Assembly: GCA_947629565.1 (NCBI GenBank)
Contig: CANREG010000011.1
Span: 1 to 57,373 of the forward strand
Direction: 5' to 3'
DNA from: an uncultured Lachnospiraceae bacterium
GTDB lineage: Bacteria > Bacillota > Clostridia > Lachnospirales > Lachnospiraceae
DNA: 57,373 nucleotides
Shown here: one piece after another, positions 1 to 57,373 of the stretch
Layout: each line of letters begins with the position of its first letter
Position numbering within the stretch: the first letter of the stretch is position 1
Translations under genes and position numbers: made by a program
Notes under the pieces: model-generated
Told to the model about the DNA's origin: nothing
The model's input: the letters and a program-made list of their open reading frames with translations, nothing else
Databases searched by the model: none

Positions 1-73
1 CCCGATATGTAATTTCATCCAATTCGGATAATTGCCCTAAAATAAATTCTAAATATTCTTTACTCGATGCCAT
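1..73 (-). CDS. TfoX/Sxy N-terminal domain protein (partial, 5' end only)
   Basis: Only the first 24 codons lie in the window; the gene runs off the left edge. The reading begins MASSKEYLEFILGQLSELDE, which resembles the start of the small TfoX N-terminal domain proteins common in Clostridia. Those proteins are usually about 100 residues and their role outside competence is unclear. An AGGTGG ribosome binding site lies just before the ATG. The assignment rests on a short N-terminus, so it is moderately sure. Confidence 0.6.
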   Translation of the reverse strand, partial: MASSKEYLEFILGQLSELDEITYR

Positions 74-171
74 TATTCCACCTCAAACCCCGATTGATAT
101 ATATCCATCTTTCGATAAATTGTAACATAGAATCGTGAATAAATCCATCGCTATTACCCCGGCAGAAAAAT

Positions 172-1497
172 CTACTCCCCTATCTCTAACTCCACATCTT
201 CCACACCGCTCTCGGCTTTCAGGAAGTTCTTAATCGTCTCCGTCTCCTCCTCAGACAGTTCCCCGGAAACCGACGCTTTCAGCAGCAAGACATTTCCCTT
301 CTCCCCCGCCATCAGACCGCAGCGCACATCTGTAAGTTTGGTGAACACCGCCGCCGTCTTTTCCGAAAGAGCCGCATAATCCGTCTCTTTATTGAGGTTT
401 TCGGAAAGCTCCGCATTTTCCGCCTTCTGCTCCTTTAGCTGTTTCTCCAAATCCTGAATGGTATTTTGCTGCACTGCAATCGTCACCTGTTCGCTGTCTG
501 TATTCACCTCGTCCTGCGTGACATGCAGGGTATAGGAGGAAAGATTATACTCCGCCAAACGGTCTTGCAGCTCCGAAATCCGTTCGTCAGAAAGATGCTC
601 TCCCACAAGGGAAACCGATATTTTCCGATTGGCATTATCCACACTGTTTTGTACAAGCTGGGTATTTTCAAAGACAAACTCCTTGTTCAGATAGTCGGAA
701 ATATTCTTGTCCAAAATGGACTTATATACCGTAAGCGCGCCTGTCAGGGCGCTTGGTATGATAATAATGATAATCAGCACAGTAACAATGCGGTTGGCCC
801 GTCTCCGCCTTTTCTCGTCCATCTCCCGGACGCTCGGCACCCGCAGAAGTTTTGTCACAATAAATGCTGACAGCCCGATAAAAAGCGTGTTAATCGTAAA
901 CAGGTAAAAAGCGCCCATGGCAAAGCTGAACTGTCCCGTAGCAATGCCGTATCCCGTTGTACACAAAGGCGGCATCAGCGCCGTAGCAATAGCCACGCCG
1001 GGAATCACATTGCTTGCCTTTTTTCTGGTATTGCCGATACTGCCCGCAATACCGCCGAACAGGGCAATCAGCACATCCCAAAGAGTGGGGCTTGTCCTTG
1101 CAATCATCTCGCTGGTAGCCGTAGTAAGCGGCGTCAGGGTAAAATATGCCGTAGAGGTAATCAGGCTGATTACCATCTGCGTCAGAAAACACGCCCCCGC
1201 CTGCTTTAGCAGGCCCAAATCCCGGATAGCAAGGGAGTAACCCATGGTAAGAATACCGCCCATTAAGGGTGAGACTAACATCGCGCCGATAATGACCGCG
1301 GTAGAGTTCACATTTAAACCGATAGAGGCAATCAGAATCGCCATCATCAATATCCACATATTGGCGCCATGAATAATAATATTTTCCTTCATCATATCGT
1401 GCAGGTCTTCATAGGAAAGCATATCGCTCCTCATATCCAACAGATTATGAAAATACGACCTGACAATGTGCTTTTGTATCTTCTCCTCATTTTCCAT
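172..1497 (-). CDS. DUF389 family integral membrane protein
   Basis: The protein (441 residues from the chosen ATG) has about six hydrophobic segments between residues 45 and 270, including the small-residue-rich stretch GAMLVSPLMGGILTMGYSL that typifies the DUF389 membrane core. A soluble C-terminal part of about 170 residues follows, with a coiled-coil-like segment (QDLEKQLKEQKAENAEL). DUF389 proteins have no established biochemical function. A longer reading with nine extra codons exists, but its extra codons contain an AGGGAGG ribosome binding site ending 12 bases before the internal ATG, so that ATG is preferred. The gene stands alone, divergent from the MATE gene. Confidence 0.85.
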   Translation of the reverse strand: MENEEKIQKHIVRSYFHNLLDMRSDMLSYEDLHDMMKENIIIHGANMWILMMAILIASIGLNVNSTAVIIGAMLVSPLMGGILTMGYSLAIRDLGLLKQAGACFLTQMVISLITSTAYFTLTPLTTATSEMIARTSPTLWDVLIALFGGIAGSIGNTRKKASNVIPGVAIATALMPPLCTTGYGIATGQFSFAMGAFYLFTINTLFIGLSAFIVTKLLRVPSVREMDEKRRRRANRIVTVLIIIIIIPSALTGALTVYKSILDKNISDYLNKEFVFENTQLVQNSVDNANRKISVSLVGEHLSDERISELQDRLAEYNLSSYTLHVTQDEVNTDSEQVTIAVQQNTIQDLEKQLKEQKAENAELSENLNKETDYAALSEKTAAVFTKLTDVRCGLMAGEKGNVLLLKASVSGELSEEETETIKNFLKAESGVEDVELEIGE

Positions 1498-1652
1498 ATA
1501 TCCCCGTATCCTCCCTAAACACATCTTCTTTTGTCGACAACCGCATCCGCAGTTTACTAATAAAACTTTACCAGTTATTCGGGAAATGTCAAGACACTTT
1601 GCCTTCCCTAACCGTTTTTTACAATCAGGTCCACAGCAACTCTTTTGTAGAT

Positions 1653-1681
1653 TTGAAAAAGCACAAAAAAAGTCATATAAT
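1653..1681 (+). promoter_or_regulatory. Sigma-A-type promoter of the MATE gene
   Basis: TTGAAA at 1653-1658 and a perfect TATAAT at 1676-1681 are separated by 17 bases. The site lies about 50 bases before the MATE exporter start and points toward it. Confidence 0.7.
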
Positions 1682-1728
1682 AGGAACCGTTGACAAAATG
1701 ATTTTTACATAAGAGAGGTATTGTGATT

Positions 1729-3060
1729 ATGAATAAGGATTTAACCACAGGAAAAGCAGAAACCGTACTCTGGAAATTCTGCCTTCCCCTGTTTGGCAGC
1801 ATTATTTTTCAGCAGCTATACAACATTGCGGACAGTCTGGTCGCCGGAAAGTTCATCGGAGAAAATGCTTTAGCCGCCGTAGGCAACAGCTATGAGATTA
1901 CCTTAATCTTTATTGCCTTCGCCTTTGGCTGCAACATCGGCTGTTCCGTCATTGTCTCCCAGCTTTTCGGGGCGAAGCAGTATGGCAGGCTGAAAACCGC
2001 CGTATCCACCTCCTTCATTTTCAGCGGTTGCCTCTGCTTAGTGCTGATGCTGTCCGGTATTTTTCTGTGCAGTCCCCTACTGCACCTTATCAAGACGCCG
2101 GCGGAGGTATTTGCAGACTCGAAGCTGTATCTGGATATCTATATATGGGGACTTCCCTTTGTGTTCTTTTATAACATTGCGACGGGGATTTTTTCGGCGC
2201 TTGGCGATTCCAAAACGCCGTTCTATTTTCTCGCCGTCTCCTCCACCTCCAACATTGCTGTGGATATTCTCTTTGTAAAGGCGTTTCACATGGGAGTGGC
2301 AGGCGTGGCCTGGGCAACCTTTTTGTGTCAGGGAATCAGTTGTTTCGCCGCTTTGATTGTAGTCCTTAAAAGGCTCCATAAAATAGAACTGAAAAGGAAA
2401 CCCCCGGTATTTAGCTGGAAGCTGCTAAAAAAGATTATGGTTATCGCCGTCCCCAGTATCTTTCAGCAAAGCTTTATCTCCGTAGGCAATATCCTGATTC
2501 AGAGCGTAATCAACAGTTTCGGCGCCTCTGTCATGGCCGGATATTCTGCCGCCGTAAAGCTGAATAATCTGGTGATTACCTCCTTTACCACCATCGGCAA
2601 CGGTATCTCCAATTATTCTGCGCAAAACTTAGGCGCACATAAATACGGACGGATCAAAGAGGGGTTCCGGGCCGGCGTTAAAATGGTATGGTGCCTGAGC
2701 ATACCCTTCTTTATTCTCTACATTTTCTTCGGAAAGTATCTGCTGCTTTTGTTCATGAAAAAGGGAGCCACAGACGCACTTGCTGTCGGCAGACAGTTTT
2801 TGTGCATCCTGACTCCATTTTATTTCATTATCTCCATTAAGTTAGTTGCCGACGGAATCCTCCGGGGAATCAGCGCTATGCGGCAGTTCATGATTGGAAC
2901 CTTTACCGATTTGATTCTGCGGGTGGTATTAGCCTTTGTCTTTTCCGATGTGACCGGCGCCGCTGTCGGCATATGGTGCGCTTGGCCCATTGGGTGGACC
3001 ATTTCCATGTTCATCTCCATCTGCTTTTACCGGAGGGCGTATCGGAAATTCCCACAATAA
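1729..3060 (+). CDS. MATE family efflux transporter
   Basis: A polytopic membrane protein of 443 residues with about 12 hydrophobic segments. The N-terminal half has the MATE pattern: LPLFGSIIFQQLYNIADSLV in helix 1, then GENALAAVGNSYEI and a GCNIGCSVIVSQLFGAKQYG segment. Family members export cationic drugs or other small molecules by Na+ or H+ antiport across the cytoplasmic membrane; the substrate here cannot be read from sequence. AGAGAGG lies 10 bases before the ATG; a GTG two codons earlier is possible but too close to that site. It has its own promoter at 1653-1681 and ends close to the convergent membrane-protein pair. Confidence 0.92.
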   Translation: MNKDLTTGKAETVLWKFCLPLFGSIIFQQLYNIADSLVAGKFIGENALAAVGNSYEITLIFIAFAFGCNIGCSVIVSQLFGAKQYGRLKTAVSTSFIFSGCLCLVLMLSGIFLCSPLLHLIKTPAEVFADSKLYLDIYIWGLPFVFFYNIATGIFSALGDSKTPFYFLAVSSTSNIAVDILFVKAFHMGVAGVAWATFLCQGISCFAALIVVLKRLHKIELKRKPPVFSWKLLKKIMVIAVPSIFQQSFISVGNILIQSVINSFGASVMAGYSAAVKLNNLVITSFTTIGNGISNYSAQNLGAHKYGRIKEGFRAGVKMVWCLSIPFFILYIFFGKYLLLLFMKKGATDALAVGRQFLCILTPFYFIISIKLVADGILRGISAMRQFMIGTFTDLILRVVLAFVFSDVTGAAVGIWCAWPIGWTISMFISICFYRRAYRKFPQ

Positions 3061-3081
3061 CCGCCTTTGGAAAATGCAAAA

Positions 3082-3669
3082 TCATATCAAAACCATAAGA
3101 TTGAGAGCGCATACCACAAACAGAGCAACCGCAAGGATTTTTCCACCTATGCCCTTTTCCGGAAGCTTTGAATACCAAAGAGTCGCCAATGCGACAAGGA
3201 TAGTCAGCGCCAGCGTAACCAATTTCAATATAGCATCCGATTTATAGGACAATTCCAGACAATTTGAAGCCCCATAAGGAAAAACCGCATTCCCAAGCTG
3301 CTGGGCTGCCGAAGACATCTCTGTTGCTATTTCATAATCCAGCTCCTTTGAAAGCGCCGTAATATTGAGACCGCCTGCTTCTAAGGACTGCGCGCTGTCG
3401 TTAAAATTCTCCCCCAGCCATTTCTTTGGGGCATGAATAACATAGTATTCCATGGTGTCCGTATCCATGCCTACATAGTAATAATCCTTTCCTATGGGTA
3501 TCAGTCCACTAATCGAATGTTCTACCTCGAACGCTTCAAATGCCATATCGACATTGACACTGTGTAAATCCTCCTTATTCGTCAGGTCAGATATGCCTGT
3601 CACTAAAAAAAATCCTATGTAAAGTACCACAAAAAAACCAATTAAAATTTTACTCCCTATTCCCCTCAT
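3082..3669 (-). CDS. Membrane protein with an extracellular-type middle domain, unknown function
   Basis: 195 residues with one hydrophobic segment at residues 7-25 and a second at about 148-164, followed by a short hydrophobic end. The middle part (about 30-145) is soluble and mixed in charge. I do not recognise the family. A strong AGGAGGAG site lies six bases before the ATG. The start overlaps the last codons of the upstream zinc-ribbon membrane gene by 20 bases, so the two are almost surely co-transcribed and may form one membrane complex. Confidence 0.75.
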   Translation of the reverse strand: MRGIGSKILIGFFVVLYIGFFLVTGISDLTNKEDLHSVNVDMAFEAFEVEHSISGLIPIGKDYYYVGMDTDTMEYYVIHAPKKWLGENFNDSAQSLEAGGLNITALSKELDYEIATEMSSAAQQLGNAVFPYGASNCLELSYKSDAILKLVTLALTILVALATLWYSKLPEKGIGGKILAVALFVVCALNLMVLI

Positions 3670-4153
3670 TATAAACTCCTCCTAAGTATTGTTCCGGCAC
3701 CTTATACCCCATACTATGCAGGGTAAGGGCATACGACGGATTTTCCAGCCGTTTGCAGGATTCCTCATACAGCCTGTTAAATTTGTTCATCTTCCGGCCC
3801 GATTTTACGGATAAAATTTCAAGTATGCCGCCTATAACCAGGACAATCCCAAAGACCAGAAATACTGTTGGCAGCAGCCACCGGACTTCCTCCGGCGTCC
3901 CCAGCATATGTCCGGAAAAAAGATATATCCCCCTCCAAATAATCAATACTCCTATCACAATCAAAAAAATGTATGGCGGAATCTTGAAATCCTCTTCCGG
4001 AATCCCCTCTGCTGCCAGCTCATGATATCTGGGATCAATATATCTGGCACCGCACTTTTTGCACTCCTTTAAAGGGCTGCCGAATTTCCGCACAGGAGTA
4101 TCATACTCCAACAGCTTTTTCCCACAGGAAGCACATTTTAATACATAACTCAT
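3650..4153 (-). CDS. Zinc-ribbon membrane protein, unknown function
   Basis: 167 residues. The N-terminus carries two CxxC pairs (CASCGKK at about 7-13 and CKKCGARY at about 31-38), spaced as in a zinc ribbon. Two hydrophobic segments follow at about 60-80 and 93-113, and the C-terminus is basic and soluble. This is a cytoplasmic zinc-binding head on a membrane anchor. No function is known to me. It is the first gene of a two-gene unit with the 20-base overlapping downstream membrane protein. Confidence 0.78.
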   Translation of the reverse strand: MSYVLKCASCGKKLLEYDTPVRKFGSPLKECKKCGARYIDPRYHELAAEGIPEEDFKIPPYIFLIVIGVLIIWRGIYLFSGHMLGTPEEVRWLLPTVFLVFGIVLVIGGILEILSVKSGRKMNKFNRLYEESCKRLENPSYALTLHSMGYKVPEQYLGGVYNEGNRE

Positions 4154-4223
4154 AAATCCCCTCCTTATATTGAAAATATTCTAACATACCCCTCCGATAA
4201 CGGCAACGCTTTTTTTCTTTTAT

Positions 4224-5441
4224 TTATTCTCCATGGCTTTCCAGCCAGCGAAGCGCCATCTGCGCATAGGCCGCGCTTCCCAGATACAAAACGGAGTCGT
4301 CATATTTTACCTTGGGATGATGCTGTCCATAAAGATACCCTTCCTTTGAATTTCCTGCCGTTAAGAACATACTGACCGTTGGCACCTCGTGGCTTACAAA
4401 AGCAAAATCTTCGCTTCCGCCACCCGCTTTCCCGCCGGACACCACTGACAAATCAAGCGCCCCCTGCCCAAACAATTCCTTCATGTAATCCATGGCGTCC
4501 GCCGCCAATGCATCGTCAATTACCATGCAGGGACAATAGTCGTAAAATTCCACCTCTACCTCACAACGCATTGCCGCCCCAATGCCCTTGCTGATCTCGG
4601 TCATCCGTTTCTTAATCAGTTTTCCAATCTCATTTTCCGGATCGGTTGTCCGTATGGTTCCCCACATCTCGGCAGAATCCGGAATCACATTGGACACCTT
4701 TCCCGCCTCAAAATGTCCTGTGGTAAACACGCCAAAATCGTTGCCGTTCAGTTCGCGGCTGTTAATCTCCTGCAAGGCTAAATGTATGTGGGCAGCGGCG
4801 GTAATGGGATCAATGGCCTCATGGGGAGTGGAGCCATGGCCGCCTTTTCCTTTTACCACAATGTGGTACTGCTCACAGGACGCCATGGAAATGCCTCCTG
4901 ACGGAACCAATACCATGCCGGAAGGCATCGGCATACCGCCAATCACATGAATCATCATAGCCGCATCTACATGGGGATTTTCCAAAAGCCCTGACTGAAT
5001 CATATCCGGAGAGCCCTGAAAGATCTCCTCTGCCGGCTGGAACTCCAGCTTGACGGTTCCCTGAATCTCATCCTCATGCGCCTTTAAAAGCTTTGCGGCT
5101 CCAAGCATCATTGCAGTATGCATATCATGGCCGCACCCATGCATTTTCCCTTCCGTCTTGCTGCGGTACTCCACATCTGCCTCCTCCTGAATCGGCAGTG
5201 CATCCATATCCCCCCGGATTAAAATGGTCTTTCCCGGATGATTTTCTCCGGCAATGGCAACTACTCCCGCCTTGCCGCAGTCCTGGGGCGCATATCCCAT
5301 CTCCTGTAGCTTTTTCTTAACCAGTGGTTTTGTATAGACCATATCAAACCCAATCTCCGGGTGCTGATGCAAATCCCTCCGAATCTCCCGTAACTCCTCC
5401 TGTAAAGCGGACGCTTCCTTTAACAATTCCTGTGTGTTCAT
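4224..5441 (-). CDS. M20 family amidohydrolase / metallopeptidase
   Basis: 405 residues, typical for the M20D aminoacylase-hippuricase group that cleaves N-acyl amino acids or related amides in the cytoplasm. Metal-ligand motifs are visible: RGDMDALPIQEE at about 76-87, GCGHDMHTA at 102-110 with Cys103 and His105, FQPAEE at 134-139, His165 in MMIHV, and a late histidine pair in YGQHHP near 375. The insert between about 185 and 295 would be the dimerisation domain. Substrate is not determined by sequence; N-acetyl-diaminopimelate or hippurate-like amides are possible. It is a single gene, with a ribosome binding site resembling GGAAGG before the ATG. Confidence 0.9.
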   Translation of the reverse strand: MNTQELLKEASALQEELREIRRDLHQHPEIGFDMVYTKPLVKKKLQEMGYAPQDCGKAGVVAIAGENHPGKTILIRGDMDALPIQEEADVEYRSKTEGKMHGCGHDMHTAMMLGAAKLLKAHEDEIQGTVKLEFQPAEEIFQGSPDMIQSGLLENPHVDAAMMIHVIGGMPMPSGMVLVPSGGISMASCEQYHIVVKGKGGHGSTPHEAIDPITAAAHIHLALQEINSRELNGNDFGVFTTGHFEAGKVSNVIPDSAEMWGTIRTTDPENEIGKLIKKRMTEISKGIGAAMRCEVEVEFYDYCPCMVIDDALAADAMDYMKELFGQGALDLSVVSGGKAGGGSEDFAFVSHEVPTVSMFLTAGNSKEGYLYGQHHPKVKYDDSVLYLGSAAYAQMALRWLESHGE

Positions 5442-5544
5442 TCTAATCCCTTCCTTCCTGCCATGGTCTTTTTAGATTGGCATTGCTGCCGGTAATATTA
5501 TAAGTATACCATTTTTTGCTGAATCATACTACTGCAAATACTCT

Positions 5545-5572
5545 TTGCAATAAGCAAAATCTGTAATATAAT
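5545..5572 (+). promoter_or_regulatory. Candidate promoter of the DUF4230 gene
   Basis: TTGCAA at 5545-5550 and TATAAT at 5567-5572 are 16 bases apart, about 50 bases before the GTG start of the DUF4230 gene and in the same orientation. Confidence 0.5.
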
Positions 5573-5624
5573 ACACAAAACAGGATATATTTAAAATAAA
5601 ACCATACAAAGGAGAGAAAGAACA

Positions 5625-6227
5625 GTGAAAGAACAATCTTCCAAAATAAAGAATAAAATAATCGCCGGTCTTATCATCGTGCTTTTGGTGATTCTTGCCG
5701 TAATCTGCACGATAACCGGATTCCGAAAATATATTTCTTCCCAGAATAAGATAACGAAAATCGGATTTGAAAATATCGGCGAGCTTGCCACCCAATCCGC
5801 ATACTGTACCGAAGTAAATGTGACCGAGGCCGCTAAAGAGCTTTGGGGAATAGAGATTCCGTTTACCCAGTCCAAATACATTTACAGCTATGATTTTGTC
5901 ATCAAGGCCGGGTTTGATTTTGAACAGATTCAGTGGAAAGAGGAAAACAATAAAATCACAGTCACCCTGCCGGAGGTAAAAATTCTAAGCAGCGCTCCGG
6001 TGGACGGTTCCTTTAAGCTGTTCCATGAACAGGAAAGCATTTTCAAGCAGGTTACGCTGGAGGAAAACATTGCCTCCATAGAAAGCATGAAGCAGCAGGC
6101 CGAGGAGGAGGCCATAGGCAACGGCCTCTTTGAAAACGCCAAGACAAATGCGGAGGCAATGCTAAGAAGTTTCTTTGGCAGCGTATATGATATGAATGAA
6201 TATGAGATTGAATTTATCTATAAATAA
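5625..6227 (+). CDS. DUF4230 domain protein, membrane anchored
   Basis: 200 residues with a single N-terminal membrane segment at about 12-32, so most of the protein is probably outside the membrane. The central region, ITVTLPEVKILSS followed by an acidic helix-rich tail with EEEAIGNGLFENAKTNAE, matches the DUF4230 pattern. The function of this family is unknown. The start is GTG, preceded by AAAGGAGAG about nine bases upstream. The gene converges with the ABC exporter operon with only 15 bases between stops and no clear terminator. Confidence 0.8.
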   Translation: MKEQSSKIKNKIIAGLIIVLLVILAVICTITGFRKYISSQNKITKIGFENIGELATQSAYCTEVNVTEAAKELWGIEIPFTQSKYIYSYDFVIKAGFDFEQIQWKEENNKITVTLPEVKILSSAPVDGSFKLFHEQESIFKQVTLEENIASIESMKQQAEEEAIGNGLFENAKTNAEAMLRSFFGSVYDMNEYEIEFIYK

Positions 6228-6242
6228 GGTATTTTCCAAAAT

Positions 6243-7499
6243 TCATCTGACCGGTGAATGACGGGCATACTGTTTTTGCTTTTTTAGCGGTAACTTTGCA
6301 TCATCAAATCTGGAATAGCTCCTGTATATAAACGGCAAAAGTACGATAGAAACTATAGCATACAGTGCTATCACAAACGGAACCTGACGGAATACAACAT
6401 TTCCTATTTGGAAAATATGTGGATGGCGCAACGCTCTATCAATATCTATCAATACATCCGTCGTAAAACAGAACACATTTGTAACCTTGGAAAGCGGCCT
6501 ACTGAGAAAGATCAACCCATAATACATCAAAAACGGTAAACTGACTGCCAGTTTTACCGTATGCATCTTTGCTGCGACCAACATCGTTACAGACGCCGAC
6601 AACAGACAGGCAATATAGCCTCCTATTACAATCAAAAGATAAGATTGCCCCTGTGTAATAACATAAAAACTATAGGGATACTCAAACTGGTATGGTGTAT
6701 CAAAACCGCCCAATCCCATCGTTACAAATGAAATCAACAACAAAATCCCAATACCGGCCCAGTAAATAATGGTTGTCGCAAGCATTCCCACTGCGATTTT
6801 ACTTCTGACTGCTTTTGACCGTCCGTATTTTGCAGTAAAAAATATCAGTTCCGCATGATTCCGAAATTCTTCTTCAAAAATTCCTGCTGTCAGAAATCCA
6901 ATGACAATCACCAAAATCAGGGAATAAAACGCTATATACTCTGACATGCCCTGCCACGAATCGCAGGCTTCGTAAGCTACCGGGGTTTTAATCTCCTTGT
7001 ACTTTTCGGCAAGAAACTTCTCCTGTTCCGGAGTATTCCCATATTCCTCTGCCATCTTCTGCAAATTATCGGCATAAGCATCATATATGTGAGCAATGTC
7101 TTTTTCTGCCAGACGATTCATATTCGCAAGCGCTCCATCAATATCCGTTGTATACATACTAGATGCCCAAAACACAATATCCCAATAAGATTGCACAGTT
7201 CTTCCGTATTCCGTCTCCGGATAGTCCCCTTGATACCGCTGCATTATTTCATGATAGCTTTCCGCTATATTGGTAATCTTTTCCGGTGTCAGTTCCCCTT
7301 GCCACCTGTTCTTGTCTGCCACAAGCCTGTGACCGGCAGTAATCCTGGTAATCCCGGTAGGTTTTTTACCATCCACATCTACATATTGCACTCTGGAAAC
7401 CGGCACAAAGCCTAATATCACTGTTCCCATGAGCAATACGAACAATATCACCTTATTAATCCCTTTCGAGAAAAACTTCTTCCATTCAAATTTCAGCAT
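6243..7499 (-). CDS. ABC-2 type exporter permease (second copy)
   Basis: 418 residues from the chosen ATG. An amphipathic N-terminus (MLKFEWKKFFSKG) precedes membrane segment 1 at about 18-36; a large soluble loop (about 40-190) carries the helix around PEQEKFLAEKYKEIK; five further membrane segments fill the C-terminal half. It is a close paralogue of the permease at 8375-9613, as shown by shared blocks such as KYGRSKAVRSK. The ATG lies inside the last codons of the ATPase gene (14-base overlap), preceded by AGGTGA, so translation is coupled. The two permeases plus the ATPase probably form a heterodimeric exporter. The substrate is unknown; antimicrobial peptide or lantibiotic-immunity-like export is a guess. 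Confidence 0.85.
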   Translation of the reverse strand: MLKFEWKKFFSKGINKVILFVLLMGTVILGFVPVSRVQYVDVDGKKPTGITRITAGHRLVADKNRWQGELTPEKITNIAESYHEIMQRYQGDYPETEYGRTVQSYWDIVFWASSMYTTDIDGALANMNRLAEKDIAHIYDAYADNLQKMAEEYGNTPEQEKFLAEKYKEIKTPVAYEACDSWQGMSEYIAFYSLILVIVIGFLTAGIFEEEFRNHAELIFFTAKYGRSKAVRSKIAVGMLATTIIYWAGIGILLLISFVTMGLGGFDTPYQFEYPYSFYVITQGQSYLLIVIGGYIACLLSASVTMLVAAKMHTVKLAVSLPFLMYYGLIFLSRPLSKVTNVFCFTTDVLIDIDRALRHPHIFQIGNVVFRQVPFVIALYAIVSIVLLPFIYRSYSRFDDAKLPLKKQKQYARHSPVR

Positions 7500-8373
7500 C
7501 TTCGTCACCTGCTTTCTCCCCAAAATACAGCAAAAATACATCTTCCAGCGTAGCCTCTTCCCGAACTGCGTTTTCAGAAGGCGGCGTCTTGGAAAGCAGC
7601 CTCAGTTCCACACCACCGGATACATGTTTCACATTTCCCACCGGATACTTCTGCATATACTGATTCACTTTATCACTGGGAACCGTACAACTCCAGACTC
7701 CTTCTTCCATGCCGGAGGTCAGTTCCTCGGAAGTCCCGGTAAAAAAGAATTTTCCATCCTTCATCAATATGATCTGTTCCGCAATAAATTCCACATCCGA
7801 TACGATATGAGTAGAAAGCAGTACCAGACGGTCTTCCGCCAGTCCACTGATTAGATTGCGGAAACGAATCCGTTCGTTGGGATCCAGTCCCGCCGTCGGC
7901 TCATCCAACACCAGAATTTTGGGATCGTTCAGCATAGCCTGTGCAATCCCGACACGCCTTGCCATACCACCGGACAGCGTTTTCATCTTGCGTCCCTTAT
8001 ATTTTGAAACCCCGACCATTTCCAACAATTCTTTGATTCTTTTCTTTGCAGTATCCGGACGGATGCCTTTAATTGATGCAATGTACATCATATAATCGGA
8101 AACGGAAAGGTCCGGGTAGAATCCAAAATTCTGGGGCAGATATCCCAGCAGGTCGCGGTATCGTTCCCCCAGTCTGAAAATATCCTTCCCATCCCAGGTA
8201 ATTTCTCCGGCGGTGGGGCGGGTTACTGCACACAACATCGTCATCAGCGTTGTCTTTCCTGCGCCATTCACGCCCAAAAGTCCATACACACCCGTTTCCA
8301 TAGAATAAGAAACGTTATCTACTGCAAGCACATCTCCATATTGCTTCGATACTCCTTTAAATCTCAATTCCAT
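7486..8373 (-). CDS. ABC transporter ATP-binding protein
   Basis: 295 residues with all nucleotide-binding motifs: Walker A GVNGAGKT at 34-41, Q-loop near QNFGF at 81-85, signature LSGGM at 133-137, Walker B ILVLDEPT at 153-160, D-loop GLDP and switch histidine in LSTHIVSD. It would power the two paralogous permeases that flank it. GGAGGTGA precedes the ATG, and the gene starts one base after the upstream permease stop and overlaps the downstream permease by 14 bases. The C-terminal 60 residues resemble the accessory tails of ABC-2 exporter ATPases. Confidence 0.93.
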   Translation of the reverse strand: MELRFKGVSKQYGDVLAVDNVSYSMETGVYGLLGVNGAGKTTLMTMLCAVTRPTAGEITWDGKDIFRLGERYRDLLGYLPQNFGFYPDLSVSDYMMYIASIKGIRPDTAKKRIKELLEMVGVSKYKGRKMKTLSGGMARRVGIAQAMLNDPKILVLDEPTAGLDPNERIRFRNLISGLAEDRLVLLSTHIVSDVEFIAEQIILMKDGKFFFTGTSEELTSGMEEGVWSCTVPSDKVNQYMQKYPVGNVKHVSGGVELRLLSKTPPSENAVREEATLEDVFLLYFGEKAGDEDAEI

Positions 8374-8374
8374 C

Positions 8375-9613
8375 TTATTTCACCTCCAAATATTTTGATC
8401 GTTTTTTAATGCTCTTTGCGGAATCGTATCTGGAACAACTCCTGTATATAAAAGGTAACAGTATAATGGAAACTGCAACATACAACACCATCACGAACGG
8501 AATCAGACGGAATACAACATTTCCTATTTGAAAAAAAATGTAATACTTTGCAGCATTATCCATATTTACCAATATATACGGCACAAAATAGGCTGCATCC
8601 ACAACAGTCAGCCGTACGACAATATACGACACCCAATACATTAATATCGGTATGAAAACAGCCACTTTTTCAGTATGCATCTTTGCTGTAACCAACATCG
8701 TTACTGCTGCTGACAACAGGCTGGCAATATAACCGCATACTACAACCAAAAGATAGCGCTGCCCCTTTGTTATGGTATACATAATATAAGGATCATCAAT
8801 CTGGCATGGTGTATCAAAACCGCTCACCCCCATAAGCCCAAATGAAATCAACGACAGAATCCCGATACCTGCCCAGTAAACAATAGTTGTCGCGAGCATT
8901 CCCGCTATGATTTTATTTCTGACTGCCTTTGACCGTCCGTATTTTGTAGTAAAAAATATTTTCTCTGCATGCGTTCGGAACTCTTCATCAATAATTCCTG
9001 CTGCCAAAAAACCAATGACAACCACCAATACCATGATATACATTTCTGCATCTTCCGCCATGATTTCCCATGCGTCGTATGCCTCATAAGTAACCGGAAA
9101 TTTAATCTTCCCAAACTGCTCGGTAAGAAGCTTTTCCTGTTCCGGAGTTTTTGCATATTCTACAGCCACATCCTGCAAATTATCAGCATAAGTATCATAT
9201 ATATGTCCATGATCAGTTTCTGCCAGCCGATCCAAATCTGCAAGAAGAATTACATCATTTTCTGTTTGATATATCTTAGCCGCAAAGTATAAAATATCTA
9301 ACGGTGGTCCGGTTTTTTCAGATTCCAAATTGGGAACTCCTTCCGAATCTGATTGTTTCAGTTCATGATAGCTCTTTGCCGCATCGGCTATCTTTTCCGG
9401 TGTCAGTTCCCCCTTCCACTGATTCTTCTCTGCTTCAATCCTTCGCCCGGCAGTAATCTTGCTAAACCCGGTAGTGATTTCCTCACCCGTATCCGTGTAG
9501 CTCATATTGTCAACCGCCAGAAAACTTATTATCACGGCTCCCAAAAGTAAGGCAGTTAGTATCGCCTTATTGGTCTTTTTTGAGAAAAACTTTTTCAATT
9601 CACATTTCAGCAT
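8375..9613 (-). CDS. ABC-2 type exporter permease (first copy)
   Basis: 412 residues from the chosen ATG with the same layout as the permease at 6243-7499: amphipathic start MLKCELKKFFSKK, one membrane helix, a large soluble loop, then five helices. The shared block KYGRSKAVRNK and the PEQEKLL helix mark the two as products of a tandem duplication. A longer reading exists, but GGGAGG lies nine bases before the internal ATG, and that ATG is four bases after the stop of the upstream gene. It is the third full gene of the sigma-factor operon. Confidence 0.85.
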   Translation of the reverse strand: MLKCELKKFFSKKTNKAILTALLLGAVIISFLAVDNMSYTDTGEEITTGFSKITAGRRIEAEKNQWKGELTPEKIADAAKSYHELKQSDSEGVPNLESEKTGPPLDILYFAAKIYQTENDVILLADLDRLAETDHGHIYDTYADNLQDVAVEYAKTPEQEKLLTEQFGKIKFPVTYEAYDAWEIMAEDAEMYIMVLVVVIGFLAAGIIDEEFRTHAEKIFFTTKYGRSKAVRNKIIAGMLATTIVYWAGIGILSLISFGLMGVSGFDTPCQIDDPYIMYTITKGQRYLLVVVCGYIASLLSAAVTMLVTAKMHTEKVAVFIPILMYWVSYIVVRLTVVDAAYFVPYILVNMDNAAKYYIFFQIGNVVFRLIPFVMVLYVAVSIILLPFIYRSCSRYDSAKSIKKRSKYLEVK

Positions 9614-9617
9614 CCTC

Positions 9618-10361
9618 CTAAACCTCCCAAACGGTTTCACAATTTGATAGTGATTTTTGAACACATAAAATCAAATATCCAAAAGATAATAAAATTACCC
9701 CAAGCCAAACCGGTTCAGCAACCCTATCGTAGACTATCTCATTTGCCACAGCTATCATCCAGATTACATTCCACACCGCACATAACACTGCGGATACATA
9801 TTCCAGCCCCTTCGACCTGTTGCATAGCATCCGAAAACAAATGCAGCAGGATACAAGGAACGGAATCAGAAAATCAACCGCCAGCCTGTATGCCGCAATC
9901 TGAACGGTATACAATGTAACCGCGAAAAAAACACTAACCATGACTATGTCCACAACCGCAAATAGTAAGATTCTTGCGGCACAGATATCCCTCAAAGAAT
10001 AATAGGCTGCCTTTTCAACTGCAATAGAAGAATATCTGCGGTTCTTCCAAATCTCCGGAATGATCAGGATTGCAAATACAGCAGAAAAATTCCCGATTAT
10101 CCGTTCCACATTTCCTTCCACTCCATTATCCACTAACAGATACCAGAGAAGCAGCAGTACAACACCCTGCAACACCCACCATTTTTTTTCAATATACCGG
10201 ACTTGTCCATATACAAATTCAAAATGGGACATCCGGTTCTCCCCCTGCCTTGACATTATATCCTTACACCCGGCAACCACCTTTTGAACAGAAGTTTCCC
10301 GCACATAATAATCTTGTATCTGTTGCTTATACTTTTTGATTTTGTTATGATACTGTGCCAT
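9618..10361 (-). CDS. Polytopic membrane protein in the sigma-factor/ABC operon
   Basis: 247 residues with a soluble N-terminus of about 60 residues and six probable membrane segments from about 62 to 235. I do not recognise a named family. GGAGGTGA lies seven bases before the ATG. The position directly after the ECF sigma gene is where an anti-sigma factor often sits, and the soluble N-terminus could hold the sigma factor. Equally it could be an accessory subunit of the ABC exporter encoded downstream. Neither role is shown by a motif. Confidence 0.75.
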   Translation of the reverse strand: MAQYHNKIKKYKQQIQDYYVRETSVQKVVAGCKDIMSRQGENRMSHFEFVYGQVRYIEKKWWVLQGVVLLLLWYLLVDNGVEGNVERIIGNFSAVFAILIIPEIWKNRRYSSIAVEKAAYYSLRDICAARILLFAVVDIVMVSVFFAVTLYTVQIAAYRLAVDFLIPFLVSCCICFRMLCNRSKGLEYVSAVLCAVWNVIWMIAVANEIVYDRVAEPVWLGVILLSFGYLILCVQKSLSNCETVWEV

Positions 10362-10419
10362 TCTGTTTCACCTCCATTTTTATCTTTGAAAAAAACTTTT
10401 TCCATTCCCAATTCACCAT
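10345..10419 (-). CDS. 24-codon mini-ORF resembling the permease N-terminus
   Basis: In the gap between the sigma factor and the membrane protein, an ATG at 10417-10419 opens a short reading, MVNWEWKKFFSKIKMEV and a few more residues, ending in TAA inside the next gene (16-base overlap). The segment WEWKKFFSK copies the amphipathic starts of both permeases in this operon (FEWKKFFSK, ELKKFFSKK). It is either the remnant of a third permease copy or a translated coupling/leader peptide. The only ribosome binding site is a weak GGGAG. The similarity is directly visible; translation is not proven. Confidence 0.45.
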   Translation of the reverse strand: MVNWEWKKFFSKIKMEVKQNGTVS

Positions 10420-10423
10420 CTGC

Positions 10424-10930
10424 CTATTTCTCCCAATATTCCAACAATATTTTTCTTGCTTCCTTTATGCGGTATTTGACAAGAGGCAAACTGATTTCTA
10501 ATAAATCCGCTATCTCCCTCTGCTTCAATTTTTGAAAGAAAAATAAAATGGCCGTTTCCTTCAAAGTCTCCGGAAGTCCGTCGACAGCCCGCTCGATATC
10601 CAACCTAAGTTCGGTATCTTTGATATTTTCTTCCACTCTCTCTGCCATATCACCCAGAAGCAGTTCTTTTTTCCTTTTGCAATAATTCTTAATACAATTC
10701 CCGGCAATACGATACAAATAGTTCTTTACCTTTCCCTGCTCCGTATATCTGTCTACCGATTCAAAAAATCGTAAAAATGTTTCCTGCGTCATATCCTCTG
10801 CAAGCTGCCGGTCCCGAATATGTAAAAAACAATACTGGTATATATCGGAATAATATTTTTTTACAAAATCTTCTCCTGCTCTTTGATTTCTGTGTTTTAT
10901 TTTTTCTACCAGTACAATATCCAAATTCAC
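10424..10930 (-). CDS. ECF-type RNA polymerase sigma factor
   Basis: 168 residues. Region 2 lies at about 15-85 with the usual core-binding and -10 recognition patterns (FVKKYYSDIYQYCFLHIRD, AEDMTQETFLRFFESVDRY), and region 4 at about 110-165 with a helix-turn-helix around LKQREIADLLEISLPLVKYR. It would direct polymerase to a small regulon, probably including this operon. The start is GTG with AGAGGA seven bases upstream. An AGTTGT/ACAACT inverted repeat lies upstream at 10984-11007. It is the first gene of the operon with the ABC exporter. Confidence 0.92.
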   Translation of the reverse strand: MNLDIVLVEKIKHRNQRAGEDFVKKYYSDIYQYCFLHIRDRQLAEDMTQETFLRFFESVDRYTEQGKVKNYLYRIAGNCIKNYCKRKKELLLGDMAERVEENIKDTELRLDIERAVDGLPETLKETAILFFFQKLKQREIADLLEISLPLVKYRIKEARKILLEYWEK

Positions 10931-11075
10931 TTATAGTCCTCTTTTCTGATGCATATATAAGTTCTGCTTTTCCCATTTCTTACAGTTGTCTATATATAAT
11001 AACAACTAACACATTCAAAAAGATAGTCAAAAATATAATTTTTGTAAAAGCTGCGCATTGAAACCGGCAAATTAG

Positions 11076-11195
11076 AAAAATGTGCAAATAACGCTAAAAA
11101 AAGCACCTAAAATGGTGCAAACAATTCTCAAAAAAACATATAAAATGGTGCAAATAATATGTAAAATAACTTGATAAATGGTGTATATTATATTA
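11076..11195 (+). repeat. Four degenerate 33-bp direct repeats before the DUF4143 ATPase
   Basis: A core AAAATGGTGCAAATAAT recurs with a 33-bp period: complete at 11109 and 11142, weaker at about 11076 (one base shorter) and at about 11175. An A-rich stretch fills each unit. A TTGATA/TAAAAT promoter pair with 17-base spacing overlaps the last unit and points to the ATPase. Three helical turns per unit would place a bound protein on one face, as in an operator or replication-type iteron array. Confidence 0.5.
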
Positions 11196-11228
11196 AAATA
11201 CACTTATCAGGCGTATGGAGGTTTGTCT

Positions 11229-12614
11229 ATGGAGCGAATTGCTTTACAAAATCTGATAGATTGGAACAACAATGAGCGCAAAAAGCCGTTGATTGTCTGG
11301 GGCGCAAGACAGGTCGGGAAAACCTATCTCGTGAAGGATATTTTTGCCGAAACCTATTATAAGAATCATTACATTTATATTGATTGTAAAATTGAAGATG
11401 AAATCCGCACATTTTGTTCCGGGACTGCAAATGCAACAAAAATCATTGAATATATTTCTCTGCGGAAAGGAAAACAGATAAATGAAAAAACGCTCCTGAT
11501 TTTTGATGAAGTGCAGGAATGTCCCAACATCATATCTTCACTGAAATACTTTTGTCAGGATTACAGACAAATTCCCGTCATTGCCACCGGCTCTATGGTG
11601 CGTATCAAACTCCAGAGAGAAACCCGCAAGCCGGGTTCAGGGAATAACGATAAATTTTTATTCCCCGTAGGGAAAATCAATCAAATAACCGTTTATCCCA
11701 TGACATTTGACGAATTTCTGATGAACAGCAATGAGATGCTTTACAATGCCGTCAAAAAAGCATACGACAACAAACAACCGTTGGAAAGTCAAGTTCACGA
11801 ATTGGCGCTGGAGCAGGTGTACAAATATCTGCTGGTCGGCGGTATGCCCGAAGCGGTAGAGATTTATATTGATGAGGAAAATCTGCTCGAAGCAAGAGAA
11901 ATTCTTACAGTATTATATGATAATTACCTCTCTGATATGGATTTATATCAGGCAAGCCAGAAAGCGGTTCTGCGCTCCCGCACTCTGTTTCAGAATATCT
12001 ACAAAGAACTAAATAAAGAGTCCAAAAACTTTTCGCCGGGACTCATTGAAAAGAGAAGCAAAACAAGAGACTTTGCCACCTCCATTCAATGGCTCACCAT
12101 GGCGCATGTTATCAATCAATCCTTTGGACTAAAAGAACATATTACGCTGCCATTGATGCCGGATAGCGAAAGCACCTTCCGCCTGTTTTTAGGCGACATA
12201 GGAATGTTTTCCTATCAAAGCGGCATCAATGCAGCCTCGTTTATTTCAAGTGAAAGAGAAAATACTTTATCCGGCATTTTCTTTGAAAACTTTGTGGCTA
12301 ATGAACTGATTGCAAAGGGACACAAGCTGTTCTATTGGCGCGGCAAAGCCTATGCAGAACTGGAGTTTATTGTGGAATCGAATAATAAGCTCTATCCGAT
12401 TGACGTCAAAAAGGGCAGGGGAACGCTCAATTCTCTTGAAAAATTTTCAAACCACAATCAGTTTGAATGTGCCATTAAGGTTTCCAAAAACAATTACAGC
12501 TACGATTCAAAACAAAAGCTGCTCACCATTCCGTTTTACTTTATGCCCTTTGTCGCAGCGGACCTTGCAGCCCCTAATGGAAATATTTTTTTTGCACGAA
12601 ATACGAATTTCTAA
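11229..12614 (+). CDS. DUF4143 ATPase (AAA_14 type)
   Basis: 461 residues. An AAA_14 nucleotide-binding part starts at the N-terminus with Walker A GARQVGKT and a Walker B segment LLIFDEVQECP, followed by an ATGS sensor motif. The C-terminal DUF4143 part contains the FENFVANELIAKG and EFIVE...IDVKKG patterns of a PD-(D/E)XK-like nuclease fold. Such proteins are frequent in anaerobes and archaea; their role is unknown. GGAGG lies seven bases before the ATG at 11229; a longer reading adds 17 unlikely residues. It is the only plus-strand gene in the AT-rich island and converges with the sortase remnant. Confidence 0.9.
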   Translation: MERIALQNLIDWNNNERKKPLIVWGARQVGKTYLVKDIFAETYYKNHYIYIDCKIEDEIRTFCSGTANATKIIEYISLRKGKQINEKTLLIFDEVQECPNIISSLKYFCQDYRQIPVIATGSMVRIKLQRETRKPGSGNNDKFLFPVGKINQITVYPMTFDEFLMNSNEMLYNAVKKAYDNKQPLESQVHELALEQVYKYLLVGGMPEAVEIYIDEENLLEAREILTVLYDNYLSDMDLYQASQKAVLRSRTLFQNIYKELNKESKNFSPGLIEKRSKTRDFATSIQWLTMAHVINQSFGLKEHITLPLMPDSESTFRLFLGDIGMFSYQSGINAASFISSERENTLSGIFFENFVANELIAKGHKLFYWRGKAYAELEFIVESNNKLYPIDVKKGRGTLNSLEKFSNHNQFECAIKVSKNNYSYDSKQKLLTIPFYFMPFVAADLAAPNGNIFFARNTNF

Positions 12615-12651
12615 TTTTTCTTCTTTTTCTTTTTTCTTTTTGTTTTCTTTA

Positions 12652-13116
12652 TTATATTTCTTTTAATATTTCTTTTTTCTTTTTCTTCTTTAGACTGCCG
12701 AACATACTTCCTGCAATCATGCGATGGCCATACAGTACCGTATTGGCGTCGGTAAACTTCTTATTGTTATGTTTGTTCATGAAAATAGCTCCAGCCTCTT
12801 GATAATTTCCTCTCCAATCTTTCTTCAAATAGGTCTGGTTACTTTTGCCCCGTACAATCGGATAGTTGATGCGAGACGGTTCCTCAAACCGTATCCAGCC
12901 TACCACATCGGGATTTATCCGCCGTAGGGCGTCCCAGTCAAAGTCCTCATCGGATTCTTCATACTGTGTAAGGTCTTGCTCCATATCCCGAATGAACAAT
13001 TCTTTTTTGACTTCTGTTCCACCCAAGTAGGCGACAATCCCAATGAAAATCATCATCAGCAGTCCCAACAAGGCAGAAATTCCGTTTTGTTTCTTTTTCT
13101 TTTTTGCTGTTTTCAC
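12652..13116 (-). pseudogene. Class B sortase, C-terminally truncated
   Basis: 154 residues against about 230-250 for class B sortases. An N-terminal signal-anchor (GLLMMIFIGIVAYLGG, about 17-32) is followed by the early catalytic-domain pattern VVGWIRFEEPSRINYPIVRG and NTVLYGHRM, which holds the catalytic histidine. The reading then degenerates at GSLKKKKKKEILKEI and stops. The catalytic cysteine (TLSTC-type) and arginine are absent, so it should be inactive as a transpeptidase. The break coincides with a 90-base polypurine tract (minus strand) that runs to the stop of the convergent ATPase gene. The start is GTG after AAAGGAG. Confidence 0.75.
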
Positions 13117-13191
13117 GGGGTTTGTCTCCTTTCCTTTCTATTATACTGCAAATTTTATTCTTTGCAAATAGGCTCTTTGTCAAAAACTCGG

Positions 13192-13229
13192 AAAAAAAAG
13201 AAACCCTGTCGGGGGTATCCCCGACAGGG
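13192..13229 (-). terminator. Intrinsic terminator after the secreted-protein gene
   Basis: A perfect 11-bp stem CCCTGTCGGGG/CCCCGACAGGG (13204-13214 and 13219-13229) with a four-base loop is followed on the minus strand by a T-rich run. It lies six bases after the stop of the gene at 13236. Confidence 0.85.
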
Positions 13230-13235
13230 CTATTA

Positions 13236-13835
13236 TTACTTATACTTTTGCCAATTTGCAGTTTCCCAGACATCATTTCCGACATAAATATTAGCATGAC
13301 ATTTTGGTCTGTTTGCAACAAATGCCTCTCTGTCTCCAGAGATAAACTTTACTGCCCCACAACTACATTCAGCATACTGAGCTGTAGTTGATATACAATG
13401 ATTGTCTTCCCAGAATCTCTTCTCATATACATTTTTGAAGTCATGGCCTTTGTGTCCTGATACAAATTTGAGTTTCTGCTTTTTCCCTTTGTAGCTTACT
13501 GTTAGAGTAAAGTTTTTCTGCATATGTTTATATTTAATTATACCTTTCTTTACCGTTGCTACTTTCTTATTACTGACTTTATATTTTGCTTTCTTTGTTA
13601 CATTTACATTGTTGTAATAGACTGTAAGATAATATGTGTTTCCATTGGTACTTATGTCATTCAAAACACAAGTTTTCTTTCCACTTTTATTTTGTGTTTC
13701 ATGAAAACCATAATCTGTCATTACCATTAGTACATTCTTTTTCTTGCTCTTTGCCTGTGCTGATGTGCCTACCATTAGACCTACTGCGAGTACCATAATC
13801 ATTGCGATAAGTGTTCTTTTCATTACTGATTTCAT
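13236..13835 (-). CDS. Secreted protein with Ig-like segment and Cys-rich tail
   Basis: 199 residues from the chosen ATG. A signal peptide is clear: basic start, hydrophobic core LIAMIMVLAVGLMVG, and a likely cut after SAQA. The mature part has a Big_2-like pattern (YKVSNKKVATVKKGII, then a lysine-rich strand region) and a C-terminal half with cysteines in AECSCGAVKF and NRPKCHA plus several histidines, suggesting metal binding. The family is not known to me. GGAGGG lies six bases before the ATG. It ends at a strong terminator and sits between a small membrane protein and the sortase remnant; no sorting signal is visible. Confidence 0.78.
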   Translation of the reverse strand: MKSVMKRTLIAMIMVLAVGLMVGTSAQAKSKKKNVLMVMTDYGFHETQNKSGKKTCVLNDISTNGNTYYLTVYYNNVNVTKKAKYKVSNKKVATVKKGIIKYKHMQKNFTLTVSYKGKKQKLKFVSGHKGHDFKNVYEKRFWEDNHCISTTAQYAECSCGAVKFISGDREAFVANRPKCHANIYVGNDVWETANWQKYK

Positions 13836-13904
13836 AGCAATCCCTCCATTCATAAATACTTTATTGATAAGTTAATTTTTTTTTCATAAATAAAACGGGG
13901 TATG

Positions 13905-13946
13905 GGGTTTGGCCCCAAAAACAAGCTGTCCTCGATGTAATCGAGC
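13905..13946 (-). other. Two short hairpins between the small membrane protein and the secreted protein
   Basis: CTCGAT/ATCGAG (13932-13937, 13941-13946) and GGGG/CCCC (13905-13908, 13914-13917) lie downstream of the stop at 13967 on the minus strand, followed by a T-rich stretch. They may terminate the Clp-FtsH operon or be part of the secreted gene's leader. Confidence 0.35.
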
Positions 13947-13966
13947 CCCCATTGGCTTTAGTATAC

Positions 13967-14206
13967 TTACCACCAGTGCTTTGTCGCACTTCTATAATAA
14001 CAACTGTTTGCAGCGTCAACCCAGCCGTTGCAAATCTCTTTTGCAACATAGAAGGATAATGCTACTACCACTGCTAACAAGCCCAGGGATACAACCAAAC
14101 CGACTTTCAAAGCAATAATCACAACTTTCAAAGCCTTTTCACCTGTGTTTAATGTAGACCATTTGCTGCTATTTACTTTTGCGATTTTACGAAATACCTC
14201 TAACAT
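13967..14206 (-). CDS. Small membrane protein of the Clp-FtsH/RNase H cluster
   Basis: 79 residues (82 if the GTG three codons earlier is used). The N-terminus is soluble and basic, one long hydrophobic segment spans about 30-57 (VVIIALKVGLVVSLGLLAVV and onward), and a short tail contains a cysteine pair and ends in aromatic residues. No family is recognised. It follows the 1203-residue AAA protein by about 60 bases on the same strand, so it is probably in the same operon. It could serve as membrane anchor, substrate or toxin-like effector for the FtsH-type protease; this is inference from position only. AGGGTGAG before the ATG leaves the exact start open. Confidence 0.6.
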   Translation of the reverse strand: MLEVFRKIAKVNSSKWSTLNTGEKALKVVIIALKVGLVVSLGLLAVVVALSFYVAKEICNGWVDAANSCYYRSATKHWW

Positions 14207-14269
14207 TGTACTCACCCTTTCTTTGATATTATCTTGTATTTCTATGAATCTCCAGAGGACTTTTCCTTC

Positions 14270-17200
14270 TTACTCCTCTGCTTTCATCATTTTTTCAAAT
14301 TGCTCTCCTGTCAACCAGCTCTCCCGCATCAAGACAGGCACAATCTTTTGGATTTTATCTTTTCCCTCTTCAATCATTTTTATTGCGTTTTTCATCTCAT
14401 CATTCAGGATTTCATTGACTCTACCCACATATTTTTCAGCCAGCGCTGACTGCAATATCTCGTCCCTGCTGAGGGCAATTAACTGATTGTCTTCCATTCC
14501 ATATGCGCACACGATCTGAAATGCCCAATAGGTAGCACACTGCAAATCACTTCTTGCCCCTGTGTTGAGTGATTGCGCCTTGCCATAGAACACTTCCTCC
14601 GCTGCTCTTCCAGCCAAAAAAATTCTGATTTTTGCAAGAAGTTGTTCTTTCGTCGAGTATGTAACATTCTCGGACACAGGCAATCCCGTATACCCTCCGA
14701 AATTTCCCCTGGACTCAATCGTGATATACGTAGGCTTACCTATTCCGCTAATATAGGTCACATACGCATGCCCGAGTTCGTGGACAGCTGTCGACTCGCA
14801 GGTTTCCTCTGTATGCTCTCTCTTTTCACCATGATTGTATTCCTCAAGAGCAGTTATCAAATCCGCATCCTCCATCACCCGTAACTGTCTTGCAGCATTA
14901 CGGAATGCGATTTCAAACACATTCTGAAGAATTGCAAGGCTCTGCCCCGGCGTCCTCTTTGCGATATGGTTCACTGTCTCTTCCGAAACAGTCGTAATCT
15001 TCTTATCATCAAGCATCTTACGAATATATTTTCCGCGTTCGCTTTCTTTCGGAATGTCCACACGAATCTTATTGTCAAATCGCCTGAGCAGCGCCTCATC
15101 CAGCAGAGCAATCCCACCGCTTTCCCTGTCGACTCCATAGTTTGTAGCTGCCAGAACAAAAACCGGCTTATTGCTTCCAGTATCATAAAAACCGTCCATC
15201 TGTTCCAACAGGGCGTTCAGCATACTTTCTGTTGAAGCAGTAAATGACGAACCGGTTCTCGCCTTGCCGATTGCATCAATTTCATCAATGAATATAATGG
15301 ACGGTGCATATTTCTTCGCCCTTACAAATAACTGCTTGATAGCAAATATACCCTTGCTTACAAACTCTGCGGCGCTAGTCGGGAAAAAGGTCGCATCTGA
15401 TTCGCCTGCCATGGCTCTGGCAAGCATCGTCTTTCCGGTTCCCGGGGAGCCATAGAGAAGAATCCCTTTTGGCGGCTTAGCACCGTTCAAGCGAAACTTT
15501 CTCGGGTTCTTCAAATACTGCACAAAGTACCTAAGTTCATCCTTTGCTTTTTCTGCCCCGATGACATCATCAAATTTGGTATCCGGTCGTTCTTTCTCAG
15601 CCAGAAGCGAAGACTTATCCTCAGCCTCCACTGCCCTTTCCAGTTTAAAATCACAAAAAACAACTTTTCCTGTATTGGTTTTTTCATCAAATTCCTGTCG
15701 GGTTTCATATGTCAAAACCTGACTCTTCGCTGTCAATGTGTTCATTACCTGACAGCAGCATATGTTCTTATAAATCTGCTCCAACTGGCTGGTAAGGCAT
15801 TGCACATCTATCAATCCTCTGGCGCCTTTTTCCATAAGAATTTTCTTTTCTTTCGACGTATATTCACGTGCACGTCCTCCGTTCAAAATATACACAGGAA
15901 TTTCTTTATTTTCCTCTCGAAGTTTCAAAAAGACTTTTCGGCCAATCGTTTCGGCATCTGCAAAATTCAACTCTTTTTCCACATTTTTAAGACCATATGT
16001 ATAATCAATAACTGCAAAAAGGACGTTCTTCTCTCCGTTGATTATTTTCATATACTCTTCGAAATCTGTAGTCGTTTCCACAGATACATTATTTTCTTCC
16101 AACTGTTTAATTGGCTTATGTTTCACCGTTCCAAAAACAGGAATTACGCAGTCCCGCTCTCCCAGATAAAAGTCCCTGATTTCTTCTTTGGTTCCGTCAA
16201 GATTGCATTTCCAGTCGATTTTTTTCCCCGTACCGTTTTCATCTAATATCTGCTTATCCTCCAACAGTCCCAAAAACTTATGCAATTCCCTGCTGATTAA
16301 CTTATCTGCGCTTTGGGAAGCATTTCTGGCATCTGCGCTTCCGCCCATGGAATATAATATGGTTTTGGCAATGTATTCCATTCCCTGCTTATGCTTCAAC
16401 GTATAGCCGTAATTTTTCTTCAGGGCCTTGAAACATTTTTTAATATCAGCCTGCACCAGTTCAAGAATTGCATCTGCTCTTAAATGATTTAGCATGATAA
16501 CCGTATAAGAAGACAGCCTTGAAAGTATTTCCGGAGGAAAATAAGGCTTCCCCATGTCATTTGTATCCTTTTTAAGCGCATCAATCACCACTTTATCCGG
16601 AAGCAGAGTTAGATTTTCATCCTGTGCATTATCATAAAGCTGTCTGCCTGCATTGGTCGTAAAGAAAATAATAGTATCCTTGAACGCTACCTTTCCTCCC
16701 TTTTCTTTATCTTCGCAGAACCCGGCATCTAAAATCTGTAAAAACACTTTTATAACATTGGCATGTGCTTTTTCTATTTCATCAAACAAAAGCACACATT
16801 TTGGATTTTCAAGCACAAACTGGGTAAGCTTGCCTGGGGTGGGACCCCCCTGCCATGACTTGTTAAAACCAAGCAATTCTTCTATGCGTTCATGAAAAAC
16901 ATATTCTGACATATCAAACCGTTTAAAAGGTAACTGCAATTTGGCAGCAAACTGCTGCGCCATAAAAGTCTTTCCCACGCCCGGAGGTCCTGCCAGAAAA
17001 TATACATTTCTCGGTCTGGTTCTGTATGGCGATGTATGCGCCTTCCATTCTGCATTGAAATAGGCTTCACTGAGTTTCTCAATAGCCGCATCCTGTCCAA
17101 AAATCCGTTGCTTCAGTTCCGTTTCAATAGCTCCGGTCTGCATATAAATCTGATTAAAGGAAAGTTTCTCTTCCTTAATCCAATCCTCGCTTAATTCCGG

Positions 17201-17881
17201 CTCCGGGTATTCCATCAGCATCAAGTTTACAAATCCGTTAACGGCATCTGTCTTATATCCTAAAACATTGTCTGCCTTTTGGTCCCGGTAAATAGCCGTT
17301 AATTTGACTAGATTAACATCCCGTTCACAGCGATACAACTGTTCCCTCAGTTTTTTAGCGGCAATCTTTTTTTCAGTTTGTTCGAATGAATTTTTGATAA
17401 TCCTCCTATATTCATCCATATCTTTTGCCCATTTCCAATATCCTGCTGGTGCAACGGGCTTTATATCTTCAGAGATAAACTTTTCATATTCATTATCTTC
17501 TTCCTCCTCCTCTTCTTCCTCCTCTTCTTCCTCCTCTTCTTCCTCTTCTTCCAGCTTGTAAACTGACTCTGCCTTTTCCGAAACGGATTCATTAACGAAA
17601 GGCAAAAAGCCATCTTCCCGCCAAGTCGTAACCTTCAAATAATCGTCTGTACTCTCCCCCTGATACACCAAATTTCCTTTTCCCAGGTATTCTTCCGCTT
17701 CTTTTATGGCATACCGCAAGCTGCCGACTACATCTTGCGGCTCCTCCTCAAGCTCAGTCCAATATTTGAAGCTGATATAGGTTGCATGATGATACCCTTT
17801 TGTCTGCTCCTCACATTTCTTCCATTCATCAAAAATTCCTGTCGTTCTTCCAATTCGTACCGCATAAATAGATTTCTTCAA
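14270..17881 (-). CDS. Hybrid-binding-domain / Clp AAA+ / FtsH AAA+ / M41 protease fusion
   Basis: 1203 residues, with domains in this order. Residues 4-38: an RNase H1-type hybrid-binding (viroplasmin, Cauli_VI) domain, visible as YAVRIGRTTGIF, W20, C23, Q26 and ATYISF. Residues 111-128: eighteen glutamates. About 255-530: a Clp-type AAA+ module with Walker A GPPGVGKT at 298-305 and Walker B VLLFDE at 363-368. About 580-705: a receiver-like alpha/beta region. About 770-1000: an FtsH-type AAA+ module with GSPGTGKT at 811-818, FIDEID at 864-869 and RRFD near 936. About 1020-1195: an M41 zinc protease with HELGH at 1034-1038 and third ligand Asp1112. No membrane helix precedes the FtsH part, unlike true FtsH. 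The start is TTG after AGGAGG. The gene follows the RNase HI-like gene by 80 bases. I know of no named system with this architecture; function (unfolding and proteolysis near RNA:DNA hybrids) is inferred. Confidence 0.9.
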   Translation of the reverse strand: MKKSIYAVRIGRTTGIFDEWKKCEEQTKGYHHATYISFKYWTELEEEPQDVVGSLRYAIKEAEEYLGKGNLVYQGESTDDYLKVTTWREDGFLPFVNESVSEKAESVYKLEEEEEEEEEEEEEEEEEEDNEYEKFISEDIKPVAPAGYWKWAKDMDEYRRIIKNSFEQTEKKIAAKKLREQLYRCERDVNLVKLTAIYRDQKADNVLGYKTDAVNGFVNLMLMEYPEPELSEDWIKEEKLSFNQIYMQTGAIETELKQRIFGQDAAIEKLSEAYFNAEWKAHTSPYRTRPRNVYFLAGPPGVGKTFMAQQFAAKLQLPFKRFDMSEYVFHERIEELLGFNKSWQGGPTPGKLTQFVLENPKCVLLFDEIEKAHANVIKVFLQILDAGFCEDKEKGGKVAFKDTIIFFTTNAGRQLYDNAQDENLTLLPDKVVIDALKKDTNDMGKPYFPPEILSRLSSYTVIMLNHLRADAILELVQADIKKCFKALKKNYGYTLKHKQGMEYIAKTILYSMGGSADARNASQSADKLISRELHKFLGLLEDKQILDENGTGKKIDWKCNLDGTKEEIRDFYLGERDCVIPVFGTVKHKPIKQLEENNVSVETTTDFEEYMKIINGEKNVLFAVIDYTYGLKNVEKELNFADAETIGRKVFLKLREENKEIPVYILNGGRAREYTSKEKKILMEKGARGLIDVQCLTSQLEQIYKNICCCQVMNTLTAKSQVLTYETRQEFDEKTNTGKVVFCDFKLERAVEAEDKSSLLAEKERPDTKFDDVIGAEKAKDELRYFVQYLKNPRKFRLNGAKPPKGILLYGSPGTGKTMLARAMAGESDATFFPTSAAEFVSKGIFAIKQLFVRAKKYAPSIIFIDEIDAIGKARTGSSFTASTESMLNALLEQMDGFYDTGSNKPVFVLAATNYGVDRESGGIALLDEALLRRFDNKIRVDIPKESERGKYIRKMLDDKKITTVSEETVNHIAKRTPGQSLAILQNVFEIAFRNAARQLRVMEDADLITALEEYNHGEKREHTEETCESTAVHELGHAYVTYISGIGKPTYITIESRGNFGGYTGLPVSENVTYSTKEQLLAKIRIFLAGRAAEEVFYGKAQSLNTGARSDLQCATYWAFQIVCAYGMEDNQLIALSRDEILQSALAEKYVGRVNEILNDEMKNAIKMIEEGKDKIQKIVPVLMRESWLTGEQFEKMMKAEE

Positions 17882-17961
17882 CTGATTGTCCTCCTATAGC
17901 TTGCACCTCATGTGTTTCAAAAAACATTCATTAGTAAGATTATTTTCTGAATGCCCATATA

Positions 17962-19134
17962 TTACCCCTCAACACATTTCTCTAAGCTGTCGCTCATTCC
18001 AACGCCCAGTTTAGCAAGTCCATCTGCAAGAACATTGCCGGGGTTATAATCTTTTTTAACACTATGCGACGTTTTTTGTATGCTTTGAATTTGAATTTTC
18101 ATTACTTCTTTTTTTTCGCCGTCCCCTCGATTTCCTGTTCTCATATTATATATATACTGAGCGACTATCAGAGTAATCGGAGCTTTTCCCAATCCGTAAG
18201 AAGCCCATTTAATTTCATCGCAGTCATAAACAATTGTAAGTTTTGACAAGTGCAATGTTTCATAAGCATATTTAATCGCTTCCATGCATGCCGCCACCTC
18301 ACCAATAATATTCCTGCTCATTTTGATGTCTTTGACTTGTTTGACTTCTTCGACTTTGTCTTTTTTTATCTCCTCGGGAATCAAAGCAATCAAACCATTC
18401 ATCAGCCTCTCAATTTGAAGCTCGTTTGTACCCAAAGAAAACATCTGTATATCTTCTGGATTTTCACCACAAACAAAAGCAACGCCTAAACCAATGGAAT
18501 CTCCCCTATAACTACCATCAACATACGCCACTCCTTCACCCTGTTCCCATTTCCTGCCTTTGTGCTGCTCACAAATTTTCGATTTCAACGAATCTATAGT
18601 AGGACCTGATTCAGTAATAGAATGTTTAGACAATTTTTCATCCTCGTTAACATATGCATTAAATATAGGGCGGATAATCTCTTTTAAATTGTCCATTAAA
18701 CGGTCCCTTGTCCTCGACGTGCTATATAGGACATTGCCATTTAATATGCTGAGTTCATCGTCCCCATATATAGCTATACATATAGTCCTATCTGCTTTAG
18801 TTTTGTCATATATATATTCCCTTACTTTTTCAATGCAGTACTCCTGACAGCCAGGACAAACTTCCTCATATGATTTTTTTCTCTCTTCCTTTTTACAATT
18901 TCCATAATCCCAATTGTGATATTTTCTGTATCTTATTTCTTCTCCATATTCTGTTTGGTATGAGCCTGTTATTTTAGGCAATTTACCTTTTATATCTTTT
19001 ATCGCTTCTGTTTCTTCCTCATCTTCTATCATTATATAATATTTTTCTTTTTTATTAGCGTTTTCCGCCGTCCCCACATTCTTTGATAATCCCTGTCCTT
19101 CTTCCTTTTTGTCCTGTTTAAACATTTTATCCAT
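17962..19134 (-). CDS. RNase HI-like protein lacking a hybrid-binding domain
   Basis: 390 residues from an ATG with AGGAGG seven bases upstream; a longer reading adds 26 residues but begins inside the palindrome at 19187-19212. The C-terminal 170 residues have the RNase HI fold with the four acidic residues: Asp206 in AYVDGSY, Glu279 in IIGEVAACMEA, Asp304 in IVYDCDEI, and Asp371 in NVLADGLAKLG. The IVYDCDEIKWA pattern is that of bacterial RNase HI proteins that normally carry an N-terminal viroplasmin hybrid-binding domain. Here that domain is missing and is found on the next gene instead. The N-terminal 200 residues are charged, with a CPGCQEYC cluster near 93-100, and match nothing I know. 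It should cut RNA in RNA:DNA hybrids. Confidence 0.82.
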   Translation of the reverse strand: MDKMFKQDKKEEGQGLSKNVGTAENANKKEKYYIMIEDEEETEAIKDIKGKLPKITGSYQTEYGEEIRYRKYHNWDYGNCKKEERKKSYEEVCPGCQEYCIEKVREYIYDKTKADRTICIAIYGDDELSILNGNVLYSTSRTRDRLMDNLKEIIRPIFNAYVNEDEKLSKHSITESGPTIDSLKSKICEQHKGRKWEQGEGVAYVDGSYRGDSIGLGVAFVCGENPEDIQMFSLGTNELQIERLMNGLIALIPEEIKKDKVEEVKQVKDIKMSRNIIGEVAACMEAIKYAYETLHLSKLTIVYDCDEIKWASYGLGKAPITLIVAQYIYNMRTGNRGDGEKKEVMKIQIQSIQKTSHSVKKDYNPGNVLADGLAKLGVGMSDSLEKCVEG

Positions 19135-19186
19135 TTGCGTTCCTCCTAATGCCCATTTATATTGGAAATAGCTATAAATCAGGTAC

Positions 19187-19212
19187 GTATCAAAATGTGT
19201 ACTTTTTGACAT
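19187..19212. promoter_or_regulatory. 26-bp imperfect palindrome upstream of the RNase HI-like gene
   Basis: Arms GTATCAAAATGT and ACTTTTTGACAT around a central GT. It matches the perfect palindrome at 19352-19377 with three arm differences and is a second binding site for the same protein, either the serine recombinase or a repressor. It lies about 50 bases before the RNase HI-like start. Confidence 0.6.
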
Positions 19213-19351
19213 GATTTTTCCCTATATATCCATTTGAAATAGGAAATAGCTAAATCATCCTCTACTTACTAAAAACATGAAAATACTAATTAAAACAAAA
19301 AATTTCTTGAATAAGTTATTTAAAAATGGTAAAATATTCCATATGAATTAT

Positions 19352-19377
19352 GTGTCAAAAAGTACACTTTTTGACAC
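19352..19377. promoter_or_regulatory. 26-bp perfect palindrome between resolvase and RNase HI-like gene
   Basis: Perfect 12-bp arms GTGTCAAAAAGT and ACTTTTTGACAC flank a central AC. Outer TGTC/GACA ends with a two-base centre are what serine resolvase subsites look like, and the resolvase gene ends eight bases away. A copy lies 165 bases further at 19187-19212. An operator for the RNase HI-like operon is the alternative. Confidence 0.65.
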
Positions 19378-19384
19378 GCTAAGA

Positions 19385-20023
<639 letters not shown>

Positions 20024-20063
20024 TCATTCCTCCTAAAAGATTCTTTGAAACAAACAGAACATC

Positions 20064-20100
20064 AAAAAAGGTTCTATCATAATTTCTACAATAGAACCTT
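20064..20100 (-). terminator. Intrinsic terminator after the flavin reductase gene
   Basis: A 10-bp stem AAGGTTCTAT/ATAGAACCTT with a 13-base loop is followed on the minus strand by six T. It ends the unit beginning at 20766, before the resolvase gene. Confidence 0.75.
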
Positions 20101-20196
20101 CTTAAAGCCAATAATTATATCAATGTACTTTTTGCTGAACCACGCCTTCGTCGCATTCCCAACGAATATTTCCGGACACTGCGTCTCATATCAACA

Positions 20197-20766
20197 TCAT
20201 TTCATGTATCCCATACCGCTGTCCCATGCCTGACCAACCTTCTCGCCAATAGCATAATAGCCGTTCTGGAACTGGTCAAATACAAAGGCATTTAATTTAG
20301 ACGGTTCCACATTCCCATCTTGATTCAGGACATTTTCTTCTGCAAGGACATTGACAATTTCGCCTAACACCCGGAAACCATAGACCGTCTGCTGAAGCTC
20401 AACTGCCTTACATTCTAAAGTCACAGGATATTCCTCCACAATCGGAGCGTCCACCCGGCTGCTCTTAACTGCATGCATTCCGGTACATTCAAATTTATCT
20501 GCCCTTTTATGTCCGGAAGCGATTCCGAAGAAATCGGATTCTTTCAGGTGTGGAATGTCCGCAATGCTTAAGGTAAAGGCATTCCGCTTTTTGATGTTAT
20601 CCGCCGTCTTATGCGCTTCTCCGATATTCAGGGCCACCATGTTGCTTGCACAGATTCCACCCCACGCCATATTCATAACATCAACGGTATCGTCATCATT
20701 GTAGGTTGCAATCATCAATACCGGCATTGGGAATAAATAAGGTTTAACTCCAAGATCTTTTTTCAT
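20197..20766 (-). CDS. Flavin reductase family (flavoredoxin-like) protein
   Basis: 189 residues. The pattern PMPVLMIATYNDDDTVDVMNMAWGG (read in parts) and the FTLSIADIPHLKESDFFG segment match the flavin reductase-like FMN-binding split-barrel family. Members bind FMN and pass electrons or reduce free flavin in the cytoplasm. AGGAGG lies seven bases before the ATG at 20766; a longer reading adds 15 hydrophobic codons that are not supported. Single gene, with an apparent terminator hairpin in its upstream region and another after its stop. Confidence 0.85.
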   Translation of the reverse strand: MKKDLGVKPYLFPMPVLMIATYNDDDTVDVMNMAWGGICASNMVALNIGEAHKTADNIKKRNAFTLSIADIPHLKESDFFGIASGHKRADKFECTGMHAVKSSRVDAPIVEEYPVTLECKAVELQQTVYGFRVLGEIVNVLAEENVLNQDGNVEPSKLNAFVFDQFQNGYYAIGEKVGQAWDSGMGYMK

Positions 20767-20784
20767 TGTCATACCTCCTCGTAT

Positions 20785-20836
20785 AAAAAAATAAGATAAG
20801 AGAACAAGCAATCAAATCATTCCCCATTCTCTTATC
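20785..20836 (-). terminator. Hairpin with T tract between MFS and flavin reductase genes
   Basis: Perfect 10-bp arms GATAAGAGAA (20795-20804) and TTCTCTTATC (20827-20836), followed on the minus strand by a run of T. It probably ends the MFS transcript; an attenuator in the flavin reductase leader is possible. Confidence 0.6.
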
Positions 20837-20893
20837 ATTATATATATTGAATCTGAAAAATCAAATTAATTTTTGCCTTTATCAGATTCCCTG

Positions 20894-22171
20894 TCACTTT
20901 AGCATCTGTATATCCTTCCTGCGGTAAAACAGATAACTAAACAGGCTTCCCAGCACGCCGGTACACAGGAACATAACGGCCATGCCGCTGCCAAAGCCCT
21001 CGCCCACCAGCAGATGAAGGAACTCCGTCACGCCGTTGTCCTTTCGCATAAAAGGCTCAAACACATAATCCGCAAGAAAGCCCCCTGCCAAAATCCCAAC
21101 GGGTATGGTGCCAAACTGAATCGCATTGCGGACGGCAAAAATCCGCCCCTGTATATACATTGGCACATGCTCATAAAAAATCACATTCTGCCCCGCATTG
21201 ATAAACGGAATGGGAAGGCTTGCCATAAGTCCTGCAAAGGACCACAAAACCACATTCTGTCCAAGCCCCATCATCAAATCTCCCAGCAGAAAAGACAGCA
21301 TGGCAGAAAAATATATCATTTTCACGCTGCTGCCATTCCATTTTCCGGAAGCCACAATCACACCGCCTAATATGCCGCCAATCCCCATCAGCGCATTTAC
21401 CATGCCCAGCGCAAAGGAATTATTTCCGCTCCTTGCTAAAATCATGGGAGACAGAATATTTTCATATGTCAGTCTGGAAAAGAAGTTAATCAGCGCCATT
21501 GTAATGATAATGGTAAAAATGGCCTTATTGCGTATGAGATAACGAAAACCTTCCCCGCATCCGGCGAAAATTCCCTTACTCTCCTTTTTTGCCAAATTCT
21601 CCTCCGGAATCTGAATAAACACCAGCAGCACAAAAAATGCAATGGCAAAGCTCACCAAATCCACAGCCAATATAAGCCCAAGCCCATAGAACCCATACAA
21701 AGCCGAAGCCAGAACAGGGGCAAGCACCATAACCAGATTATCGGAAAAGGAATTCATTCCGCTGACCTTGGCAATCTTTTCCTTCGGCACCATTTTCCCC
21801 ACAGCTACCGCCGACGCCGGTCCCTGAAAGGCATTCATCAGCCCTAGCACAAAATTAATCATATAAATGTGATATATCTGCAAGGCTCCCGACAGACCAA
21901 GTCCCAACACTGTCACAGAACATAATGCGGCTATGGAATCCGCCGCCAGCATAATACTTTTTTTCCTGTGGCTGTCCACAAAGCTCCCCGCCACTACGCT
22001 GACCAAAATGTATGGCACATAGTTAAAAAATGACATTAGCGAAACCGTCATCGCAGAGTTATGCTGCTCGTACGCCCACAAAATCAGGGCAAAGCCGGTC
22101 ATTTGGCTGCCAAGCTGCGATATGGCCTGGCTCAACCAGAATACAATATATTTTTTATAATTTTTCTCCAT
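20894..22171 (-). CDS. MFS transporter, DHA3/macrolide-efflux-like
   Basis: 425 residues with 12 hydrophobic segments. The N-terminus, YIVFWLSQAISQLGSQMTGF followed by ILWAYEQ, and the loop SFVDSHRKKSIMLAADS between helices 2 and 3 fit the DHA3 branch of MFS drug exporters, which includes MefA-type macrolide pumps. It should export a small molecule by proton antiport. AAGGAG precedes the ATG. The next genes upstream on the same strand encode a BceRS-like two-component system 157 bases away, which might control it. Confidence 0.87.
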   Translation of the reverse strand: MEKNYKKYIVFWLSQAISQLGSQMTGFALILWAYEQHNSAMTVSLMSFFNYVPYILVSVVAGSFVDSHRKKSIMLAADSIAALCSVTVLGLGLSGALQIYHIYMINFVLGLMNAFQGPASAVAVGKMVPKEKIAKVSGMNSFSDNLVMVLAPVLASALYGFYGLGLILAVDLVSFAIAFFVLLVFIQIPEENLAKKESKGIFAGCGEGFRYLIRNKAIFTIIITMALINFFSRLTYENILSPMILARSGNNSFALGMVNALMGIGGILGGVIVASGKWNGSSVKMIYFSAMLSFLLGDLMMGLGQNVVLWSFAGLMASLPIPFINAGQNVIFYEHVPMYIQGRIFAVRNAIQFGTIPVGILAGGFLADYVFEPFMRKDNGVTEFLHLLVGEGFGSGMAVMFLCTGVLGSLFSYLFYRRKDIQMLK

Positions 22172-22328
22172 CGAATTTATCTCCTTATAGTTTAATCTTA
22201 TTATTGCCTATAAGTACAAAATCCGATGCGGGCAATCTAAATTCCTTTTATCCCTCTGTACAAGTATTGCCCTGCGTCAGACCTTGTACAGAGATAAATG
22301 CTCAAATCAATTCTCATATGACACAACA

Positions 22329-23345
22329 TTAATGTCCCTCCCCAAAATAACTATTTTTAGGAAACAGAAGCCTTACCTCTGTTCCCACATTTTCTTCCGA
22401 ATCAAGCTCAATGCCAAGCCCTAATTTATCGCACAGCTTTTTACAAAGATAAAGCCCAATCCCCGTAGATTTCTTCCCGATTCTGCCATTGGTTCCGGTA
22501 AATCCCTTTTCAAATACCTTCGGCACCTCCGAAGCCTTAATTCCAATTCCGTTATCCCGGATATGGAGGACAACCGACTCCTTTCCCTGCTCCGCAAAAA
22601 AGCAGATTTCGCTGTCTGTCTCCTTCCGGTATTTAATGCTGTTGGCGAGAATCTGGTTCAGGATAAAATGACACCATTTGGCGTCTGCATACACAAAAGC
22701 GTCCACATTCTCTATAACAATGCGGATATGCTGATTAATCAAAGTCTGCTTATTCCTCTTTACCGCCTCATTTACCATATCCGGCAGATGGCACTTCGTT
22801 ATCCGGTAATCCTTATTGGCATAGCTGCTCCTTGCATAGTAAAGGGCCTGCTCCGTATAGTCCTCTATCCTGTTCAGCTCCTCTCCAATGCTTTCAGATA
22901 CCGCATTGCGGTTGTTTTCAATAATCATCTTGGCAGTGGCAATAGGCAGCTTGATTTCATGAATCCAAAGTTCGATGTAATCCTTATATTCCTGCTGGAT
23001 ATGCTTGTGGGCATTGACCTGCTCCGCCATGGATTTGCCGGTCTCCGCCAATATCTCCATAAGCTGCCTTTCCTCAGTAAAGGCAGCCGCTCCTAACATC
23101 TCCACAATCAGATATTTCTCCTCTAACTGTTCTAGCTTTCCCTGCACATCATCATAAAATACCTTTTTGGCATGGTACTCCAAAAAGACGCCAAGCAAAA
23201 ATGCAGCCGGAACCGCTAAGGCAACATAGATATGAACAAATCCGTTTACCTGATAGGTCAGCAGAAAAATCTCAGTGGTCATAACGGCAAACGCCAGCAG
23301 TAATATCGTTTTCCATCTCTCCCAAAGATAGGTCGTAAACTTCAT
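22329..23345 (-). CDS. Sensor histidine kinase, BceS-like intramembrane-sensing type
   Basis: 338 residues. Two membrane helices at about 12-31 and 36-55 are joined by only a few residues, so there is no outer sensing domain. The dimerisation helix has the phospho-accepting His129 in LWIHEIKLPIA; the ATPase part has an N-box at FILNQILANSIKYR and G-boxes RDNGIGIK and GKKSTGIGLYLCKKL. Such short kinases usually sense envelope stress together with a BceAB-type ABC transporter; none is adjacent here. It is co-directional with the response regulator 63 bases upstream. Confidence 0.9.
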   Translation of the reverse strand: MKFTTYLWERWKTILLLAFAVMTTEIFLLTYQVNGFVHIYVALAVPAAFLLGVFLEYHAKKVFYDDVQGKLEQLEEKYLIVEMLGAAAFTEERQLMEILAETGKSMAEQVNAHKHIQQEYKDYIELWIHEIKLPIATAKMIIENNRNAVSESIGEELNRIEDYTEQALYYARSSYANKDYRITKCHLPDMVNEAVKRNKQTLINQHIRIVIENVDAFVYADAKWCHFILNQILANSIKYRKETDSEICFFAEQGKESVVLHIRDNGIGIKASEVPKVFEKGFTGTNGRIGKKSTGIGLYLCKKLCDKLGLGIELDSEENVGTEVRLLFPKNSYFGEGH

Positions 23346-23356
23346 GCTTTCAACTC

Positions 23357-23375
23357 TTCTGTCTGAAAGACAGAA
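23357..23375. other. Small perfect hairpin in the response-regulator/kinase spacer
   Basis: TTCTGTCT/AGACAGAA, 8-bp arms with a three-base loop, lies 12 bases before the kinase start in the mRNA. It could lower kinase expression or mark an RNA processing site. No T tract follows. Confidence 0.45.
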
Positions 23376-23408
23376 TACGCTCCTCCATGCTTTCTCGTTT
23401 AACTCCGG

Positions 23409-24077
23409 TTACAACAGCATATACCCCTGTCCCCGCTTTGTCACAATCCGCTCCTTAAGTCCTAACTCCTCTAACTTCTTCCGTATTCTGGTCATGTTCA
23501 CTGTCAGGGTATTGTCGTCAATAAATGCTTCATTTTCCCACAAATCATTCATTATGGCTTCCCTTGACACAATGCTTCCCCGGTTTTTTACCAGGCATTT
23601 CATAATCCGCAGTTCGTTTACGGTAAGCTCTGCGCAAGCGGCTCCCGTCTCAATGCGGCTTTTCGATAAATCAAGGACAAAGTCCCCGCAGTCCACCGTA
23701 TCGCAGACGGCCTGCCCGCCGCTTCGTTTCAGCACCGCCACAATCTTAGCCAATAATATCTGCGGATTAAAGGGCTTCGTCACATAGTGGTCTGCCCCAT
23801 AGTGCATGGAGAGAAGCTCGTCTAGCTCGCTGTCCCTGCTGGTTATCATAATGACCGGCGTATCCGACACCTTGCGGTACTCCTTGAGCAGATATTCCCC
23901 GTCTGCGCCCGGCAGGTTAATGTCGAGCAAAATCAGTTCCGCATCCGACTGCACCATGGACGCTAATGCCTGCTCATAATGCTTTACGCCCTCCGTCTCA
24001 TATCCATTGCGGTTTAAAAAAATCTCCAACTCATACCGCAGCTTTTCATCATCTTCTAATATCAATATTTTCTGCAT
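23409..24077 (-). CDS. OmpR-family response regulator, BceR-like
   Basis: 222 residues. Receiver domain 1-115 with acidic pocket Asp9/Asp10, phospho-acceptor Asp52 in LLDINLPGADG and the conserved lysine in YVTKPFNPQ. The winged-helix DNA-binding domain spans about 125-220 and contains ELTVNELRIMKCLVKNRG and the recognition segment NTLTVNMTRIRKKLEELG. It should be phosphorylated by the kinase encoded next and control envelope-stress or drug-resistance genes. AAAGGG precedes the ATG. Confidence 0.92.
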   Translation of the reverse strand: MQKILILEDDEKLRYELEIFLNRNGYETEGVKHYEQALASMVQSDAELILLDINLPGADGEYLLKEYRKVSDTPVIMITSRDSELDELLSMHYGADHYVTKPFNPQILLAKIVAVLKRSGGQAVCDTVDCGDFVLDLSKSRIETGAACAELTVNELRIMKCLVKNRGSIVSREAIMNDLWENEAFIDDNTLTVNMTRIRKKLEELGLKERIVTKRGQGYMLL

Positions 24078-24155
24078 ATCCGTATTCCCTTTCCTGCTGC
24101 CTTGCTATGGAATGTAAAACGCCCGCCAATCAGAAAGCTTTTTGCAACTGCGCCA

Positions 24156-27100
24156 TTATACAGGCACCGGAATCTCTCTGTCCAATGCAAAGGAGTAAAT
24201 GTAGGTCTCCGCAACGGTAAGCCCCGTAAGCTGCTCCAATGTGTCCTTATAATATTTTAACTGGGTTTCATACCGGTTGGCAAGCATTTTTTCCTGTCCT
24301 TGCCTTACCCTGTCCGTCTTATAATCCACTAACACCAAAGCGTCCCCCTCCCGAAAATAGGCGTCGATGATTCCCTGTACGACAACAGGCGTCTGCTCCT
24401 TTCCTTCCCAGTCCGGAAAGAGCCTGTCTGGCGGAACGCCGATTACAAATTTCTTCTCCTTATACAGCAATCCTTTCCTTGCGGCGTTGCCCATGCGTTG
24501 TCCGAGAGCGGAATTAGCAAAGGAGAAAACCTTGTCTGCTGTGACAAATTCCTTTGTCTCCTCCGGAAGAAAGCCCTCCCGCCAGAGCCTGTCCAAATGC
24601 GCCTCAATCTCCTGCCGGGTGACTGCTCCCGCATTGTCAAAAAGCTCCATGGCCTTGTGCATCCATGTACCTTTCTGCGCAGCGTTAAAGGGCTGTTTGC
24701 CGGAGATGAAACAAGGTTCATCCGGCACATATTTATCCTGAAGCTGCGTCTGTCTTGCCACCACATCCGAGGGTTCGTAATCTGTCTCATATATCCGCTT
24801 AATCTCCGTCACCGACAGCTTCGATTTCTGTCTGGTCAGCCTGTCGTCTTCATATGTCCATAAAAGCCCTTTTTCAATCTCCGCCTTTCCTGCCGCCGGC
24901 GCCTGTCGCAGCAGTTCTAACTGCCCCATCTTATCCATCTGTTTTTCCGCCAGAGAACGGACATGGGTAACCGCCATGCTCTTAAAATCATAGACCTCTG
25001 TGTGCAGGCGTATATTCGGGATATCCAGCGCAAAGGACAGTTCATAATCTGCGGAGAGAATCGTTTCCCCTTTTTTATCCATGCGCTTCCTCACCTTTTC
25101 CATTGCCTCATGAAAACTCCGGTTCCGCATGAAAGCCGCCGTAATAAAATCCAGATAACTCCCGGCGGAACGGACAATGCTATAGGATAGCTTCTGCTCC
25201 TTTCTCTCCGCCACCCCTTTATAGCGTTCAATCAGTTTGGGAATGTCCGGCGTTACCCCGGTCATAATCAGCTTTTCCTTTGCACGGGTAAGCCCCACAT
25301 ATAAAATCCGCAATTCCTCGGCAATGCTCTCACTTGTCATCAGCGATGCCACCGCCTGCCGCCGCAGGGTATCGTTGCCGCACCGTCTGTCCGTATCTAC
25401 ATATTTGGCCGCCAGATGATAATCGGAATGAATGATAAGCGGCGTCTTCGTATCCATCAGATTAAATCCCTTGCCAATGCCGGAGAGAAAAACTACCGGA
25501 AATTCCAGTCCCTTGCTCTTGTGTATGCTCATAATCCGAACCACATCTTCATTGCTTTCCTGGGCCGGGGCATCGCCTAAGGACACGGATTTTTCCCGCA
25601 GCTTCTCCACAAACCGCAGATAATCGAACAGGGTTTTAAACGCTCCCTGCTCAAACCGTTTCGTCTCCGCTAAAAACAAATCCAGATTTTTAATCCGCTG
25701 TCCGCCCTCCGGCATAGCCTCCACATAGTAATAATATCCCATGCGGTAATAGATATCCGACAAAAGCTGCCCCAAGCCGGTATACGCCTTCCGCTCCTGG
25801 ATATCCTCAATGATTGCAACAAACTGCCTGCATTTTGGGCAAAGCGTCTGCAAAATATATTCCCTGCTATTAGAATGTCCTAACTTAAACGCCTCCTCTA
25901 TCAGCTTGCCCATATCATGGTCGCCGCCTGCTTCCTGTTCCCCGCCATAGGCGGCAAGCCTTTCGACAACCCTGTAAAGGTGTCCTCTTTTTTCCTGCAT
26001 CCTGCCTTGCAGCAGCGCCAGCATGGCCAGCTCCTCATTGTTCATTTTTCCAAAGAAGCCTCTGAGCGCCGCCGCTAATTCCACATCATTATAGGGATTG
26101 TCTGCCACCTGAAGCAGACTTAACAGCAGGCGTATTTCTACCGTATCAAAATAACCGTTTTCATTCTGTACCTTTGCGGGAATACCGCTGTCCATCAAGA
26201 CCTCGCTGAAAATCTGCTGAAAGGCTTTCGGGGCGCGGAACAATATTACAATGTCCTTAAATTCGACATTCCGAAGGCGCCCGGTTTCACTGTCCGTCAC
26301 CTGATAGGGCTTTCCTCCTTCCCGTCCAAGCAAGCGGTTAATTCTGCCCGCCACAACAGAAGCCTCCAACTCTATCCTGCCAATGTCCTCTAAATTCTCG
26401 TCCAGCGTCTCCTTCTTTTCGCTGATTACCTCTTCATCCCCTGCATTTAAGAAGACAAAATCCTTGCTTTCTCCCAACAGCAGTTCCACACAATCCGTCT
26501 CTCCCTCATTTGAACCGTCCTCCATCGGCGGAAAGTCTTTTCCCGGCACCAATTCTTCATTTTCCGTATAATCAATCCCGCCTAACTCTTTTCCCATAAT
26601 CTGGTAAAAGATATAGTTAATCGTCTCTAATACATTTGCCCGGCTCCGGAAATTGTTCTTGAGCAGGATTTTCCGGCAGGAATGTCCGGCCTCCATGGGA
26701 TAGGCGTGGTATTTGTCCATAAATAAATCCGGCCTTGCCATACGGAAACCGTAGATACTCTGCTTTACATCTCCCACCATGAAAATATTATATTCTCCCT
26801 TGGAAATTTTAGACACGCACCTTAAAATATCCTCCTGTAAATAGTTGCTGTCCTGATACTCGTCAATGAGAATTTCCCGGAACCCGTCAGAAAGCTCTGC
26901 GGCGGCGGCGCTTGGCACCGGATTGCCGTCCCCGTCGTATCCGCTGCACAATACCTGCAAGGCAAAATGCTCTATATCACTAAACTCCAATATATTTTTT
27001 TTCATCTTCGCCTGCAAAAAACATCTCCGAAATTCGTCTGCAATATCAAGAAATGCCGACAACATGTTGCGCTGCTTTTCCATCTGCGAAAGGACCGTAT

Positions 27101-28049
27101 CAAAGGGCAGTTTAAATCCCTTGCGCAGTTCCTCGACCGCAGCCTTATATTCATCGCGCTGTTTCTTAATCCAAAGCGCAGTATCCTGGTTGTACTCTGT
27201 CTTGCCGGGCCTTCCGATATTGGCGAACTTAATTCCGGAAAGCTCTGACCAGCGGGTATAGGTATCGGCTGCAATCATATCATCTAACAACGCAATATCG
27301 GCGCATAACGCTTTTTCCATATAGGGAACGCCGTCTATTCCCCTTGCCCGTTCCAATACCTTTACCACAGTATCTTTCATTTCCAAAGCCCTGCTGCGGA
27401 TTTCCTGCATATAAGCCCTCATAAAGGGCAGCCCCATAAACTCCGTTTCATTTTCTGCGGAAAGCTCTTTTCTCGCCTGATTAATCCATTCCTCCGGCCT
27501 TGGATAGCTTGAGGACAATTCGTAAATTTTTGTGATGTATGCCTCTATCCCCGCATCTTGCTTATCCGCCGAAAAGGCGTCGGAAAACTCCACAAAATCA
27601 GGCCGTTTCTCATAAAATTCCTCTATAACCTGTTGGAGCACCTCATCTCTTAAAAGCGCAATCTCTCCCGCCTCTCCCACGCGGACGCCCGGATCGATTC
27701 CCAAAAGGTGAAAATGTTCCTTTACCACCTGATAACAAAAACTGTCTATGGTTAAAATGTTCGCTTTGTGAATATAATTTAACTGCCGCATAAAATGCTC
27801 GTTGTCCGGTTCCCTAGACAGCATATCCTCTAACGCCGCAGTAATCTTATCCCGCATCTGGGCCGCCGCCGCTTTGGTGAAGGTCACTACTAAAAGTTCA
27901 TCTATATTCATCGGGTTATCCCTATCCGATATCATCTGAAGAATCCGCTCCACTAAAACGGCCGTCTTGCCGGAGCCTGCCGCCGCCGACACTAACAGAT
28001 TGCTGTGTCTTGCGTCGATAACCTGCTGCTGTTCGTCTGTCCAATTCAT
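24156..28049 (-). CDS. addA: AddA: helicase-nuclease subunit of AddAB
   Basis: 1297 residues, slightly longer than most AddA (about 1200-1250). A UvrD-type superfamily 1 helicase occupies the first 900 residues: Walker A AAAGSGKT at 22-29, motif II LIDEYQDSN, and later ASVVAGRINRLL and SIHKSKGLEFPVVFLSG motifs. The C-terminal RecB-type nuclease domain has VDYKTD at 1241-1246, with the catalytic Asp and Lys. With AddB it resects double-strand DNA ends for homologous recombination and degrades foreign linear DNA. The ATG overlaps the addB stop by four bases (ATGA), so translation is coupled. Confidence 0.95.
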   Translation of the reverse strand: MNWTDEQQQVIDARHSNLLVSAAAGSGKTAVLVERILQMISDRDNPMNIDELLVVTFTKAAAAQMRDKITAALEDMLSREPDNEHFMRQLNYIHKANILTIDSFCYQVVKEHFHLLGIDPGVRVGEAGEIALLRDEVLQQVIEEFYEKRPDFVEFSDAFSADKQDAGIEAYITKIYELSSSYPRPEEWINQARKELSAENETEFMGLPFMRAYMQEIRSRALEMKDTVVKVLERARGIDGVPYMEKALCADIALLDDMIAADTYTRWSELSGIKFANIGRPGKTEYNQDTALWIKKQRDEYKAAVEELRKGFKLPFDTVLSQMEKQRNMLSAFLDIADEFRRCFLQAKMKKNILEFSDIEHFALQVLCSGYDGDGNPVPSAAAAELSDGFREILIDEYQDSNYLQEDILRCVSKISKGEYNIFMVGDVKQSIYGFRMARPDLFMDKYHAYPMEAGHSCRKILLKNNFRSRANVLETINYIFYQIMGKELGGIDYTENEELVPGKDFPPMEDGSNEGETDCVELLLGESKDFVFLNAGDEEVISEKKETLDENLEDIGRIELEASVVAGRINRLLGREGGKPYQVTDSETGRLRNVEFKDIVILFRAPKAFQQIFSEVLMDSGIPAKVQNENGYFDTVEIRLLLSLLQVADNPYNDVELAAALRGFFGKMNNEELAMLALLQGRMQEKRGHLYRVVERLAAYGGEQEAGGDHDMGKLIEEAFKLGHSNSREYILQTLCPKCRQFVAIIEDIQERKAYTGLGQLLSDIYYRMGYYYYVEAMPEGGQRIKNLDLFLAETKRFEQGAFKTLFDYLRFVEKLREKSVSLGDAPAQESNEDVVRIMSIHKSKGLEFPVVFLSGIGKGFNLMDTKTPLIIHSDYHLAAKYVDTDRRCGNDTLRRQAVASLMTSESIAEELRILYVGLTRAKEKLIMTGVTPDIPKLIERYKGVAERKEQKLSYSIVRSAGSYLDFITAAFMRNRSFHEAMEKVRKRMDKKGETILSADYELSFALDIPNIRLHTEVYDFKSMAVTHVRSLAEKQMDKMGQLELLRQAPAAGKAEIEKGLLWTYEDDRLTRQKSKLSVTEIKRIYETDYEPSDVVARQTQLQDKYVPDEPCFISGKQPFNAAQKGTWMHKAMELFDNAGAVTRQEIEAHLDRLWREGFLPEETKEFVTADKVFSFANSALGQRMGNAARKGLLYKEKKFVIGVPPDRLFPDWEGKEQTPVVVQGIIDAYFREGDALVLVDYKTDRVRQGQEKMLANRYETQLKYYKDTLEQLTGLTVAETYIYSFALDREIPVPV

Positions 28050-31000
28050 GCCTTGTCACCTCCCTGCGCTTCGCCTCCCATTATCTTCTCCCTCGCCTCC
28101 CGTTTATCAAGCCCGCAACTGATACGGTACTCGTTGCCGCCTATGCCTGCCTCAAACCGGCACACGCTTCGGTAATCGCAGTAGCGGCATGGGGAATTTA
28201 GTTCTCCCTTTTCCGGATTCATGTCAATTTTGCCGTTTACGATATCATTGCCGATTTCTATCATTTTCTCCCGGACAAAATCTGATACCGCCTGCAATTC
28301 CTCCTCTGTAACCAGAGAAGCGTTCTGCGCGGATAACCCGCCGTCCTTATTGTAATTTACAGGCGTTGCCATTCCGGTCTTTCCATCCATAACCTGAAGG
28401 CTCTCTTCTGCTAAGTTGACCAGTCCCGACAGCCTTCCGGCCTTTATTCTCTCCTGCTTAAGTTTTTCTTCATCTACGGCCTCAATAATGGGGTCCTGAA
28501 TATGATAATAATACATGCCGGTGGGAACAATCCGTTTGCCGGGATAGCGCCGCTTAAGAAGCTCCTCCATAACGCTCATATATACGGTAAGCTGAAGCTG
28601 TTTCCCCTCATACATCTTAACAAAATCAATATCCTTCTCGCTGGATTTATAATCGATTACCTTGATGTATACGCAATCCTCCGTCTCTCTGATATCCACC
28701 CTGTCCACAATACCGTTTAACTCCATGCGGCTGCCGTCTTTTAGCGCCATATCAATGTATGCAAGCTGCTGCTCCGGCGCAAATTTCATTTCAAAAAATG
28801 CAGGCTCCATATCGCCGTACTCTAAATGACGGCAGAGGTTTTCCATGCTTCTGGCGGCGACCCGGATTAAGACCTCCAACTGGTGGCGGCTGCGGTAACT
28901 GCTCTCAAATATCGTCTCATTCTCCTCCTTTGCCGCAGCCTCGGTAAGCTCCCTGGCAGCCTCATACCGCTCCTCGTCCGTCATGCTGTCAGGATGATAC
29001 TTCCCATCCCGCACGCCCTTGAAAAAATTCTCCATTACGGCATGAAGAATGGTTCCGATATGATTCGCCTCAACCTTGTACTCCTCCCGCTTGCGCAGCT
29101 TCAATCCATACTGCAAAAAGAACTGATAGGCGCAGCCCGAATAGGTCTCTAAACGGGACACGCTATGCAGCATCTTATCTCCATATAGACTTTTCGCAAG
29201 CAGCTTATCCAACGCGCGGTTCTGATTGTTATAGAGAAATCCGTCTAATATCCGTTCCTCCATAGGAGAATCATATTGCTTTAGCGCTTCATATGCAGAT
29301 GAATCCGTCATGTCGCCGGACAAAAGCTGCCCCGCAAAATCTGAGCCTAACTCCTCTTTAGTGGCCGGACGCATGGACCTTATCTGTTCCCCTGCTTCTT
29401 CCGGCAAAAGACCGGGGAAAATCTGCCGAATCCGGCTGACAAAATAGGAGGGCCGAAGCTCTGCCCCTTTGTCGTCCGACTGCCGGTAAGATATGCAAAT
29501 CCGCTCCCCGGCCTGGGTAAGCTGAAGATAAAAGTAAAACTGCTGCAAGAAAATTTCCTGCCTGCTGTCCACCGCCAGTTCCACATTCATCTCCTTTAAC
29601 TGCATCCGGTCCTTATCCCCCAAGATTCCCTTTTCCGAGGTGTTTGCCGGTAGCAGTCCCTCATTGGCTCCCGCCACAAAAAGAAACCGGATATGGTGAA
29701 GTCTGGTCCGCTCCATGTCTCCGATTACCACCTGGTCTAAAGTGGACGGGATAACCCCAAGCTTCATATCGGCAATTCCCGTCATAAGAATCCGTGAAAA
29801 ATCCTCCCTGGCAATCTCCTCTTTCCCCAAAATATCCATAGTCTTATCCAAAACCTCTATCCATTTGCCATAGACCTGCTGATATGCTTTCGCCTCCTTA
29901 AGCCTTCCCTTCTCCTCTAACCAAAGGCTCTTTTCATGGAGCTTTTCCGCCATATGATTTTCCTTCAAAAAATCATAGAGCGCCCGTATATACTCGTCTG
30001 CCAAGGCCTTCTTCTTTCCAAAGACAAGAGCTGCTTTTTCCAGCTTTTCCATAAAAGCCCTTCTGGTCTCATTTAATTCATGGAGCCCTTTCACTCCGCC
30101 CTGAAAGGCCCTGTTCCACCAGCTATATCCGCGGACGCCGTATTTTAAGGCATAGTTTTCCAAATCGTAGACCGCAGTCCGGTCCATTTCCAGAAATCCC
30201 GATTTTAAAAAGGTAAACACACTGTCATAGGAAAAATCCGTCTCGAATAAATCCATGAACATCTGCACTGCCTCTACAATCGGATTGCGGGATAAGGTTT
30301 CACTGATATCCAAAAAGCAGGGCACTCCCGACTGCTCCATAGCCTGTCTCCAGACCTCCGCCTGCTCCTTTGTGTCGCCGGTAATAATCGCAAAATCTCT
30401 GTAGCGCCAGCCTCCCTCCATGACATACCGCCTGATTGTTCTGGCAATCCATACCGCTTCCTGCCTTACATCTTTCGCCCGCATCAACCCAATATCCCCG
30501 ACGTTGCCGGAATACGCCTTTACCGGAAACCGGAACAGGCTGCGCTCCATATGCATAAGCTCCGGCGAAGCCTTCTGCCGATGATTGCCGGAAAATCCCA
30601 CATGGGGCAATACCGGCACACGACGGTCCCCTGCCAGACGGCACAGTCTGTCGACAGACTGCTTACCAAGGGTAAACAACCCCTGCTCGCTGTACTCGTT
30701 CTGCCCGAAAATATCCTCGTCCATAGTAAAGGAAAAATACAGGTTGCCCCCTAATTCCATCAATTTTCCAATCACATCATACTGTACCGGCGTAAATCCG
30801 GTAAACCCGTCAAAATAAATCTCTGCTTCCCTTAAAATCTTAGAATCTCCCGCCACCTCTGCCAACATGGACAAAATCTGTTCCGTTACCATATAGGAAT
30901 CCGCCATAGCCTGATTAAACGCCTGATAGAGCAGACGCAAATCCGAAAGTTTGTGATACAGGCTCCTCTCCGGCGACAGACTTTCTAACACCCGGTCTAA

Positions 31001-31414
31001 CACCTGCTCTGTAATCCGATACTGATAAAATTCCGAAAGCACGGACTTTACCTCGTCTACAAAGCCCTGCCGGGATACCATGCCGCCATAATAGGTAAGC
31101 TGCTCCTCATTCTCCTTTAAAAGTTTCATAATCAGCATACTCTTGCCATAGTCGTCTAGTATATCCCTTGTGTGGACATTGAGTTCATCAAACACCTGAA
31201 ACGCCAGCCGGGTAAAGCTTAAAATAGAGATATCCATGGTTCCCCCCATGGGATGCATGGCAGCCATGTCCTGTTCTGCCGCCATATTAGCCTGCTCCGG
31301 CAGAATAAATAATATCGGCTTGTGGTCCGGCTCCATGGATTGTTCAATCATCTTCTTATACATTGCCGTCGTCTTACCGCTGCCACCGGCGCCTAAATAG
31401 AATTGTACCGCCAT
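28046..31414 (-). CDS. addB: AddB: nuclease subunit of AddAB
   Basis: 1122 residues from the chosen ATG. The N-terminus has the nucleotide-binding loop GAGGSGKTT at 8-16; the C-terminus has the RecB-type nuclease motif VIDYKSSEKDID and the iron-sulfur cysteines CRYCDYRSVC near 1076-1085, with an earlier ligand probably in SGCAYQFF. In AddAB this subunit scans for Chi and cuts the second strand. AGGAGG lies six bases before the ATG; the longer reading with 12 more residues has no support. First gene of the addBA pair. Confidence 0.95.
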   Translation of the reverse strand: MAVQFYLGAGGSGKTTAMYKKMIEQSMEPDHKPILFILPEQANMAAEQDMAAMHPMGGTMDISILSFTRLAFQVFDELNVHTRDILDDYGKSMLIMKLLKENEEQLTYYGGMVSRQGFVDEVKSVLSEFYQYRITEQVLDRVLESLSPERSLYHKLSDLRLLYQAFNQAMADSYMVTEQILSMLAEVAGDSKILREAEIYFDGFTGFTPVQYDVIGKLMELGGNLYFSFTMDEDIFGQNEYSEQGLFTLGKQSVDRLCRLAGDRRVPVLPHVGFSGNHRQKASPELMHMERSLFRFPVKAYSGNVGDIGLMRAKDVRQEAVWIARTIRRYVMEGGWRYRDFAIITGDTKEQAEVWRQAMEQSGVPCFLDISETLSRNPIVEAVQMFMDLFETDFSYDSVFTFLKSGFLEMDRTAVYDLENYALKYGVRGYSWWNRAFQGGVKGLHELNETRRAFMEKLEKAALVFGKKKALADEYIRALYDFLKENHMAEKLHEKSLWLEEKGRLKEAKAYQQVYGKWIEVLDKTMDILGKEEIAREDFSRILMTGIADMKLGVIPSTLDQVVIGDMERTRLHHIRFLFVAGANEGLLPANTSEKGILGDKDRMQLKEMNVELAVDSRQEIFLQQFYFYLQLTQAGERICISYRQSDDKGAELRPSYFVSRIRQIFPGLLPEEAGEQIRSMRPATKEELGSDFAGQLLSGDMTDSSAYEALKQYDSPMEERILDGFLYNNQNRALDKLLAKSLYGDKMLHSVSRLETYSGCAYQFFLQYGLKLRKREEYKVEANHIGTILHAVMENFFKGVRDGKYHPDSMTDEERYEAARELTEAAAKEENETIFESSYRSRHQLEVLIRVAARSMENLCRHLEYGDMEPAFFEMKFAPEQQLAYIDMALKDGSRMELNGIVDRVDIRETEDCVYIKVIDYKSSEKDIDFVKMYEGKQLQLTVYMSVMEELLKRRYPGKRIVPTGMYYYHIQDPIIEAVDEEKLKQERIKAGRLSGLVNLAEESLQVMDGKTGMATPVNYNKDGGLSAQNASLVTEEELQAVSDFVREKMIEIGNDIVNGKIDMNPEKGELNSPCRYCDYRSVCRFEAGIGGNEYRISCGLDKREAREKIMGGEAQGGDKA

Positions 31415-31555
31415 GCTGCACCTCCTGTTTCGCTGAATATTTAATCCCATTATAACATACTTTCCCGCCGCCCCATGGCAATTCTGAAAATTTTTTGTTC
31501 TATTTTTTTATTTCTTCTCATATCCTTATAATAAGCAATCGTTGGGAGGAATCTT

Positions 31556-31993
31556 ATGGGCGCACAGACAAAAATTGTCGTAATCAAAGCAAAAGAAATC
31601 CTGTATACCGCAATTTTTTTGATTCTTGGTATTTTATTAATCATCCTGCTGATCAATATGTTTGGAAAAGGAAAAGGCAGCAAGGCGGAAACCGCAAATA
31701 AATATATCCCCGGAGTATATTCCTCAACCATTACCCTCGGTGAAAACACCTTAAATGTTGCCGTCACCGTTGACGAGGACACCATAAGCGGAGTAAGCAT
31801 TGAAAATCTTGACGAAACCGTCACCACCATGTACCCGCTTCTTGAGCCCGCATTAAATGAAATCAACAACCAGATTTCCGTTGTGGACAGCGTGGACGAT
31901 ATTACATACTCCAAGGAAAACCAGTATACTTACATCATATTAAATCAGGCGATTAAAAATGCCTTAAGCCAGGCCGCAGTAAAGAAAAAATGA
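31556..31993 (+). CDS. Small membrane-anchored FMN-binding-like protein
   Basis: 145 residues: one membrane segment at about 14-36, then a soluble domain beginning IPGVYSSTITLGENTLNVAV and continuing VTVDEDTISGVSIENL, which resembles the FMN_bind domain found in RnfG-type proteins. The threonine motif that covalently attaches FMN is not obvious, so flavin binding is uncertain. GGGAGG precedes the ATG by seven bases. Single plus-strand gene ending at a strong terminator. Confidence 0.7.
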   Translation: MGAQTKIVVIKAKEILYTAIFLILGILLIILLINMFGKGKGSKAETANKYIPGVYSSTITLGENTLNVAVTVDEDTISGVSIENLDETVTTMYPLLEPALNEINNQISVVDSVDDITYSKENQYTYIILNQAIKNALSQAAVKKK

Positions 31994-32023
31994 ATCATTC
32001 CTGAAGGGAATACAGAAAATAGA

Positions 32024-32071
32024 AATGAGGGTATCAAGGACCGCAGCCGGTCCGGATACCCTCATTTTTTT
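32024..32071 (+). terminator. Strong intrinsic terminator
   Basis: ATGAGGGTATC pairs with GATACCCTCAT, with an inner GGACCG/CGGTCC extension, followed by seven T on the plus strand. It ends the gene at 31556-31993. Confidence 0.88.
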
Positions 32072-32116
32072 GACTTCCCAGATGACAAATCATCCGCTTA
32101 GTTTATTTTGAAATCG

Positions 32117-32788
32117 CTAATTCTGCTTCGGGACAATGGAATCCTTCGCCTTATAAATGGAGTGGGCCGGCACAACGCCCCGTACCATGCTGACCGGATA
32201 TACATTGGAATCCTGACAGATTACCGAACCGGGATTTAACACGGAATTACAGCCAATCTCCACATGGTCCCCCAACATGGCGCCAAACTTTTTAAGGCCG
32301 GTGTCTATGTCGTAGCCCTCCCCCTTTACATGAACCAAGGTCTTATCGGCTTTCACATTAGAGGTAATGGAACCGGCTCCCATATGGGAATAAAAGCCCA
32401 AAACGGAATCCCCGACATAATTGTAATGGGGCACCTGCACATGGTTAAATAAGATTACATTCTTAAGTTCTGTGGAGTTGCCGACTACACAATCGTTTCC
32501 CACTAAGGCGTTTCCCCGGATAAATGCCCCCGGACGCACTTCTGTGCGTTCGCCGATAATACAGGGGCCGGTTATATAGTTGTTGGGATAAATGACTGCC
32601 GACTTGGCAATCCACACATTTTCTTCCCGCTGCTCATAAATATCCTCTGGCAGCGTCTTCCCCAATTCCTTGATAAATTCTCCGATTTTCGGAAGCGCCT
32701 CCCATGGATAGGTCAATCCCTCCAGCAAGGGCTTTGCCAGTGTTTCCTCCAAAGTATACAATTCTTTAATCGTCACCTGATTTTCCAT
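32117..32788 (-). CDS. Left-handed beta-helix protein, sugar-nucleotide acyltransferase-like
   Basis: 223 residues. An N-terminal helical part of about 65 residues precedes hexapeptide repeats from about 68 to 205 (IITGPCIIGERTEV-like units, VGNDCVVGNS, GAGSITSNVKADKTLVHV, IGCNSVLNPGSVICQDS). The pattern matches the C-terminal half of GlmU-like bifunctional enzymes, without the nucleotidyltransferase half. Such free-standing proteins are often labelled UDP-GlcNAc pyrophosphorylase-like; acyl transfer to a sugar phosphate is more consistent with the fold. Single gene; no partner is visible. Confidence 0.82.
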   Translation of the reverse strand: MENQVTIKELYTLEETLAKPLLEGLTYPWEALPKIGEFIKELGKTLPEDIYEQREENVWIAKSAVIYPNNYITGPCIIGERTEVRPGAFIRGNALVGNDCVVGNSTELKNVILFNHVQVPHYNYVGDSVLGFYSHMGAGSITSNVKADKTLVHVKGEGYDIDTGLKKFGAMLGDHVEIGCNSVLNPGSVICQDSNVYPVSMVRGVVPAHSIYKAKDSIVPKQN

Positions 32789-32898
32789 TATTGATTCCTT
32801 TCATAGCTGACATGATTCTACTTGCGCAACACGCATAGCGTCAAAAGTGTTTTGCATACACTCATCCAATCTTTTCTGATTATAACATACTACAAAAT

Positions 32899-32957
32899 AA
32901 AAAAAAACAAAAAGCTGATGCCTTCTGCCATAATAAAATCACAGAAGCACCAGCTTT
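32899..32957 (-). terminator. Terminator of the LytTR/AgrC/lipoprotein operon
   Basis: An imperfect long stem (AAGCTG...TTCTG with CAGAAG...CAGCTT) lies 25 bases after the lipoprotein stop and is followed on the minus strand by a T-rich run. Confidence 0.75.
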
Positions 32958-32981
32958 AAGCAACCGAAAGTTTTCTCAAAA

Positions 32982-33704
32982 TCAGCGGCTTGCCGCATAG
33001 GATGTCTTGCGCTCTCCGTCTGTATCCGTATAAGAATAGGCGAAAACATAATCGTCACAACCGTCAATCATGGTAAAGACGATTTTTCTTTTGACGGTGT
33101 CGCCAGGTCTTGGGTTTTCTTCTCCCTCTCCAATCGTATCTTTCGTAACATCCGTACAACTTCCCACACCCAGATACATTGTACCGTCCTTTTCAAATCC
33201 TCTGCCATCACGATTTTCGGCGCTTAAGGACAGATCACTGACCGTTATGCCAAAATCCTCTTGGGAATATTCCTCCGGATACCTAATTTCATATTCCATC
33301 TCATAGTATTTAATGAAATCTTCCTCCGGCTGCTCTAAAACCCAGAAATTACCGCCGTTGTTATAAGCCTCCACAGAAGCCTGCGCGTCACTGTTCACGC
33401 CGGTAACCCTCCAATAGATAACCTCCTGTTCCCCGGAGACGGGATTAAATGCAGCAGACTTTATCCACTCACCTATCGGCGCCGGTGATTCTGCGTTCTT
33501 ATATTGTTCATCAGCAGCGCCCGCTTCGTCAGACGACTCTTCACCGGCATCCTCGGATACTTCTTCGCTGTCACCGTCAACGCTTTCTTCCACCGTTGAA
33601 TCTGCATCAGTGCCGCCGTTTTCCTCCCCGTTGCATCCAAATAAGCCGAAACATATAATCCCACAGATGATAAGGGCAAGTTTTGTTTTTAATTTTCGTT
33701 TCAT
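32982..33704 (-). CDS. Lipoprotein with acidic linker, unknown function
   Basis: 240 residues. The signal peptide ends in a lipobox LFGC near residue 24, so the protein should be lipid-anchored outside the membrane. An acidic, low-complexity linker (about 26-75, rich in Glu, Asp, Ser) leads to a beta-rich domain with EWIKSAAFNPVSGEQEVIYW. I do not recognise the domain. AGGAGGAG precedes the ATG at 33704. It is the last gene of an operon with a LytTR regulator and an AgrC-like kinase, 57 bases after the kinase stop, and could present or modify the sensed signal. Confidence 0.82.
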   Translation of the reverse strand: MKRKLKTKLALIICGIICFGLFGCNGEENGGTDADSTVEESVDGDSEEVSEDAGEESSDEAGAADEQYKNAESPAPIGEWIKSAAFNPVSGEQEVIYWRVTGVNSDAQASVEAYNNGGNFWVLEQPEEDFIKYYEMEYEIRYPEEYSQEDFGITVSDLSLSAENRDGRGFEKDGTMYLGVGSCTDVTKDTIGEGEENPRPGDTVKRKIVFTMIDGCDDYVFAYSYTDTDGERKTSYAASR

Positions 33705-33761
33705 TAATATTCTCCTCCTGCATAAGTTATGTAAAATTTTTGTTTGCAGGAGCATCATATC

Positions 33762-35102
33762 CTAAAAATCTTTTGCTTTCAATAATTCTTGCCTATTCGG
33801 TTGTTCAGCTTGATTATTCGGTAAAAAAGCGCTCAATTCAAAATATCCATCCTTCTCAGACACCTGAAAATCACCGTTATATTTATCACATATGGCTTTC
33901 ATATTTTCAATGCCAAAGCCATGGGAAAAAGCGTCTTTTTTTAAGCTCACCCCAACGGCTCTGCGGTTCGCGCTGACTTTGTTTCTGACAAAAACAGATA
34001 TTCCTCCGGCACAGGGCAGCACCCGTATCTCAATCACCCTGTCGTCTGTATTTTCAATGCGCCTGCTTTCCTCAATAGCGTTGTCAATAGCGTTTCCTAA
34101 TAGAATACACAAATCAATCTCGTCAATCGATACAAGTTCCCCCAACACCACCGAAATATATCTTTCCTTACATATTCTATCCATTTCTTTTTCTTTTGCT
34201 TCTAACAATGCATCTACCGTTTGGGAGCCTGAGGATATCCGGGACACAGAAGAAATCTGTTCTGTATATTCCTGTAGCTTCTTTTTTGCCTCCTCCACTC
34301 TGCCCTGCTCCAGATAGGATTCTACTGCCAAAGCAAAATTCTTTACATCATGGATATTCTTACTTGCGGCCCGGGTGTTCTCCCGCAGATTTTCATAATT
34401 TCTTACCTGAAGTTTATACTGATTCTCCATCTCCCGGAGTTTAATCTGATTTTCTTTATACTGTAGCTGCCGGTCATTAAGGAAAAATACGGCAATGACA
34501 GCAGCGCCCATTAAAATCATAGAAATAACGGCTAAGACATTTTTCGTTCCGGAATAAGAATCCACCACTTCATTAATAAAAAAGGCAGTATGAAACAGAA
34601 TAAATATAAACAGCACCGTCAACGCCACCGAAAAGCCGCCGTCAAGTCTCCTTCGGCCCTTTTTGGTAAAAACCGCCACCAGCTTCAACAGCAGATACGG
34701 CATCACCTTGCTGGCCAAAACATTTAAAACATATAACAGATCTGATTCTCTTATACTGTTGATATCCACTTTAAGCAGGGTAATCGTGATAACGCCCGTC
34801 ACTATTTCAGAGGTATCGAGAAAAGCACTGCCAATCAGCACCGAATAGATCCTTTTCAAAAAAGTAGAATCATAACAATAAGTAAACAGGAACATCCAAA
34901 TGACAGTGACAAACACCCTGACCTGCATAACCTCCACAAAAAATACATTCCCAACGGAAAGAAAATACGCTGTGCCGGCGCATGCCACCCTGCGAAACCT
35001 GCTCCCGCTTGGTGAAACAAGAAAAATTTTGCAAAAAACCGAAAACACAAAAATTGTGGCAACACACCCAAATATTTCTATAAAAAACCTTGTCAAACTC
35101 AT
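33762..35102 (-). CDS. AgrC-like GHKL sensor histidine kinase
   Basis: 446 residues. Six or seven membrane segments fill residues 5-207, as in AgrC/VirS-type peptide sensors. A coiled coil (about 212-245) leads to the histidine motif NIHDVKNFA with His251, then the GHKL ATPase part with N-box LLGNAIDNAIEES and a G-box in HGFGIENMKAICDKYNG. It should phosphorylate the LytTR regulator whose gene ends one base before its start. No agrB/agrD-type peptide gene is seen nearby, so the signal is unknown. Confidence 0.92.
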   Translation of the reverse strand: MSLTRFFIEIFGCVATIFVFSVFCKIFLVSPSGSRFRRVACAGTAYFLSVGNVFFVEVMQVRVFVTVIWMFLFTYCYDSTFLKRIYSVLIGSAFLDTSEIVTGVITITLLKVDINSIRESDLLYVLNVLASKVMPYLLLKLVAVFTKKGRRRLDGGFSVALTVLFIFILFHTAFFINEVVDSYSGTKNVLAVISMILMGAAVIAVFFLNDRQLQYKENQIKLREMENQYKLQVRNYENLRENTRAASKNIHDVKNFALAVESYLEQGRVEEAKKKLQEYTEQISSVSRISSGSQTVDALLEAKEKEMDRICKERYISVVLGELVSIDEIDLCILLGNAIDNAIEESRRIENTDDRVIEIRVLPCAGGISVFVRNKVSANRRAVGVSLKKDAFSHGFGIENMKAICDKYNGDFQVSEKDGYFELSAFLPNNQAEQPNRQELLKAKDF

Positions 35103-35103
35103 A

Positions 35104-35805
35104 TCAGACTCCTGAAAGATAAAGATTCAAATCAGATAAAAAGGACTTGTAGAAACGCCTGCTGATATATCTTATGTCCCCATTGTCAAACTCAATCCGC
35201 TTCGTGTCAACCCTGCGGACATGGCAGAGGTTCACGAGAATCCCCTGCTCCGCCTTTGAAAATCCGTATTTTGAAAGCTGCCGCTCCGCCTCCTTTAATG
35301 CACCATTATACAGATATTCCTTACCGGCAGTTTTCACTGCAAGATGTCTGTTTTTGGTTTCAATATAAAGAATATCAGAACATTTAAGCAATATTTTCTC
35401 ATGGCCATAGCTTATTTCAAAAGTCTGGTTCCTAAGTTTTATGGTTCTGATTGCCCGTTCCAACTCATATCGAAAATCCCTGTATTCAATGGGTTTAAAC
35501 ATATACTGAAAAGCATTGACATAAAAGGCCTCCTTCACATACTGTTTGTATGCGGTTGTAAAAATAATCAGCGTACTGCCAAAATCTTTACAGATACACT
35601 TTGCCGCCTCTATTCCGGTCATGCTGTCCATCTCAATATCAAGAAACACAATGTCGAAGGCATCGCCTTCCCTTAGTTTTTCTAACAGTCCTTCCGCGCT
35701 TGAAGTAAAAAAACATTCTATCGGATATTCCTTCATGATTTCCAGATATCCGCTTATTCTGTCCAAGCACTCCTTTTCATCATCAACCACTGCAATTCTG
35801 ATCAA
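35104..35805 (-). CDS. LytTR-family response regulator, AgrA-like
   Basis: 233 residues from a TTG preceded by AAGGGCGG; a TTG eight codons earlier (35829) is also possible. The receiver domain has AVVDDEKE at the N-terminus and the phospho-acceptor Asp in FLDIEMDSMTG (Asp56). The C-terminal LytTR DNA-binding domain (about 130-230) contains EKILLKCSDILYIETKNRH and FSKAEQGILVNLCHVRRV. It is the first gene of the operon and presumably activates target promoters with two direct-repeat sites. Confidence 0.92.
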   Translation of the reverse strand: MIRIAVVDDEKECLDRISGYLEIMKEYPIECFFTSSAEGLLEKLREGDAFDIVFLDIEMDSMTGIEAAKCICKDFGSTLIIFTTAYKQYVKEAFYVNAFQYMFKPIEYRDFRYELERAIRTIKLRNQTFEISYGHEKILLKCSDILYIETKNRHLAVKTAGKEYLYNGALKEAERQLSKYGFSKAEQGILVNLCHVRRVDTKRIEFDNGDIRYISRRFYKSFLSDLNLYLSGV

Positions 35806-35866
35806 GTTTCTACCGCCCTTCTGTATCAATCTTCATCCTGTGTCCAATGATTGCGACCATATGCAC

Positions 35867-37915
35867 TTATGCTTTACTCCCTTTCCTGCCGGAAGAGCCG
35901 CTCTTTGCGGGCTTTTGGTAGAACTGCGCCGCATAGTCAAAATAAGTTCTAAGCTGGTACTGGTTATTAAGCCCCTTGACCGACTCCGTATGCTTGCGGA
36001 TAAAATTCTCCAGCTTCCCCATATATTCTTCTTCCGTAACCCTGCCCTCCGTCACAAGGGACAGCCCCTTCTCCCAGCTTGCCGTAAGTTCCGGGTTTAA
36101 CAGGGAACGGATAGAAAAAGCCACAACATCATGAATCATCTCTCCCATCTGGGTAGGGGTGATAATCTGGGTTTTCTTATTCAATGCCAGATACCTGTTG
36201 TTTACCAGCTTCTTGATAATCTCTGCCCTTGTGGCAGAAGTGCCAATGCCGCTTCCCTTAATCTGCGCCCTTAACTCCTCGTCCTCAATCAGTTGTCCCG
36301 CATTTTCCATGGCAAGAATCAGACTGCCGGAGTTATACCGCTTTGGCGGAGAGGTCTCCCCCTCTTTAATCTCAAAATCCCGAACCGTCAGCTTTCCGCC
36401 CTTTTTCAGCTTTGCTGCCGCCTCCGCCGACTCCTTTGAATATTTGCCCTCTTCCTCCTCCTTATCCTTCTGCTTTCCGAAGGAATAGGCGGTAATGGGA
36501 AGATAACCCTGCTCCACTAACACCTTAAAGCCGGCAAAGAGTTTTTCCCCGTTCCGGTCAAGGGTAAGCGTTGTCTTCTGATAGACTGCCGGAGGGAAAA
36601 ATATGCTCAAAAACCGCCTTACAATAATCTCATATATCTTTCTGGCCGTATCCGACAGGCTTTTATAGGCGCTTAGGCCCTGCCCTGTGGGAATAATGGC
36701 ATAGTGGTCCGTAATCTGCTTGTCATTTACATATCTGGTCTTTGCAATTCCCTTGTGACTGCCGCTTTGAAGAATCTGCTCCACAAAGGGGCGCATAGCA
36801 GGTATGTTTCTAAGCCCGGAAAGGTTCTTGTCAATCTCTTTGCTCACTGCGGTTGACAGCACCCTGGCGTCCGTTCTTGGATAAGTAACCAGCTTCTTTT
36901 CATACATTTCCTGCACAAACTGTAAGGTCTGGTCCGGACTGATTTTAAAAATCCTGGAGCAGTCGTTTTGCAGCTCCGCCAGATTGTAGAGCAGGGGCGC
37001 GTTTTTCTTCTCCTTTTTCCGCTCCACCTTTTCAATGACCGCCTGCATCTGCCCCGGCTCATCCCCCGCCGCCGGCTGCCTTAACGCCTCCGCTAAAACC
37101 TTTGCGTCCTTTTCCTCTTTAAACCCATTCTCCTTGTAAAGCAGGGGGGAATTAAAATATTTTGTCCCCTCCACAGCCTTCCATTCCGCCTCAAAGGCGC
37201 CGTCCGCCAGACTCACATTGCCGATTACCCGGTAAAAGGGCGTCTTCACAAACTGGCGGATTTCCCGCTCCCTTCTGACAATCATGCCGAGAACGCAGGT
37301 CATCACGCGGCCTACGGAAATCACGCACTTATCCCGGCCCAGATAACTTTTTACGGCATTGCTGTATTTCAAAGTAAGAATCCTGGAAAAATTAATGCCC
37401 ATAAGGTAATCTTCTTTTGCCCGCAGGTATGCGGAGGCGCACAGATTGTCGTATTCCCGAAGGGGCTTTGCCTCCTTAATCCCCCTTAAAATTTCCTCCT
37501 CTGTCTGGGAATCAATCCACACCCTCTTTTTCTCCTTCGTGTCCGGCACCTCGGCCATCCGGTCCACCAGACGGTAAATGTATTCCCCCTCCCGTCCGGA
37601 ATCCGTACACACATAAATGCAGGCCACGTCTTCCCGATTTAACAGCCCCTTTACAATACGGAACTGCTTTTCCACATCTTCAATCACCTGATATTTAAAG
37701 GTCTTCGGCAAAAAGGGCAGGGTATCCATGCTCCACTTTTTAAGGGCCGGATCGTAAACCTCCGGATAGCTCATATTGACCAAATGCCCCACGCACCATG
37801 TCACAACGGCGTCCTGCGACTCAATATAGCCGTCCCGGCTCCCCCCGTTAATTTTCAACGCTTTGGCAAACTCCCTTGCCACGCTGGGTTTCTCAGCTAT
37901 GTATAAATTCTTCAA
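35867..37915 (-). CDS. topB: DNA topoisomerase III
   Basis: 682 residues from a TTG (37915) with AGGT six bases upstream; a GTG 15 codons earlier has no ribosome binding site. The TOPRIM domain starts LYIAEKPSVAREFAKAL and includes the DSGREGEYIYR acidic motif. The cleavage domain has TYPRTDARVL, giving the catalytic tyrosine. A C-terminal part of about 50 residues is basic and may bind DNA. Type IA topoisomerase III relaxes or decatenates DNA; some genomes carry it on mobile elements, but no such element surrounds it here. Divergent from the ParB/PnrA-like gene across a 190-bp palindromic element. Confidence 0.93.
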   Translation of the reverse strand: MKNLYIAEKPSVAREFAKALKINGGSRDGYIESQDAVVTWCVGHLVNMSYPEVYDPALKKWSMDTLPFLPKTFKYQVIEDVEKQFRIVKGLLNREDVACIYVCTDSGREGEYIYRLVDRMAEVPDTKEKKRVWIDSQTEEEILRGIKEAKPLREYDNLCASAYLRAKEDYLMGINFSRILTLKYSNAVKSYLGRDKCVISVGRVMTCVLGMIVRREREIRQFVKTPFYRVIGNVSLADGAFEAEWKAVEGTKYFNSPLLYKENGFKEEKDAKVLAEALRQPAAGDEPGQMQAVIEKVERKKEKKNAPLLYNLAELQNDCSRIFKISPDQTLQFVQEMYEKKLVTYPRTDARVLSTAVSKEIDKNLSGLRNIPAMRPFVEQILQSGSHKGIAKTRYVNDKQITDHYAIIPTGQGLSAYKSLSDTARKIYEIIVRRFLSIFFPPAVYQKTTLTLDRNGEKLFAGFKVLVEQGYLPITAYSFGKQKDKEEEEGKYSKESAEAAAKLKKGGKLTVRDFEIKEGETSPPKRYNSGSLILAMENAGQLIEDEELRAQIKGSGIGTSATRAEIIKKLVNNRYLALNKKTQIITPTQMGEMIHDVVAFSIRSLLNPELTASWEKGLSLVTEGRVTEEEYMGKLENFIRKHTESVKGLNNQYQLRTYFDYAAQFYQKPAKSGSSGRKGSKA

Positions 37916-38096
37916 TCTGTTACCTGACTTTCTATCATCTGTTATCGGTATCTTCCACACTGCATTATTGTAACTGGAAACCTTTTATTTGTAAATGCCT
38001 CTCTATTATTTTTTTCAGCTTACAGTAGCAATTCCCCCGCAGATATGCTATGATGTAGCCGGTACCTCCATTATGGTATCTCATAACATATAACAA

Positions 38097-38287
38097 GCGA
38101 AACGCTATAAAACCTTGGGGTGCTACAAAGATACAACAAATACCATAAGCAGGTTGTTTTATGCACGCCGGTACTTAATGAGCGCGAAGCGCGAATTTAG
38201 TACCGTTGCGTGCATAACCAAGCGCAAGCGTACCTGCGTTGGTATTGTTGTATCTCTTGCAGCGTTTGTAACACATATGCGTTTCGC
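38097..38287 (+). repeat. Palindromic repeat element, copy 1 (~190 bp)
   Basis: Ends GCGAAACGC (38097-38105) and GCGTTTCGC (38279-38287) are inverted. Nested pairs inside are: GATACAAC with GTTGTATC, GCAGGT with ACCTGC, ATGCACGC (38161-38168) with GCGTGCAT (38208-38215), GGTACT with AGTACC, and an apical GCGCGAAGCGC hairpin. The ~125-bp core is about 90% identical to copy 2 at 52436-52627. It lies 45 bases before the plus-strand ParB/PnrA-like gene. The rest of the topB/ParB-PnrA interval (37916-38096) shows nothing clear. Confidence 0.85.
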
Positions 38288-38332
38288 CTGCAAAAACCAT
38301 ATAAAATATTACATCATGGAAGGGATGACATC

Positions 38333-40264
38333 ATGGCATACGAAGATTACATTAAGGCCCAGAAAATGGGTTTAAAAGCATATAAGATGAACACTGCAAG
38401 AGGGCAGTACCCATACCTGCCCGTATTAGACGAAATATTAACTTTAGCGGAGACGGAATGTGAAGTCAACCTGGGGGTAATGAACATTCCCTTAGGTCAG
38501 GTAATCGGCACCAGCACAGCCGGAAGAACAAGGGCGTTCGCCTCCAATTTCATGCCCCTTTTGGATTACGGAACCGAATTTTCCGCAAAATGGTCGCATT
38601 TAGTTGACGCACAGATTGAAGAGGGGATTCACGACGCGATTAAAGTCTATGAATATATGAACCGGTATTATGTGGTGGAGGGCAACAAACGAACCAGCGT
38701 ATTAAAATATTTTGACTCCCCCACCATTGCCGCAGAGGTAATCCGGAAGGTGCCAAAACGGACAGAGGATTTGGAGAACCGGATTTATTATGAGTTTATG
38801 GATTTTTACCGGCTGACGAAGATTAACTATGTCCAGTTTACCAAGTTAGGAAGCTTCCCAAAGCTTTTGCAGACGGTAACCGGAGATACCGAGACGCCCT
38901 GGAGCGAGGACCAGTGCATGGATTTTTCCTCCTTCCACACCGCCTTTTACAAGGCGTTTAAGGAAAAGGGCGGCAACCAGTTAAAGGACACCACCTGCGG
39001 GGACGCCCTGATTTTTTATCTGTCCCTCTATCCCTATGACAAAGCCAAAGAGATGAACAGCGCTGCAATCAAGGAAAATCTTGACAAAATATGGCCGGAA
39101 ATCCTGCTGTTGGGCGGACAGGATACTGTGGAGCTCCACATGAATCCTTCGGAGGAGAAAAGCAGGGTAAACTCTGTGATTAACCGCATTATCTCCACAA
39201 AGAAAAAAGTAGCCTTTGTCTACGACCGGGAGCCCGCCAAATCCGGCTGGATTTACGGACATGAACTGGGACGGCTTCATTTACAGGAGGTCTTCGGGGA
39301 GGAAATCGAGACCAAAAGCTATATCACGGACAGCGAGCACGCGGAAGAAGTGTTGGAATATATCTGCAACGACGGGAACGACATCATTTTTACCGTCACC
39401 CCGCAGCTAATCAAGGCCAGCCTTAAGGTGGCAACCGACCACCCCAATGTAAAGATACTAAACTGCGCGCTGAACTCCTCGCACAACACGGTGCGCACCT
39501 ATTACACCCGAATGTACGAGGCCAAATTCCTAACCGGCATCATTGCCGGCGCCCTGTGCGAGAATGATAAAATCGGCTACATCGCCGACTATCCCATTTA
39601 CGGAGTGGTTGCCAATATCAACGCCTTTGCCTTAGGCGCCAAAATGGTAAATCCGAGAGCAGAAATTTACCTGACCTGGTCTTCCACAAAGCAGTCGGAC
39701 GCCGGAGCCCTGTTCTGGGACGAACAGATTAACTACATATCCGCGCAGGATATGATTACGCCTACCGACGACGCCAAGCAGTTCGGCCTGTACACCATCC
39801 ATGGCGGGGAAAAGACCAATTTAGCCATGTCCATATACCACTGGGGTGCCTTCTATGAGGAATTAATCAGCAGCATTATGCGTGGCTCCTGGAAAGCCGA
39901 AGAATCCACGGAAAGCAAAGCCATTAATTACTGGTGGGGACTGTCGGCAGGCGTGATTGACGTCATCTGCTCGAAAAACATTCCGGCAGCGACGATTAAA
40001 CTTGTCAATCTGTTGAAAAATTCCATATCCGCAGGCGTATTTCATCCCTTCAGCGGGCTGTTGACAGACCAGAAGGGCAACGTCCGGTGCGGCGAATTTG
40101 ACATTTTAACGCCGGAGCAGATTATGACGATGGACTGGCTTGTAGATAATGTAGTGGGGACAATTCCGGTTATCGACGAACTAAAAGATAAGGCGAAGCC
40201 GATTGTGGAACTCAGGGGGGTTGATACGACCTCCCCGGATAAAGGGGGGACATCTCTGTTATGA
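38333..40264 (+). CDS. ParB-like domain fused to PnrA/BMP-type ligand-binding domain, cytoplasmic
   Basis: 643 residues. The N-terminal part (about 35-150) has a ParB-nuclease-like pattern, LGVMNIPLGQVIGTSTAGRT followed by YYVVEGNKRTSVLKYF. The C-terminal half (about 285-600) resembles the PnrA/Bmp family of periplasmic nucleoside-binding proteins (KKVAFVYDREPAKSGW, AKFLTGIIAGALCENDKIGY, INAFALGAKMVNPRAEIYL). There is no signal peptide or lipobox, so this is a cytoplasmic protein. A nucleoside or nucleotide sensor is a reasonable inference. GGAAGGG lies before the ATG. The ATGA overlap couples it to the downstream phosphoesterase. The 190-bp palindromic element lies just upstream. Confidence 0.75.
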   Translation: MAYEDYIKAQKMGLKAYKMNTARGQYPYLPVLDEILTLAETECEVNLGVMNIPLGQVIGTSTAGRTRAFASNFMPLLDYGTEFSAKWSHLVDAQIEEGIHDAIKVYEYMNRYYVVEGNKRTSVLKYFDSPTIAAEVIRKVPKRTEDLENRIYYEFMDFYRLTKINYVQFTKLGSFPKLLQTVTGDTETPWSEDQCMDFSSFHTAFYKAFKEKGGNQLKDTTCGDALIFYLSLYPYDKAKEMNSAAIKENLDKIWPEILLLGGQDTVELHMNPSEEKSRVNSVINRIISTKKKVAFVYDREPAKSGWIYGHELGRLHLQEVFGEEIETKSYITDSEHAEEVLEYICNDGNDIIFTVTPQLIKASLKVATDHPNVKILNCALNSSHNTVRTYYTRMYEAKFLTGIIAGALCENDKIGYIADYPIYGVVANINAFALGAKMVNPRAEIYLTWSSTKQSDAGALFWDEQINYISAQDMITPTDDAKQFGLYTIHGGEKTNLAMSIYHWGAFYEELISSIMRGSWKAEESTESKAINYWWGLSAGVIDVICSKNIPAATIKLVNLLKNSISAGVFHPFSGLLTDQKGNVRCGEFDILTPEQIMTMDWLVDNVVGTIPVIDELKDKAKPIVELRGVDTTSPDKGGTSLL

Positions 40265-40860
40265 GAATACTTGTACTTGCCGATGAAGAATCCAAGTACC
40301 TATGGGATTACTTTGAAAAAAGTAAACTGGAGGGGATTGATTTAATTATTTCCTGTGGGGATTTAAAACCGCAGTATCTTTCATTTCTTGCCACCTACGC
40401 CAAGGTGCCGGTGCTCTATGTCCATGGCAACCATGATGCAGCTTACAAAAGCAATCCGCCGGAGGGCTGCATCTGCATAGACAATGACATCTATGTCCAT
40501 GAGGGCGTCCGCATTTTAGGCTTAGGCGGCTCTAAATGTTATAATTACGGACCGTTCCAATATACTGACCGGGAAATGCAAAACCGGGTTCGCCGCCTGT
40601 GGCGCAAACTCCGGAAGCACAAGGGCTTTGATATCTTAGTCACTCATGCTCCCGCCTATCAGTTCAACGACGGGGAAGACCTTCCCCATTCGGGCTTTTG
40701 CGCCTTCCGGGAGCTGTTGGACAAGTATCGGCCAAAATATTTTCTTCACGGGCATGTGCATTTGAATTACAACATCAACCAGCAGAGGGAATGTCAGTAC
40801 AACAAACATACTACGGTTATCAACGGCTATGAAAAATATATATTTGAGTACGAGGAATAG
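40261..40860 (+). CDS. Calcineurin-like metallophosphoesterase
   Basis: 199 residues with the metal-binding motifs of the family: DEES near the start in place of the usual DxH, CGDLKPQY at about 32-39, HGNHDAA at about 57-63, THAPAYQ at about 129-135 and HGHVHLN at about 161-167. It should hydrolyse a phosphomonoester or phosphodiester in the cytoplasm; the substrate is unknown. The start overlaps the upstream gene by four bases, so a shared pathway with the ParB/PnrA-like protein is likely. The unusual first motif is worth noting. Confidence 0.85.
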   Translation: MRILVLADEESKYLWDYFEKSKLEGIDLIISCGDLKPQYLSFLATYAKVPVLYVHGNHDAAYKSNPPEGCICIDNDIYVHEGVRILGLGGSKCYNYGPFQYTDREMQNRVRRLWRKLRKHKGFDILVTHAPAYQFNDGEDLPHSGFCAFRELLDKYRPKYFLHGHVHLNYNINQQRECQYNKHTTVINGYEKYIFEYEE

Positions 40861-40861
40861 C

Positions 40862-43435
40862 CTATAGGGTGCATACAAATTTTTCCGCCTTCATGTCATG
40901 GTACACCATGCTTTCAAGACCGGATACATCATATACGCCGATTATGCTTTCTAACTTCCCGCTTTCCGGACAAATTTCGGTCAAAATATTATCCATATCC
41001 TTCAGACATTCCGGACGAAAACACTCTGTCTTTTCATTTTCAAAGACTGCCACATAAAGGATACCCGCCTCCACCAAATCCTGAAAAATATGGCTTCCAT
41101 AGGAAAGCTCCGGCAGATATCCCGCCCTGCTTTCAGACACCTCGCAGACCACATCAAATTCACTGATATCCGCAAAGGAGGTCGGCACGCCAAGCTCCGG
41201 GGACGAAGTCCCAATCCGGCCCGGCACTAACAGCATCATATGTTTTCCCTTGTCCCGGAAATACCAGTTGATTGCGCCAATGGCTTTTGCCACTTTGGAT
41301 TTCTCACTGTAATTCATCTCATAATAGCCAACCGGATCAACCATCACAAGGTAATCCAGCTTTATGACACGCGAAAGGCCCATGGACGCATGACGGCAGG
41401 ACAAAAACAGCTTTTCCTCATCCAAATCAGCAGGAATTTCTACAGAATCCATATCCTGAGCCACTTGCAGGGGCCGGCATTGAAGAAGGTTAATCACATA
41501 TTCCCCATTTTCCGCAACATTAATCGTATATTCAATATCCACCGGATAGTCGTACTCCTGTTGAATTAACGCCATGATTTCACGCATATCCTTCATCAGC
41601 GCATGATTTTTAACCAGACCAATGCAGGAAACAAACAATATATCCCGCCTCTGTCCACGCTCCCGGAAGATGCGCTCCCCGTCAAAATCATGCTCTAACA
41701 GTAAATTTTTTAAGTATGCCGGTATCTTATTTTCCAGCGCCTCAAACGGCACGCTTTCCAATTTTCCCGAAACCATATGGATTGCATCAACCTTCCGCTG
41801 GGAATATTGATGTTTCTCTGAGCTCGTAGTCGCAGATACCTTTTCCGGCTGGTCTAGGCTTACCAGTCTGGGATAAGAACCCTGTGTCCGGTCAACGGCG
41901 CCCGTTCCTAACCCCATGACAAGCCGCAACATTCCCGCTTCGGCGTCCATAGCCTGGGAAAAGCGGTATGGACTGTAAGAATACCCCACCCCGGCGGCGC
42001 AAGGCATAAAATAGTTTTCATACCACATACCGGACACTCTCTGAACCAAAAGAGACATCTGCTCATCCCTTCCCGCAAGTCCCCTCCGCAGCCGGTAATC
42101 CAACGCAGACTTGCTCATGGTGCTTGCATAAACAATCCGCACTGCATTTTCAAATTCCTGCAAGCGTTCTTCCATACTTCCGGTATTTTCACAAAAGACA
42201 GATTCATACTTACCGGCAAACGCATTTCCAAATCCATCCTCCAAAATACTGCTGGAACGCACAATAATGGGGTTTTGCCCATAATAATCCAGCATCCGCA
42301 TAAACTGCTCCTTCAGATTACCGGGAAAAACACCCTGCTTAAGCGATTCTGCAAATGTATCTGCCAGTGAAAAATATTCCTCCCTGCTCCGCTGCCTTAT
42401 CTTGATATCCCAAATGTTGTTATATACGATAAAGGAGTAAAACACATCGGAGCCGATATAATAGGAATCATGGGGTTCCAGTTTCGCATAGATATCCGGA
42501 CGCCTGTTCTCAATTAACTTTCTCGCCAGAAGCATTCCACATGCCTTTCCCCCAATCATGCCCGTGCCAATCATGCGGCTCCGAATCTGAAAATAGTCCT
42601 CCGGCGTAAAATTCTCTTTTACCATTTCCCGCAGTTTTTCGTCCCGCGTCATCATAATATTACACATACGTCCGCAGGCTTTGGTCACGTCCATGCCCTG
42701 ACGATACATTTCCATGGTGGAAGAAAAAAACCGCTCCCAGCTGTCCCGGTTCTGGTCAACCCCCTGGGCCTGACTTTCCGACATCAGCCGATAGAACCGG
42801 CTTACGCTGACGCCATCCATAAGCGGTTTGAAGTCTCCCTTTTCCCGGTCATAGATATGGGGCAGAAACATTGTGGCAGAGTAACGGTTCCACACCTTAA
42901 TCGGCCTTACATACACTCCCGTTTCCTCAGAATAGACGTCCAAAAAAAGCTGCGTTGTATCCCGTATCTGCGCAATGGCCTCAAAGGAATGTTTTCCACG
43001 AATCAAAGGGAAGAAAGCAACAGTATCCAAACGAAACAGATACGGGCAGGTCACCCGGAAAAAGTTACCCATCATCAAATCCGTTGACCATGCCGTCTGA
43101 AGTTCTGACAGACAGTCGAAGACATAAAAGGCGTCAAAACCCTCCCGCTCTATGATTTGATGAATCTCTACAGTGAACGTCTCAAACCTGTGGGACAACT
43201 CAACCCGCTCAATCTTTACGCCATCCTGCTCCTCTAAGAAAGGAGGGTGGGAGGCAAAACGCATATAGATGATGTTCCGGTTATCCGCCTTCGCCTGTCT
43301 CACATAAGGCTCTATAAACAGCCGAAATTCATCTAAATCCGTCACCTGCCATACTACATTATCCCCTAACCGAATATTGTCAAGGGCGGTATCCATCTGC
43401 GGAATACCGGACATAATACGCTCAAATGCCGCCAT
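40862..43435 (-). CDS. PEP/pyruvate-binding domain protein (PEP-synthase-like, incomplete)
   Basis: 857 residues. The first ~270 residues form an alpha/beta domain of unknown role (IIYMRFASHPPF, FDAFYVFDCLSELQ). A PEP/pyruvate-binding domain of the PPDK_N type follows: GGKACGMLLARKLIE at about 297-311, PIIVRSSSILEDGFGNAFAG near 385-404, and MGLGTGAVDRTQGSYPR near 505. The swivelling phosphohistidine domain and the C-terminal PEP-utilising barrel are absent, so it is not a full PEP synthase or PPDK. A second ATG (43435) has GGAGG eight bases upstream and is preferred over 43441. Nucleotide-dependent phosphotransfer is a guess. Confidence 0.8.
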   Translation of the reverse strand: MAAFERIMSGIPQMDTALDNIRLGDNVVWQVTDLDEFRLFIEPYVRQAKADNRNIIYMRFASHPPFLEEQDGVKIERVELSHRFETFTVEIHQIIEREGFDAFYVFDCLSELQTAWSTDLMMGNFFRVTCPYLFRLDTVAFFPLIRGKHSFEAIAQIRDTTQLFLDVYSEETGVYVRPIKVWNRYSATMFLPHIYDREKGDFKPLMDGVSVSRFYRLMSESQAQGVDQNRDSWERFFSSTMEMYRQGMDVTKACGRMCNIMMTRDEKLREMVKENFTPEDYFQIRSRMIGTGMIGGKACGMLLARKLIENRRPDIYAKLEPHDSYYIGSDVFYSFIVYNNIWDIKIRQRSREEYFSLADTFAESLKQGVFPGNLKEQFMRMLDYYGQNPIIVRSSSILEDGFGNAFAGKYESVFCENTGSMEERLQEFENAVRIVYASTMSKSALDYRLRRGLAGRDEQMSLLVQRVSGMWYENYFMPCAAGVGYSYSPYRFSQAMDAEAGMLRLVMGLGTGAVDRTQGSYPRLVSLDQPEKVSATTSSEKHQYSQRKVDAIHMVSGKLESVPFEALENKIPAYLKNLLLEHDFDGERIFRERGQRRDILFVSCIGLVKNHALMKDMREIMALIQQEYDYPVDIEYTINVAENGEYVINLLQCRPLQVAQDMDSVEIPADLDEEKLFLSCRHASMGLSRVIKLDYLVMVDPVGYYEMNYSEKSKVAKAIGAINWYFRDKGKHMMLLVPGRIGTSSPELGVPTSFADISEFDVVCEVSESRAGYLPELSYGSHIFQDLVEAGILYVAVFENEKTECFRPECLKDMDNILTEICPESGKLESIIGVYDVSGLESMVYHDMKAEKFVCTL

Positions 43436-43468
43436 ACTCATTCCCTCCTTACTGTGATTACACGCAAA

Positions 43469-43539
43469 AAGGTGCTAGGAAAATCCTAACACCTTCGTTC
43501 TGATATTTATATTTAAGCATACTCTCTGTTGCTTGTCAA
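43469..43539 (-). promoter_or_regulatory. Promoter and leader hairpin before the PEP-synthase-like gene
   Basis: On the minus strand TTGACA (43534-43539) and TTAAAT (43511-43516) are 17 bases apart. Just after the expected transcript start lies a hairpin, AAGGTG-TAGGA with TCCTA-CACCTT (43469-43495), followed by five T. It is either a leader hairpin/attenuator or the terminator of the alkylation-repair gene read through from upstream. Confidence 0.55.
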
Positions 43540-43614
43540 CACCTTGCAAAATGGCAATTTCGCTGCTGTCAAAAGCCCCTGTTTTCTCTCTCGTTTACCC
43601 TCTTGTTTTCTCTT

Positions 43615-44370
43615 TCATCTCTTTTTATTGCGCAGATAATCTTTCACCTCGTCATTGGGAATCCGGGACTCTATCATCTTCTGAATCGCTTTGTTATAGG
43701 TAAGCTTGTCCAGCTTATTTTTCTGTAAATATAAATTCGTGTGATAAGGGAAACAGCAAAATGCTTCCGCGAGCAGCCAGGCTGCGCCCATGGACGCATA
43801 ATAGGCGCTGGTATTCACGCCGTCTAACGCCTTCAAAATCCGGCTTATATACATTCCCGGCTTTTCTTTCTCATTGAACAAATCCGCCATTTCCACCTGC
43901 TTTAGACGGGATATTTTCTTTCCCTTATCGTCGCATTTTAACAAATGCTGCATCATAATAATAAGGGCCACCCGTATCTCATATTCTTTATCCGACTGCA
44001 AATAGGGCTGGATATATTCCCATGCTGCTTTCCGGTCTTTTTCTAAGACATTCATTCCCATAAATACGCTGTCGCAGACCGACCAGCTGTCTACCAGAGG
44101 AATAAATTCCGTAATATAGGGCAGCATTTCCTCCAGAGGCTCCTTTGCATAGCTTAACACCATGCCCCGCAGCATCTTTTCCTCAAAATAAATGTCCTCT
44201 TCTTCTATCGCAGCCCTCCAGTCCTGCCCTGCAATCTGCTTTGCCAGCTTTCGCAGCTGCGGCAGGCGGATTCCCAGCATATTGGTAACGCCGGGAACTA
44301 AGGCGGCGGAAAACGCCCGGTATTCGTCCTCCGCCATAGTGCATAATTGTTCTCTGATTTGCTGTTGCAT
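43615..44370 (-). CDS. AlkD-like DNA alkylation repair protein (HEAT repeats)
   Basis: 251 residues, all-helical, with the DNA alkylation repair family pattern: LGIRLPQLRKLAKQI near 35-49, WRAAIEEEDIYFEEKMLRG, and VDSWSVCDSVFMG near 97-109. Family members (AlkC/AlkD) remove N3- or N7-alkylated purines without base flipping. The protein is close to the usual 230-250 residues. AGAGG lies seven bases before the ATG at 44370; five extra codons upstream are not needed. Confidence 0.88.
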   Translation of the reverse strand: MQQQIREQLCTMAEDEYRAFSAALVPGVTNMLGIRLPQLRKLAKQIAGQDWRAAIEEEDIYFEEKMLRGMVLSYAKEPLEEMLPYITEFIPLVDSWSVCDSVFMGMNVLEKDRKAAWEYIQPYLQSDKEYEIRVALIIMMQHLLKCDDKGKKISRLKQVEMADLFNEKEKPGMYISRILKALDGVNTSAYYASMGAAWLLAEAFCCFPYHTNLYLQKNKLDKLTYNKAIQKMIESRIPNDEVKDYLRNKKR

Positions 44371-44450
44371 AGATTTGCCTCTCACATAATGCGGTATGAT
44401 TGCCTACCCGCTTTTTTTGTAAATAAATTGCCGTATTCCATACCTGTCTT

Positions 44451-46076
44451 TTACACTACATATCTGGTGTTGCTTGTGTTTCCTTCCACTTTTACATAGC
44501 CTGTTTCCACTAACATTTTTAAATATCTTCTAACTGTAGGTGCTGATTTGCCTGTAATATTCTCTGCAATTTTAGATGTTATGCTTTTATTTTTTTCCAA
44601 ATAGGACACAAGCATTTCAACCTTTTTATAATTATTTTCACTTAAAGCTTCGCTCAAAACTTCGCTCAATCTTCGCTCATTTTTATCTTCTTCGCTCAAA
44701 TCTTCGCTCAATCTTCGCTCATTTTCATCTTCTTCGCTCAAATCTTCGCTCAATCTTCGCTCATTTTCATCTTCTTCGCTCAAATCTTCGCTCAATCTTC
44801 GCTCATTTTCATCTTCTTCGCTCAAAATTTCTTTAAACTGCATAATGAGGGTAACATTATTTGCGATTGTGTCCTCTTCAAGTTCCGGCTCCACAAACCC
44901 ATAACTTTTCCATATGCTCAAAATATCCGGAAAACCAGAGCCTGCATTATCACCATAGCCAATCATTCTCAGCATTGTCTGTATGTGTGGATTTCTGGCT
45001 TTTGATTCACCGCCCCGATATATTTGTTGTTTAGGTAATTTTAAATTCCCCGGATTTGAAAACCTTATAGCGTCATCTGATTTTATTATCTTTAATACAC
45101 CCGCATCCATTCTGTAATCAGCATGTATAATCATATTGACAAAAGCCTCACGGATTGCTTTATGCATAGGGGTATCTTCAACCCTTTGCTGATTTTTCAA
45201 CACAAAAGGTTTTTTCATGTTTTCTGTCAATTTAGGCATAACTTTTCTAAAGAAATTAAATAGATTATTTTCCCATGTACCATCATAAGTAACCCTGTCA
45301 ATCCAGCGTGTGTCAGCATTTGCACTTGACTCGTCACGATAATCCATAAAAATGTTTTCAAACTCATCACGAATTGCCAGTCCTGTGCCAAACATCATTA
45401 ATCCGGCAACTGTAAGTCCTTCCGCTTTTTCCCTTCTGTCCCTGCGATAGCCGCCTAACATTTCAACAAAAGATTTATCATCTAATTCCCGCCATACATG
45501 ATCAGGATTCCAACTATTAAACATATATCGATATCGTTTCAATGTATCCTGATCGATATCATCCATAGTATACCCCTCCAGAATGGTACTATCATTTCCC
45601 GTATCACTCTGGTCGCGAATCATAGCTCTCACTTCATACTCTTTTGCGTGATAATCACCTTCATGATTTCTTTTAAAAGTTCCTTTATACGGATTTTCTC
45701 CTTTATAAACAGGTCTCATTGTAAAATCAGCCTTTGGCACTTCAATAACAAGCAAAGAAATGGATTCCTGTTTTAGTATATATACATCATCATCCACAAG
45801 AATATTGGCATTAACTTTCTGACTGTTAATTGTATTCCAAAAATCTTCTCTTAGTTTTTCAGGATTGCTGATTCCCCGTAAAATAAATCGTTCTTTGGGT
45901 TCTATCTTAGTTTTATCCTCGTCAACCCCGAGTACAATAATTCCGCCCTTTGTATTGGCAAACGAACTGTATGTTTCATATACAGAGACAGGAATACTAT
46001 TTTTAGCTTTTTTACATTCCATATCAATTTTTTCACCTTTATAGATTTCTGTCAAAAGTTCATTCCAAGTTTTCAA
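44451..46076 (-). CDS. Schlafen AlbA-type ATP-binding regulator with tandem repeats
   Basis: 541 residues. The N-terminal AlbA_2/Schlafen domain (about 12-150) has MECKKAKNSIP and FANTKGGIIVLGVDED. A GHKL-like ATPase part follows (about 250-400) with AIREAFVNMIIHADYR and GYGDNAGSGFPDIL. A linker of four 14-residue repeats (LSEEDENERRLSED) sits at about 415-472. A C-terminal winged helix (about 485-541, SAPTVRRYLKMLVETGYV) would bind DNA. These proteins act as regulators or defence-linked nucleic-acid-binding proteins; the exact role is unknown. The start is TTG with GAGGTG seven bases upstream. Confidence 0.88.
   Translation of the reverse strand: MKTWNELLTEIYKGEKIDMECKKAKNSIPVSVYETYSSFANTKGGIIVLGVDEDKTKIEPKERFILRGISNPEKLREDFWNTINSQKVNANILVDDDVYILKQESISLLVIEVPKADFTMRPVYKGENPYKGTFKRNHEGDYHAKEYEVRAMIRDQSDTGNDSTILEGYTMDDIDQDTLKRYRYMFNSWNPDHVWRELDDKSFVEMLGGYRRDRREKAEGLTVAGLMMFGTGLAIRDEFENIFMDYRDESSANADTRWIDRVTYDGTWENNLFNFFRKVMPKLTENMKKPFVLKNQQRVEDTPMHKAIREAFVNMIIHADYRMDAGVLKIIKSDDAIRFSNPGNLKLPKQQIYRGGESKARNPHIQTMLRMIGYGDNAGSGFPDILSIWKSYGFVEPELEEDTIANNVTLIMQFKEILSEEDENERRLSEDLSEEDENERRLSEDLSEEDENERRLSEDLSEEDKNERRLSEVLSEALSENNYKKVEMLVSYLEKNKSITSKIAENITGKSAPTVRRYLKMLVETGYVKVEGNTSNTRYVV
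44656..44826 (-). repeat. 42-bp tandem repeats, four copies, inside the AlbA-type gene
   Basis: The repeat recurs exactly every 42 bases (anchors at 44667, 44709, 44751 and 44793), three copies nearly identical and one with one changed codon. Each encodes LSEEDENERRLSED. The length is a multiple of three, so copy-number changes keep the frame and only alter the charged linker between the ATPase and the winged helix. Confidence 0.9.
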
Positions 46077-46279
46077 TCCTAATCACCTCTTTTAACCAAT
46101 ACGATTCCCTATAAACAAGTTAATTGTAACATACTATACTGATTTTACCACCAAAAAGTTTTAAATTTAGGAAGATTTTTAATAATCAATAAAATGTTAT
46201 CTTTCATACAGAATTTGCTTCTGCCATTCAGCAGAATATTTTACTTGTGCCGGCTGCATATCTTTGCTCAAATACAAAT

Positions 46280-46311
46280 GACAGCCTGCATCATTCAGAT
46301 AACAGGCTGTC
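46280..46311 (-). terminator. Hairpin after the Ig-like surface-protein gene
   Basis: GACAGCCTG (46280-46288) and CAGGCTGTC (46303-46311) form a perfect 9-bp stem 15 bases after the stop on the minus strand. The following T-rich stretch is weak. The rest of 46077-46325 shows no gene. Confidence 0.55.
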
Positions 46312-46325
46312 TTGTACCCTTTGTT

Positions 46326-47420
46326 TTATTGTTCCGTTTTAACACGTCTCTTGCCATACACAAGTGGATCATTGCTTATTATTTCTAATTCTTCTTCAAT
46401 TTGTTCTGAATATACAAAATTTTTATAATCTCTAATTTCAAGCATTATCTTTGTCACAAGTGTATTACCTTTATCATCACTTACATATATTACTACTGGT
46501 CCTCCATCATCAACCATACTGTATGGCCCAGGTTCATAAATAATTATTTTATCTGATATATCGACTCCATTTTCATCTGTTGCTGTAATAGATCCTAAAT
46601 ATTTTATATACTGAGATGTTCCTGTAGCATTTGCAGATATATCCATGTATAGATATTCAAAATCATTCATTATATTAATAGTTAATTTGTCAGATTTCAT
46701 TGGTGCTTCTTCCATATTTAATTTTTCAAAAACTTGCCAATCTCTTGTAATATTATATGTAACTCCATTTACTGTTTCCTGATATATTCCTATTGAAGGT
46801 CTTTTTTCTACTTGTGTTTGCGTAGTAGCATTTTCAGTAGTAGGCTGCTCAGTAGTGGTCGGCGCCTCTGTGGTCGGTGCCTCTGTGGTCGTCGGTATTT
46901 CCGTAGTCTGCGACGTCGGCGCTTCCGTTGTGGTATTCTCTGTTTTCGGCTCTACCACTGTGATATACCGCTTTTTCGTTGCCTTATTGCCCGCTTTATC
47001 CTTTACGGAATAGGTTACCGTATACTTTCCGATACTCGAAAACTTCACCTTCTTATTCTTCTTAATCTTTGTTGCGATTGATTTGTAGCTGGTCTTTCCC
47101 TTTTTCACCGTTACGCTGATTTTCTTTGTCACATTGCCGTCTTTGTTGTCCTTTGCTGTGGTCTTGGGGATTTTTATTACTTCGTTCTGTTCTACGGTAA
47201 TCTGTGACTTTCCGCTAAATTTGATAACCGGCTTCTTTTTGTCCGTTCCGCTTTTGGCCTCCACCTTTACGCCTGCCGGATTTGTCATGCCCGGAATCTC
47301 CGGCGCTGCAAATATGCCAAGCACAAGGGCTAACGTCAACACCAACGCCCCTGTTCTCCTGCCATGCAGGCTATTCCCGCCTTTTTTCATACCCTGAATC
47401 TCATTCCTTTTTCTTTCCAT
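46326..47420 (-). CDS. Secreted surface protein with Ig-like domain and Thr-rich linker
   Basis: 364 residues. A long signal peptide (basic stretch, then ALVLTLALVLGIFA at about 26-40) leads to an Ig-like domain of DUF5011/HYR type at about 60-155 (AKDNKDGNVTKKI, GKYTVTYSVKDKAGNKATKK). A threonine/proline/glutamate linker with TTTEAPTTEAPTTTEQPTTE spans about 160-205. The C-terminal domain (about 210-364) is beta-rich and unrecognised. No sorting motif is seen at the end. GGAGA with further purines precedes the ATG. It is divergent from an XRE regulator across a shared operator region, which suggests control by that regulator. Confidence 0.82.
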   Translation of the reverse strand: MERKRNEIQGMKKGGNSLHGRRTGALVLTLALVLGIFAAPEIPGMTNPAGVKVEAKSGTDKKKPVIKFSGKSQITVEQNEVIKIPKTTAKDNKDGNVTKKISVTVKKGKTSYKSIATKIKKNKKVKFSSIGKYTVTYSVKDKAGNKATKKRYITVVEPKTENTTTEAPTSQTTEIPTTTEAPTTEAPTTTEQPTTENATTQTQVEKRPSIGIYQETVNGVTYNITRDWQVFEKLNMEEAPMKSDKLTINIMNDFEYLYMDISANATGTSQYIKYLGSITATDENGVDISDKIIIYEPGPYSMVDDGGPVVIYVSDDKGNTLVTKIMLEIRDYKNFVYSEQIEEELEIISNDPLVYGKRRVKTEQ

Positions 47421-47475
47421 TTTCTCCGTCTCCTTTCCCTGTACCCGGACAATTTTTGCTGTGGATTGTGCAGTT

Positions 47476-47586
47476 ACAGTATACCTTCCGCTTTTGCGGC
47501 AGATAATAGTATACTATTGATATATTTATCTCATTACTAATATTTATAGTATATGTTTTGTGTAGAATAAAGTCAATAGTATATTC
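47476..47586. promoter_or_regulatory. Operator array between surface protein and XRE regulator
   Basis: A perfect 14-bp palindrome AATAGTATACTATT (47505-47518) is joined by partial copies ACAGTATAC (47476-47484), TATAGTATAT (about 47545-47554) and AATAGTATATT (about 47575-47585). Repeated half-sites in a divergent intergenic region next to an XRE gene point to binding by that protein. Confidence 0.6.
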
Positions 47587-47635
47587 TTAGTTATTGATAT
47601 TCATGATTATGTCGTTCAAGTACAGGAGGAACACA

Positions 47636-47968
47636 ATGGACATTGCCGAAATCGTTGGGAACCGCATACGGATGTACAGACAGAAGCAGCGCTTAAGCCA
47701 GGAAAAACTTGCCGAATACAGCGAACTTCACCATACCTATATCGGGCAGTTAGAACGGGGAGAGAAAACCCCTTCCATTGACACTCTGTATAAAATTGCG
47801 AGGGGCCTCAAAATCCCCCTTGGCAAACTGTTAGAAGACATTGATACGTTAAAGGACGCCCCAACCGATTACGCCCTGCAAAGCTACCAGCTATTAGAGC
47901 AGCAGACGCCGGATAACCAGAAACGTCTTTACCAGATACTACAGGATATCCTGAAAATGGATTTGTAA
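47636..47968 (+). CDS. XRE family transcriptional regulator
   Basis: 110 residues. The helix-turn-helix spans about 7-62: IVGNRIRMYRQKQRLSQEKL, then HTYIGQLERGEKTPSIDTLY and IARGLKIPLGKLLE. The C-terminal 45 residues are helical and may dimerise. AGGAGG lies seven bases before the ATG at 47636; a longer reading is not needed. It is expected to bind the ATAGTATAC sites upstream and control itself and the divergent surface-protein gene. Confidence 0.9.
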   Translation: MDIAEIVGNRIRMYRQKQRLSQEKLAEYSELHHTYIGQLERGEKTPSIDTLYKIARGLKIPLGKLLEDIDTLKDAPTDYALQSYQLLEQQTPDNQKRLYQILQDILKMDL

Positions 47969-47997
47969 GAACAGGCTCCTGACAGCCTGACACAGCA

Positions 47998-48038
47998 AAA
48001 ACCGCAGGTCTCATGGTTTCCCATGAAATCTGCGGTTT
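47998..48038. terminator. Bidirectional terminator between XRE and glutamine synthetase genes
   Basis: AAACCGCAG/CTGCGGTTT with an inner CATGG/CCATG stem. T-rich runs follow on both strands, serving the two converging genes. Confidence 0.8.
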
Positions 48039-48075
48039 CCTTATCTCACTATAAAAGCCTTGTCAGCGTTCCCGA

Positions 48076-50193
48076 TTATACATAGAACAGCATATCTTCA
48101 TACTGCGGGAACGGCCAGTACTCTTTATCCACCAGACTTTCCAGCTTATCGGCAGGCTCTCTTACCTCGCCCATCACTGCAAAGACTTCATCATGGAAGC
48201 ATCTTGCCGCCTTCTCCATATCGTCCTCTAAAGCAAGGGCCTTAGCGTCTACTGCCTCCAGCTTATCTACCGCTGCGGTAAGGGCTTTAAGCTCTGTGGC
48301 GATATCCTTCAAAATGCCTTCCTGTACGGAGGTATCCACACCGGAAGCCTTTAAGTCCACAACGCCCTTCGCCATATCGGCAGAGTATTTCATTACGGCA
48401 GGAGCAATCTGCTTCTTTGCCATATCCAGCATGGTCTTTGCCTCAATGTTAATCTGCTTAGCATAATTCTCATAGTAAATCTCTGCCCGGGACTCTAACT
48501 CTGCCCTGTTCAATACGCCAAACTTCTCGAACATTGCCACATTTTCATCTTTCACCAATGCGCCTACGGCGTCCACCAGACATTTAATGTTCGGAAGTCC
48601 CCGCTTCTCTGCCTCGGCAACCCACTCGTCAGAGTAACCGTTGCCGTTAAAGATGATTCTCTTATGCTTGCCAACTAACTCCTTAATCTTGTCATGGACT
48701 GCCATTTCAAAGTTGTCTGCTTTCTCCAGTTCGTCAGCTAACTCACACAGGGAATCCGCAACAATGGTATTTAAAATGCAGTTCGGAGTAGCGATAGACT
48801 GGGTAGAGCCCACCATACGGAACTCAAACTTATTACCGGTAAAGGCAAACGGTGACGTACGGTTACGGTCTGTCGCATCCTGCATAAAGGACGGCAGCGT
48901 GGTAACGCCGGACTCATAGGTCTTACCCTGGATAGAACTGGTCGCCTCGCCGGTAGTGTCTAACTGCTTCAACACATCATCTAACTGCTCGCCTAAGTAT
49001 ACGGAAATGATTGCAGGAGGCGCCTCGTTTGCTCCTAATCTGTGGTCGTTACCGGCAGAAGAGGCAGACAGTCTCAACAAATCTGCGTGCTCGTCAACAG
49101 CCTTCAGGATTGCGGTTAAGAACAGCAAAAACTGTACATTCTCATGAGGCGTCTTGCCCGGCTCTAACAGGTTGATTCCGTCATCGGTTCCCATGGACCA
49201 GTTGTTGTGCTTACCGGAACCGTTGACGCCTGCAAACGGTTTCTCATGCAACAGACAGGCAAGGCCGTGACGATCTGCCACCCGTTTCATGGTCTCCATA
49301 ACCAACTGGTTGTGGTCGGTTCCCACATTAGTGGTGCCGTAAATCGGAGCTAACTCGTGCTGTGCCGGAGCCACCTCGTTGTGCTGCGTCTTAGCGGTAA
49401 TGCCTAACTTCCACAACTCGATATTCAAATCTTTCATATAAGAAAGCACTCTCTCCCGAACCGTACCAAAATAGTGGTCGTCTAATTCCTGTCCCTTTGG
49501 CGGCATTGCGCCAAACAAGGTTCTGCCTGTAAAAATCAAATCCTTACGCTTTGCGTAATCCGCCTTGTCAATCAGGAAATACTCCTGCTCCGGTCCAACA
49601 GACGTTGTGACCTTCTTAGAGGTTGTGTTGCCAAACAGCCGCAGTATTCTAAGCGCCTGGGCATTGACTGCCTCCATGGAGCGCAGCAGCGGAATTTTCT
49701 TATCCAGCGCCTCTCCTGTATAGGAAGAAAAGGCTGTAGGAATACAGAGAATCGTGCTGCCGTCCGGAGACTCCTTGATAAATGCGGGCGAAGTACAATC
49801 CCATGCCGTATATCCTCTTGCCTCATTGGTGGCGCGCAGTCCGCCGGAAGGGAACGAAGACGCATCCGGCTCGCCCTTAATCAGCTCCTTGCCGGAAAAC
49901 TCAAGCAATACTTTCCCGTCGGCAGTCGGGCTGATGAAAGCGTCATGCTTTTCCGCTGTGATACCGGTCATAGGCTGGAACCAGTGGGTATAATGCGTTG
50001 CGCCATGCTCGACAGCCCAGTCCTTCATTGCGTTGGCAACGGTATCTGCAATCGCCGGATTTAATTCCTTTCCAAGCTCAATGGTCTTTTTCAGCTCTTT
50101 ATACACCGCCTTCGGCAGACGTTCCCGCATGGCCGCGTCATTAAACACGTTCGATCCAAATATCTCTGTTACATCAACAACTTTTTCACTCAT
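48076..50193 (-). CDS. glnN: Glutamine synthetase type III
   Basis: 705 residues, the usual size of GSIII (about 700-730), far larger than GSI. Recognisable elements are [18 protein letters not shown] near 80-97, the GSIII stretch [17 protein letters not shown] near 315-331, and [20 protein letters not shown] near 440-459. It makes glutamine from glutamate, ammonia and ATP in the cytoplasm. AAAGGAAG precedes the ATG. A promoter about 125 bases upstream and a terminator-like hairpin in its leader suggest control by attenuation. Confidence 0.95.
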
Positions 50194-50248
50194 AAGATAA
50201 TACTTCCTTTCCTTTAACTTTATCAGCGAACGATTCTTTTCAAGAAAA

Positions 50249-50341
50249 AAGGGTATTCTCCTAATGAGAACACCCTTGTCCTTAGCTGTCTGTATTCGCT
50301 TTTGATAGTTGTAATATAACCCACTCTGTTAAAAAAATCAA
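50249..50341 (-). promoter_or_regulatory. Promoter and leader attenuator of glutamine synthetase III
   Basis: On the minus strand TTGATT (50336-50341) and TATATT (50313-50318) are 17 bases apart. In the leader a stem AAGGGTGTTCTC/GAGAATACCCTT (50249-50277) with a five-base loop is followed by six T, so most transcripts could stop before the gene. A nitrogen-responsive antiterminator (for example an ANTAR protein) would fit, but no clear alternative hairpin was identified. Confidence 0.6.
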
Positions 50342-50435
50342 GTCTTTTTTTCGATTTTTAATAGATTTCTTCATTTTCACTTAAAAATAATAAGTTTAAG
50401 CCGGATTTTTGTGGAAATTTACTTAAACGAAAGAA

Positions 50436-51545
50436 TCAATATGCTAAGGCCGCCTTAAGCTTTACGCCCAGCTTTTCCAACGCCCCGTTTAGGGCCTGTA
50501 AGGTTTCCTTCATGTTTTCTTCCGTACAGTTATACCCCATATGACCGATCCGGATTACCTCGCCCGCCAGCACATCAAAGGAACCGGCCAGCATGATATT
50601 ATAATCCTTCCGCATAACCGATAAAAGCTGTTCTGCCGTAATCCCCTCCGGTATGGTAAAGACGGTTACGGTATTTGAGTAACCGTTATCCGCATAAAGC
50701 TTAAGCCCTGACCGCACCAGCGCCTCCCTGGTTCTGCGGGCAACCTCCTCGTGGCGCTTTAATCTATCCTTATCTGCTTTCAGATTCTCCAGCGCCTGCC
50801 GCAATCCGTATATGTCGCTGATTGGCATGGTATACGGAAACCATTTATCCTTATCGTAATCCTTAAAGATGTAGAGGTTTGCATAAAAGGACGCTATTCT
50901 TGTCTTCCGGTCCGCCATTGCCTTTTTAGCCGCGCTGCTGATTGTCACTAAGGTAAGCCCTACCGGGCAGGAAATCGCCTTCTGGGAACCGCCGCAGAGG
51001 ATATCAATGCCCCAGTCGTCCACCCGGACTTCATTGCCAAACATTCCCGATACCGAATCCACGACAGTCAGGATTCCGAACTCTTTGAGCAGGGGGCAGA
51101 TTGTACTGATGTCATTTAACATTCCGCTTGGGGTGTCGCAGTGCACTACGGTGGCATATTTAAAATCAGAATCCTGCTCTAAGAATTTCCGCAGGGGCTC
51201 CGCCTCCAATGCAATGCGGTAATCCGCCGTATATAAGACCGGCTCCCCGCCATACAGGGACACAAAATCGGCAAAGCCTTTTCCAAAAACGCCGTTGTCA
51301 AGGACTAACACCCTGTCTCCCGGCTCCGTCAAGGAGGCGACTGCCGCCTCTAAGCCTAATATGCCCTCGCCGCTTAATATCAGGCTCTCATTTTCCGTAT
51401 GCAGAAGACTGCTGTATAGCTGGCAGGTCTCCTTATAAAAATCATAAAACTCCAAATCCAGGTCCGGGTTACCGGTTTCCATGCTTCTGGCCTTTCTCAC
51501 GTTTTCCGCCACCATCGTTGGCCCCGGTGTCATCATTTTATACAT
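50436..51545 (-). CDS. Class V aminotransferase, alanine-glyoxylate/phosphonate type
   Basis: About 369 residues. MMTPGPTMV at the start, SGEGILGLEAAVASL near 60-74, VVDSVSGMFGNEV near 158-170, and the PLP-binding lysine in GGSQKAISCPVG near 188 match the small-subunit class V family that includes alanine-glyoxylate and serine-pyruvate aminotransferases. It should transfer an amino group between small amino acids and keto acids. GGAAGG lies seven bases before the ATG at 51545 (an ATG three bases earlier is equally possible). It ends before the glutamine synthetase leader and follows the ECF S-component gene on the same strand. PLP dependence links it loosely to the nearby vitamin B6 genes. 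Confidence 0.88.
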   Translation of the reverse strand: MYKMMTPGPTMVAENVRKARSMETGNPDLDLEFYDFYKETCQLYSSLLHTENESLILSGEGILGLEAAVASLTEPGDRVLVLDNGVFGKGFADFVSLYGGEPVLYTADYRIALEAEPLRKFLEQDSDFKYATVVHCDTPSGMLNDISTICPLLKEFGILTVVDSVSGMFGNEVRVDDWGIDILCGGSQKAISCPVGLTLVTISSAAKKAMADRKTRIASFYANLYIFKDYDKDKWFPYTMPISDIYGLRQALENLKADKDRLKRHEEVARRTREALVRSGLKLYADNGYSNTVTVFTIPEGITAEQLLSVMRKDYNIMLAGSFDVLAGEVIRIGHMGYNCTEENMKETLQALNGALEKLGVKLKAALAY

Positions 51546-51616
51546 CATAAATCCTTCCTTTCGCCGGTATTGTTCCATTCCCACGGCACACGCCGGGTTA
51601 TCGGTCAAGGCCCTTT

Positions 51617-52171
51617 CTATTCCAGAGACCGCAGTCCGCGCTCTAAGGGCGTAATCAAAAAGCTCACGATAACTGCCGCCGTAACAACCTGAACCACATT
51701 GCCCGGCACCGATTTCAGCGCAGCCAATGCGCCGCTTCCCATGATAAAGCTTTCAAAGACAAAATACCCTGTAATTTTTATCAGTAAGGCAGCCGCCATA
51801 GCCGCTAACTTCCACGACATTCCCTTTCTTTTTTCACAGATCGCGCCGGTTACATATCCCATGAGGCCGCAGGTAATTATCGTACAGGGCGCCCAGGCCG
51901 CCCAACCGCTTAACAGGTCAAACAAACCCATTCCCATAGCGCCTGCCAAAGCGCCGGTACGCTTTCCGTAAATCATAGCGCCCACAAACAGGGGAACATT
52001 TCCCAGATGAACCAGACCGCCTGCGCCGCCAAAGCTTGGAAGCTGAATATTAATAAAGGCGGTAAACACCAGCGTTAAGGCCACAAACATAGCGTCCCTT
52101 GCAAGCTGCTTCGTTGCGCTTACAGAACTGCTCCCTTCTTTGTTATATTTTCTCTCTATCACTTTTTCCAT
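51617..52171 (-). CDS. ECF transporter S component, probably for vitamin B6
   Basis: 184 residues with five or six membrane segments after a basic start. NIQLPSFGGAGGLVHLGNVP and GAMGMGLFDLLSGW fit the small substrate-binding (S) component group of energy-coupling factor vitamin transporters that contains HmpT and PdxU-type proteins. The energising A/T components would be encoded elsewhere. The divergent neighbour is a pyridoxal kinase, and the shared region has candidate MocR-type operator repeats, so a B6 vitamer is the likeliest substrate. A thiamine precursor or riboflavin remains possible. The ribosome binding site and start are repeated five times in tandem (52159-52288); the last copy is used. 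Confidence 0.8.
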   Translation of the reverse strand: MEKVIERKYNKEGSSSVSATKQLARDAMFVALTLVFTAFINIQLPSFGGAGGLVHLGNVPLFVGAMIYGKRTGALAGAMGMGLFDLLSGWAAWAPCTIITCGLMGYVTGAICEKRKGMSWKLAAMAAALLIKITGYFVFESFIMGSGALAALKSVPGNVVQVVTAAVIVSFLITPLERGLRSLE

Positions 52172-52288
52172 ATCTCTTCACCTCTCGCTTTTTCCATATC
52201 TCTTCACCTCTCGCTTTTTTCATGTCTCTTTACCTCTCGCTTTTTCCATATCTCTTCACCTCTTGCTTTTTCCATATCTTTTCTCCTC
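52159..52288 (-). repeat. Five 26-bp tandem repeats of ribosome binding site plus start codon
   Basis: On the minus strand a 26-bp unit containing GAGGTGA, a short spacer, ATG and GAAAAAGC is repeated five times (52288-52263, 52262-52237, 52236-52211, 52210-52185, 52184-52159). The last ATG is the gene start at 52171. Because 26 is not a multiple of three, the upstream starts open short frames that stop within the array or just past the true start. Confidence 0.9.
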
Positions 52289-52308
52289 TTTTATTTTTGC
52301 ATGGGTGT

Positions 52309-52370
52309 ACTATACTCCCTATATGGCACTTTCAAAAGTGACAGTTTTATAATTTTTAACAGTGCCAGTT
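52309..52370. promoter_or_regulatory. Candidate MocR-type operator and promoter in the B6 divergent region
   Basis: Two direct repeats AGTGACAGTT (52337-52346) and AGTGCCAGTT (52361-52370) lie 24 bases apart, with an inverted copy TGGCACTTT at 52324-52332. Two direct plus one inverted half-site is the layout bound by MocR/PdxR-type B6 regulators. On the minus strand TTGAAA (52330-52335) and TATAGT (52309-52314) may be the S-component promoter, though the 15-base spacing is short. Confidence 0.45.
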
Positions 52371-52435
52371 ATTAAGACTTGCATTTTTTCCTAAACTGTA
52401 ATATCTTATATAAATAATTCCGTTATTACACACTT

Positions 52436-52627
52436 GCGAAACGCTCAAAAAATGGAATTGCGTTGTGCCTATAGAACAAATACTATAAGCAGGTTGTTTT
52501 ATGCACGCCGATACTTAATGAGTGCGAAGCACGAATTTAGTATTGCTGCGTGCATAACCAAGCGCAAGCGTACCTGCGTTAGTATTGTTCTATATGCACA
52601 ACCATTACAAACTTAAATGCGTTTCGC
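52436..52627 (+). repeat. Palindromic repeat element, copy 2 (~190 bp)
   Basis: Inverted ends GCGAAACGC and GCGTTTCGC; the pairing extends two further bases on each side. Nested pairs: GTTGTGC with GCACAAC, TATAGAAC with GTTCTATA, GCAGGT with ACCTGC, ATGCACGC with GCGTGCAT, GATACT with AGTATT, and an apical GTGCGAAGCAC hairpin. It aligns with copy 1 (38097-38287) with the same length within one base. It ends 40 bases before the pyridoxal kinase start and is oriented like copy 1 relative to its gene. Confidence 0.85.
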
Positions 52628-52667
52628 AAACGCTTAAATAATTCACATGCCAGATAGGAGATAACCC

Positions 52668-53489
52668 ATGCAGAAATCCATTGCTATTGTAAACGATATA
52701 TCCGGCTTTGGCCGCTGCTCCGTCACCGTGGCCCTGCCCATTCTCTCTGTGATGAAGATTCAGTGCGGCATTATCCCTACGGCTGTGCTTTCCAACCACA
52801 CAGAATATCCCGACTACTGGATGTTAGATTTCACTCCCTACATGCAGGATTATCTCGCCAAATGGGAACAGCTCCACCTGTCCTTTGACGGCGTCTATAC
52901 AGGCTTTCTGGGTTCTAAAGAACAGTTAGACAACATTACGGATATTTTCAAAAAATTTTCCTTCCGGCAGAGAATCGTAGATCCGGTCATGGGGGACCAT
53001 GGAATCATTTATGATTCCTACACTCCGGAGATGTGCCATGCCATGAAAGAGCTGGTAATACATTCTACGCTGACGACGCCCAATATAACCGAGCTCTGCA
53101 TTTTGACAGACACCCCTTACCGAAAGGATTTATCGGAGCAGGATATATATCATATGTGCCGCAGCCTCTCAGCGTCCGGCGTGCCAAGGATTGTGGTGAC
53201 CGGATTGGAAAAAGATAACCAGATTGGAAACGCCATTTTTGAAAATGACAGCTTTCAGGTAATTTATGGAGAAAAAATACTTCCCCTGCGGCCGGGAACC
53301 GGCGATGTATTCGCTTCCGTATTGGCAGGGTGTAGTTTACATAATATTCCTTTGTGGGACGCAGTAAAGGCAGCCGCAGATTTTATCCGCACCTGCCTGC
53401 TGACCTCCGCCAAACTGGAGGTTCCGATTAATGACGGGGTATGTTTTGAGGAGCATTTAGGACAGCTTCTCTCCTTAGTATCCAAATAG
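52668..53489 (+). CDS. Pyridoxal/pyridoxamine kinase
   Basis: 273 residues of the ribokinase-like superfamily, PdxY/PdxK type. VNDISGFGRCSVTVALPIL at the start, VDPVMGDHG at 104-112 and the PGTGDVFASVLAG motif with catalytic Asp213 are clear. It phosphorylates pyridoxal, pyridoxine or pyridoxamine to make PLP precursors. TAGGAG lies before the ATG. The gene follows the second palindromic element and is divergent from the ECF S component, forming a salvage module: uptake plus trapping by phosphorylation. Confidence 0.9.
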   Translation: MQKSIAIVNDISGFGRCSVTVALPILSVMKIQCGIIPTAVLSNHTEYPDYWMLDFTPYMQDYLAKWEQLHLSFDGVYTGFLGSKEQLDNITDIFKKFSFRQRIVDPVMGDHGIIYDSYTPEMCHAMKELVIHSTLTTPNITELCILTDTPYRKDLSEQDIYHMCRSLSASGVPRIVVTGLEKDNQIGNAIFENDSFQVIYGEKILPLRPGTGDVFASVLAGCSLHNIPLWDAVKAAADFIRTCLLTSAKLEVPINDGVCFEEHLGQLLSLVSK

Positions 53490-53586
53490 GGGCTGCTGCA
53501 AACCGATTGTTACTATCAAAATTTGCAACTCTCCTCCCCAAAAGTGCATTTCATTTTCGTTTTTATTGGTATTTTGGCCTTTTTTT

Positions 53587-53630
53587 AAAATGAGTTCAAC
53601 TTTTCATATCCCAAAAGTTGAACTCATTTT
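53587..53630. terminator. Bidirectional terminator between pyridoxal kinase and TOPRIM gene
   Basis: A perfect 18-bp stem (arms 53587-53604 and 53613-53630, core ATGAGTTCAACTTTT) with an eight-base loop. T-rich runs follow on both strands. It overlaps the last base of the TOPRIM-like gene stop. Confidence 0.9.
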
Positions 53631-54280
53631 TAATTAAGCAGATGATCTTTTAGCTCCGCTAATTTGATAGGCGCCCTTTGCGTTATTTTGGAAAAATTTA
53701 ACTCAGCTATCATGTCTTTTGCTCTTTCTCCTGCATGATAAGCCCGCCCCACACTTCTATATAACGCTTTCATTTTTGCTTTACCTTTTCTGCCGGTCAG
53801 CTTTACAGGCATGGAAATGTCAAGAAAAGACAAAACACTCTCAATATCATAAAGCATAATATCTTCTATATCTGCGCTGGCAGCCAAATCTACTATTGTA
53901 GTTGTTTTTGATTTTTCCAACTCCTGCCTTAATATTTTCCAATCTCCTTCATTAAACTTACTTATATTCAGATTAGGAGAATCTGTATCATAACACAGGT
54001 AGACTCTCCAGGGAATCTTATATTTTTTACTACACATATTAAGGAACCACTTACCGGAATGAACAATCTGCGTTATTGTCCCAACCACATAAAATTTGAT
54101 AAGAATGTTTTTTTCACCGGACTGCCAACAAAAAATTATTTCTCCATTATCTGTTGATTTATCTCTGGTCAATGAAGCCTTCTCATCCAAAGTACTTAGA
54201 TATTCCAAATACGCTTTATAAAATTCTTTCTCCGTCGCTCCTTCAAGAATGAAAGCAATACCTTCTGTATAATTATCCAC
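53630..54280 (-). CDS. TOPRIM-like nuclease partner (DUF4276/RloB-like)
   Basis: 216 residues. ILEGATEKEFYKAYLEYL near 11-28 gives the TOPRIM glutamate and YLCYDTDSPN near 94-103 gives a DxD motif, so a metal-dependent nuclease is likely. The family label is uncertain: it resembles DUF4276, RloB or DUF4435-type partners of defence ATPases. The GTG start overlaps the ATPase stop by one base. With the ATPase it forms a two-gene unit of the kind seen in OLD/PARIS/AbiL-like anti-phage systems. AT-rich compared with neighbours. Confidence 0.7.
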   Translation of the reverse strand: MDNYTEGIAFILEGATEKEFYKAYLEYLSTLDEKASLTRDKSTDNGEIIFCWQSGEKNILIKFYVVGTITQIVHSGKWFLNMCSKKYKIPWRVYLCYDTDSPNLNISKFNEGDWKILRQELEKSKTTTIVDLAASADIEDIMLYDIESVLSFLDISMPVKLTGRKGKAKMKALYRSVGRAYHAGERAKDMIAELNFSKITQRAPIKLAELKDHLLN

Positions 54281-55614
54281 TAACTACCAAACACCTCCAA
54301 AAACCCTTCCAGCATCTCATAAGAATCAGAATCACCTGATAATAATTCAAATAAATATTCCCCGACTGATAGCCCCATATCTCTTGCATTTGATATAATA
54401 ACCTTCATTTTATTTTTTGGGATTCTTCTAAATTCTGCTACTCCTCGATTGTTCGGCACGCCAATATATATTTTGTCCGGTTTTAGGTATTGTACCAAAT
54501 AGGGAGAATGACTTGAAATTATTAATGGGGCATTTCCTAACGCCTCAGTTATTATTTCTAATAACTGGCGCATCATTTTTGGGTGTATGCTGGTCTCAAT
54601 TTCTTCAATTCCAACAATTCCCGCTTCCATATAGTTAGCGATATACGCATTAGCCAACAACCATATAACCCGCTTCGTTCCTGTCGACATGTTAGCCATA
54701 CTTAACGGCTGATTCATATAATCACATTTAACAAACAAACGATATATGTGTTCACGAAGTCTAAAGGGAATTTCTTTTTCAATCTCCTCTTCAGATAACT
54801 GCTTATCAGCAACCGTTACCATCATTTTCCGGTTCACATTCTGATCAGTTAATGTGTATTCATTCAAATTGATTGATGTAAACTCCGGAAACATTATAGA
54901 TAATGATTCTTCAAACAATTCATATAGTTCCGGCGCTCTGTTTTTTAGGCGCTGCAACGCCTTAGGCACATCTGCATCATCAAATTTCAGCAAATCTTCC
55001 TCATCTTCAATGTACTCTAATGGCGATGGCTGATACCGGTCTTTTAAATCCAGAGAAGAACATACCCGAAATGCAATTTTTTGAATTGCATTTATAACAT
55101 TTACAATCTCTATATCTTCTATTAATCCTAATACATCGATTGCCAACTGTAACCCGTCCAGATCAATCTTTCGGTATGCCGTTGTAGACTTGCTCTTTCT
55201 ATATTTTCCTTCCTTTCTTTTTAAATATGAAGTGTACCTTACACTGGTATTCTCTCTGGTTTCAATCCATTCATCGGTAATACAATCGCCTTTTTCATCA
55301 TCACGGTGCCATTTGAAGGAAAAACCGTATCTTACGTATTTGTATTCTCCAAGCTCTTCATCTTCAAATTCAACCTCAAATCTATACTCAGAATTTTCCA
55401 ACGCCAGGCACAAAGGAATTCCTCTTACCCATCCCATCATGCTTTTTCTTCCTTTTCTCGATTCATGAATAAAATCAAATCCAAAATCGATTGCCTCTAA
55501 AAGGTTGGATTTACCATAGTTGTTTGGAGAAATAATCGCACAAATGTTATCCAATTCCAGTTTGGTAGTATTTAGATTCTTAAATCCGCCTACTGTAATA
55601 CTATTAATCTTCAT
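54280..55614 (-). CDS. AAA/OLD-like ATPase of a defence-type gene pair
   Basis: 444 residues. An SMC/OLD-like split ATPase: INSITVGGFKNL at the start, a Walker A loop SPNNYGKSNLLEAI in which the first glycine is replaced by serine, a central insert (about 80-300), then MSTGTKRVIWLL as signature, IVGIEEIETSIHPKM as Walker B and a LIISSHSPYL switch. It should bind ATP and sense or load the TOPRIM partner. The ATG at 55614 is preferred to a GTG three codons earlier. Low GC supports acquisition by transfer. Confidence 0.85.
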   Translation of the reverse strand: MKINSITVGGFKNLNTTKLELDNICAIISPNNYGKSNLLEAIDFGFDFIHESRKGRKSMMGWVRGIPLCLALENSEYRFEVEFEDEELGEYKYVRYGFSFKWHRDDEKGDCITDEWIETRENTSVRYTSYLKRKEGKYRKSKSTTAYRKIDLDGLQLAIDVLGLIEDIEIVNVINAIQKIAFRVCSSLDLKDRYQPSPLEYIEDEEDLLKFDDADVPKALQRLKNRAPELYELFEESLSIMFPEFTSINLNEYTLTDQNVNRKMMVTVADKQLSEEEIEKEIPFRLREHIYRLFVKCDYMNQPLSMANMSTGTKRVIWLLANAYIANYMEAGIVGIEEIETSIHPKMMRQLLEIITEALGNAPLIISSHSPYLVQYLKPDKIYIGVPNNRGVAEFRRIPKNKMKVIISNARDMGLSVGEYLFELLSGDSDSYEMLEGFLEVFGS

Positions 55615-55999
55615 ATAAACCACACTCCATTTATATCATATTTATATTATAATATAATTTATACAGAAGTCAATTTTTATATTCAACTCATTTCCAAAAT
55701 TTATGACATTTTATCTTTTTTATTATTTAAATTATACTTTTATGTTAATTTTGTTTTTATTATTGCTTTTTACAGGCGCAAAAAATTTTCTTCTCCCTGC
55801 TGATTTTCTCTCTGCTCTTTTCGTTTACATCAATCATAAATCCTCTATACATTCATAAAATCTCTTTTCAGCAATCGAAAAGCGGCATCTCCGCTTTATG
55901 GAAATTGCCGCCTAAAAGACTGTCCGCTTTCATTTCCTCTTACCATTTGTATCACAATCACACCCATTCTCCGACACCTGCCGCAAACCGGCGAGGCCG
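55615..55999. other. AT-rich intergenic stretch without a recognised gene
   Basis: Only short readings occur (about 25 codons on the minus strand near 55755-55835, with AGAGGA before an ATG), none with recognisable sequence. A 7-bp hairpin AAAGCGG/CCGCTTT lies at 55879-55897. The stretch probably separates the defence-type pair from the neighbouring core gene. Confidence 0.5.
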
Positions 56000-57175
56000 C
56001 TAACTGCTCTTGCCGCCCTCTCGTTTTAATAATATCTTCTTCCGCATCTCGCGGTAATAATCCGCATATTCCTCCGAAATCAGCCGCCCCTTTATCAGAT
56101 TATCGAGCGTAACGCTAAACTCCATCTGCAAAAGGTCGGAATAACACAAATCCTTAAGCACTTCCTCTACCGCCGCCTTATATTCCATAATTCCATAGAC
56201 CTGATCTGTATACAGAATATGGGCCGCATAAATGCGCTTGAAAAATCCGTTCAGCACATCTGATTTGGTAATCTTATCCTCCGGCATAAAGTTAAGGCAG
56301 AGCAAATCCATCACGTCATCTACTGATTTGTTGGTAATACAGATATCCGGATAAATGGTATAAAGATTCTTAACCCGGGTTCTTCCCTTTGCTCCCTTTA
56401 CCGTCTTATAATCCGGCAGAAATTCCTTGAACACGCCCGTCACAAAGCCCTCCTTCCGGAATGCCAGATATTCCTCGGACGGATTCGCCTCCACATTGGG
56501 CTTATAACCCATATTCCGAATTAAATCTCTGGAAATGGAAATCCGGCGGGGTTCTTTTTCCAACAGCAGCAGGTACACTTTATTGTGAATCCGCCAGATA
56601 AAAGCGGGACATTCCTTAATCCGATAGGATTCGGACGAGTCAATGATAATGGGACGGTGATCCTTGCGGAGACGATATTTCTTCTTCACTTTTGCCAGCG
56701 CCGCCTTGGTGTAGTGGTGGAACTGGGCCGGTTCGATGAAATCCTCCTCTTCATAGCCATGCTTTTTCCTGTGTTCCTTCTCCTCTTTCTCCTCCGGAAC
56801 TTCCGCCTGTTTTTCCATAAGGTCTTTGGGCTGCGGTATTTCAGCCGGTTCCTTCGCCGCCTCCGGCTTCTTCCTGCCGGATTTATTCTGCCCGGACATG
56901 GACACGGTCCGTTTCACTGTCACCGCCTGTACCGTATTCTTGTCCCCCTCCTTATTCGTCTCAGCCATAAAATCGTCGTCTACCAGCGTAAAGGTCTGGG
57001 AACCGATTACCCCGAACATTATAGATAAAAGGCCAAAAATGAACAGATAAAAATTACTGATTACAGCAGACACCGCAATTAACACAACACCTAACACGCT
57101 GAAAAAGATAACACTTCCTATGCACTTCCTTGTCTCTGCATCCCCATAGCGCAATGCGTTCCATATCCGTCTCAT
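56000..57175 (-). CDS. Membrane protein with soluble C-terminal domain, unknown function
   Basis: 391 residues from the ATG with GGGGTGA just upstream (a start six codons earlier is possible). Two membrane segments at about 18-36 and 42-60 are followed by a charged, Lys/Glu/Pro-rich linker (about 75-145) and a folded domain (about 150-390) with PAFIWRIHNKVYLLLLEKEPR and RTRVKNLYTIYPDICIT. I do not recognise the family. The interval upstream (57176-57373) holds no gene in view; a small TGTCA/TGACA palindrome occurs near 57311. Confidence 0.75.
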   Translation of the reverse strand: MRRIWNALRYGDAETRKCIGSVIFFSVLGVVLIAVSAVISNFYLFIFGLLSIMFGVIGSQTFTLVDDDFMAETNKEGDKNTVQAVTVKRTVSMSGQNKSGRKKPEAAKEPAEIPQPKDLMEKQAEVPEEKEEKEHRKKHGYEEEDFIEPAQFHHYTKAALAKVKKKYRLRKDHRPIIIDSSESYRIKECPAFIWRIHNKVYLLLLEKEPRRISISRDLIRNMGYKPNVEANPSEEYLAFRKEGFVTGVFKEFLPDYKTVKGAKGRTRVKNLYTIYPDICITNKSVDDVMDLLCLNFMPEDKITKSDVLNGFFKRIYAAHILYTDQVYGIMEYKAAVEEVLKDLCYSDLLQMEFSVTLDNLIKGRLISEEYADYYREMRKKILLKREGGKSS

Positions 57176-57373
57176 CTCATCACCCCATTTCATCTTATGC
57201 CTGATAACAATATTATAATATATCCTGAGCTATTTTTCACTATAAAATATTTGCTTTTTTACACCATTTCAGTTAAACTATCATTATTCTTATACCGGTA
57301 GTGTCAAGTGACATATGAAAAACTGAGCTGAAAAAAACAGGCTCCGGTGAACCTTGAAAAATGCAGATATTAA

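What the first reader, a model, noticed from the sequence alone, without database searches (positions are those of the whole stretch)
13967..19134. Split RNase H / hybrid-binding AAA+ protease system
Seen: an RNase HI-like protein with all four acidic catalytic residues but no hybrid-binding domain, followed on the same strand by a 1203-residue protein that begins with that very domain (YAVRIGRTTGIF, W, C, Q, ATYISF). This protein continues as Clp-type AAA+, receiver-like region, FtsH-type AAA+ and M41 protease with HELGH. Known: in bacterial RNase HI the viroplasmin-type domain is normally fused to the nuclease and binds RNA:DNA hybrids. Inference: the two proteins act as one machine in which hybrid recognition recruits an unfoldase-protease, and RNase H removes the RNA. 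Possible targets are R-loops, replication primers, or reverse-transcribed or phage intermediates. A small membrane protein and a serine resolvase flank it, in an AT-rich island.
Basis: partly seen in the sequence, partly recalled or inferred. Interest (0 to 1): 0.93.

Follow-up and report, generated by a model that had tools for sequence, protein, structure and literature searches.

The report
Hybrid-binding protease paired with RNase H
Some gut bacteria carry a large protein-shredding machine that begins with a module for gripping RNA:DNA hybrids and is encoded beside, and in one relative fused to, an enzyme that destroys the RNA of such hybrids; this suggests an undescribed system for clearing proteins and RNA from hybrids, but no function has been tested.

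Summary
The 1203-aa protein is an RNase H1-type hybrid-binding domain (HBD; PF01693, 1.7e-11) + ClpA/B-type AAA + receiver-like region + FtsH AAA + M41 protease. The gene before it has an RNase HI fold and all four acidic catalytic residues. Relatives make the case stronger. Those with an HBD have an RNase H beside or fused to them in 12 of 14 informative loci; those without have one in 0 of 19. The partner is not one gene: HBD-type RNase HI, short RNase HI, extended RNase HI or RNase HII, with 6 changes of kind on the tree. In L079, from the window's genus, one 1548-aa ORF runs HBD–Clp–FtsH/M41–RNase HI. RNA:DNA hybrid processing is thus very likely the shared job. That the HBD brings the protease to hybrids is inferred; mobile-element defence is a weaker inference. 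'Split RNase H' is the wrong picture: some partner RNases keep their own HBD. The membrane protein and resolvase are not conserved partners. Exceptions: L030, L094. I found no description of this combination in the searched open-access library.

The parts
17962..19134 (-). RNase HI-fold protein, 390 aa (ORF open from 19212); D/E/D/D catalytic set intact; N-terminal about 180 aa of unknown role, possibly a degenerate HBD
   Evidence: alignment A2 invariant columns; Foldseek to RNase H1 structures; no Pfam RNase_H hit
14270..17881 (-). HBD-Clp-receiver-FtsH-M41 protein, 1203 aa
17675..17881 (-). RNase H1-type hybrid-binding domain (aa 1-69); Y6 and W20 invariant in 18 aligned copies
   Evidence: Pfam PF01693 1.7e-11; PDB 1QHK/3BSU; alignment A4; model
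16472..17161 (-). ClpA/B D2-type AAA+ module (aa 241-470) with Walker A GPPGVGKT and Walker B
   Evidence: Foldseek to ClpA/ClpB/ClpC
15728..16150 (-). receiver-like alpha/beta region between the two AAA modules (about aa 578-718)
   Evidence: alternating strands and helices in the model; weak profile match to response regulators
14822..15616 (-). FtsH-type AAA+ module (aa 756-1020); the segment after Walker A that holds the pore loop is shorter than in some relatives
14291..14812 (-). M41 metalloprotease domain (aa 1024-1197), HELGH at 14768-14782
13967..14206 (-). small one-helix membrane protein downstream; clusters with nothing outside the window's own species, so probably not part of the conserved system
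   Evidence: hydropathy 2.7 over 19 residues; clustering of neighbours

Best explanation
It is a hybrid-targeted protease-nuclease pair. The HBD docks a soluble two-ring AAA+ protease (Clp-type ring + FtsH-type ring + M41 chamber) on RNA:DNA hybrids; the rings pull off, unfold and degrade a protein held there (for example a stalled polymerase, a primer- or guide-bound protein, or a reverse transcriptase), while the partner RNase H cuts the RNA strand so the hybrid is dismantled. Shown: domain make-up, intact active-site motifs, recurrent linkage of HBD-bearing proteases to RNase H of several kinds, and one natural fusion. Inferred: hybrid binding by this HBD, recruitment of the protease, the substrate. 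Weaker inference: because the gene is rare, patchy and sometimes beside restriction genes, it may serve defence against mobile elements rather than housekeeping.
For: HBD in every member of one well-supported clade (100/100) whose N-terminus is present (L022 is cut). RNase H beside 11 of 12 informative HBD loci of the first scan and in 0 of 16 HBD-less loci; in 8 of the 11 it is on the same strand within 81 bases, called ORFs overlapping by 8-13 bases in L023, L027 and L048. With loci found later, 12 of 14 against 0 of 19 (Fisher 2.6e-7, rows not independent). Counting only RNase H found by Pfam models at E <= 0.001, 8 of 12 HBD genomes have one close to the large gene where 0.12 were expected (entered by hand; three of the eight are below Pfam's curated cut-off). 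Partners belong to RNase HI (PF00075) and RNase HII (PF01351) families; 6 changes of kind on the best tree, 2 of them between HI and HII. L079: one ORF with Cauli_VI 3e-15, AAA_2, AAA, M41, RNase_H 3.8e-35; the only matches of its fused RNase among the ORFs held are the free RNases of L023 and L029 (40 and 43% identity). Its sister L078 lacks both the HBD on the protease and an RNase H. L080 pairs an HBD-RNase with an FtsH-M41 protein without a Clp ring. Defence lean: restriction genes beside L027 and L078; DUF1848, which PADLOC links to defence reverse transcriptases, in L024, the same family in L029 and L030.
Against: L030 and L094 have an HBD-bearing protease and no RNase H in the roughly 6-7 kb held on each side. 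On independent branches there are only 2 pairs, too few for a test. The window's HBD lacks the paired basic residues of several relatives (FRRF there, YISF here), so its hybrid affinity is uncertain. No protease activity is shown, and an HBD can also bind a protein (human HBD and P32, passages of PMC3750045) or, recalled, double-stranded RNA. The defence reading is weak: PADLOC gives the large protein only generic AAA-type matches and the RNase none, phage and plasmid collections hold no match to the HBD-helical part of L021, and L021 lies, by eye, among housekeeping-like genes.
Confidence: 0.6

Rival explanations
1. The RNase H is the client or regulated partner, not a co-effector: HBDs on protease and RNase bind the same hybrid or each other, and the protease controls how much RNase H stays on the nucleic acid.
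For: In four loci the partner RNase also has an HBD (L021, L026, L027, L048); small free HBD proteins occur in L026, L027, L048, as adaptors might; the human HBD can bind a protein, P32 (passages).
Against: Partners of different families (RNase HI without a recognised HBD, RNase HII) fill the same place, and in L079 the RNase is fused to the protease C-terminus, which is odd for a substrate.
Confidence: 0.17
2. [quoted passage not shown] RNase H is a secondary helper.
For: ClpK and FtsH genes lie together on plasmids (passages of PMC8290217); HBD-less relatives have YbjN-like neighbours in 7 of 16 loci and no RNase H.
Against: Does not explain recurrent RNase H recruitment limited to HBD-bearing forms or the HBD-protease-RNase fusion.
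Confidence: 0.15
3. Hitchhiking: genes of a variable island that sit together without working together.
For: Loci are patchy (3 of 299 family genomes; 5 of 26 genus genomes) and some lie beside restriction or other accessory genes.
Against: Linkage is far above the rate expected from RNase H gene number (8 seen, 0.12 expected), keeps to HBD-bearing forms, survives exchange of the RNase for another family, and is a fusion in L079.
Confidence: 0.04

Closest known systems
RNase H1 with N-terminal HBD (PF01693 + PF00075), e.g. Bacillus halodurans RNase HI
   Same: Same HBD family; the partner nuclease in four loci has exactly this layout; the HBD binds hybrids without sequence preference and raises activity and processivity (stated in PMC3526281, passages seen).
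   Different: Here the HBD heads a 1190-1614-aa AAA+ protease; the nuclease is a separate gene or sits at the far C-terminus.
FtsH (M41 AAA+ protease)
   Same: AAA + M41 order, HExxH; best NCBIfam match TIGR01241 over aa 757-1194.
   Different: 315.6 bits against a cut-off of 600; no membrane-helix-like stretch; fused behind a Clp ring and an HBD.
ClpA/ClpB/ClpC Hsp100 unfoldases
   Same: First AAA module is of the ClpA/B D2 type.
   Different: One Clp module only, linked to its own FtsH/M41 half instead of docking on ClpP (ClpP docking recalled).
[quoted passage not shown]
   Same: A Clp unfoldase and an FtsH encoded close together.
   Different: Separate genes; no HBD or RNase H mentioned in the passages seen.
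DNA-protein crosslink proteases such as SPRTN/Wss1 (recalled, no call)
   Same: A metalloprotease brought to proteins on nucleic acid by a nucleic-acid-binding part.
   Different: DNA rather than RNA:DNA hybrid, no Clp or FtsH rings, no RNase H partner.

Membership tests
RNase H1 hybrid-binding domain (PF01693) | Sequence match above the curated cut-off | tested here: met
   44.6 bits against 21
RNase H1 hybrid-binding domain (PF01693) | Three-stranded sheet with two helices (layout recalled) | tested here: met
   E3-10 E15-17 H20-27 E34-40 H55-66, pLDDT about 85 over 1-40; no separate fold search of this domain was run
RNase H1 hybrid-binding domain (PF01693) | Aromatic and basic hybrid-contact residues (roles recalled) | tested here: inconclusive
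   Y6 and W20 invariant in 18 copies; paired basic residues present in several relatives, absent in the window
RNase H1 hybrid-binding domain (PF01693) | Binds RNA:DNA hybrid | not testable with these tools
   needs a binding assay
RNase HI | RNase H fold | tested here: met
   Foldseek best matches are RNase H1, TM by target up to 0.78; model pLDDT 43-87 by block in that part
RNase HI | Catalytic D-E-D-D | tested here: met
   invariant D206, E279, D304, D371
RNase HI | Pfam RNase_H match | tested here: not met
   no match for the window copy; several partners match. Filed as RNase HI-fold, not as a Pfam member
FtsH equivalog (TIGR01241) | Curated score for FtsH | tested here: not met
   315.6 of 600 bits
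FtsH equivalog (TIGR01241) | N-terminal membrane anchor | tested here: not met
   highest 19-residue hydropathy 1.0
M41 peptidase | HExxH zinc motif and M41 match | tested here: met
   PF01434 2.1e-24, HELGH
ClpA (TIGR02639) | Curated score for ClpA | tested here: not met
   158.6 of 993 bits
Known anti-phage systems in PADLOC | Match beyond the generic AAA fold | tested here: not met
   IetA, DolB, TRIP13 and a few other matches, nearly all in the AAA parts, for the large protein; none for the RNase

The most novel reading that the evidence does not exclude
An RNA:DNA-hybrid-activated AAA+ protease: binding of foreign or stuck hybrids (R-loops, primers, reverse-transcribed or guide-loaded intermediates) switches on a Clp-FtsH machine that shreds the bound proteins while its own RNase H, separate or fused, destroys the RNA, forming a mobile-element defence of gut Clostridia.
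Probability: 0.35. Interest if true: 0.93.

Novelty: categorically new. Interest (0 to 1): 0.82.

Why it matters
RNA:DNA hybrids are usually handled by nucleases and helicases. A conserved pairing, once a fusion, of hybrid recognition with energy-driven proteolysis would be a new way to deal with hybrids and what is stuck to them, and gives a small, directly testable system (one or two genes). It would also offer a reader module that sends an AAA+ protease to a nucleic-acid structure. Each domain is a known family; the claim of novelty is for the combination and rests on text searches of one open-access library.

Tried and rejected
Viral contigs: no relative of the inter-AAA region. Phages: no match to the RNase or to the HBD-helical part of L021. 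Plasmids: for the large protein no place covered 80% of the query and the 20 listed of 3101 records are Clp/FtsH-type genes; nothing for the HBD-helical part. Empty-site test: in the nearest genome of the genus without the island only the flavin-reductase-like flank gene matched, so mobility of this locus is not shown. The serine resolvase was rejected as a part: its palindromic site occurs only in the window's species among 49 loci held at that time; L027 does hold, by eye, a larger recombinase-like ORF. The receiver-like region against stand-alone receivers gave hhalign probability 6: not established by sequence. Structure search of the large model: the 50 rows shown are all Clp-type proteins, so HBD and receiver folds were not searched apart. 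Literature: no paper held the terms asked for (DUF1848); others (10 of 14 listed) gave listings whose titles and abstract openings did not describe this system. Passages only were seen of PMC3750045, PMC3526281 and PMC8290217.

Rows dropped before counts: L020 and L073 (window's species), L049 (near-copy of L034), L017 and L085 (same as L040), L016 and L083 (same as L048), L074 (same as L030 by its place, judged, not aligned), L022 (contig starts inside the gene, HBD and upstream side unseen), L080, L082, L096, L098 (no Clp ring, no receiver hit, cut, or not a member). L042 is among the 16 HBD-less loci although its large ORF was not recovered; it is not among the 19. Four HBD-less loci have little DNA on one side (L043 99 bases, L044 none, L047 596, L045 1104), so absence there is half-tested. 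Custom profiles behind the 12-of-14 count were built partly from the positives themselves; the Pfam-model count (8 of 12) was not.
Full report
What is there. The window holds, on the minus strand, an RNase HI-like gene (17962-19134), 80 bases, then a 1203-aa gene (14270-17881). The large protein is HBD (PF01693, 1.7e-11) + ClpA/B-type AAA + receiver-like region + FtsH AAA + M41. HELGH and both pairs of Walker motifs are intact. No stretch looks like a membrane helix, so it should be a soluble machine, unlike ordinary FtsH. The RNase escapes Pfam and NCBIfam but has the RNase HI fold and the four acidic residues. Its first 176 residues are modelled poorly (mostly pLDDT under 50). A profile comparison aligns the HBD family to the N-terminal part of the RNase alignment as a family, so this copy may hold a decayed HBD; not proven.

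The genome keeps ordinary copies. The window's genome has an ordinary 228-aa HBD-RNase HI on another contig and an RNase HII. Of 299 genomes of the family 83 have an HBD match; in the places listed the open frames are 102-572 aa except in the window and G013, where they exceed 1000 aa. So the protease-borne HBD is an addition, not a displaced half of the cell's RNase H.

Relatives. A profile of the region between the two AAA modules (A1) found 30 loci in the collection of 84,980 species genomes; 28 of the 30 record titles name Clostridia or groups within them, the other two 'Bacterium D16-50' and 'Firmicutes'. That scan starts from two short peptide patterns and will miss members. Viral contigs gave none. 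The gene is rare: 3 of 299 family genomes, 6 of 391 class genomes with several faint hits, 5 of 26 genomes of the genus, 10 of 397 family genomes with several faint hits. Two groups appear. One bears the HBD in every copy whose N-terminus is present; the other has no HBD, and none of its 17 genomes has any PF01693 match. In trees the main HBD group is one clade with 100/100 support.

Link with RNase H. In the HBD group an RNase H gene lies beside the large gene in 11 of 12 informative loci (window, L021, L023-L029, L031, L048; not L030), and in 0 of 16 HBD-less loci. In 8 of the 11 it is on the same strand within 81 bases; in L021 a receiver gene lies between (510 bases), in L029 1650 bases, and in L031 it is divergent at 232 bases. 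The RNases are of different kinds: HBD + RNase HI (L021, L026, L027, L048; RNase_H 3.7e-6 to 2e-4), short RNase HI (L023, L029; PF00075 5e-26 to 8e-26), extended forms recognised by alignment only (L025, L028), the window form (40% identical to that of L048), and RNase HII (L024, L031; PF01351 4.5e-17 and 2.9e-12). The catalytic residues are present in the RNase HI partners by alignment or motif, and the RNase HII partners keep GSDE, VVDD and KADS motifs (motif meaning recalled). On the best tree the kind changes 6 times among HBD rows, or 8 with 'none' as a state and the window form apart; between HI and HII it changes twice; several forks are poorly supported. Counting only RNases found by Pfam models at E <= 0.001, 8 of 12 genomes have one close to the large gene where 0.12 is expected; three of these eight are under the curated cut-off.

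New loci as a test. Later searches gave further members, read after the pattern was seen. L079 (G714, same genus) is a single ORF of 1548 aa: HBD, Clp AAA, FtsH AAA, M41 and, after a charged linker, a classical RNase HI (PF00075 3.8e-35). It is far from the main clade on the tree; its sister L078 has neither an HBD on the protease nor an RNase H, though a 193-aa neighbour there begins, by eye, like an HBD without a Pfam match. L094 has an HBD and no RNase H in the 7 kb held on either side: a second exception. L081, L095 and L097 lack both. Totals: 12 of 14 with HBD, 0 of 19 without. L080 pairs an HBD-RNase with an FtsH/M41 protein lacking the Clp ring; left out of the counts. On independent branches only 2 pairs exist, too few for a test.

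Mechanism. Shown: the parts, their intact motifs, their linkage and one fusion. RNase HI and RNase HII share one activity, cutting RNA in RNA:DNA hybrids (established knowledge), and the HBD family binds hybrids (PMC3526281 passages). So the common object is most likely an RNA:DNA hybrid. The simplest reading is that the HBD brings the unfoldase-protease to hybrids, where it removes proteins while the RNase removes RNA. The window's HBD lacks the paired basic residues that several relatives keep, so its affinity needs testing. The cell role is open. Patchy occurrence, restriction genes next to L027 and L078, defence-helicase-like matches beside L095 (an HBD-less member), and DUF1848, which PADLOC ties to defence reverse transcriptases, lean towards defence; L021 among housekeeping-like genes and the lack of phage or plasmid carriage do not.

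Other recurrent neighbours in the HBD group (13 loci, L022 included): a stand-alone receiver protein in 6, a PPP-type phosphatase in 5, DUF1848 in 3, a small HBD protein in 3 (L026, L027, L048) plus a 75-aa piece of its helical part in L030. HBD-less loci have YbjN-like neighbours in 7 of 16, a Card1-like protein in 2 and a PPP-type phosphatase in 1.

Verdict. As a kind of system I found no precedent in the searches made; function is untested.

Noticed in passing
window 19188-19211 and 19353-19376: Two copies (0 and 2 mismatches) of a near-palindromic 24-base sequence TGTCAAAAAGTGTACTTTTTGACA beside the serine recombinase gene (0 expected in 100 shuffles), probable recombination sites; only in this species among the loci then held.
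   Followed up: partly
window 12652-13116: ORF of 154 aa that looks, by eye, like a sortase and ends after a run of lysines (poly-A tract), as if cut short; same length in L020.
   Followed up: no
window about 17480-17545: Run of glutamate codons in the large gene; the protein is four residues longer in the near-identical L020 (1207 against 1203 aa), a possible length-variable repeat.
   Followed up: no
L023 675-10379: Two large HBD proteases of different subtypes flank one short RNase HI and a gene of the PLD-like/DUF5710 kind.
   Followed up: partly
L026 9588-10253, L027 15366-15869, L048 5669-6343: Small free proteins made of the HBD plus the helical region of the large protein, without AAA modules.
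   Followed up: partly
L078 2563-6739: Restriction-modification-type genes (EcoRI-type adenine methylase, C5 cytosine methylase, NOV_C protein) next to an HBD-less Clp-FtsH member.
   Followed up: partly
L032, L033, L034, L038, L040, L041, L046: HBD-less Clp-FtsH fusions with YbjN-like genes nearby, and a Card1-like protein in L038 and L046 (Pfam match in L038 just below cut-off): perhaps a second, separate system type.
   Followed up: no
L027, L030, L048: Large proteins with two FtsH AAA modules in tandem before one M41 domain.
   Followed up: no
L024 11503-12444, L029 5053-6012, L030 4076-5032: DUF1848 protein near HBD proteases; PADLOC names the L024 copy RTasDUF1848 of defence reverse transcriptase systems; I saw no reverse transcriptase nearby but did not search for one.
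   Followed up: partly
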